From Sphaerobacteraceae bacterium (GTDB taxonomy: Bacteria > Chloroflexota > Chloroflexia > Thermomicrobiales > UBA6265), in contig JADDPH010000128.1 in NCBI GenBank assembly GCA_016781925.1, forward strand, positions 1 to 32,310: a DNA stretch of 32,310 nt. The letters are read 5' to 3'. Position numbers and translations under genes: made by a program. Under the pieces are notes generated by a model that had not been told where the DNA came from, made no database searches, and saw only the letters and a program-made list of their open reading frames with translations. Below, piece by piece: positions 1 to 32,310 of the stretch. Each line of letters begins with the position of its first letter. The stretch's first letter is position 1.

Positions 1-1
1 C

Positions 2-169
2 ATCGCTCCCGATGGACGCTTCCTGGCAATCGAGGTGAAGCGGCCTGACGGCTCGTGGAAGCTGCAACCGGCCCAGGAGGAGTTTCTGGCCGAGATTAGC
101 AAGCGGGGAGGCTACGCGGGGGTTGCGACGTGCCCGGAGGATGTGGACCTGATCTTAGGAGGACGATGA
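2..169 (+). CDS. VRR-NUC domain nuclease, C-terminal fragment (5' end outside window)
   Basis: The first 55 readable codons end at a TGA and give the C-terminal part of a small nuclease. The visible motif FLAIEVKRPDG, followed by LQPAQEEFLAEI and GGYAGVA, is the typical core of VRR-NUC proteins (PD-(D/E)xK-like): the E-V-K triad residues bind metal, and the Q next to the helix is also conserved. In phages and islands such stand-alone VRR-NUC proteins are small (about 90-130 residues) and are thought to cut branched or replication-intermediate DNA. The upstream half, including the first acidic residue, is outside the window. An AGGAGG and an ATG overlap its stop codon, so a further gene was probably translationally coupled to it. 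The family is read from motifs only; the phage or island origin is inferred from the neighbours. Confidence 0.7.
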   Translation: MAPDGRFLAIEVKRPDGSWKLQPAQEEFLAEISKRGGYAGVATCPEDVDLILGGR

Positions 170-376
170 GTCAAAGAACGGCGAGATTTTTCTTCATGCG
201 TCAGCGGAACAGATTGACGTGGTGGTGGAGGGACCGTCAGGCTGACTGGAGAGCTATTCGACGAGGAAGGTTTGGCCGAGCAGCCTGTGGCTCGGGGTGT
301 TGGTTCAGCTGTAAGGGGCATACTGAGACGGACGGCGGCTGATGCCTTCGTTCACCGGGTTGACTGGTCCCGATAG
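166..376 (+). pseudogene. Small phage-type reading frame, apparently broken by two frameshifts
   Basis: An ATG at 166 overlaps the stop of the nuclease gene (ATGA) and has AGGAGG at 157-162. Read straight through, it gives a Trp/Arg-rich peptide ending at 342 that does not look like a natural protein. A protein-like reading appears if the frame moves by -1 in the T5 run near 187-191 (continuing LHASAEQIDVVVEGPSG) and by -1 again near 241 (continuing LTGELFDEEGLAEQPVARGV, stop at 374-376). This would make a protein of about 70 residues with no family I recognise. Either two single-base deletions have broken a small gene, or the base calls are wrong at these points. An alternative is that the 58-residue straight frame is real; I consider that less likely. 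Confidence 0.3.
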
Positions 377-407
377 ATGCTTTCCATCCTCTCCGCCCTC
401 TCCCCGC

Positions 408-659
408 TCATACGTCGCTCGCGTAAATGACCCGCTTCCGCCAGGGTGGCTTCTGCTTGAGGCAGACCGCCTCCCGCCCGTCCGGTAAGGTGAGCCGTCG
501 CTTGACGACCCAGCCATTGGACATCAGTGCCCATCGTTGACGGACATACAGCCGGTCGTCGAGGTGCCCCACCACCCAGACGAGCATCGTCTCCGTCTCT
601 CCCATCTCTTCCCGAATGATCGACTCGTGCTCTTCGGCAAAGGCTCGCAGGTCGTCCAT
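408..659 (-). CDS. Hypothetical small protein (83 aa)
   Basis: An ATG-started frame of 83 residues. The N-terminal half is acidic and probably helical (DDLRAFAEEHESIIREEMGE). It is followed by alternating hydrophobic strands (TMLVWVVGHLDDRLYV) and a basic end (KQKPPWRKRVIYASDV). No motif or family is recognised and no signal peptide or membrane segment is visible. The ribosome binding site before the ATG is weak. It lies immediately downstream of a factor-independent terminator on the same strand, so it would need its own promoter or read-through. The composition looks coding (sensible hydrophobic pattern, few rare residues), but with nothing homologous in mind I rate it as a probable, not certain, gene of the phage-like segment. 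Confidence 0.4.
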   Translation of the reverse strand: MDDLRAFAEEHESIIREEMGETETMLVWVVGHLDDRLYVRQRWALMSNGWVVKRRLTLPDGREAVCLKQKPPWRKRVIYASDV

Positions 660-685
660 GCACCGCAGCGTAATCGATCAGGCAT

Positions 686-713
686 GAAAAGGCCCGGCCA
701 TTGCTGACCGGGC
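686..713 (-). terminator. Factor-independent terminator for the 740-1015 gene
   Basis: On the minus strand a GC-rich hairpin, GCCCGG (713-708) and CCGGGC (697-692) with a 10-base loop, is followed at once by CTTTTC (691-686). It sits 27 bases after the stop of the upstream minus-strand gene, the expected position for its terminator. The stem is short (6 bp) but all G-C. Confidence 0.65.
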
Positions 714-739
714 GCGTCTGACGAGTACGATTTAGGACA

Positions 740-1015
740 TTAGGACAGTTCTCGGTTCCACTCGTCCTTAATCAGCACGCGAGCCATCTTCCAAGTCTCC
801 TCTAAACGCTTCATCGTGTGGTGGAGGTCCGAGAGGGCCTGTCTGGAGTCCTCGTCTCCCAGCACCAGCAATCCCCGCCGGATGGCTTGGCCCAGCTCGT
901 ATTCCGCCTCCTGGATGTGATCAAGGACGCATGGGAGAGGCCCCTGGTTCTTCATGTGTGCCAGGGTAACCTGAGCGACAGGGTCTAGTAATGCTGCGTC
1001 CAACGACTTTGTCAC
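740..1015 (-). CDS. Hypothetical helical protein (91 aa)
   Basis: I take the GTG at 1015 as start because a strong ribosome binding site (AGGAGG, about 1021-1026) lies 5-7 bases before it; an open frame extends further upstream but without such a site. The 91-residue product begins MTKSLDAALLDPVAQVTLAH and is mostly helical and charged, for example QEAEYELGQAIRRGLLVLGDE and HHTMKRLEETWKMARVLIKDE. It has no membrane segment, signal peptide or cysteine cluster, and I recognise no family. The frame ends 27 bases before a terminator on the same strand, so it is a free-standing transcription unit transcribed away from the HNH gene. It is probably a phage or island accessory protein. Confidence 0.6.
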   Translation of the reverse strand: MTKSLDAALLDPVAQVTLAHMKNQGPLPCVLDHIQEAEYELGQAIRRGLLVLGDEDSRQALSDLHHTMKRLEETWKMARVLIKDEWNRELS

Positions 1016-1144
1016 GTCACTCCTCCTACCGTAAACGGGCCACCTGGCCGTACTCAGAATGCTCGGTGTTTCGGGGGATAGACAGGGTCTGCTGGACTCC
1101 GAGATTAGGTTGACGATAAATGAGATAATAGAGGGACAACCGTC

Positions 1145-1206
1145 GTTCGTGGCGACAACCCTTTGAAGATGCCCCTGGCTTGCCACGAACAAGTTGGGGG
1201 CTTTTT
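1145..1206 (+). promoter_or_regulatory. Attenuator-like leader with two mutually exclusive hairpins before the HNH gene
   Basis: GTTCGTGGC (1145-1153) is perfectly complementary to GCCACGAAC (1182-1190). A second pairing, GCCCC (1171-1175) with GGGGGC (1196-1201), with CTTG/CAAG inside, is followed by TTTTT (1202-1206), as in an intrinsic terminator. The two pairings cross each other, so they should exclude each other, the geometry of an antiterminator/terminator pair. AGGAGG of the HNH gene follows directly. The AT-rich stretch around 1110-1134 (TTGACG, GATAAT) may hold the promoter, but the spacing is poor. Confidence 0.5.
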
Positions 1207-1215
1207 AGGAGGTTA

Positions 1216-1692
1216 ATGAAACGAATAGCACTGCACGGAAAGTATGGAGAGGGAAAGTTTGCGTTGGTGGATGATGAGGACTTTGACCGGTATAGTGGGC
1301 GTTCATGGTACGTAACAACAGGGCAATGGCCATATGCGGTCTCATCCAACGGTCATGCTCGTTTGATTTACCTACACAAAATCATTGTCGATGCTTATCC
1401 CCACCAGCGGGTAGACCATATCAATGGAGACACATTCGACAACCGTCGCGACAACTTAAGACTTTGCTCGAATGCTGAGAACTGCCGCAATCAGAGTCGA
1501 AGGTCGGACTGTATGAGCGGTTTCAAGGGCGTGTCGTGGCAAGCGGATCGGAAGTCCTGGCGCTGCCAGATTATGATGGACTACCAAAAAATCAACCTCG
1601 GCAATTACAGTGACCGCGAAGAAGCCGCCTACGTCTATGACCAGGCTGCCCTCCAGTTGTTTGGGGAGTTTGCCAGAACCAACCTATTGTGA
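1216..1692 (+). CDS. HNH/AP2-domain homing-type endonuclease
   Basis: The start is ATG 1216, chosen because AGGAGG sits at 1207-1212 with 3 bases between; an in-frame ATG 12 codons upstream lies inside the leader hairpin. The 158-residue product has an N-terminal domain, then an HNH motif around residues 54-85 (H54, VDHINGD at 66-72, NRRDNLRL), then an AP2 DNA-binding domain from about 101 to 156 (GFKGVSWQADRKSW ... LGNYSDREEAAYVYDQAA, FGEFARTN). HNH plus AP2 is the standard architecture of free-standing homing endonucleases of phages and mobile islands. The enzyme is expected to make a strand break at a specific site and spread by gene conversion. Base composition is visibly lower in G+C than the surrounding genes, consistent with recent transfer. 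A tRNA-Gly gene starts 17 bases after its stop. Confidence 0.9.
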   Translation: MKRIALHGKYGEGKFALVDDEDFDRYSGRSWYVTTGQWPYAVSSNGHARLIYLHKIIVDAYPHQRVDHINGDTFDNRRDNLRLCSNAENCRNQSRRSDCMSGFKGVSWQADRKSWRCQIMMDYQKINLGNYSDREEAAYVYDQAALQLFGEFARTNLL

Positions 1693-1709
1693 GTTATACT
1701 GTCGGTGAT

Positions 1710-1785
1710 GCGGCGGTAGCTCAGCTGGCAGAGCGGGTGCCTTCCAAGCACCAGGTCGCGCGTTCGAACCGCGTCCGCCGCTCCA
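1710..1785 (+). tRNA. tRNA-Gly(TCC), CCA encoded
   Basis: The cloverleaf folds cleanly. Acceptor GCGGCGG (1710-1716) pairs with CCGCCGC (1775-1781). The D arm is GCTC/GAGC, and the anticodon stem GGTGC/GCACC has loop CTTCCAA, so the anticodon is TCC (glycine). The T arm is GCGCG-TTCGAAC-CGCGT with one G-T pair, the discriminator base is T, and CCA is encoded at 1783-1785. It begins 17 bases after the HNH gene and may be an island-borne tRNA. Confidence 0.95.
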
Positions 1786-1797
1786 ATCCCGCTCCCC

Positions 1798-1825
1798 TTG
1801 TTCTCTCTCCTCAACCCGCTATACT
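1798..1825 (+). promoter_or_regulatory. Probable sigma-70-type promoter
   Basis: TTGTTC (1798-1803) and TATACT (1820-1825) are separated by 16 bases. The predicted start near 1832 lies about 70 bases before the tRNA-Gly half at 1903, so it could transcribe that fragment and the DNA beyond. Confidence 0.45.
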
Positions 1826-1902
1826 CCCTTTCAGACAGGTACGTCAGCCTCGGAGAGTAAGGCGCATTCGGGGAAGTCCCAGGCACACAAAGGCGTTCGT
1901 TC

Positions 1903-1947
1903 CTTCCAAGCAGGTTGTCGCGGGTTCGAGTCCCGTCTCCCGCTCCA
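1903..1947 (+). pseudogene. 3' half of a second tRNA-Gly (attachment-site scar)
   Basis: From the anticodon loop onward this is a perfect tRNA: loop CTTCCAA (1903-1909), 3' anticodon strand GCAGG, variable TTGTC, T arm GCGGG-TTCGAGT-CCCGT, acceptor strand CTCCCGC, T, CCA (to 1947). The 5' half is missing: the bases before the loop (CGTTC) cannot pair with GCAGG, and no acceptor partner GCGGGAG occurs upstream. The T arm and acceptor differ from the intact tRNA-Gly at 1710, so it is not a simple duplication of that gene. A clean break at the anticodon loop is the classic mark of tRNA-targeting integrases. Confidence 0.75.
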
Positions 1948-2369
1948 CGGTCGGCATGGAATGGGTCGCAGGACCGGTCGGTGCCACCTATCCGATCCCT
2001 TGCTCCGAATGTGGTTCTCTGTTCTTGTCTCGTGGCCGGATTCTCGCGGATCACCAGCTATCCCTGCGTTGTCGTTCCTCCCGTTAATCTGGCCGTCCAG
2101 AGTGGCCCCTCAACCATCGTCGAGGCGCTGCTCGGAGCCCACGGCTGGTCGCGTACCCCAAGTTTGTTTCCTCACCTGGCCCTGCTACACTCTGACAGGC
2201 AGACGGGCGGGCTGCTGCCCGCCACGATGGGCGGTGCGACCTAGGGGTGAGGCCCTCTTGACGCCCCGGGCGCTCTCGCCGGTTTCCGGTCGCCTCGCTG
2301 ATGGTTGAAGGGACGAAGTCCGCCGGCAAGAGCGGATATGTCCCAAGCGTAGATAATCGTCTGGTTGTC
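1948..2369. other. Intergenic stretch without a recognisable gene
   Basis: No convincing coding frame on either strand. It holds a likely plus-strand promoter, TTGTTT (2164-2169) and TACACT (2186-2191) with 16 bases between. Just after the predicted start comes a perfect 7-bp hairpin, GGCGGGC (2206-2212), TGCT, GCCCGCC (2217-2223), without a T-run. The promoter may drive the tRNA-Met at 2370 with a structured leader of about 170 bases. I see no match to a known riboswitch or housekeeping RNA. Confidence 0.45.
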
Positions 2370-2444
2370 GGGCCTGTAGCTCAGCGGTAGAGCACGGGGC
2401 TCATAACCCCAGGGTCGCAGGTTCGATCCCTGCCAGGCCCACCA
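2370..2444 (+). tRNA. tRNA-Met(CAT), CCA encoded
   Basis: Acceptor GGGCCTG (2370-2376) pairs with CAGGCCC (2434-2440). The D arm is GCTC/GAGC, the anticodon loop CTCATAA gives CAT, and the T arm is GCAGG-TTCGATC-CCTGC. The discriminator is A, with CCA at 2442-2444. The paired G1-C72 excludes the usual initiator. An elongator tRNA-Met is the simplest call; a lysidine-modified tRNA-Ile2(CAT) cannot be excluded from sequence alone. Confidence 0.92.
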
Positions 2445-2559
2445 GGATGCGCCGGATCGTCCCCGGTCGGTCCATCCCGAGCAGCGATGGCCTGATTCCG
2501 GCGCTAAGGGTCTCCGAGCGCGCGTCTCTCGCTAGAGGAGAACGAACATCGACGCCGAG

Positions 2560-2949
2560 ATGAACTCCCACCAGGACGAGATGACCGCCGGGGACCGGTT
2601 GGCCGAGCAAAGCCGCGAACTGGCGTTGCGGATTGCCGACCTCATCTCAGACACCCCCGCTGCCGATACGCTTGTCATCGATATCCACCAGATTTCGCCG
2701 GTCGCGGACTGCTTCGTGATCTGCTCCGGGGAGAATGAACGGCAGTTACGGGCGATCTCCCGAGATGTCCTTGAGAAGTTGACCGAGGATGGCATTCGTC
2801 CTGAGCGCATCGAGGGGAACCCAGCCTCCGGGTGGATTCTGCTCGACTACGGCGAAGTGATCGTCCACATCTTCGACGTCGATCAGCGCTCGTTCTATCG
2901 CCTTGAGGACCTCTGGGCGGAGGCGCAGACACTCCTCGCGATCCAATGA
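2560..2949 (+). CDS. rsfS: Ribosomal silencing factor RsfS
   Basis: RsfS (YbeB/DUF143, Iojap family) binds ribosomal protein uL14 and blocks joining of the 30S and 50S subunits, lowering translation in starvation. The 129-residue product shows the family core: ALRIADLISD, LVIDIHQISPVADCFVICSGENERQ, AISRDVLEKL, and the C-terminal GWILLDYGEVIVHIFDVDQRSFYRLEDLW. Length is slightly above the usual 110-120. The start is not certain: ATG 2560 has no good ribosome binding site; ATG 2581 is preceded by AGGA; and AGAGGAG at 2534-2540 lies at ideal distance from an in-frame ATC at 2548. It follows tRNA-Met on the same strand and is the first gene of the ordinary chromosomal part of the window. Confidence 0.95.
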   Translation: MNSHQDEMTAGDRLAEQSRELALRIADLISDTPAADTLVIDIHQISPVADCFVICSGENERQLRAISRDVLEKLTEDGIRPERIEGNPASGWILLDYGEVIVHIFDVDQRSFYRLEDLWAEAQTLLAIQ

Positions 2950-3076
2950 TGGTGCCATTTCACGCACGGCACCTCTCCATTACCATGCCTCCAATGAGCT
3001 GCGGTCATCTTTCCGTCGCCCCGCTTCGTGGTCAGGACCGGGAGTTAGAGTCAGCCAGGGCGAGGGGGACATCGAG

Positions 3077-3325
3077 ATGCCGTTGACGCGTGAAAGGGAC
3101 AACGAATCGTTTCGGATCCCAGGGGCTGAAGGAGCCACGTCGCACCTCAACCCGGTGCTGCCATTCCTCCTTGGCGCCGCCGTGGGTGGGGCAGCCGGGG
3201 CAGTGGCGGGCACCCTGCTCGGCAGGCAGACGACGCAGCTCGTCGCGAGCCTGATCGGCGTGGTTGACCGCCGCTTGACTCGATCCGAAGAAGGTGAGCC
3301 GAGGTTCGACTTACTCCTCCAGTAG
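3077..3325 (+). CDS. Small glycine-zipper membrane protein (82 aa), function unknown
   Basis: The start is ATG 3077, preceded by GAGGGGG. The frame is open further upstream but has no better site. The first ~30 residues are polar and charged (MPLTRERDNESFRIPGAEGA). Then comes one hydrophobic segment, about residues 33-54, rich in small residues (LPFLLGAAVGGAAGAVAGTL) with repeated GxxxG/GxxxA spacing, a glycine zipper suited to helix packing in the membrane. The tail is amphipathic and charged (VASLIGVVDRRLTRSEEGEP). I recognise no family; general glycine-zipper small proteins are often membrane-stress related, but nothing here proves that. It is convergent with the next minus-strand gene; a CCGCC/GGCGG hairpin around 3333-3351 lies between the two stops. 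Confidence 0.6.
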   Translation: MPLTRERDNESFRIPGAEGATSHLNPVLPFLLGAAVGGAAGAVAGTLLGRQTTQLVASLIGVVDRRLTRSEEGEPRFDLLLQ

Positions 3326-3349
3326 GTTCCGCCCTCGCGAGCGGCGGGA

Positions 3350-4456
3350 TCACTGGCGGGTGGATGTCCTCGGCGCCGCCAGTTGCCTCGCCGCGGCCCG
3401 GCGCCGGCGGTCGCGTCGCGCCAGATCCGCCACCGTTGTCAGCAGGACGATCCCCACGGCCCCGATGGCCCCAAGTTTGGCCTCTCGCGTCGGCAACACC
3501 AGTGCCGCGAAGCCAAAGAGCGCCGAGATGCCGGCAACGAAGCCGACGATCTGAGGCTGCGTCCAGCCGCCATCGAGCAGGCGGTGGTGGAGATGCCCGC
3601 GGTCCGCGCCGACAGGGGAGCGACCGTGAATGATCCGGTAGACAATCACCCACGCGACGTCCAAGACCGGTAAGCCCAGGGCCAGGAGGGCTGCAGCGAT
3701 CTTCGCCCCGCCGATGATCGAGATGACGGCTAAGGTGAAACCAAGGAAATTTGCACCGGCGTCCCCCATGATCGTTCGGGCCGGGTGCCAGTTGAATGGC
3801 AGAAAGCCGACGAGCACGCCACCGAGTACCGCCGGAAGCAGGGAGATCGTGAACTGCGGATTCTCCCTTGGCCAGAAGTAGGTGTGGACGAACAGGACCG
3901 TGCAGGCGACGAGCGTCACCGAGCCGGCCAATCCGTCCAGGCCGTCAAGGAGGTTCAGCGTATTCGTCATCCCGACGAGCCAGAACAGCGTGAAGCCCAC
4001 GGCCGCGAGCAGCGGCAGTTCCACTGTCCCGCCGAACGGCGAATTGAACCGGTCGATGACGATGCCGTGGTCCTCACCCCGCAGACGCGGTAAGACCACC
4101 AGCGCGGCCGCCGTGACCTGCCACGCGAGCTTGATCCCGGCTCCGAGACCGACGGCGTCGTCGTAGAGCATGACGACGGTCAGCAGGCCCGTCGCGGCAA
4201 GAAGCAGAAGAAGTCGCTCGGTTTCGACCTTGTACCGAAAGACATCGACGACGTAGGTGAGCGCTATCCCGAAGCAGAAGGCCACGTACATTGGAAGACC
4301 GGCCCCGCGCGGAACGGGACTTGGGTGAACGCGACGCGGGCCGGGCTGATCCAGCAGTCCAAGTTTTCGAGAAAGGACGATCGATTTCGCGACGAAAAGG
4401 GCCGACGCTGCTGCCGTTGTTGCAAAGACCAGGAGGACAATCAGCGGCTGGCTCAC
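3350..4456 (-). CDS. WecA/TagO-type undecaprenyl-phosphate HexNAc-1-phosphate transferase
   Basis: A polytopic membrane enzyme of the MraY/WecA superfamily (368 aa, GTG start). It transfers a HexNAc-1-phosphate, in this subfamily usually GlcNAc-1-P from UDP-GlcNAc, to undecaprenyl phosphate on the cytoplasmic face, starting synthesis of a cell-surface polysaccharide. Diagnostic sites are visible: the Mg-binding pair Asp99-Asp100 (YDD), NTLNLLDGLDGLAG at 165-178, GDAGANFLGF in the cytoplasmic loop near 232, and the sugar-recognition motif RGHLHHRLL near 290, which marks the WecA/TagO branch rather than MraY. About ten hydrophobic helices can be counted, and the end is Arg-rich. It lies 33 bases after glyA on the same strand and is probably cotranscribed. 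The exact sugar substrate is not decided by sequence. Confidence 0.9.
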   Translation of the reverse strand: MSQPLIVLLVFATTAAASALFVAKSIVLSRKLGLLDQPGPRRVHPSPVPRGAGLPMYVAFCFGIALTYVVDVFRYKVETERLLLLLAATGLLTVVMLYDDAVGLGAGIKLAWQVTAAALVVLPRLRGEDHGIVIDRFNSPFGGTVELPLLAAVGFTLFWLVGMTNTLNLLDGLDGLAGSVTLVACTVLFVHTYFWPRENPQFTISLLPAVLGGVLVGFLPFNWHPARTIMGDAGANFLGFTLAVISIIGGAKIAAALLALGLPVLDVAWVIVYRIIHGRSPVGADRGHLHHRLLDGGWTQPQIVGFVAGISALFGFAALVLPTREAKLGAIGAVGIVLLTTVADLARRDRRRRAAARQLAAPRTSTRQ

Positions 4457-4489
4457 CGTGCGCGACGGCCCGTCATCGTCTGGATGGCT

Positions 4490-5752
4490 TTAGGCAGACC
4501 CGTCATCGATACCCGGCACTGGAAACTGCGAGGTGAGATCTCGGACCTGATCTGCGACGCGACCAAGCGTCGCGGGATTCTCCGGTTCGCGAAGCACGTC
4601 CGCAATCATGGTCGCAACCTGCTCGACCTCTCGCACCCCGAAACCGCGGGTGGTGACGGCGGGGGTTCCTAGCCGCAAGCCGCTGGCCTGAGTCGGCGGC
4701 CGGGTCTCCCCCGGGATGGTGTTGCGATTGGTGGAGATACCCACCTCGTCGAGGATTCGCTCCGACTTGCGCCCGCTCAACCCCAGCACGCCCACGTCTA
4801 CGAGCAGCAAATGATTGTCGGTGCCTCCCGAGATGACCGGCAACCCCTGGCGGGTCAACTCCGAAGCCATCGCTTTGGCGTTCTCGATCACCCGCTCCCC
4901 GTATGCGCGAAACTCGGGCAGCAGCGCCTCGCCGAAGGCAACCGCCTTCCCAGCGATGACGTGCATCAGAGGTCCACCTTGCAGGCCGGGAAAAACGCTC
5001 TTGTCAATCGCCTTGGCGTGCTCCTCTCCACAGAGGATCATCCCGCCCCGGGGGCCGCGCAGCGTCTTGTGGGTGGTCGTCGTCGTGACGTGCGCGTGCC
5101 CGATCGGACTCGGATGGAGACCCGCCGCGACCAGACCAGCGGGGTGCGCGATATCGGCAAAGAGAAAGGCCCCGACCTCATCCGCAATCTCGCGGAAGCG
5201 CGCAAAGTCGATGGTGCGACTGTAGGCGCTTGCTCCGCAGATGATCGCCCGCGGGCGCACCTCCCGCGCCTTCGTGGCAATGGCCTCGTAGTCGAGCAAA
5301 CCCGTTTCACGATCGACGCCGTAGAAGTGTGGCTCGAAGAGGCGACCGGAGAAGTTGACCCCCAGGCCGTGCGTCAGATGCCCGCCCTCTTGCAGATTCA
5401 GCCCCAAAATGCGGTCACCTGGCTCCAAGAGTGCCAGGTAGGCGGCCATGTTGGCATTGGCGCCGGAGTGGGGCTGAACGTTGGCGTGCTCGGCCCCGAA
5501 CAGCGCCTTGGCGCGATCGATGGCCAGGACTTCCACCTCATCAACGAACTCGCACCCACCGTAGTACCGCTTGCCGGGGTAACCCTCGGCGTACTTGTTG
5601 GTCAGCACACTGCCGACGGCCTGCAGAACGGCCGCGCTGGTGTAATTCTCGGATGCGATCAACTCGATTCCGTCACGCTGACGACGCCGCTCCCGTCCAA
5701 TGGCGTCGGCAACCGCGGCGTCCACCTGGCTGAGGGAGGACAACGTGAGCAT
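4490..5752 (-). CDS. glyA: Serine hydroxymethyltransferase
   Basis: GlyA uses PLP to interconvert serine plus tetrahydrofolate with glycine plus 5,10-methylene-THF in the cytoplasm, the main source of one-carbon units. The 420-residue length is normal. Visible landmarks are [12 protein letters not shown] near 31-43, YPGKRYYGG at 58-66, [11 protein letters not shown] at 95-105, and the PLP Schiff-base lysine in [15 protein letters not shown] (Lys229). Start ATG 5752 has AGGGAG 8 bases upstream. Its position is functionally linked to the gcv and pur genes further right in this window and to folD, all of which make or use the same folate pool. It is divergent from galE with 169 bases between, in which I could not find a convincing pair of promoter hexamers. 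Confidence 0.97.
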
Positions 5753-5921
5753 CGGATCGTCTCCCTTGCTCGCGACCGGCTCATGCGCCGGAATCGACCT
5801 TGCGAAGGTGAGCTATCAGGGGCCAGCAGCGGGGGCGAAAGCGGCGCTAGTGTACCATGTCGCCCCGGCTGGCTCGGTCCGAGTTGGGGGCGTTGCGAGG
5901 GGAAGTGGAGACGACACGACG

Positions 5922-6911
5922 ATGCGGGTACTAGTGACCGGCGGTGGAGGGTACATCGGAAGCGTCGCCGTCGAGTGTTTGCTCGGAGCGGGCTACGATG
6001 TTGTGGTTCTCGACAATTTCTGGCGCGGCCACCAGCCCGCCGTTCCGACCGGTGTGGAGAAGGTCGATTGCGACCTCCGTGACCGTGATCACACCATTAG
6101 GGCGGTCAAGGAGGCGTGGGTTGACGCCGTGCTCCACTTCGCGGCGGCGACGCTGGTCGGGGAATCAGTGGTTCAGCCGGCCGAGTATTTCGAGATCAAC
6201 GTAGTGGGCAGCCATAACCTGTTGGTGGCGATGCGGGACGCCGGTGTCTCGAAACTGGTCTTCTCGTCTACCGCGGCGGTCTACGGCATGCCAGAGACCT
6301 TGCCAATCACTGAAACTGCGCCGACGGTGCCGATTAATCCCTACGGACGCTCGAAGTTGATGGTTGAGCAGATGCTGGAGTGGCATGCCGGGGCATACGG
6401 TCTCCGCTATGCCTGCCCCCGTTACTTCAACGTCGCTGGGGCCACCGAGCAGCACGGCGAGGATCACGAGCCGGAGACGCACGTCATTCCCGTCGCGCTC
6501 CAGGTGCTCCTCGGCAAGCGGCCCCACTTTTCCGTCTTCGGGACTGACTACCCCACGCCGGACGGCACGGCGATTCGTGACTATGTCCATGTGGTCGACC
6601 TCGCTGAAGCTCACATCCTGGCGCTCAAGCGACTCGACGAGACGCTGGGACCGATCAACCTTGGGACCAGGGACGGGTTCTCAGTGCGTCAGATCGTGGC
6701 GGCGGTCGAGCGCGTCACCCGCCGGGATCTCCCAGTCGAGTACGGCCCACGCCGCGAGGGTGATCCCCCTGCTCTAGTGGCCGATAGCTCCAAGGCGCAT
6801 CGTCTGCTTGGCTGGACCCCGACACGGTCAACCATGGACGAGATGGTCGGCAGTGCATGGCGCTGGTTCCAAGCTCATCCGCACGGATATCAGGACGACG
6901 GTCAGTCCTAA
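5922..6911 (+). CDS. galE: UDP-glucose 4-epimerase
   Basis: A short-chain dehydrogenase-type epimerase (329 aa) that uses bound NAD+ to interconvert UDP-glucose and UDP-galactose. The N-terminal Rossmann motif is TGGGGYIGS (6-14). The catalytic site shows SSTAAVYG (115-122) and Y141-G-R-S-K145 (YxxxK). PRYFNVAGA and the C-terminal RDYVHVVDLAEAHILAL are also typical of GalE, and KAHRLLGWTP near the end is characteristic. ATG 5922 is chosen because the Rossmann strand begins there; GTGGAG lies upstream, and the frame stays open further upstream only over the glyA promoter region. It is transcribed alone and convergent with plsY, with 13 bases between the stops. Some relatives also act on UDP-GlcNAc; this cannot be excluded. 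Confidence 0.93.
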   Translation: MRVLVTGGGGYIGSVAVECLLGAGYDVVVLDNFWRGHQPAVPTGVEKVDCDLRDRDHTIRAVKEAWVDAVLHFAAATLVGESVVQPAEYFEINVVGSHNLLVAMRDAGVSKLVFSSTAAVYGMPETLPITETAPTVPINPYGRSKLMVEQMLEWHAGAYGLRYACPRYFNVAGATEQHGEDHEPETHVIPVALQVLLGKRPHFSVFGTDYPTPDGTAIRDYVHVVDLAEAHILALKRLDETLGPINLGTRDGFSVRQIVAAVERVTRRDLPVEYGPRREGDPPALVADSSKAHRLLGWTPTRSTMDEMVGSAWRWFQAHPHGYQDDGQS

Positions 6912-6924
6912 CCGCCGGACAGGA

Positions 6925-7566
6925 TCAAGACTGACCTGCGGTTGAGGCGCGAGAGCTTGGCGCGCGCTCTCCGAAACGACGCTCAGTACCGTCGAGGAGG
7001 CGACGAATATTGCCGCGGTGTTTGAGGACGATGATACCGACGATAACCGTCACCCCTCCTGCCACCCACCAGCCTGACCAGCCGAGCACGGCCGCGACGA
7101 TGACCAAGAGGAGTCCAAGGCCACTCCCGACGAGGGACCCCAACGAGACGTACCTGGTCCTGAGGACGACGAGGATGATCGCCGGGGTGACGATGAGCAC
7201 CCAGGGCAGCAGCCCCGCGGCCGCGCCGGCCCCCGTCGCCATGCCCTTCCCGCCTCGCAGCCCGATGTATGGCGACCAGCAATGCCCTGCGACCGCCGCG
7301 ATGCCGGCGCCTGCCACTGTCCAACCGGGCAAACCGATCCAGCGCCCAATAACGACGGGCAGCAAGCCCTTGACGAAGTCGAGGAGGAACACGGCGACGG
7401 AGATCTTCCAGCCCAACACGCGAAGCGCGTTGGTGGTCCCGGTTGCCCCACTACCGTAGCCCCGCAGGTCAACCCCGGTGAAGATGCGGCCGAGGACAAC
7501 CCCCCAGGGGATAGCGCCGAGGGCATAGGCGCCGGCCATCAGCGCCAAGCCACCGAGCGCGACCAT
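6925..7566 (-). CDS. plsY: Acyl-phosphate:glycerol-3-phosphate acyltransferase PlsY
   Basis: PlsY is an integral membrane enzyme that moves the acyl group from acyl-phosphate to glycerol-3-phosphate, the first step of bacterial phospholipid synthesis in the PlsX/PlsY route. The 213-residue product has the family's three motifs: GSGATGTTNALR (36-47, in place of the more common SGNxGATN), GHCWSPYIGLRGGKGMATG in the middle, and KHRGNIRRLLDGTERRFG near the C-terminus. Five to seven membrane helices are visible. The final 15 residues are a polar extension. It starts 3 bases after the der stop, so der-plsY is an operon. The altered first motif still keeps the key Gly and Asn residues. Confidence 0.95.
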   Translation of the reverse strand: MVALGGLALMAGAYALGAIPWGVVLGRIFTGVDLRGYGSGATGTTNALRVLGWKISVAVFLLDFVKGLLPVVIGRWIGLPGWTVAGAGIAAVAGHCWSPYIGLRGGKGMATGAGAAAGLLPWVLIVTPAIILVVLRTRYVSLGSLVGSGLGLLLVIVAAVLGWSGWWVAGGVTVIVGIIVLKHRGNIRRLLDGTERRFGERAPSSRASTAGQS

Positions 7567-7569
7567 CTC

Positions 7570-8907
7570 TCACCGCCCCTCGTCGCGGCCCCGGAAGCTG
7601 ACCCGGAGCGGAGTGCCGGTGAAGCCGTACTCGGCTCGCAACTCGTTCTCAAGGTATCGCCGGTAGGAGAAGTGGATTTGCTGCGGCTCGTTGCAGAAGA
7701 AGACGAACGTCGGTGGGGCCACATCAACCTGGGTGGCGTAGAAGAACTTGACCCACTTGCCCGGCTTGCTCGCCGGCGGGTGCTTGGCGACGGCTTCCCG
7801 TAACAGCTTGTTCAGTCCGGCCGTGGGCACGCGCTTTTCTCGCTCGTGCACCACGAGCAGCGCCGTCTCTAAGACCTGCTGAACCCGCTGCCCGAACTTG
7901 GCGGAGATAAAGACCACCGGCGCGTAGGGCATGAAGTCGAGCTGTTCCCGCACCCGCGTCCGGTAGTCCTCCATGGTCTGGGCGTCCTTCTCAATCAGGT
8001 CCCACTTGTTGACGACCAGGACCATGCCCTTTTTCTGCTCTTCGACGTAGCCGGCAATGTGGAGATCCTGGGCGGTGATATGCTCGTTTGCGTCGATCAC
8101 GAGCAGCACGACATCTGATCGGTCGATGGCCCGCATGGAGCGGATTACGCTGAAGCGCTCGATGCCCTGCTCAACCCGCCCCCGCCGTCGGATGCCCGCG
8201 GTGTCGACAAGTGTCACCGGTTGACCTGCCCACTCGATCTGGGTGTCCAAGCTATCACGAGTGGTACCCGGCACATCGCTGACGATCGCGCGCTCCTGGC
8301 CGAGGAGGGCGTTGAGCAGCCGGCTCTTGCCCACATTCGGCCGGCCGGCGATGGCGATCCGCGGGCCCTCGGTCTCTGGCTCCTCCTCCGCCTCGGGGAG
8401 CGCCTCCACGATGCGGTCGAGCAGATCGCCCGTGCCGGAGCCGTGATAGGCGGAGACCGCGATCGGCTCACCCAACCCCAGATTGTAAAACTCGACCGCT
8501 GCTTCCCGGCGCTCCTGGCTTTCCGCCTTATTGGCGGCAAGAATGGTCGGTTTATCGGCGCGCCGCAGCAGATCCCCCACCTCATAATCACCAGAGGTGG
8601 GACCTGACTTGCCATCGACGACGAAGACGATCACGTCTGCCTCGTCGATTGCGCTCGTCGCCTGGTCTCGGGTATGGCGAGCGATCTCCGACAGGGACGC
8701 GGAGGCGATCTCCTGCTCGTCCTGTAGCCCCGCGGTGTCCACCACGGTGAATTCGAGTCCTCCCCAGTCCGCCGTCCCGTAGACCCGATCACGGGTCGTC
8801 CCCGGGATGTCTTCGACGATTGCCCGGCGCTCGCCGACCAGCCGATTGAAGAGGGTGGACTTGCCGACGTTCGGTCGGCCGACAATCGCGACGATAGGCT
8901 TACTCAC
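7570..8907 (-). CDS. der: Ribosome-associated GTPase Der (EngA)
   Basis: Der has two consecutive GTPase domains and a KH-like C-terminal domain and is needed for 50S subunit assembly. Both P-loops are visible (GRPNVGKST near residue 11, GRPNVGKSR near 190), as are both G3 motifs ([15 protein letters not shown]) and G4 motifs (NKAE, NKWD). The C-terminal KH domain ends [14 protein letters not shown] start at GTG 8907 ([12 protein letters not shown]), as the family begins here; a GTG eight codons upstream (8931) is possible but has no ribosome binding site. Length is 445 residues, normal for the family. It is the first gene of the der-plsY operon. There is no sign that it shares a transcript with gcvPA, whose stop is 180 bases upstream. 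Confidence 0.97.
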
Positions 8908-8972
8908 CAGATCCCCAACCGCTTCTTGCACGACATCTGGGCGTGCAGCTTGTCTGTTGTTTGCAGGCCGGG

Positions 8973-8978
8973 AGTATA
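8973..8978 (-). promoter_or_regulatory. -10 element of probable der promoter
   Basis: On the minus strand TATACT lies about 65 bases before the chosen der start, in the gap after gcvPA. No good -35 hexamer is found at 16-18 bases, so this rests on the -10 box and position alone. Confidence 0.4.
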
Positions 8979-9089
8979 GCAGTCTTGTTTCTGTGGGCCC
9001 GTGTCATTGTGGGTGTGGTCTCAGGGGATATGTTATGCCACGTCTGAGCCACACGACGTCCCTGCTCTGCCCAGCGAACTCCTACGTTG

Positions 9090-10436
9090 TTAGGTTGCCG
9101 ACCGGAGCGCCGAAATCAACCGGTCAATACTCGCGCGGTCGTTCAACTCCGTCGCACACAGCAGCAGGGCGTGGTCGAGGGAATCATCAAGGTGAGCGAG
9201 GTCGTAACCGCCCACAATGCCGGCGCTCATCAACGAGCGGTTGATCTCCGCTGCCGGCGTCGGCGTCCTCACCACAAACTCGTGGAAGAACTCTCCATCT
9301 ACCAGCACCTCGTACCCGTCGAGGGCGCTCAGTTGGTCTGCCAGATAATGGGCGTTCTGGTAGCAGCGCGTCGCAACCTCTCGAAAGCCCCCTGGCCCAA
9401 GGCTGGACATGTAGACAGTCGCCGCCGTTGCCATTAGGCCCTGGTTGGTGCAGATGTTGCTGGTCGCCTTCTCACGCCGGATGTGCTGCTCCCGGGTTTG
9501 CAGCGTAAGGACGAACCCGCGCTTACCTTCGCTGTCGGTCGTGATCCCGGCCAGGCGCCCGGGAAGCTGCCGCACGAACGCCTGCCGGGTCGCGAGCAGA
9601 CCGACGTATGGACCGCCGTAGCTCTGGGCAACCCCGAGGGCCTGCCCCTCCGCCGCCACCACGTCCGCGCCAAGCTCCCCCGGCGATTTGAGCAAACCAA
9701 GGGGCACCGGATAGGTGCTGACGATGAGCAATCCGCCCGCGGCGTGGACCGCATCGGCCATCGTCGCTAGGTCCTCAATCCCGCCGAAGAAGTTGGGGTA
9801 CTGCACGACGACCCCGGCCAGTCCCTCTCCCAGGTGCGGAGCTAGGTCCTCCGGCCGCGCCATGAACCCGCTCGTGGGAACGGGAAGCTCGACGAGCTCC
9901 ACCGGAAACCCCGAGAGGTACGTTCGCACGACCTCGCGGTAGGCGGGATGGACCGTACCCGAGATGACGAGCCGATTTTTCTTCTTGCTTGACGAGACGG
10001 CGACGAGTGCTCCTTCGGCCAGGGCGGTTGCCCCGTCGTAGATCGAGGCATTCGCGACCTCCATCCCGAGGAGCGCGGCGACCATGCTCTGAAACTCGTA
10101 AATCACCTGGAGGGTGCCCTGGGCCACCTCGGGCTGGTAGGGCGTGTAGGCGGTGTAGAACTCACCCCGCGAAAGGATCTGACCCACCGTCGCCGGCACA
10201 TAGTGATTGTAGGAGCCCGCGCCTAGGAAGGTGGTCCCCCCGTTCGCAGGCATGTTTCGGGCAGCCAGCTCACCCATTCGAGCTGCTGCCTCCATCTCCG
10301 TCAGTGCGCGAGGAAGTCGAAGCTCAGGAAACCGGACCGATTCGGGCACCGCCGCGAAGAGGTCCTCGACAGTCGAGACACCGATCGACTCAAGCATGTC
10401 TACACGGTCACCCGCGGTATGAGGATTAAACGTCAT
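9090..10436 (-). CDS. gcvPA: Glycine dehydrogenase (decarboxylating) subunit 1
   Basis: N-terminal-half subunit of the P-protein of the glycine cleavage system. With subunit GcvPB it decarboxylates glycine and passes the aminomethyl group to lipoyl-GcvH. Typical features are FLGAGSYNHYVPATV, the YTPYQPEVAQGTLQ segment, the MEVANASIYDGATALAEG segment, GKRGFVLTLQTREQHIRREKA and TSNICTNQGLMA. The PLP-binding lysine is carried by subunit 2, so this protein alone cannot form the holoenzyme. I start at ATG 10436 (MTFNPHTAGDRVDMLESIGV, 448 aa); a TTG at 10460 is an alternative. It is the last gene of the pur-gcv cluster, and gcvPB, which usually follows it directly, is absent: the next gene is der. 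Confidence 0.95.
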   Translation of the reverse strand: MTFNPHTAGDRVDMLESIGVSTVEDLFAAVPESVRFPELRLPRALTEMEAAARMGELAARNMPANGGTTFLGAGSYNHYVPATVGQILSRGEFYTAYTPYQPEVAQGTLQVIYEFQSMVAALLGMEVANASIYDGATALAEGALVAVSSSKKKNRLVISGTVHPAYREVVRTYLSGFPVELVELPVPTSGFMARPEDLAPHLGEGLAGVVVQYPNFFGGIEDLATMADAVHAAGGLLIVSTYPVPLGLLKSPGELGADVVAAEGQALGVAQSYGGPYVGLLATRQAFVRQLPGRLAGITTDSEGKRGFVLTLQTREQHIRREKATSNICTNQGLMATAATVYMSSLGPGGFREVATRCYQNAHYLADQLSALDGYEVLVDGEFFHEFVVRTPTPAAEINRSLMSAGIVGGYDLAHLDDSLDHALLLCATELNDRASIDRLISALRSAT

Positions 10437-10505
10437 CAGTCCCGTCTTTCCCTTCTCCAACTGTTTGGGTCACGTTGCCCGTGGCCCCGATGGCAGGTTT
10501 GCTCC

Positions 10506-10898
10506 CTAGTGGGGGCCTGCTTGCTCCGCGTAACTGTCGTAGGACGAAGCGTCCATCAGTGATTCGATCTGTGAAGGATCCGACAGTCGAATTCTCAGGA
10601 GCCACGCCTGCTCGTACGGCGAGGAGTTGACGAGCTCCGGCGCTTCCAGGACATCCTCATTCCGCTCGACGACCTCGCCGTCGAACGGAGCATAGATATC
10701 GGACGCAGCCTTCACCGACTCCACAATGCCAAACGGCTGGCTTTGCGAGACCTGATCCCCCTCCTCCGGTAGTTCCAGGTAGGTGATGTCGCCCAGCTCG
10801 CCTTGAGCGTGGTCGCTAATCCCCACCGTCGCCACATCGCCGTCGAGGCGGACCCACTCGTGCGTCCGGGTGAATTTCAAATCGCTCGGCGAGGCCAT
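10506..10898 (-). CDS. gcvH: Glycine cleavage system H protein (lipoyl carrier)
   Basis: GcvH carries the aminomethyl intermediate on a lipoyl arm between the P, T and L proteins. The 130-residue sequence begins with the typical LKFTRTHEWVRLDGDVATVGI. The lipoylation site is Lys63 in GIVESVKAASDIYAP, followed by APFDGEVVERNEDV and NSSPYEQAWLLRI. ATG 10898 has AGGAGG 11 bases upstream. It lies 55 bases after gcvT and 69 before gcvPA, so all three are likely on one transcript. The C-terminal stretch after the lipoyl fold is a few residues longer than in many homologues (ASSYDSYAEQAGPH). Confidence 0.97.
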   Translation of the reverse strand: MASPSDLKFTRTHEWVRLDGDVATVGISDHAQGELGDITYLELPEEGDQVSQSQPFGIVESVKAASDIYAPFDGEVVERNEDVLEAPELVNSSPYEQAWLLRIRLSDPSQIESLMDASSYDSYAEQAGPH

Positions 10899-10953
10899 GA
10901 CCTTGTCGCCCTCCTTCTCGTGCTAGTGGACCAGCTTCGACCTGAATTGGCGC

Positions 10954-12102
10954 TCACCGTTCACGTTTATAGAATGGTGTCTTGACCTGAATGGCCCGGA
11001 CGGGCCGGTCCCGGATCAGTATCTCTAACGGGCGACCCACCCCCGCCACCTCTCGATCGACCAGGGCCAAACCGATGTTCTCGCCGAGCGTCGGAGAAAC
11101 CGCCCCACTGGTGACGTGGCCAACCGGCTCACCGTCCACCATCACCGGGTAGTGGGCCCGGGGCGCCCCGCCTCGCTCCACGGTCTTGAAGCCGACGGTT
11201 CGCCGGGGTGGTCCCGACTCCTTCATCGCCGCGATCGCATCACGCCCGACAAAGTCACCCTTGTTGAGTTTTACCGCCCAGCCAAGTCCCGCTTCCAGTG
11301 GCCCGATGTCGTCCGCGAGCTCGTTCCCATACAGCGGCATCCGAGCCTCAAGGCGCAGCGTATCTCGCGCTCCGAGACCGATCGGTTGCAGTCCGTGCTC
11401 CGCTCCCGTTGCCATCAGCCCATCCCAGAGCGCTGGCGCGTCCTCGTTGGCGACGTAGAACTCGAACCCGTCCTCGCCGGTGTAGCCCGTGCGGGCGATC
11501 CGCGCCTTGACGCCCGCTACGAGTCCCTCGCGCCAACTGAACGGCTCGATAGAGGCCAGATCGGCGTCCGTAATCGACATCACGATTCGTTCCGCCAACG
11601 GCCCCTGGATCGCCACCATGCCGGTCCCAGCGCAGACATCCTGGATCTCAACATCGGCATCGGGTCGCTTGGCCCGCTGCTCCACGATCCAGCCAACGTC
11701 CTTCGCCGTATTTGACGCGTTGACCACCACCATGAATCCGGATCCATCCGGCTCGCGGTAGACGATGATGTCGTCGATGACGCCACCCCGCTCATTCGGG
11801 AGCAGGGAGTATTGCGCCTGCCCGGGCTGGAGTGCCGCAACATCATTCGTGGTAATTGCTTGGAGAAACGGCACGGCGTCCGGCCCAGCAACCTGGACCT
11901 GGCCCATGTGGCCGAGATCGAACAAACCGGCGGCTGACCGTACGGCGCGATGCTCTTGCAGGATCCCCGTGTACTGCACCGGCATGGACCACCCAGCGAA
12001 GGGCACCATCCTCGCTCCCAGGGCAACATGGCGATCATGAAGGGCGGTCTGCCGAGGTGGCGGCTCGGCCGCAGGCGCGGACTGAGAATCGCGGTCGGAC
12101 AC
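10954..12102 (-). CDS. gcvT: Aminomethyltransferase (glycine cleavage T protein)
   Basis: GcvT moves the methylene group from aminomethyl-lipoyl-GcvH to tetrahydrofolate, giving 5,10-methylene-THF and ammonia. Recognisable stretches are HVALGARMVPFAGWSMPVQY, GLFDLGHMGQ, ITTNDVAALQPGQAQYSLL, the IARTGYTGEDGFEFYV segment, GLGARDTLRLEA and the C-terminal GHVTSGAVSPTLGENIGLA. I choose GTG 12102 (382 aa) because GGAGG lies 9 bases before it; the frame remains open for another 150 codons, but that part lies in the purF gene. The first ~20 residues are a low-complexity extension (SDRDSQSAPAAEPPP) before the conserved fold. A good promoter is present just upstream, so gcvT-gcvH-gcvPA can be expressed apart from the pur genes. 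Confidence 0.96.
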   Translation of the reverse strand: MSDRDSQSAPAAEPPPRQTALHDRHVALGARMVPFAGWSMPVQYTGILQEHRAVRSAAGLFDLGHMGQVQVAGPDAVPFLQAITTNDVAALQPGQAQYSLLPNERGGVIDDIIVYREPDGSGFMVVVNASNTAKDVGWIVEQRAKRPDADVEIQDVCAGTGMVAIQGPLAERIVMSITDADLASIEPFSWREGLVAGVKARIARTGYTGEDGFEFYVANEDAPALWDGLMATGAEHGLQPIGLGARDTLRLEARMPLYGNELADDIGPLEAGLGWAVKLNKGDFVGRDAIAAMKESGPPRRTVGFKTVERGGAPRAHYPVMVDGEPVGHVTSGAVSPTLGENIGLALVDREVAGVGRPLEILIRDRPVRAIQVKTPFYKRER

Positions 12103-12137
12103 GGTCAACAACCTCCGTCGAGCGGCATCACATGTGG

Positions 12138-12167
12138 ATTCTAGGAGTCCCGAAAAGACACCGTCAA
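12138..12167 (-). promoter_or_regulatory. Promoter of gcvT-gcvH-gcvPA
   Basis: On the minus strand TTGACG (12167-12162) and TAGAAT (12143-12138) are separated by 18 bases, both close to consensus. Transcription would start near 12130, leaving a leader of about 28 bases before the gcvT GTG. A 12-base perfect palindrome, CTGCCCGGGCAG (12174-12185), lies just upstream of the -35 box and could be a regulator site. The leader is too short for a glycine riboswitch. Confidence 0.65.
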
Positions 12168-12197
12168 GCGCCACTGCCCGGGCAGGTCGTGCGTCAC

Positions 12198-13598
12198 CTA
12201 CACCCGCTCGAGCAGCAGCTTGTCCAGTCCGAGCTGCATCGGCACGGGGTAGTTGCCGGTGAGACAGCCGGTGCAGAAGCCAGCTCGCGGCAAATCGATG
12301 GCCCTCAAGAGACCATCGAGCGAGAGATAACCGATGCTGTCTGCACCGATAAACTCCCCCACTTCTGGCACGCTCATCCGGGCTGCGATCAAGTCTTCGC
12401 GTCTCGCCAGATCCACCCCGAGATAGCAAGGCCACATCATTGGCGGCGCGTGCACCCGCATGTGGACTTCCGCAGCCCCCGCGCTGCGGAGCAGCTGCAC
12501 GATCGGCCGGCTGGTCGTGCCTCGTACGATGGTGTCGTCCACCAAGACAACTCGCTTGCACATCACGACCTCGGGCAGCGCGTTGAACTTTAGAGAAACG
12601 CCCGTGTCCCGGAGCCGCTGATCCGGCTGGATGAAGGTGCGGCCGATGTACCGGTTCTTAATCAACGCCTCCTGATAGGGAATCCCAGACGCATTGGCGT
12701 AGCCAATGGCCGCTGGGGTCGCCGAGTCTGGTAACCCCACCACCACGTCAGCGTCGACCGGCGCCTCCTGAGCCAACTCGGCGCCCATCCGCTGACGCAC
12801 CAGGTGAAGTCGCTTGCCCTGGATTAGGCTGTCCGGGCGGGCAAAGTAGATCAACTCGAAGAGGCACATCGCGTCGCGGCGGTTACCGGTGAAAGCGTGC
12901 GACCGGCAGCAGTCGGCGTCAATCTCGACGATCTCGCCGGGCTCAACTTCTCGCTCAAAGGACGCGCCGATGGTCATCAAGGCGCAACTCTCGGAGGCCA
13001 CGACCCAATGCTCCCCGAGCCGGCCCAAGCAGAGCGGTCGCACGCCGAGTGGATCACGAACGGCAAGCAGCCGGTCCCTTGTCAGGATCGCCAGACTGAA
13101 TGCACCACTCATGCGAGCCATCGCCCGCCGCGTCTTCTCGATGATGTCGCCTCCCGGGGCCGTGGCGATGAGGCGAGTGAGGACTTCGCTGTCAGTCGAG
13201 GTGCGAAAAACTTCTCCGCGCTGCTCTAAGTCGTCCCGCAGCGACAGCGCATTGGTCAGGTTTCCATTATGGGCGACGCATATCGGCCCGATGTTGCTCT
13301 GGGCGAGGATGGGGCCGGCGTTGCAAGCTCGATTGGAACCCGCCGTCGAATAGCGCGCGTGACCGACTGCCAGGTCACCGGTCAGATCTCGGAGATCCTC
13401 TTCGGCGAACGCCTGAGCGACGAGACCGAGACCCGTGCGGAGGGAGACCCGCACGCCGTCGGATGCGGCGATCCCGGCGCTCTCCTGCCCTCGATGCTGC
13501 AGCGCGTAGAGGCCGAAGAAGGTGAGTCGGGCGACATCTTCCCCTGGGGCGAAAATCCCGAAGACGCCGCACTCCTCGCGCGGCTTGTCATCCCACAT
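12198..13598 (-). CDS. purF: Amidophosphoribosyltransferase
   Basis: PurF makes 5-phosphoribosylamine from PRPP and glutamine, the committed step of purine synthesis. I start at ATG 13598, with GAGGG five bases before it; Cys10 (EECGVFG) then becomes the N-terminal nucleophile after removal of a nine-residue propeptide, as in Bacillus-type enzymes. The glutaminase motif LYALQHRGQESAGIA and the PRPP-binding VVLVDDTIVRGTTSRPIV are clear. Cysteines of the Bacillus-type Fe-S cluster are all visible: in MCLFELIYFARPDS, in MMWPCYLGVD, and the pair in FCTGCLTGNYP. A TTG four codons upstream is an alternative start. It is followed after 95 bases by gcvT and preceded, with a 42-base gap, by purL. The 466-residue length is normal. 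Confidence 0.97.
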   Translation of the reverse strand: MWDDKPREECGVFGIFAPGEDVARLTFFGLYALQHRGQESAGIAASDGVRVSLRTGLGLVAQAFAEEDLRDLTGDLAVGHARYSTAGSNRACNAGPILAQSNIGPICVAHNGNLTNALSLRDDLEQRGEVFRTSTDSEVLTRLIATAPGGDIIEKTRRAMARMSGAFSLAILTRDRLLAVRDPLGVRPLCLGRLGEHWVVASESCALMTIGASFEREVEPGEIVEIDADCCRSHAFTGNRRDAMCLFELIYFARPDSLIQGKRLHLVRQRMGAELAQEAPVDADVVVGLPDSATPAAIGYANASGIPYQEALIKNRYIGRTFIQPDQRLRDTGVSLKFNALPEVVMCKRVVLVDDTIVRGTTSRPIVQLLRSAGAAEVHMRVHAPPMMWPCYLGVDLARREDLIAARMSVPEVGEFIGADSIGYLSLDGLLRAIDLPRAGFCTGCLTGNYPVPMQLGLDKLLLERV

Positions 13599-13640
13599 CA
13601 CGGCCCTCAACCAGCCCAGTGTCGATAATTATGACGACTC

Positions 13641-15890
13641 TCAGTCTACCACGGGTTGGTGTCCGTTCAGTGGATCCGGCGTGTCAAGCCCAGAGGCGTA
13701 CGCCGCCGCCAGCTCGGCAATCTCCACGTCGATCTCGCCGCTGGCGACAAATCGCGATCCACCGGCCCGTCCCAGACGGGTACTGGTAACACCCGCCCCC
13801 ACAGCCGACGCGATCAACGCCTCAACGTGCTCCTCCGGGCCTGCGACCACGATTCGCCCCGGCGCCTCCCCGAACCACGCCTCGTCAACTCGACCGCTTG
13901 CCCCGCCCGGCACCTCGGCCTCCATCGTCATGCCGACCCCCGAGGCGATGGCCATCTCGGCCAGTGCCACGGCCAAGCCGCCTAAGCCACAATCGTGGGC
14001 CGTGCGGATCTGCCCCGAGTCAATTGCCCTGCGAACCGTCCGCTGGACCGCCGCCTCCTGGTTCAGATCCAGGGGAGGAGGTGATCCAGCGACCAAACCG
14101 TGCCCGTGGGCAAGGTATTCCGAACCCCCAAGGGAGGGCGAAGCGCCGCCGATGAGGGCCACCACGTCCCCCTCACGCCAGGCAAGCGTTGCATGAATGC
14201 GGACATCATCCAGCACCCCGACCGCGCCTACCGTGGGCGTCGGCATGATGGGGCTCTCTCCAGTCTCGTTGTAGAGGCTCACGTTGCCGCTCACCACCGG
14301 CACATCGAGTGCTCGGCACGCCGAAGCCATGCCGGCCACCGCCTGGCTCAGTTGGAAATAACCCGCCGGCTTCTCCGGATTGCCAAAGTTGAGGCAATTG
14401 GTGATTGCCAATGGCCGTGCCCCGACGCAGACGAGGTTTCGCGTGGCCTCGGCGACCGCATGCGCCGCTCCGAGGTAGGGATCGAGGGAGCAGTATCGGG
14501 AGTTGCAGTCGATGGCCGCCGCGATGCCGCGTCCCGTCCCTCGCAGGCGAAGAACCGTGGCATCGCCGTCGCCAGGTGCCACCACCGTACCCGCCAGGAT
14601 CGTGTGATCGTACCGCTCGTAGATCGAGCGGCGACTCCCAATATTTGGCGACGAGAGGAGACTCAGAAGGCAACCGGCGACGGATTGGGGTCCGGCATTC
14701 GCCTCGCTCGGGAGGTCGGGGATGGTTGTCAGATCAAGATTGCGGCGGGCGATGGTGTCAATGGACTCAGCGCTCTCTCGGACGTAGGTTGGACAGCAAT
14801 CGGTGAAGAGATGAGCCGGAACTTCCGCCACGGTTGTTCCGTCGTCGCGAATACGCACCTGCCCGTCGTCGGTCACCGTACCGATCTCACTGGCGTGCAA
14901 CGACCAGCGCTCAACCACCGATCGGACCCGCGCCACCCCCTCTGGGCGAACCACGAGCAGCATCCGCTCCTGGCTCTCACTGAGCATCACCTCGTAAGCG
15001 CTCATGCCGGTCTCGCGGCGCGGCACCAGTGCGACATCGATTTCTGCCCCGACCCCGCCGCGGCTCGCGCACTCTACAACTGAGCTGGTCAACCCAGCCG
15101 CGCCGAGGTCCTGCATCGCGACCACGTCGTCGCCATGGAGCAACTCCAGACACGCCTCCAGCAGCAGCTTCTCCAGGAAGGGGTTGCCGACCTGAATGAC
15201 GCCCCGGTGGGAGGACGTCGGGTCATCGACAGAAGCGAAGGTTGCGCCGTGAAGCCCGTCACGCCCCGTGTCGGCCCCGACCAGCATGATCACGTTTCCC
15301 GGCCCGCTCGCCCTCGCTCGCATCAACGCGCCGTGCTCGGTCACCCCGATACACATCGCGTTGACAAGCGGGTTGCCATTGAACGACGGATCGAAGAAGA
15401 CTTCCCCGCCCACGGTCGGGATGCCTAGACAGTTACCGTAACCTCCGATCCCGCCCACCACGTTGTCGAGCAGGTACCGATTGCGAGGCACGTCGAGAGG
15501 GCCGAACCGCAAACTGTCGAGCAGCGCGATCGGGCGGGCCCCCATCGTGAAGATGTCCCGCACGATACCGCCCACCCCGGTCGCGGCCCCCTCGTAAGGT
15601 TCGACCGCGCTTGGGTGGTTGTGCGACTCAACCTTGAAGACGACGGCGAGCCCGTCACCGACATCGATCGCGCCGGCGTTCTCACCGGGCCCTTCCAAAA
15701 CCCACGGCGCCTCGGTCGGAAGCTGCGAGAGCAGCGGGCGGGAGTGCTTGTAGCCGCAGTGCTCGCTCCACATCGCGCCGAACATGCCGAGCTCAACCGG
15801 CGTCGGCTCCCGGCCGAGCACCTCGACCAGGAGCCGGTATTCGTCGTCGCTCAGCGCGACCTCCCGCCATTGCCCTGGTGCGATCGCCAC
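13641..15890 (-). CDS. purL: Phosphoribosylformylglycinamidine synthase subunit PurL
   Basis: Synthetase subunit of the three-part FGAM synthase, converting FGAR, ATP and ammonia (from PurQ) to FGAM. The 749-residue protein is the small PurL type that needs PurS and PurQ. Landmarks are MFGAMWSEHCGYKHSRP near residue 38, VVFKVESHNHPSAVEPYEGA with the ATP/Mg site, GGIVRDIFTMGARPIAL, and, in the second repeat, SRYCSLDPYLGAAHAV, NCLNFGNPEKP, PVVSGNVSLYNE and TAHDCGLGGLAVAL. The GTG start at 15890 is preceded by GGGGAGG. It follows purQ with a 28-base gap in the same operon, so subunit stoichiometry is likely set by the shared transcript. Confidence 0.98.
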   Translation of the reverse strand: MAIAPGQWREVALSDDEYRLLVEVLGREPTPVELGMFGAMWSEHCGYKHSRPLLSQLPTEAPWVLEGPGENAGAIDVGDGLAVVFKVESHNHPSAVEPYEGAATGVGGIVRDIFTMGARPIALLDSLRFGPLDVPRNRYLLDNVVGGIGGYGNCLGIPTVGGEVFFDPSFNGNPLVNAMCIGVTEHGALMRARASGPGNVIMLVGADTGRDGLHGATFASVDDPTSSHRGVIQVGNPFLEKLLLEACLELLHGDDVVAMQDLGAAGLTSSVVECASRGGVGAEIDVALVPRRETGMSAYEVMLSESQERMLLVVRPEGVARVRSVVERWSLHASEIGTVTDDGQVRIRDDGTTVAEVPAHLFTDCCPTYVRESAESIDTIARRNLDLTTIPDLPSEANAGPQSVAGCLLSLLSSPNIGSRRSIYERYDHTILAGTVVAPGDGDATVLRLRGTGRGIAAAIDCNSRYCSLDPYLGAAHAVAEATRNLVCVGARPLAITNCLNFGNPEKPAGYFQLSQAVAGMASACRALDVPVVSGNVSLYNETGESPIMPTPTVGAVGVLDDVRIHATLAWREGDVVALIGGASPSLGGSEYLAHGHGLVAGSPPPLDLNQEAAVQRTVRRAIDSGQIRTAHDCGLGGLAVALAEMAIASGVGMTMEAEVPGGASGRVDEAWFGEAPGRIVVAGPEEHVEALIASAVGAGVTSTRLGRAGGSRFVASGEIDVEIAELAAAYASGLDTPDPLNGHQPVVD

Positions 15891-15918
15891 CCGTGGGTCC
15901 TCCCCTATCGCCTCCGTC

Positions 15919-16623
15919 CTACGCGGGAACGGCGAGTATTTCCAGGGCTGACCGCAGGAGCCGGAGGCCGTCTTCGCCGCCGATCAAGGGATTCGTCGCC
16001 CGTTCCGGATGCGGCATCAAACCGACGACGTTCCCGCCCTCATTTGAGACGGCGGCAATCGACCGCGACGAACCATTGGCGTTGCTCGTTGGGGAGAGAT
16101 GTCCGTCTTGCTCGCAATAGCGCGCCACCACCTGCCCGTTTGCCTCCAGCCGGTCCAGCGTCTCCGGATCGGCAAAGTAGGCACCATCCCCATGAGCGAC
16201 CGGCAGGCGAAGAACCTCGCCCGGTCGGACGTTGCTTAGCCAGGCATTGCCGTGCCTTTCGAATCGGATGTGGGTCCAGTGGCAGTGAAATCGAAGCGTC
16301 CGGTTGCGTAGAAGAGCACCCGGCAGCAGATGAGCTTCGGTGAGAATTTGAAAGCCGTTGCAAATGCCCAGCACCGGCCCACCCCGCGCCGCAAAGGAGC
16401 GAACTTCCGTCATCACGGGCGCAAAGCGGGCAATGGCGCCGCAGCGAAGATGATCGCCATAGGAGAACCCGCCGGGCAGCACCACCGCGGCAACCCCATC
16501 CAGAGTCGTCTCCCGGTGATCCATCAGGCGCGCGTCCACCCCCACCTCATCCCTCAGCGCGGAGAGGGCGTCCTGGTCCCCGTTGCTGCCGGGGAAGGAG
16601 ATGACGGCGACCCAACTCCTCAT
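15919..16623 (-). CDS. purQ: Phosphoribosylformylglycinamidine synthase, glutaminase subunit PurQ
   Basis: A class-I glutamine amidotransferase (234 aa) that supplies ammonia to PurL. The nucleophile is Cys88 in GICNGFQIL, and the catalytic His and Glu lie in GLMPHPERA near 208-216. VAVISFPGSNGDQD at the N-terminus and LPGGFSYGDHLRCGAIA near 49-65 are typical of PurQ. ATG 16623 overlaps the stop of purS (ATGA), showing translational coupling of two subunits of one complex. Slightly longer than the shortest homologues owing to a loop around residues 165-195. Confidence 0.98.
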   Translation of the reverse strand: MRSWVAVISFPGSNGDQDALSALRDEVGVDARLMDHRETTLDGVAAVVLPGGFSYGDHLRCGAIARFAPVMTEVRSFAARGGPVLGICNGFQILTEAHLLPGALLRNRTLRFHCHWTHIRFERHGNAWLSNVRPGEVLRLPVAHGDGAYFADPETLDRLEANGQVVARYCEQDGHLSPTSNANGSSRSIAAVSNEGGNVVGLMPHPERATNPLIGGEDGLRLLRSALEILAVPA

Positions 16624-16952
16624 CGTGCACCGCCAGAAGGACCAGTCCCGCTCGCCTCACCTTCCACAATCGTGATGGCGTAGGTCTGGATCACGGGGTT
16701 CGCGAGTAACTGGTCGCACATGGAGGTGACAGAACGCTCGGCCTCGCCGATGTCCGGCGCCTCCACGACGAGTTGGATGAAGCGCCCCGCCCGGACATCG
16801 TCCACTCCGAATCCGAGCGAGCGCAGCCCCCCCCGAATCGTCTCACCTTCCGGGTCATTCACGCCCGGCTTCGGCGTCACGACAACGTCGGCCAGCCATC
16901 GACGCGTGCCCGAGGCCGTGCCGTTGGCCTCGCCACACGATGTCCCATTCAA
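16620..16952 (-). CDS. purS: Phosphoribosylformylglycinamidine synthase subunit PurS
   Basis: The small subunit that bridges PurL and PurQ. Family features are ADVVVTPKPGVNDPEGETI, LRSLGFGVDDVRAGRFIQL and CDQLLANPVIQTYAITI. No ATG or GTG is available in frame near the conserved start; the best candidate is TTG 16952, overlapping the purC stop (TTGA) with GGAGG about ten bases upstream. This adds about 20 residues before the conserved fold (MNGTSCGEANGTASGTRRWL), making 110 residues instead of the usual 80-85. Either the extension is real or translation starts at a rarer codon such as CTG. The tight overlaps with purC and purQ support coupled translation. Confidence 0.93.
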   Translation of the reverse strand: MNGTSCGEANGTASGTRRWLADVVVTPKPGVNDPEGETIRGGLRSLGFGVDDVRAGRFIQLVVEAPDIGEAERSVTSMCDQLLANPVIQTYAITIVEGEASGTGPSGGAR

Positions 16953-17857
16953 CAGTCCATCACCTCCGCCGGCAACGGCGACCCGGTGAGTCGCTCGTAC
17001 GCCTCCAGATACCGTGCTCGGGTGCCCTCGACGACCTCTTGAGGCAGATCAGGCCCCGGCGGCTGGCGATCCCACCCGCTTGCCACCAGCCAGTCTCGGA
17101 CAAATTGCTTGTCGAAGCTCGGCGGGTCCTGGCCTGCCTCGGAGGAGGTCGCATCCCAGAACCGCGAACTGTCAGGGGTAAGCAACTCGTCGATCAGCAC
17201 CAGGTTCCCATCAACGATCCCAAACTCAAACTTGGTATCTGCGAGGATGATGCCTCGCTGCAGAGCAAGATCGGACGCGACGTTGAAGATGTCACGGCTC
17301 GCCTCCTCCAGGCGCGCTGCCAACGCCGGCCCAACCAAAGCCCGTAGATCGGCAAGGGTGATATTGACGTCGTGGCCTTCATCATTCTTGGCTGCCGGGG
17401 TGAAGATCGGCGCGGACAGCCGACTGCCCTGGCTCAATCCGTCCGGAAGGACTTCTCCGGCAACTTGGCCGGACCGCCGGTACTCCTCCCAGGCAGACCC
17501 AGCCAGATAGGCACGGACGACGCACTCAATGTCGATCCGCTCCGCCTTGTGGACGATCATCGATCGTCCCGCCAGTAGCTTTGTATGAGGCAAGAGTTCG
17601 GCCGGGAAAAGTGAGACATCCGCCGTGATCAAGTGATTGGAGATCAAGCCTCGCGTCAGATCGAACCAGAAGCGCGAAAGCTGCGTTAGCACAACCCCCT
17701 TCCCTGGAATCAACGTCGGGAGGACCACGTCAAAGGCCGACAATCGGTCGGTCGCAACCATCAAGAGCCGATCGCCGAGGTCGTAGGTATCACGAACCTT
17801 TCCACGCCGAAACAGGAGCAGACCCGATAAATCAATCGACGCGCTGCCCGCCGTCAT
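16949..17857 (-). CDS. purC: Phosphoribosylaminoimidazole-succinocarboxamide synthase
   Basis: PurC (SAICAR synthetase) joins aspartate to CAIR with ATP. The 302-residue length fits the longer version of the family. Visible are FRRGKVRDTYDLGDRLLMVATDR (ATP-binding start), SAFDVVLPTLIPGKG, KAERIDIECVVRAYLAGSAW near 104-123, the DTKFEFGI segment and LIDELLTPDSSRFWDA. ATG 17857 overlaps the purB stop (ATGA); its own stop overlaps the purS start. PurB, the next enzyme in the pathway, is encoded immediately upstream. Confidence 0.98.
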   Translation of the reverse strand: MTAGSASIDLSGLLLFRRGKVRDTYDLGDRLLMVATDRLSAFDVVLPTLIPGKGVVLTQLSRFWFDLTRGLISNHLITADVSLFPAELLPHTKLLAGRSMIVHKAERIDIECVVRAYLAGSAWEEYRRSGQVAGEVLPDGLSQGSRLSAPIFTPAAKNDEGHDVNITLADLRALVGPALAARLEEASRDIFNVASDLALQRGIILADTKFEFGIVDGNLVLIDELLTPDSSRFWDATSSEAGQDPPSFDKQFVRDWLVASGWDRQPPGPDLPQEVVEGTRARYLEAYERLTGSPLPAEVMDC

Positions 17858-19194
17858 GAACTGGCCATCGCGGTGGCCCCAGCACCACTCTCCGGCGAAC
17901 GAGCGACAAGTCCCATGCGAGCGAAGATGGCGTCCACGTAGCGAAGCTGGCGGAAAGGATCAAATAGGGCGTCAAGAGCGTCCGGCTCTAGCAAACGTGC
18001 CACTGTAGGATCGTCTCGAAGCGCGTCCCGGAACCGCCTTCCGCCGTCCCAAGCAGCAAGGGCGTACCCCTGCACCAGTTTGTACGCCGCCTGTCGGTCC
18101 ATACCCGCGTCGACCAGGGCCAGCAGCACCTCCTGGGAGAAGATCAACCCTCCTGTGAGTTCAAGATTCGCTCGCATGCGCTCCGGGTAGACCACGAGGT
18201 GCTCTACCAGGTTCGCCACGAGGTCAAGCAGGTAGTCGAGCACGATACAGGCGTCCGGAAAGATGACCCGCTCCGTTGAGCTGTGACTGATATCCCGCTC
18301 GTGCCAGAGGGCAACATTCTCCAACGCCGTTACCGCGTAGCCGCGCAGCAGCCGCGCCAGGCCGGACGCCCGCTCCGACTCGTGCGGGTTGCGTTTATGC
18401 GGCATGGCCGAAGATCCTTGGTTGCCCGCCGCAAACGCCTCCTCGACCTCCCTCACCTCTGTCCGCTGAAGATGCCGAACCTCGACCGCCACCTTCTCGA
18501 GGCTCGCGGCAATCCCAGCGAGCACGTTGAGAAAGAAGGCATGCCGGTCTCGCTGCAACACCTGCGTGGACGCCGGCGCCGCGGTAAGACCCAATGCCGC
18601 GCACACCTCGTCCTCTAGGTCGGGTGGCACGTGAGCGTGGGTGCCAACCGCCCCGGAGATCTTGCCAACGGACATCTGTTCGCGAGCCAGGTCCAGCCGG
18701 GCGCGGTGCCGCCGTAGCTCGTCGTACCAGACCGCGAGCTTGAGACCAAACGTGGTCGGCTCGGCATGAATGCCGTGAGTCCGCCCGATCGTCAGCGTCT
18801 CCTTGTGCGCTACCGCTTGGCGGCCGATCACGTCCGTCAGGCGCTCAAGACCTGTGGCAAGGTGATCCCCGGCTTCCCGGACCTGAAGAGCAAGGGCAGT
18901 ATCGACGACATCCGAGCTCGTGAGACCGAGGTGGATGAACCGAGCCGCATCGCCAACGCTCTCCCCGGTGGCCCGGAGAAATGCGATGACGTCGTGGTCG
19001 GTTTCCCGCTCGATTTGACGCATCCGCTCAAGATCGCGCCTAGCCGCCCGGATGGCCTCCATGGCCCAATCCGGAATTCGCCCTCGGCGATGCCACGCCT
19101 CGCACACGGCGATCTCGACCATTAGCCAGGTCTCGACCTTATGCTCCTCGCTCCAGATTCGCCCCATCTCGGGACGCGTATATCGACCAATCAT
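17854..19194 (-). CDS. purB: Adenylosuccinate lyase
   Basis: PurB releases fumarate in two steps of purine synthesis, from SAICAR and from adenylosuccinate. I start at ATG 19194 (MIGRYTRPEMGRIWSEEHK), where the family begins, giving 446 residues; the open frame extends 45 codons more, but across the promoter. Family signatures are HLGLTSSDVVDTALALQ, IGRTHGIHAEPTTFGLK and GSSAMPHKRNPHESER, with the catalytic serine in the mobile loop. It heads the purB-C-S-Q-L-F cluster; with purL and purF gaps below 50 bases, one transcript is likely. The divergent neighbour is the glmS ribozyme/glmS unit. Confidence 0.97.
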   Translation of the reverse strand: MIGRYTRPEMGRIWSEEHKVETWLMVEIAVCEAWHRRGRIPDWAMEAIRAARRDLERMRQIERETDHDVIAFLRATGESVGDAARFIHLGLTSSDVVDTALALQVREAGDHLATGLERLTDVIGRQAVAHKETLTIGRTHGIHAEPTTFGLKLAVWYDELRRHRARLDLAREQMSVGKISGAVGTHAHVPPDLEDEVCAALGLTAAPASTQVLQRDRHAFFLNVLAGIAASLEKVAVEVRHLQRTEVREVEEAFAAGNQGSSAMPHKRNPHESERASGLARLLRGYAVTALENVALWHERDISHSSTERVIFPDACIVLDYLLDLVANLVEHLVVYPERMRANLELTGGLIFSQEVLLALVDAGMDRQAAYKLVQGYALAAWDGGRRFRDALRDDPTVARLLEPDALDALFDPFRQLRYVDAIFARMGLVARSPESGAGATAMASS

Positions 19195-19244
19195 CGGGAT
19201 CGCCTGGGATCGGTAGAGGACCACACGAACTTCATCATGGCCCG

Positions 19245-19250
19245 AGTATA
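19245..19250 (-). promoter_or_regulatory. -10 element of probable purB operon promoter
   Basis: On the minus strand TATACT lies about 50 bases before the purB ATG, so the leader would be about 43 bases. The sequence 17 bases upstream does not resemble a -35 box, so the promoter may need an activator. CTTGAG (19306-19311) and CTCAAG (19325-19330) form an inverted repeat between the divergent genes and are a candidate operator. Confidence 0.5.
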
Positions 19251-19355
19251 GCCCGAGGTAGTTGCCACTGCCGCCGCCAGTCGTTAGACTGAACGAACGG
19301 ACGGACTTGAGGACCGGTCGGGAACTCAAGGGAGTATGAGGACGAAGTTCACTCC

Positions 19356-19498
19356 AGCGCCAGGACTCGCAAGGAGGTGCGAGTCGACGAGGTGGAAGCC
19401 GATCGAACTATTCGGCGGATGGCTTCCCGGCGGGCACAGTCGTGATGACCGGTACAAACCGGCGGGGTGACCCGCCGACAATCCCCGGCCAAGGTGCC
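19356..19498 (+). ncRNA. glmS self-cleaving ribozyme (GlcN6P-dependent)
   Basis: The sequence follows the glmS ribozyme layout. A19356-G19357 forms the predicted cleavage site in AGCGCCAGGACT. P1 is a perfect 8-bp hairpin, GACTCGCA (19364-19371) with TGCGAGTC (19378-19385). The invariant core GACGAGG follows at 19386-19392, then ATCGAA and TTCGGCGGATGG. P3 is closed by GGCAC (19433-19437) with GTGCC (19494-19498). Near the 3' end GACCGGTACAAACC and a 7-bp GTGA-capped hairpin (19460-19477) match the P4 region. In the family, glucosamine-6-phosphate is the cofactor for cleavage, which lowers glmS expression. The gene downstream is glmS, as expected. Extent of the 3' end is approximate. Confidence 0.92.
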
Positions 19499-19701
19499 AA
19501 CACCCCCTTGATCCTCCTCAACCAACCGACGATGACCGTCCCCGGTGTTCGGCACGTTCATCTTGGCCACCGCGTCCCAACCCCGGCCCCCCGCCGGTAG
19601 GGCGGTGCTGGCCGCGGCGTTGTGCGTGCCGATCTTCCCGCGACACGGCGGTGCCCCCTGGGCCACCGTGGTCGTCACCATCCCTGGAGGATCAAGTCCC
19701 C
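19499..19701 (+). other. Long spacer between ribozyme and glmS start
   Basis: About 200 bases without a convincing gene. It contains the glmS ribosome binding site (GGAGG, 19686-19690, 11 bases before the ATG). An out-of-frame ATG at 19545 opens a frame that overruns the glmS start and does not look protein-like. No second terminator or riboswitch is recognised. Confidence 0.4.
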
Positions 19702-21471
19702 ATGTGCGGCATCTTCGGCTACGTCGGCGAAGAACGCGAGATCGGGAGCGAGGTCTTAGAGGCCTTGCGGACCCTCGAATACCGTGGCTACGACTCCTGG
19801 GGCGTCGCGGTTGGCGTGGACGGCCGGATCGGCGTCGAGAAGCGGACCGGCAAGATCGCCGGCGCGCACGTCGACTTTCCACCGTCTCCCATCGCCTTTG
19901 GGCACACCCGATGGGCCACCCACGGCGGCGTCACCCACGCCAACGCGCATCCCCATCTCGATTGCGACGGCCGTCTCGCCGTCATTCACAATGGCATCGT
20001 CGAGAATTTCCGCCCGCTCCGGGATAGCCTGTTGGCCCGCGGTCACCGTTTCGTATCCGAGACGGACAGTGAGGTCATTGCCCACCTCCTTGAGGACGCC
20101 CTGCCACAAGCTGACGGTGACCTTGCCGCCGCCCTCTCTGCGGTTGTTGGCCGCCTGGAGGGGCTCAACGCGGTGATCGCGATGGATGTCCGGAGCGGTA
20201 CCCTGGCGGCGGCGAAGAACGTGTCCCCGCTTGTGGTCGGTGAGGGTAACCGCGGGGCGTCCATCGCTTCGGACGGGCTTGCTCTTCAAGGCCACGCCGA
20301 TCGCGTGCTCTACCTGGAAGACCACCATCTGGTCCGGTTGAGCCCTGACGGCATCACCCTCTACGACCGGCGCTCAATGTCCGAGCTCTCAGCCGATTTT
20401 GCCCCGCTCGTCCTTCAGTCAGGCGAGACGGGGCTCGGTGCTTTTCCCCACTTTATGGCGAAGGAGATGGCCGAGCAGCCGGACGTGCTCGAACGGCTGG
20501 TCCGGGACGCGACGGGTCAAATCGAGGATCTTGCCGCTGCCATCCGCGATTCCTACGGAGCGTTCCTTGTTGGGTGCGGCACCGCGTCCTACGCCGCCCT
20601 GACCGGCGCGTATCTCTTCAGCCGGATCGCCGCCAGGCACGTGAACTTTACGGTCGGATCCGAGTTCAAGTATCACGAGCACTTCCTGACCGACAGCAGC
20701 CTGGTCATTGCGCTTTCCCAAAGTGGGGAGACGGTCGACATCATTGAGGCGATGCTGGCCGCGCGGCGGCGCGGCGCTCGGCTTGGCGCGCTGGTCAACG
20801 TCCCTCGCTCGACGCTCGACCGGATGGTCGATCTCCGGGTGCACCTGGGGGCTGGCCCCGAGCAGTGTGTCCTGTCCACGAAGGCGTACACCGCCAAAGT
20901 GGCCGTGCTCCTCATGACCGCTCACGCGCTAGCCGGCTCCCCGGAGAAGGGCAAGGAGGAAGTCCTCGCGGCCGCCGCCGGGCTCCAGGAGATGCTGTCA
21001 GATGCGTGGGTCGCTCAGGTTCGGGAAGTGGCGCGGCGGATCCATCGCGAGGAGCATCTCTTCGTCATCGGGCGTGGTCTAGCCTTCCCGACGGCGCTTG
21101 AGGCCGCGCTGAAGATCAAGGAGGTCAGCTACATCCACGCCGAGGGGTTCGCCGGCGGGGAGTTGAAGCATGGGGTGATCGCCCTCGTCGCGCCCGGCAC
21201 GCCGTGCGTCGTCTATGCCCCATCCGATGAGACCCGGGCCGACATCCTTTCCGGGGCAATGGAACTGAAGAGCAGGGGCGGGTACATGATCGGGGTAGGC
21301 CCCGAGCCAGATCCCGTGTTCGATGTCCACCTGCCGACGCCGGATGTTGGTGATGCGGCGCCACTGGTCAATGCCCTGCCTGCGCAGATGCTGGGCTATC
21401 ACGCGGCGCTGCTTCGGGGCAATGATCCGGACAAGCCGCGCAATCTCGCGAAGAGTGTCACCGTCAAGTGA
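19702..21471 (+). CDS. glmS: Glutamine-fructose-6-phosphate aminotransferase (isomerizing)
   Basis: GlmS makes glucosamine-6-phosphate, the first dedicated precursor of peptidoglycan and other amino sugars. ATG 19702 puts the catalytic Cys at position 2 (MCGIFGYVG), as required. The N-terminal glutaminase shows LEYRGYDSWGVA, the GHTRWATHGGVTHANAHPH segment, VIHNGIVENFRPLR and ETDSEVIAHL. The C-terminal double SIS isomerase shows VGCGTASYAALTGAYLF, LSQSGETVDIIEAM, GRGLAFPTALEAALKIKE and the end PRNLAKSVTVK. 589 residues, slightly short of the usual ~605. The deaminated product feeds back on the ribozyme just upstream. tatD, rdgB and two more genes follow on the same strand with almost no gaps, so they may share its transcript and thus its ribozyme control. 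Confidence 0.98.
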   Translation: MCGIFGYVGEEREIGSEVLEALRTLEYRGYDSWGVAVGVDGRIGVEKRTGKIAGAHVDFPPSPIAFGHTRWATHGGVTHANAHPHLDCDGRLAVIHNGIVENFRPLRDSLLARGHRFVSETDSEVIAHLLEDALPQADGDLAAALSAVVGRLEGLNAVIAMDVRSGTLAAAKNVSPLVVGEGNRGASIASDGLALQGHADRVLYLEDHHLVRLSPDGITLYDRRSMSELSADFAPLVLQSGETGLGAFPHFMAKEMAEQPDVLERLVRDATGQIEDLAAAIRDSYGAFLVGCGTASYAALTGAYLFSRIAARHVNFTVGSEFKYHEHFLTDSSLVIALSQSGETVDIIEAMLAARRRGARLGALVNVPRSTLDRMVDLRVHLGAGPEQCVLSTKAYTAKVAVLLMTAHALAGSPEKGKEEVLAAAAGLQEMLSDAWVAQVREVARRIHREEHLFVIGRGLAFPTALEAALKIKEVSYIHAEGFAGGELKHGVIALVAPGTPCVVYAPSDETRADILSGAMELKSRGGYMIGVGPEPDPVFDVHLPTPDVGDAAPLVNALPAQMLGYHAALLRGNDPDKPRNLAKSVTVK

Positions 21472-21478
21472 CCCCGGA

Positions 21479-22336
21479 ATGCCGCCCTTGATCGACGGGG
21501 CGATGGACTTGGGGGCCGCAACGTTCGTCGACACTCACGCTCACCTGGATGACCCGGCGTTTGATCCGGATCGAGAGCTGGTCATCAACCGTGCCGTCCA
21601 GGCGGGCGTGGCAATGGTGGTGAATATCGGGTATCGCCCAAGTCGCTGGATTACGACGAGCGCACTCGCGGCCACCTCGGCGCGGGTCACGGCGGTCCTC
21701 GGCCTTCATCCTCAGCACGCTGACGAGTTCACGCCGGGGACATGTGACGAACTTGAACGGTCCATCACAATGGCTGGCGCGTGCGCGGTCGGCGAGATCG
21801 GGCTCGACTATTTTCGCAATGGCCCGCAACCGGCCGTCCAACGCCATGCCTTCGAGCAGCAACTGCTCCTCGCGGAGCGACTCTCTCTGCCGGTGGTGAT
21901 TCATCAGCGTGCCGCCGAGGCCGACTGTCTCGCGATCCTTCGGGGTGCCCCGCCGTCGCTTCGCATCGTGCTGCACAGCTTCGAGGGAAGTGAAACGCTG
22001 GCTGAGTGGGCCCTGGACCACCGGCACTTCTTCGGCGTCGGGGGCCTCATGACCCGTCCCGGATCCAAACAACTACGCGCTATCCTCGCTGGTCTACCCT
22101 TGGAGCGGCTAATCCTTGAGACCGATTCGCCCTACCTGATGCCAGCCCGCACCAAGGAGCGCCGCAATGTTCCGGCGAACATTCCGGTGATCGCCCGTCA
22201 CCTCGCTGATCTCAGGGGTACCGACGTGGGAACGATCGCGTCGGCGACCACCCTAAGTGCGGTCGCGGCGCTTGGCTTAGCTATTCCGCCCCTCCCTCAC
22301 CAGAGCCAGGTGATGGACCGAGCGGCGCTTCCGTGA
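21479..22336 (+). CDS. tatD: TatD-family metal-dependent deoxyribonuclease
   Basis: A TIM-barrel hydrolase with two metal ions; TatD proteins act as 3'-5' DNA/RNA exonucleases in DNA repair. Metal ligands can be assigned: His20 and His22 (DTHAHLDDP), Glu106 (GEIGLDYF), His142 (IHQRAAEAD), His166 (LHSFEGS) and Asp216 (ETDSPYLMP). Start ATG 21479, seven bases after glmS, gives 285 residues; ATG 21503 is equally possible because neither has a strong ribosome binding site. The C-terminal extension (LPHQSQVMDRAALP) overlaps the next gene by GTGA. The neighbours rdgB and polX also concern nucleotide hygiene and DNA repair. Confidence 0.92.
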   Translation: MPPLIDGAMDLGAATFVDTHAHLDDPAFDPDRELVINRAVQAGVAMVVNIGYRPSRWITTSALAATSARVTAVLGLHPQHADEFTPGTCDELERSITMAGACAVGEIGLDYFRNGPQPAVQRHAFEQQLLLAERLSLPVVIHQRAAEADCLAILRGAPPSLRIVLHSFEGSETLAEWALDHRHFFGVGGLMTRPGSKQLRAILAGLPLERLILETDSPYLMPARTKERRNVPANIPVIARHLADLRGTDVGTIASATTLSAVAALGLAIPPLPHQSQVMDRAALP

Positions 22337-22965
22337 GCCAGGGCATGAGAACCGTCCTGCTGGCCACGACGAACGCCGGCAAACGAGCGGAGTTCGAGCG
22401 ACTGTTGCCACCCGACGTTCACGTGCGTACGCTGCGTGACCTCGACTTCGTTCTGCCGCCGGAAGACGGCACAACGTTTGCGGAAACGGCCGAAGCGAAG
22501 GCGTGCTTCGCCGCGGGTCGTTCGGGCATGCTCTCCATCGCGGATGATTCAGGTCTTGAGGTAGATGCACTTGACGGCGAGCCCGGACTTCGCTCAGCCC
22601 GCTACGCCGGCGATGAGGCCACCGATGTGGCAAACCGGGAGAAACTCCTGACTGCGATGCGCGAGGTGCCCGACCCTGATCGGACAGCCCGGTTCCGCTG
22701 CGCTGTCGCGATCGCCGATGTCTCCGGCTTAGTGGCACTCGCCGAGGGGAGTTGCGAAGGGGTCATCGCCGCGGCGGAAGCAGGCGAGTATGGCTTCGGA
22801 TACGACCCGATTTTCCGTCTCCCGTCTGGGCGGACGATGGCGGAGTTATTACCGGAGGAGAAGAATCAGATTAGCCACCGAGCCATGGCGTACCAGGCTG
22901 TGTTACCGGTGCTGCTCTCTTTGCTCGGTCCCATCGGCGAGCCGCGCCGCGGCGAAGCCCAATGA
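22333..22965 (+). CDS. rdgB: XTP/dITP pyrophosphatase (RdgB/HAM1)
   Basis: RdgB removes non-canonical purine triphosphates (ITP, dITP, XTP) from the pool by hydrolysing them to monophosphates. Motifs are LLATTNAGKRAEFERLL near 9-25, FAETAEAKACFAA near 49-61, the metal-binding Asp pair in ADDSGLEVDALDG (D71-D72), SARYAGDEATD and GFGYDPIF near 155. The GTG at 22333 overlaps the tatD stop (GTGA); ATG 22345 is an alternative. The next gene begins with ATG overlapping this stop (ATGA), so three genes are translationally linked. 210 residues, normal length. Purine synthesis genes stand on the other side of the glmS promoter, so the cluster has a purine theme. Confidence 0.96.
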   Translation: MSQGMRTVLLATTNAGKRAEFERLLPPDVHVRTLRDLDFVLPPEDGTTFAETAEAKACFAAGRSGMLSIADDSGLEVDALDGEPGLRSARYAGDEATDVANREKLLTAMREVPDPDRTARFRCAVAIADVSGLVALAEGSCEGVIAAAEAGEYGFGYDPIFRLPSGRTMAELLPEEKNQISHRAMAYQAVLPVLLSLLGPIGEPRRGEAQ

Positions 22966-24215
22966 CTTCCTCCCTCGTCGACCTACCCCCAGGCCGGACG
23001 ATCTTGCGTCCTGGCTCCATTTCAGAATGGCAGTCCCAGGTGATCCAGCGACAACTGCTGCCGGTGATCGCGGTGGCTGGATCCCGCGGCAAAAGCACCG
23101 TCGTCCGTCTCCTGGATGCCATCTTCGCTCACGCGGGTCTCCGCTCCGCAACATGGACAAGCTCCGGGGTTGAGATCCGTGGCCGTCGTCAGTCCGGGGA
23201 ACTCGCGCCGTGGTCCCGGGCCCTTTCCCGCCTCGCCGAGGGGACGCTGGATGTCGCAATCCAGGAACTGGATTGGTCCACGGTCCACGCGGTCGGTCTG
23301 CCCTCGGGGGTCTACCCCGTCGTCGGTGTGACCAACATCTGCGTCAACAACGACGTATGCCTGATTCAAGATGAGACCCGCCGGGCCATCCGGGCCTACG
23401 CGAGCGTGGTTCAGGCCGTGGACCGGAACGGGGTCCTGGTCCTCAACGGAGAGGACTACGCCGTGTCGGGGTCAGAGGTCGGCCACCGCGCGCCGACAGC
23501 TCTCGTGGCGCAAAGCAAGGAGACGCCCCTGCTTCGCGCTCATCTCGCCGGCGGCGGTTTTGGCGCGTGGTGCGAAGAGGACGGATTGCGCTCCGGATCA
23601 CTTTCCGACTCAGCCTTGCTTTGCTCCGTCAAGGATCTCCAGTTCGCCCTTCAGGGCCGGGCAATCTTCGAGATTCACAATGCCCTCACAGCCGCAGCAA
23701 TGGCGCTCCTCTGTGGCGTCCCACGCGCCACTGTAGCGGGCGTGCTGCCGGCCTTCTCAGTACCGCCAGCGCTGCTTCCCGGGTCCTTCAACGTCATTGA
23801 GGTCCAGGGGTTCACGGCGGTCGTTGACCGACCAGCGCCATCATGGTTTCTCCGGTCCGTCCTTCGTGCCCTCGGTCATCAGAAGCACGGCAGGACGATC
23901 ACCGTCGCGGGCCGTTTGGATCGCGTGCCTGAGAGTGACCTCATGGAGGTGGGCCGGCTCGTTGGGCGTGCCAGTGATGTCCTCGTGCTGCACTCCCATG
24001 ACCCGAACGCCCTCCGGGCCTCACTGTTTCGCCAAGGTGCCGCCCTCAACGATGTGCCACCCGTGGTCGTGAACGTGCCGACCGAGCGCCGAGCCGTAAG
24101 CCGCGCTCTCAAACTGCTCCGCCCCGGCGATACCGGGCTCTTTCTCGCTGATGACCCCGCCTCCGTGATCCGGGCTCTGCAGCGGGCCGGCAAGTCCGTC
24201 AACCTGCCCGGCTAA
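22962..24215 (+). CDS. Mur-ligase-like protein, CapB/cyanophycin-synthetase-related, function unknown
   Basis: A 417-residue protein with the Mur ligase central-domain P-loop VAGSRGKSTVVRLL (38-51), closest by eye to PgsB/CapB (GTRGKS) and the C-terminal half of cyanophycin synthetase. Other landmarks are VGVTNICVNNDV (121-132) followed by VQAVDRNGVLVLNGED, and HNALTAAAMALL (239-250). PGSFNVIEVQGFTAVVDRPA (273-292) corresponds to the PGRFN...DYAHNP passage of related ligases. There the usual DYAHNP reads DRPAPS, so the tyrosine, histidine and asparagine are lost. The C-terminal TITVAGRLDRVPESDLMEVG resembles the third domain. No ATP-grasp partner or amino-acid ligase gene is adjacent. It overlaps rdgB by four bases. 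Activity as a ligase is uncertain; the ATP site looks intact, the substrate site altered. Confidence 0.8.
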   Translation: MTSSLVDLPPGRTILRPGSISEWQSQVIQRQLLPVIAVAGSRGKSTVVRLLDAIFAHAGLRSATWTSSGVEIRGRRQSGELAPWSRALSRLAEGTLDVAIQELDWSTVHAVGLPSGVYPVVGVTNICVNNDVCLIQDETRRAIRAYASVVQAVDRNGVLVLNGEDYAVSGSEVGHRAPTALVAQSKETPLLRAHLAGGGFGAWCEEDGLRSGSLSDSALLCSVKDLQFALQGRAIFEIHNALTAAAMALLCGVPRATVAGVLPAFSVPPALLPGSFNVIEVQGFTAVVDRPAPSWFLRSVLRALGHQKHGRTITVAGRLDRVPESDLMEVGRLVGRASDVLVLHSHDPNALRASLFRQGAALNDVPPVVVNVPTERRAVSRALKLLRPGDTGLFLADDPASVIRALQRAGKSVNLPG

Positions 24216-24220
24216 CCCCA

Positions 24221-24307
24221 GGTCTGGTGATTGATGAGCCGAACGAGCGTGACGACACGATTGGTCACCGAAGCCACGTTCCCGGCGGCGCCTGATGAGA
24301 CCAGACC
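24221..24307 (+). repeat. Nested inverted repeats filling the gap before polX
   Basis: GGTCTGGT (24221-24228) and ACCAGACC (24300-24307) are perfect complements that bracket almost the whole intergenic region and end exactly at the TTG used as polX start. Inside, GTGAC (24249-24253) pairs with GTCAC (24264-24268). There is no T-run, so it is not a plain terminator; it could be a regulatory fold. Confidence 0.45.
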
Positions 24308-25981
24308 TTGCCTCCATTGAGCAACCGGGAAATTGCCGAAACACTGGAGCGCTACGCCAACCTCGCCTCGATCGCCGGGGAGAACCCGTTTCGCTCCCGC
24401 GCCTTTCAGCGAGCGGCCGATGTGGTGCGAGACCTTCATGAACCGGTCGCAGCGTTGATCGATCGTGGCGACCTACGCGGACTTCCAGGCGTGGGCAGTG
24501 GCATCGCGGGCTCGATTGAGGCCCTGGTACTCACGGGCACTCTCCCGGCCCTGGAAGCACTCCAGCGAACGGTCCCAGCGACACTGCTCGACCTCCTCCA
24601 AGTTCCGGGGGTGGGAGTCAAGACGGCGACACGGGTTTATCGGGAACTGGGCGTGGTCGACCTCCCAGGGCTGGTCGCCGCCGCGCAGTCCGGCCGCATC
24701 CGAGTGCTGCCAGGACTCGGCTCCAAAACGGAAGCCAACATCCTTGCGGCCATGGACTCGATACAACGACGCACCGGGCGGTTCCTCCTCGGGGCGGCCC
24801 TTCCCGTCGCCCGTCGCCTGGTAGATGACCTCCAAGCCGCACTGCCTTCGGACGCCGCTGTCGCCATTGCCGGCAGTGTCCGCCGGATGGAGGAGACGGT
24901 CGCCGACATCGACCTCGTGATGAGCACGACCGCGGCCGAGTCCCTTCCGTCCGCCGTGGCTGATCTCCCTCAGGTATTGGGCATGGTCGAGACTGCTCCG
25001 AACCAGTTTCAGATTTCCACCCAGGCCGGCATTCCCGTCGATATCACTGTTGTCGAACCATCGGGATTTGGCACGGCGCTCATCCTTGCCACTGGGTCCG
25101 CGGATCACCTGGCCCTGCTCCCCGGTCCACTGCCCGCGTCACCCACCGAGGAAGCCATCTATGCCGGCTTCGGCCTGGAGTGGATCACGCCCGAGCTGCG
25201 TCAGGGCCGCGACGAGGTCACGCTGGCCAAAGCTGGGACCTTACCGGCACCTCTCAAAACGGGGGACGTGCGAGGAGAGTTTCACGCCCACACGGTGTGG
25301 AGCGATGGCACCGGGACTGTTCTTGAGATGGTCCGCAGCGCCGCCGACCGGGGCTATGCCTTCCTCGGCATCTCCGACCACAGTCGGGGATTGGGGGTGG
25401 CGAACGGCCTCGACGCCGCGCGCCTCACCGCTCAGCGTCGAGAAATCGAGGCAGTGCGTCAGGCCACTGGCTTTCGCGTCTTCGCCAGTTGCGAGGTTGA
25501 GGTGCACCGCGACGGCTCGCTCGACTTCGACAACGATGTCCTGGACACCCTCGACGTCGTGATCGCCTCCACTCACTCAGGACTTCGGCAAGCACGGGAT
25601 GTGCTGACCGAGCGCCTCCTCGCCGTGATTGACAACCCCCGCGTAGACATCATCGCCCACCCGAGCGGCCGCCTCGTCGAGCGACGGGAGGGCGGCGATT
25701 TCGACTGGGACCGCGTCTTCGCGGCGGCCGCCGCGAATCGCACCGCCCTGGAGATCAACGCGAGTCCCGAACGGCTGGACTTGAGCGGAGACCTTGCCCG
25801 TCGCGCTCTCCAGGCCGGATGCTTGCTCACGATCCACTGTGACGCCCACAGCACCAGCGGCTTTGACGCGCTCGAATATGGAATCGCGACGGCCCGGAGA
25901 GCGGGCGCTGATCCGCGACAGATTGTGAATTGCTGGTCCATCGAGCGCATCGAGGCATGGCTCCGCCGCGGCGAGGTGTAG
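24308..25981 (+). CDS. polX: Family X DNA polymerase with PHP domain (PolX)
   Basis: Bacterial PolX combines a repair polymerase with a PHP nuclease. In order: an 8-kDa-like domain (REIAETLERYANLASIAGEN); two helix-hairpin-helix motifs (GLPGVGSGIAGSI at 58-70, VPGVGVKTATRVY at 99-111); the palm with GSVRRMEETVADIDLV at 189-204, carrying the Asp pair D200 and D202, and the third Asp at D245 (GIPVDITVVE). Then comes the PHP domain from about 324 with EFHAHTVWSDG, ISDHSRG, IIAHPSGRL, ALEINASP and IHCDAHS. The segment after TGSADHLALL seems about 20 residues shorter than normal. The start is TTG 24308 or TTG 24317; neither has a clear ribosome binding site. It is convergent with dnaE; no obvious terminator lies in the 129 bases between. 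Confidence 0.93.
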   Translation: MPPLSNREIAETLERYANLASIAGENPFRSRAFQRAADVVRDLHEPVAALIDRGDLRGLPGVGSGIAGSIEALVLTGTLPALEALQRTVPATLLDLLQVPGVGVKTATRVYRELGVVDLPGLVAAAQSGRIRVLPGLGSKTEANILAAMDSIQRRTGRFLLGAALPVARRLVDDLQAALPSDAAVAIAGSVRRMEETVADIDLVMSTTAAESLPSAVADLPQVLGMVETAPNQFQISTQAGIPVDITVVEPSGFGTALILATGSADHLALLPGPLPASPTEEAIYAGFGLEWITPELRQGRDEVTLAKAGTLPAPLKTGDVRGEFHAHTVWSDGTGTVLEMVRSAADRGYAFLGISDHSRGLGVANGLDAARLTAQRREIEAVRQATGFRVFASCEVEVHRDGSLDFDNDVLDTLDVVIASTHSGLRQARDVLTERLLAVIDNPRVDIIAHPSGRLVERREGGDFDWDRVFAAAAANRTALEINASPERLDLSGDLARRALQAGCLLTIHCDAHSTSGFDALEYGIATARRAGADPRQIVNCWSIERIEAWLRRGEV

Positions 25982-26110
25982 ATCGAACCGGCCGTTCACG
26001 ACCCAGTCCTCCACCCTCTTCTTCCGAATGGACCACGATCGCAGGTCGAGCCGGCCGAGTCGGACCCGATCACGAACGGACCGAGTTTCTCTTCCACCGG
26101 GGAGCGGCCG

Positions 26111-29100
26111 CTATGAGGCGATGCGCTCCCCCGTGGACGGGCCAGTCTCCTCCACAGAGACGCCTCCGGTACCGAGAAGGGCATGCAGTTCTTCCTGCAA
26201 CTCCGGGCTCCACTCGACCCGGCGGGAGCGGCTTCGCAGCGCTACGAGCGAGCCGCCATGGTGAATGTGGAGCACCACATCGTCATCACCATCGTGGCGT
26301 CGCAGGATGGCGTCGACCTCCTGCATACAGCCGATGTCGGCCCAGATGTCGGAGCCACGGCGCAGCCGGACGTGGACGGTTCGCCGCTGCTGCGGTGGCC
26401 CTTGCACGACGGTGACGTCGTTGGTCACGGTCTCACAGACGAGCTGTAATTGCTCATTCCGCCGCTCCAGCTTGGCGACCACCTCGACGATGGCGTCGAT
26501 CTCCCAGAGCGTTTGGTATTTCTCGTAGCAGTCTGGGAAAGCCACGAGTTCGATGTTGCCCGTCAGGTCTTCCAACTCAACGATGGCCATGGTCCGGTTC
26601 GTCTTGGTCGTAACCTTTCGTATCCCGGCAATCATCCCCACGATCTTAACTTTCTCGCCAGGCGTCCGCTCTTCCAGCTCCACGATCTGGGTTGTCGCCG
26701 ACGCCCGACCCGGGCCGAGATACTCCGTGAGGGGATGGTCGCTCAGGTAGAAGCCGATTAGTTCCTTCTCCCACGCCAGGAGTTGCTTTCGTGGAATCTC
26801 TGGCACGGCTGTGGAGGGCGCCACCCTTTCCACCGGCACGGACGCCCCTGGTACCTCGAACAGGCCAATCTGCCCCCGGGCGCTCGCCTTTTGCCGGCGC
26901 TGCGCTGCGCTAATGGAGGGTTCAAGAGCCGCGAGCAGCGAAGGTCGGTCACCGAACCCGTCCATCGCGCCACACTTCACGAAACACTCTGCCACCCGCC
27001 GGTTCACCACGGACCAGTCTACGGCCTCACAGAACGCGTCCAGGTCCGCGAACCGGCCGCCCGGTTGAGCGGCTCGCGCCAAGATGACGCCGCGAACCGC
27101 CCCCTCCCCTGCATTCTTCACCGCGCCCAGGCCGAACCGCACGGCTGCGGCCCCGTTCTCGCCGGGCTCCACCGTGAACTCCAACTCGCTCGCGTTGATA
27201 TCGGGTGGCAGCACCGCGATGCCGGCCCGCCGGCACTCCACCACGTTAAAGACGATCTTCTCGGTATTGCCGATGTCCGTCGACAGCAGGGCCGCCATGA
27301 ATTCGACCGGGTGGTTTGCCTTGAGGTACGCGGTCTGGGCGGCGATCACGGCGTAGGCCGCGCTGTGGGCTTTATTGAACCCATAGCCGGCGAACCGCTC
27401 GATCATGTCGAAAATCTCGCCACCGAGCGACTTGGCCAGGCCATGCTCGACGCAACCGGTCACGAACCGGTCGCGATACTTCGCCATCTCCTCGGGCAGC
27501 TTCTTGCCCATCGCCTTCCGGAGGCCGTCGCCCTCCGCCATGGAGAACCCAGCCAAGACGTTCGCTATCCGGATCACCTGCTCCTGGTAGAGCGCGACCC
27601 CGTACGTTTCCTGAAGGATTGCCTCCATCTCTGGGTGCATGTACTCGATCGGCGTGCGGCCATGTTTTCGGGCGATGTAGTCTGGCGCCATCTCCATTGG
27701 CCCGGGCCGGATCAGCGCCATCAAGGCAATCAAATCCTCGAAGCAGTTGGGCGCGACATCGATCGTCATCCGGGTCGTCATGCCGCCTTCAAGCTGGAAC
27801 ACACCAACCGTCTCGCCCCGGCGCAGCAATTCATAGCTCTTCGGATCATCAAGAGGTAGTGACTCAAGGGATATGTCGTGACCGGAGGCGCGCAGCAGGT
27901 CCACGGCCTTCCCAAGCACGGTCAGCGTCTTCAGCCCCAAAAAGTCCATCTTCAGCAGACCGAGAGCCTCAAGCTGACTCATCGGGTACTGCGTCGTAAT
28001 CTCACCTTCACTCTTGCCGCCCGCTCGCTGCAGCGGCACATGCTCGACGAGCGGATCCCGCGAGATCACCACCCCCGCCGCATGGGTGGACGAGTGGCGG
28101 GCGATGCCCTCGACTTTCCGCGCCATATCGATGAGCTCGCGCACCCCGGCGTCGGCGTCATACAGCCCTTGCAGCTCCGGCACCTTGGTCAACGCACTCT
28201 CAATCGTGATCCCCGGCCCCACCGGAATCAGCTTCGCCACCCGATCGGTCTCGGCAAAGCTGAGCCCCATCGCCCGTCCGACATCTCGCACCGACGCCTT
28301 GGCCGCCAGCGTCCCGAACGTCACGATCTGGGCCACCCGGTCGTCGCCGTATTTGCGAACGACGTAGTCGATAACCTCCGCCCGGCGATCGTCCGCGAAG
28401 TCGATGTCGATGTCCGGCATCGAGATCCGCGAGGGATTGAGAAACCGCTCAAAAATCAGGTCGTACTTGAGTGGATCCAGCGCCGTAATGTCCAATGCGT
28501 AGGTGATGATGCTCCCAGCGGCGGACCCCCGTCCAGGTCCGACCAGGATGCCCTGTTCCTTGGCAAAGCGCACGAAGTCCCAGACGACCAGGAAGTAGTT
28601 GGTGAAGCCCATGGAGCGAATCACACTCAGCTCGTAGGCCAAACGCTCCCCCACGGCTCCGCCGTCATGCCCGTACTTCCGCCGGACACCGATCCGGCAG
28701 AGCTCCTCCAGATAGGAATCAGGTGTATGGCCTTCGGGCACGTCGAAATGAGGCATGTGATACCCGGTAAATCCCAGGTCCAACGAGCACATCTCGGCGA
28801 TGCGGATGGTATTCGTAAGCGCCTCGGGGATCTCCCCAAACACCCGGGCCATCTCATCGGGGCCCTTCAGATAGAGCTGATCGCTTTCCGTCTTGAGCCG
28901 CTTCGGATCGCTCAGCGTGCTGTTGGTCTGCACGCAAACCAGCATGTCCTGAGCTGGCGAATCCTCGCGGTTGCAGTAGTGCACATCGTTGGTGGCCACG
29001 AGCGGCAGGCCGAGTTCACGGGCGAGCGGAATCAGTTGACGGTTCGTCTCGATCTGCTCCTTGATCCCGTGGTCCTGAATCTCGATGAAGAACCGCTCTG

Positions 29101-29590
29101 GCCCGAAGATGTCGGCCAGTTTGCCAGCGTAGTCGCGAGCGACCTCTGGGCGACCGTGGAGGAAGTTGTTGGCGACCGGACCGCCCAGGCAGGCAGAAGT
29201 CGCAATAATCCCCTCCCCATGCTCCCCCAACATGTCCAGGTCGATCCGAGGACGATAGTAGAACCCCTCGAGGCTGGCTCGGGTCGCCAGGCGCAGCAGG
29301 TTCCGGTACCCAATTTCGTTCTCAGCAAGCAGGAGGAGGTGGTAGGACTTGCGCTCGCGCTGCTTGGCGCTGCCCTCGGCAAGGTAGGCCTCCATCCCGA
29401 CGATCGGGTGGAGGCCCGCCTTCGATGCCGCCTTGTACCAGTCCATCGCGGCGTACATCACGCCGTGGTCGGTGACAGCCAGGTGGTGGAGGCCGGTCTC
29501 CTTCGCCCGCTGGATGTACTCGTTGATACGGCCCATACCGTCGAGCAACGAGAACTCGGTGTGCAGGTGCAGGTGAGCGAACTCCGCCAC
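26111..29590 (-). CDS. dnaE: DNA polymerase III subunit alpha
   Basis: The replicative polymerase catalytic subunit (1159 aa). The N-terminal PHP domain starts FAHLHLHTEFSLLDGMG with AVTDHGVMYAAMDWY near 38-52. The polymerase active site is PDIDIDFADDRR at 392-403, with the metal-binding Asp residues; SSTHAAGVVIS, GLLKMDFLGLKTLTVL, QEQVIRIANVLAGFS and FNKAHSAAYAVIAAQTAYLK follow. A helix-hairpin-helix and an OB domain (EKVKIVGMIAGIRKVTTKTN and ELVAFPDCYEKYQ) precede a C-terminal domain. It is of the DnaE1 type, without the inserted exonuclease of PolC. GTG 29590 is preceded by AGGAGG. Both DnaE and the convergent PolX carry a PHP domain. The last ~20 residues look poorly conserved. Confidence 0.98.
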   Translation of the reverse strand: MAEFAHLHLHTEFSLLDGMGRINEYIQRAKETGLHHLAVTDHGVMYAAMDWYKAASKAGLHPIVGMEAYLAEGSAKQRERKSYHLLLLAENEIGYRNLLRLATRASLEGFYYRPRIDLDMLGEHGEGIIATSACLGGPVANNFLHGRPEVARDYAGKLADIFGPERFFIEIQDHGIKEQIETNRQLIPLARELGLPLVATNDVHYCNREDSPAQDMLVCVQTNSTLSDPKRLKTESDQLYLKGPDEMARVFGEIPEALTNTIRIAEMCSLDLGFTGYHMPHFDVPEGHTPDSYLEELCRIGVRRKYGHDGGAVGERLAYELSVIRSMGFTNYFLVVWDFVRFAKEQGILVGPGRGSAAGSIITYALDITALDPLKYDLIFERFLNPSRISMPDIDIDFADDRRAEVIDYVVRKYGDDRVAQIVTFGTLAAKASVRDVGRAMGLSFAETDRVAKLIPVGPGITIESALTKVPELQGLYDADAGVRELIDMARKVEGIARHSSTHAAGVVISRDPLVEHVPLQRAGGKSEGEITTQYPMSQLEALGLLKMDFLGLKTLTVLGKAVDLLRASGHDISLESLPLDDPKSYELLRRGETVGVFQLEGGMTTRMTIDVAPNCFEDLIALMALIRPGPMEMAPDYIARKHGRTPIEYMHPEMEAILQETYGVALYQEQVIRIANVLAGFSMAEGDGLRKAMGKKLPEEMAKYRDRFVTGCVEHGLAKSLGGEIFDMIERFAGYGFNKAHSAAYAVIAAQTAYLKANHPVEFMAALLSTDIGNTEKIVFNVVECRRAGIAVLPPDINASELEFTVEPGENGAAAVRFGLGAVKNAGEGAVRGVILARAAQPGGRFADLDAFCEAVDWSVVNRRVAECFVKCGAMDGFGDRPSLLAALEPSISAAQRRQKASARGQIGLFEVPGASVPVERVAPSTAVPEIPRKQLLAWEKELIGFYLSDHPLTEYLGPGRASATTQIVELEERTPGEKVKIVGMIAGIRKVTTKTNRTMAIVELEDLTGNIELVAFPDCYEKYQTLWEIDAIVEVVAKLERRNEQLQLVCETVTNDVTVVQGPPQQRRTVHVRLRRGSDIWADIGCMQEVDAILRRHDGDDDVVLHIHHGGSLVALRSRSRRVEWSPELQEELHALLGTGGVSVEETGPSTGERIAS

Positions 29591-29661
29591 GATCTCCTCC
29601 TAAAGAAACAATGACATCGGGAGCCACGACCCGCCGGTCATTTACCCCCAGGACCGGAAAC

Positions 29662-29687
29662 GTGATCCTATCACGCCTGTACGTACA
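29662..29687. promoter_or_regulatory. Two palindromes in the dnaE promoter region
   Basis: GTGAT-CCT-ATCAC (29662-29674) and the perfect 10-base palindrome TGTACGTACA (29678-29687) lie 70-100 bases before the dnaE start. On the minus strand the first one contains TAGGAT, a passable -10 box, so a repressor bound there could control dnaE. No clear -35 box was found. Neither matches a LexA box that I know. Confidence 0.4.
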
Positions 29688-30156
29688 TACGCCGATCCCA
29701 CGGCATCACAGCGCAGCCCGTGTCGGCCCTGGCAACACCCAAAAGTCCAGCCGCGTGCCCTAGCGTCCCTGTGCTGACGCCCACCGGTGGCGGAAGGCAG
29801 CCGTCATAACCCTTGACGCGTAAGCCGTTTCGCGACCTTGACCCCGCTGAGTCAGCATCCCTGATCTCAAGCCTCAGACAGCGTACCGGCGCGAACACCG
29901 GGCGTCGCCGGCGCCAGCCCTTCCCGATGGAGCAGAACGGATCTGTCACCATGCGAGCGGCGCCACCGTCATCGATAGCGCCATGGATTCCTCATGCCAC
30001 GTGGGCCTCTGCTTGTCGAGCCGTACATCTCACGGCTCGGACAAGTCCAGTTGCCTGACACGGCCCATCCCACTGACTGACGACCCGGTCAACCAGACGG
30101 ACCGACACCGGCCTCATAAGCGGGGGAACGAGCACTAGCTGCGGTGCAACGGTGGA
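29688..30156. other. Non-coding stretch with a strong hairpin (30012-30045)
   Basis: I find no credible gene on either strand between the dnaE promoter region and the XRE gene. The main structure is a 13-bp stem with one bulged G: CTTGTC-GAGCCGT (30012-30024), loop ACATCTC, ACGGCTC-G-GACAAG (30032-30045). No T-run follows on either strand, so it is not a canonical terminator. It may be part of an untranslated RNA, a mobile-element end, or a protein site. Confidence 0.45.
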
Positions 30157-30185
30157 GCGGCGGACCCGGGGGCGAGGTCCGCCGC
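30157..30185 (-). terminator. Terminator-like hairpin after the XRE gene
   Basis: A perfect 10-bp GC stem, GCGGCGGACC (30157-30166) with GGTCCGCCGC (30176-30185), lies 37 bases beyond the XRE stop. On the minus strand it is followed by TCCACCG, not by a T-run, so termination efficiency is uncertain; position and strength suggest a transcript end. Confidence 0.5.
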
Positions 30186-30222
30186 AGCAAAAGGAGATCG
30201 GCGGGGGCGAAGAGGTCGGCGA

Positions 30223-30669
30223 TTAGGCCGCCAGTCCGGACACCTTCTCGGCGGCCCGGGGCCGCCGGGCGAACCTTGCCTGCTCGGCCAGGAGGCCCAA
30301 CATCCGGCGCATATTGTCGCGGAACTCCTCTGGAACAGAGTCATCCCGGAGCACGTCCAACACCTCGCTGACCTGCTGCTCTGCCACCAGCAGGCTCGAC
30401 ACCTCCCGCGGCAGGAAGCCCGCCGCCGCAAGCAGGGCATCGTGGGACGAGGGATCCAAGCCCAGTGCCGTCGCCAACTGCAGGACGGCATCCCGAGTTG
30501 GCATCCGCGCTCCGCTCTCCAGTCGGCTTACGTAGCTGTGGTCGAAGCCGGCTCGCTCGGCGAGCTTGCTCTGAGAGACCCGTCGCTCCTCCCGATACCG
30601 CTTCAATGCCGCCCCAAAAAGCTCCCCACCGTTATGCAGCACCGCCCACCCCTCGTGCCCACTGGTCAT
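30223..30669 (-). CDS. XRE-family helix-turn-helix transcriptional regulator
   Basis: A 148-residue protein with a Cro/C1-type HTH domain at about residues 18-73: FGAALKRYREERRVSQSKLA, then AGFDHSYVSRLESGARMP and VLQLATALGLDP. The stretch after it (SSHDALLAAAGFLPREVSSL) is common in this type of regulator; the helical C-terminal half (EQQVSEVLDVLRDDSVPEEF, RRMLGLLAEQARFA) is probably for dimerisation. ATG 30669 has AAGGA about 12 bases upstream. It is a lone gene with a clear promoter whose -35 box overlaps inverted repeats, so autoregulation is likely. Nothing in its sequence tells the effector, and no toxin or phage genes are adjacent. Confidence 0.9.
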   Translation of the reverse strand: MTSGHEGWAVLHNGGELFGAALKRYREERRVSQSKLAERAGFDHSYVSRLESGARMPTRDAVLQLATALGLDPSSHDALLAAAGFLPREVSSLLVAEQQVSEVLDVLRDDSVPEEFRDNMRRMLGLLAEQARFARRPRAAEKVSGLAA

Positions 30670-30722
30670 GACTCAATCCGTCCTTGCCACCGAGGCATGG
30701 GAGCCATTGACCGCCTGGCATG

Positions 30723-30751
30723 ATCGTAACATCCCGTTGTCCGGTGGTCAA
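30723..30751 (-). promoter_or_regulatory. Promoter of the XRE regulator gene
   Basis: On the minus strand TTGACC (30751-30746) and TACGAT (30728-30723) are exactly 17 bases apart. Transcription would start near 30716, about 47 bases before the ATG. This is the best-formed promoter in the right part of the window. Confidence 0.7.
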
Positions 30752-30775
30752 GATCTTATCCACTCTTTCCACCGG
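30741..30775. promoter_or_regulatory. Inverted repeat overlapping the XRE -35 box (operator candidate)
   Basis: CCGGTGG (30741-30747) and CCACCGG (30769-30775) are perfect complements. Between and beyond them AAGATCTTA (30750-30758) and the related AGGATCTTA (about 30778-30786) form a direct repeat. The left arm lies on the -35 box, fitting an autorepression site. Confidence 0.45.
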
Positions 30776-30788
30776 GCAGGATCTTAGG

Positions 30789-30814
30789 TGTCGAATCTAT
30801 CAATGGTTTCGACA
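30789..30814. repeat. Inverted repeat TGTCGAA...TTCGACA
   Basis: Perfect 7-base arms (30789-30795 and 30808-30814) with a 12-base spacer, upstream of the XRE promoter. Arm length and spacing fit a dimeric protein site more than a stable RNA hairpin. Confidence 0.45.
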
Positions 30815-30829
30815 AAGACCAACGACACT

Positions 30830-30866
30830 TGACGCCAAACGACAGTAATAGAGTCGTAGGGCGTCA
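30830..30866. repeat. 12-bp interrupted hairpin TGACGCC-AA-ACGAC
   Basis: TGACGCC (30830-30836) pairs with GGCGTCA (30860-30866), and inside it ACGAC (30839-30843) pairs with GTCGT (30853-30857) around the loop AGTAATAGA. AA faces AG as an internal loop. It is the third symmetric element within 130 bases. Confidence 0.5.
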
Positions 30867-31445
30867 TTGACGGGTGAATCGAGCTTGACCGGCAGCCACT
30901 GATCGTGCGACGTGGTCGAGCAAGCGGGTCTCAGAGGCGCTTGACGGGCTGGGGCCAGGCGCTCTCGCTAACCTGTTGCTGTCGAAACTGCGTTAGGTTG
31001 AAAGCGGATGGCCGCTACCCAGTGGAGTCATCCCGCGCTCAGTAATGGCATTGGGGTGGCCAGCCGCTCGACGTCGCCCAAGTCACCGAGATCGGCGGCA
31101 AGGGGGGCTGGAGCGCCCGCGGTCCGGTGTGACGTGCAAGCGTCACTAGGACCGCCTGCCCCTGTCACATCTCGGAGCGTCGTGAGCTGATCCTCAGGTC
31201 TTCCAACGCGATTGACCGAGAGCAGGGGCTAGAGTAGGAGATGTCGTCCGCCCATATCGTCGCCGCCGACAGCCAAGAGATGGGAGGCCGACGTTTCAAG
31301 CCCCTATAGTGGATTCAGATCGGTGGCCCAACGGGACCGGACGAGCCGCACATGCGCCCGACCCTCCGGCGCGGATCGACGATGGAAGGATTCGATGAGC
31401 CGAAGCGCGAGACGCGGGCCGGCGTGACGGAAGGTTCGAAGCGGG
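30867..31445. other. Non-coding stretch before folD, with a long hairpin (31119-31155)
   Basis: No credible gene on either strand. At 31119-31155 two perfectly paired blocks stack: GCGGTCC with GGACCGC, and GTGACG with CGTCAC around the loop TGCAAG, 13 pairs in all. A possible plus-strand promoter follows: TTGACC (31212-31217), 17 bases, TAGGAG (31235-31240). TATAGT occurs at 31305-31310 without a -35 box. The folD leader would be 130-200 bases. I tested it by eye against THF and ZTP riboswitch cores and found no match. Confidence 0.4.
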
Positions 31446-32310
31446 ATGACCGGCCAGGTTCTCCGCGGTGCTTCACTCGCCGCTCGTATTCGAGAAGAGA
31501 TCGCAACCTCCACTCTGCGGTTGACGAACGCGGGCGGCGATCCGCCCTCCCTCGCCACAGTCTTAGTGGGCCGAGATCCGGCCGCCGAGGCGTACCGCAG
31601 CTCCATCGTCAAGACGCTCGCCCGCGTCGAGATTCGCCACCAGCCCGTCGACCTTTCCGTGAACATTGACTCTGCCCAATTTCTTGCAAGTATCCGAGCA
31701 TTGAACGACGACCCGAGCGTGACCGGGATCCTGGTCCTGATGCCACTACCCGACCACCTGCCGTCAGACCTCGTCCTCGAACATCTCTCACCAGTGAAGG
31801 ACGTCGACGGCATCACCCCAACCAACGCCGGGCGATTGCACATGGGCCTGCCATCCCTACGCCCCAGCACGCCGCAAGGGGGCATCGAGTTGCTTGACCA
31901 CTACAACATCCCCATTGCTGGGGCCCGGGCGGTCGTGATCGGGCGCAGCAACGTCGTCGGTCGCCCCCTGGCTTCCCTCCTCATGCAACGCCACGCCACG
32001 GTGACGGTCTGCCACCGTCAGACCGTCGATCTCGCCTCGATCTGCCGTGAGGCGGATGTGCTTGCCGTGGCCGCTGGTCACCCGGGGCTCGTCGGGCCCG
32101 AGATGGTCAAGCCGGATGCGGTGGTCCTGGACTTCGGAGTCAACGTCGTTGACGGCCGGATCGTCGGGGACGTCGACTTCGATGCCGTCCAGAAGGTTGT
32201 GGCGGCGATCACGCCCGTACCGGGAGGCACGGGTCCGGTTACCGCCTTAGTGTTGGCGCGTAACACCGTTGCAGCAGGCTTTGCCGGAAGAGCTGGTGAT
32301 CTGGACGATG
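31446..32310 (+). CDS. folD: Bifunctional methylene-THF dehydrogenase/cyclohydrolase FolD (3' end outside window)
   Basis: FolD oxidises 5,10-methylene-THF with NADP+ to methenyl-THF and hydrolyses this to 10-formyl-THF, the formyl donor for purine synthesis. ATG 31446, with GGAAGG about 12 bases upstream, gives 288 residues before the window ends. Tyr50 and Lys56 (AEAYRSSIVKTLA) and Asp121 (KDVDGI) of the catalytic site are present. GRSNVVGRPLASLLM, ATVTVCHRQT, DFGVNVV, GDVDF and TPVPGGTGPVTALVLARNT are typical. The normally invariant Gln of VQLPLP is Leu98 (VLMPLP), and the Cys of PCTPxG is Ser141. Length suggests only a few residues are missing. It is related in function to glyA, gcv and pur genes of this window but transcribed separately. 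Confidence 0.93.
   Translation, partial: MTGQVLRGASLAARIREEIATSTLRLTNAGGDPPSLATVLVGRDPAAEAYRSSIVKTLARVEIRHQPVDLSVNIDSAQFLASIRALNDDPSVTGILVLMPLPDHLPSDLVLEHLSPVKDVDGITPTNAGRLHMGLPSLRPSTPQGGIELLDHYNIPIAGARAVVIGRSNVVGRPLASLLMQRHATVTVCHRQTVDLASICREADVLAVAAGHPGLVGPEMVKPDAVVLDFGVNVVDGRIVGDVDFDAVQKVVAAITPVPGGTGPVTALVLARNTVAAGFAGRAGDLDD

Follow-up and report, generated by a model that had tools for sequence, protein, structure and literature searches.

Members of the glmS ribozyme family use glucosamine-6-phosphate (GlcN6P) as the cofactor for their own cleavage, and cleavage represses glmS. The class, as known from B. subtilis, T. tengcongensis and B. anthracis, shares with the locus described here its cleavage motif, its P1-P4 architecture, the GACGAGG sequence and a site before glmS. 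Translational riboswitches work through expression platforms built from Shine-Dalgarno (SD), anti-SD and anti-anti-SD tracts, and in Clostridioides difficile a ribozyme event within a c-di-GMP-controlled group I intron alters access to a ribosome-binding site.

A glmS ribozyme that is routine in its order

Within the window, by which we mean the entire 32,310-nucleotide stretch analysed, cmscan placed a match to the glmS model RF00234 on the forward strand at 19345-19501. The match spans the whole model (positions 1-167) and scores 85.0 bits against a gathering threshold of 37 (E = 2.1e-18); it is not a chance hit, and a whole-genome search found no further copy. The original prediction had assigned the class from the letters alone and named a covariance search with the Rfam glmS model as its check; the class assignment held and the search was significant. 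The parts of the element are as follows.

19345-19501, forward strand: glmS ribozyme (RF00234), 85.0 bits, with covariation in the order
Between 19356 and 19357, forward strand: predicted cleavage site, A/GCGCC, from the sequence and the Rfam alignment
19364-19385, forward strand: P1 hairpin of 8 bp, GACTCGCA (19364-19371) with TGCGAGTC (19378-19385), from the sequence, the Rfam alignment and covarying P1
19372-19377, forward strand: P1 loop AGGAGG, from the sequence
19386-19392, forward strand: GACGAGG core, from the sequence, with P3 and P4 downstream

The cleavage motif, P1, the GACGAGG core, P3 and P4 all lie upstream of glmS where they had been predicted. The 3' end of the extent first proposed, 19356-19498, falls 3 nt short of the Rfam end at 19501. 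In an alignment of 32 Thermomicrobiales sequences GACGAGG is invariant, and 26 of the 39 predicted pairs vary on both sides with pairing kept. AGCGCC is present at the cleavage site in every full copy from the order (52 of 52). The score, the cleavage motif, the core, the covarying helices and the location in the glmS 5' UTR together make this a member of RF00234. The base that follows GACGAGG (19393 in the window) is U in 40 of the 52 Thermomicrobiales ribozymes, C in 8 and A, which is the Rfam consensus base, in 4.

A particular feature had been seen in the P1 loop, whose AGGAGG is the sequence of a ribosome-binding site. The sequence is indeed there. It is a common variant and nothing special, because GGAGG occurs in the P1 loop region of 28 of 53 genomes, the Rfam consensus at this loop is similar ('aggaaaA') and P1 shows no preference for pairing with the downstream tract of its own genome. 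We considered the loop as an SD decoy and rejected the idea, given the lack of any own-genome preference for the downstream tract and the frequency of the loop among relatives. More generally, own-versus-other tests gave no signal for pairing of the ribozyme body with the SD or with the anti-SD tract described below.

The suspected Chloroflexota lineage was confirmed by the relatives of GlmS, and the order is Thermomicrobiales: the nearest GlmS (95% identity) comes from a Thermomicrobiales MAG and the next matches from Thermomicrobiales or other Chloroflexota. Among the nearest GlmS proteins found beyond Chloroflexota (L077-L133; 43-54% identity), those of Patescibacteria predominate, such as Woesebacteria, Levybacteria and Peregrinibacteria. 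RF00234 is present, always as a single copy, in 54 of 61 Thermomicrobiales genomes, and in all 28 of those with completeness of 90% or more and contamination of no more than 5%. Among 400 sampled Chloroflexota genomes, 128 have a match (E<=0.001), 112 of them above the cut-off. The passages found of PMC2258182 and PMC3766115 contain no statement of Chloroflexota members of the class. It had been proposed that the present case extends or confirms the range of the class: the occurrence in Chloroflexota is real, and the extension is weak, for an element that is near-universal in Thermomicrobiales and common in the phylum is an ordinary occurrence for this group. The window ribozyme adds a further example to a familiar class and is unexceptional within Thermomicrobiales.

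The regulatory unit and the standard mechanism

The ribozyme is followed by glmS and preceded by a predicted promoter.

19702-21471, forward strand: glmS, glutamine--fructose-6-phosphate transaminase (isomerizing), 589 aa, TIGR01135 at 569 bits with a cut-off of 418 (NCBIfam)
19262-19290, forward strand: predicted sigma70-like glmS promoter, TTGCCA (19262-19267), 17-nt spacer and TAGACT (19285-19290), score 12.2
19297-19356, forward strand: predicted 5' leader of ~60 nt that would be lost on cleavage, its start set by the promoter

The ribozyme-to-glmS spacer is 200 nt in the window (ATG at 19702) and 79-237 nt among relatives that have glmS in reach. This glmS is the sole full-length GlmS copy of the window genome, where a search for second full copies returned only partial domain matches. 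The promoter score of 12.2 compares with 4.0 for the next-best site, and transcription is predicted from the promoter to start at ~19297. A sister species has an identical predicted promoter, and comparable promoters stand at a suitable distance in all 50 loci of relatives that have glmS in reach; a sigma70-like pattern is plain in nearly every locus. The promoter at 19262-19290 and the glmS start are the probable limits of the regulatory unit.

The genes divergent from glmS (10954-19329, reverse strand) are purB, purC, purQ, purL, a purF-like amidotransferase frame and gcvT; tatD, an XTP/dITP pyrophosphatase, a Mur-ligase-like gene and polX lie downstream of glmS. The longest purB frame (17854-19329, reverse strand), with a TTG start at 19329, would run into the glmS promoter and leader. 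Its match to the PurB model begins at residue 46, so the true purB start is probably near 19194.

We assign a probability of about 0.93 to a genuine glmS ribozyme in the glmS 5' leader that acts, through GlcN6P-triggered self-cleavage, as a negative feedback; GlcN6P dependence, cleavage and repression are here carried over from the family by analogy. GlcN6P that builds up would serve as cofactor, the RNA would cut itself between 19356 and 19357, the ~60-nt leader would be lost and GlmS synthesis would drop. The drop in expression may proceed through RNase J decay of the 5'-OH product, through an 11-bp helix between an anti-SD tract and the SD, possibly opposed by the leader, or through both. 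In B. subtilis the 5'-OH cleavage product is degraded by RNase J1 (PMC11780869). RNase J scores above the curated cut-off in 27 of 31 Thermomicrobiales genomes; it was not found in the window genome (82% complete), and the sister species has a fragment.

Predicted pairing between leader, anti-SD tract and SD

Shortly after the ribozyme, the spacer holds an anti-SD tract, which we call the arm.

19505-19521, forward strand: anti-SD tract (arm) CCCTTGATCCTCCTCAA, pairing with the SD region through 19507-19517
19686-19696, forward strand: glmS SD region GGAGGATCAAG, exact complement of 19507-19517 over 11 bp

Arm nucleotides CTTGATCCTCC are the exact reverse complement of the SD-containing stretch. 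An 11-bp SD helix of this kind arises by chance with p 0.003 as an exact match in dinucleotide shuffles and 0.017 by duplex energy, and the helix is present in the minimum-energy fold whether or not the upstream sequence is included. The leader can also pair with the arm, TTGAGGA (19307-19313) with TCCTCAA (19515-19521) and TCAAGGG (19326-19332) with CCCTTGA (19505-19511). For the window alone this leader-arm pairing is not significant (p 0.20), and the SD helix is the only pairing that is. Opening the SD costs 14.0 kcal/mol without the leader and 7.0 with it, an effect that 4% of shuffled leaders equal.

We tentatively suggest, at somewhat less than even odds, that in Thermomicrobiales the ribozyme drives a cleavage-actuated translational switch in which the discarded leader is an SD mimic (an anti-anti-SD) and cutting locks translation. 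In the uncut RNA the leader would occupy the arm and leave the glmS SD free; after a GlcN6P-triggered cut the leader would be gone and the arm would close on the SD. Such a switch would extend the standard mechanism rather than compete with it, acting beside mRNA decay or instead of it. The SD-complementary tract that it needs is present, with the significant helix just described; the upstream competitor has p 0.0002-0.0004 in the order, against the insignificant value for the window alone. The uncut minimum-energy fold of the window still closes the SD helix despite the leader, and a kinetic, co-transcriptional effect would therefore be needed there.

A second reading, which we regard as a reasonable possibility short of probable, makes the pattern a statistical by-product of composition, since 5' ends and SDs are rich in purines and the spacers opposite them in pyrimidines; the 11-bp helix would then be incidental and only RNase J-type decay would matter. 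The order-wide comparison bears on both readings. In 50 genomes of 28 genera, each tract was paired with its own partners and with those of other genera, row, column and base-composition effects were removed, and values were averaged within genera. With fixed windows, the arm (the first 45 nt 3' of the ribozyme) preferred its own SD (p 0.0012) and the 91 nt upstream of the cleavage site preferred their own arm (p 0.005). The corresponding controls gave p 0.18-0.94 (mid-spacer with SD, coding sequence with SD, far-upstream with arm, upstream with mid-spacer, upstream with SD). With windows set by the promoters and scored by energy, the 5' end with the arm gave p 0.0004, the whole leader with the arm 0.0002 and the arm with the SD 0.0026, and controls again stayed flat at p 0.5-0.8 (pre-promoter with arm, 5' end with coding sequence, coding sequence with SD). 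Over its first 22 nt the predicted transcript is more like its own SD region than like those of other genera (p 0.0018), and neither the next 22 nt (p 0.49) nor the pre-promoter stretch (p 0.38) shows this. The composition correction and the six kinds of flat control stretch argue against a by-product of composition and favour the switch.

The signal is also confined in position. Sliding windows put the upstream part at -4 to +18 relative to the predicted transcription start and the arm at +10 to +45 after the ribozyme for both partners; leader stretch 20-41 with the arm gave p 0.04. The three versions of the leader test were the fixed, ungapped 91 nt given above, a promoter-based ungapped form (p 0.066) and the energy-based form (p 0.0004). 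Leader-arm and 5' end-arm pairing held in each half of the order on its own, in the 16 genera of the window's family and in the remaining 12 genera (p 0.0004-0.006); arm-SD pairing gave p 0.06 and 0.02, and 5' end-SD resemblance p 0.002 and 0.12. With the native leader, the SD became 2.0 kcal/mol cheaper to open; shuffled leaders gave 1.1 and swapped ones 0.8 (z -4.7 and -5.7). In this folding the ribozyme was replaced by an inert linker, and a linker of 30 gives z -4.6. Both the position of the signals and the eased opening, which persists with another linker, are consistent with the switch.

Changes on both sides within genera point the same way, as in these examples.

Genus g22: transcripts start with GTTCGGGAGGCGG in 7 of 7 species, with CCGCCT in every arm
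Genus g7: GAGGGAAACT and AGTTTTCCCTC (G007)
Genus g31: GACAGGG and CCCTGTC in three species, GATGGC and GCCATC in G060
Genus g4: GGTGAA..AACAGAGG and CCTCTGTTTTCACC in G004, GGATTCG and CGAATCC in G029
Genus g14 (G014): AGGCAAC at the 5' end, GTTGCCT in the spacer and GGGGCAAC in the SD region

Other results weigh against the switch, and some of them support a by-product. The hypothesis was formed post hoc on the same data, and the transcription starts used are predicted ones. Significance genome by genome is modest: in shuffles scored by duplex energy, leader-arm pairing reaches Fisher 0.0004 and arm-SD pairing only 0.09, and exact matches give 0.007 for arm-SD, 0.06 for 5' end-arm and 0.047 for 5' end-SD. 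Elsewhere in Chloroflexota (51 loci from 36 genera) the pattern was not clearly reproduced. There, fixed windows gave p 0.15 for arm-SD and 0.46 for upstream-arm; promoter-based windows gave 0.016 for arm-SD, 0.06 for leader-arm and 0.53 for 5' end-SD resemblance; and the SD-opening tests gave 0.06 and 0.28. Long leader-arm duplexes, moreover, would not separate immediately after the cut.

These long duplexes suggest a third reading, in which leader and arm form an outer stem around the ribozyme, stabilising it or else protecting the mRNA 5' end, and the overlap with the SD-pairing tract has no regulatory role. Leader-arm pairing is the strongest pairing signal of all, and in some relatives (G033, G007 and G041) the leader can pair with the arm over almost its full length. 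We nevertheless judge an outer stem unlikely, as it leaves unexplained why the arm matches its own SD and why the 5' end resembles it. A small upstream reading frame that would use the SD-like block at the 5' end of the transcript for ribosome binding is highly improbable and was rejected: in genus g22 GGGAGGCGG is followed by ATG at good spacing in most species and the window leader has GGGAGTATG, but G059 and G042 lack the ATG even though the g22 block is kept in 7 of 7 species, and most other genera, inspected by eye, have no start codon at a suitable distance, so that the start codon is not conserved where the motif is.

If the leader, arm and SD do function together in the cleavage-actuated switch, a self-cleaving riboswitch could regulate without a nuclease attacking the 5'-OH product. 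A natural self-cleaving riboswitch would then have a second output that does not depend on decay. A literature search that covered few subscription journals found no report of a cleavage-discarded anti-anti-SD for the glmS ribozyme.

RF00234 matches away from glmS

Outside the window, in a different Chloroflexota order to which G253 belongs, several genomes carry a pair of RF00234 matches: the first precedes glmS and the second precedes glnA (TIGR00653), the gene for type I glutamine synthetase. RF00234 lies directly upstream of glnA in families f49, f94, f96, f97, f98 and f101, and many genomes with a glnA-linked match also have a glmS-linked copy.

L205, 409-628, forward strand: glnA-linked RF00234
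L207, 1162-1379, reverse strand: glnA-linked RF00234
L217, 530-747, forward strand: glnA-linked RF00234
L256, 1501-1721, reverse strand: glnA-linked RF00234
L276, 1317-1521, reverse strand: glnA-linked RF00234
L215, L221, L258, L259, L261-L263, L267, L271-L273, L281, L292 and L293: weaker glnA-linked matches, below the cut-off

The best glnA-linked copy scores 47.7 bits (L205; cut-off 37) and many fall below the cut-off. Their cleavage-site strand reads AGCGGCUG or AGCGACUG, or AGCGUAUGG in f94; the glmS-linked copies there have AGCGCA or AGCGCC and, in one case, AGCGCG. Judged from these sequences, the glnA-linked copies are possibly a variant subclass. Our literature search found no paper on RF00234 ribozymes upstream of glnA; if confirmed, they would extend the class beyond glmS. 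In family f102, RF00234 (L243, 1501-1714, reverse strand, 47.4 bits; also L284) precedes a gene that motifs identify as neither glmS nor glnA, and the protein downstream in L284 has no NCBIfam match at E<=1e-20. A selenocysteine tRNA (RF01852, 71.5 bits; L256, 1836-1928, forward strand) lies near a glnA-linked ribozyme on the opposite strand.

Comparison with known systems

Against the glmS class as described, the window departs in three respects: it has U for the consensus A after GACGAGG, as does most of its order; its spacer is 200 nt long and forms an 11-bp helix with the glmS SD; and its leader belongs to a set that resembles the SD at the level of the order. The predicted arrangement is like that of translational riboswitches in that a single tract would pair exclusively with the SD or with an upstream competitor. 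Those riboswitches displace the competitor by ligand-induced refolding, whereas here self-cleavage would discard it. The C. difficile intron offers a parallel in that access to the ribosome-binding site would be altered by a ribozyme reaction in both cases, but there the event is splicing and here it would be cleavage, and the ribozymes and their ligands are unrelated.
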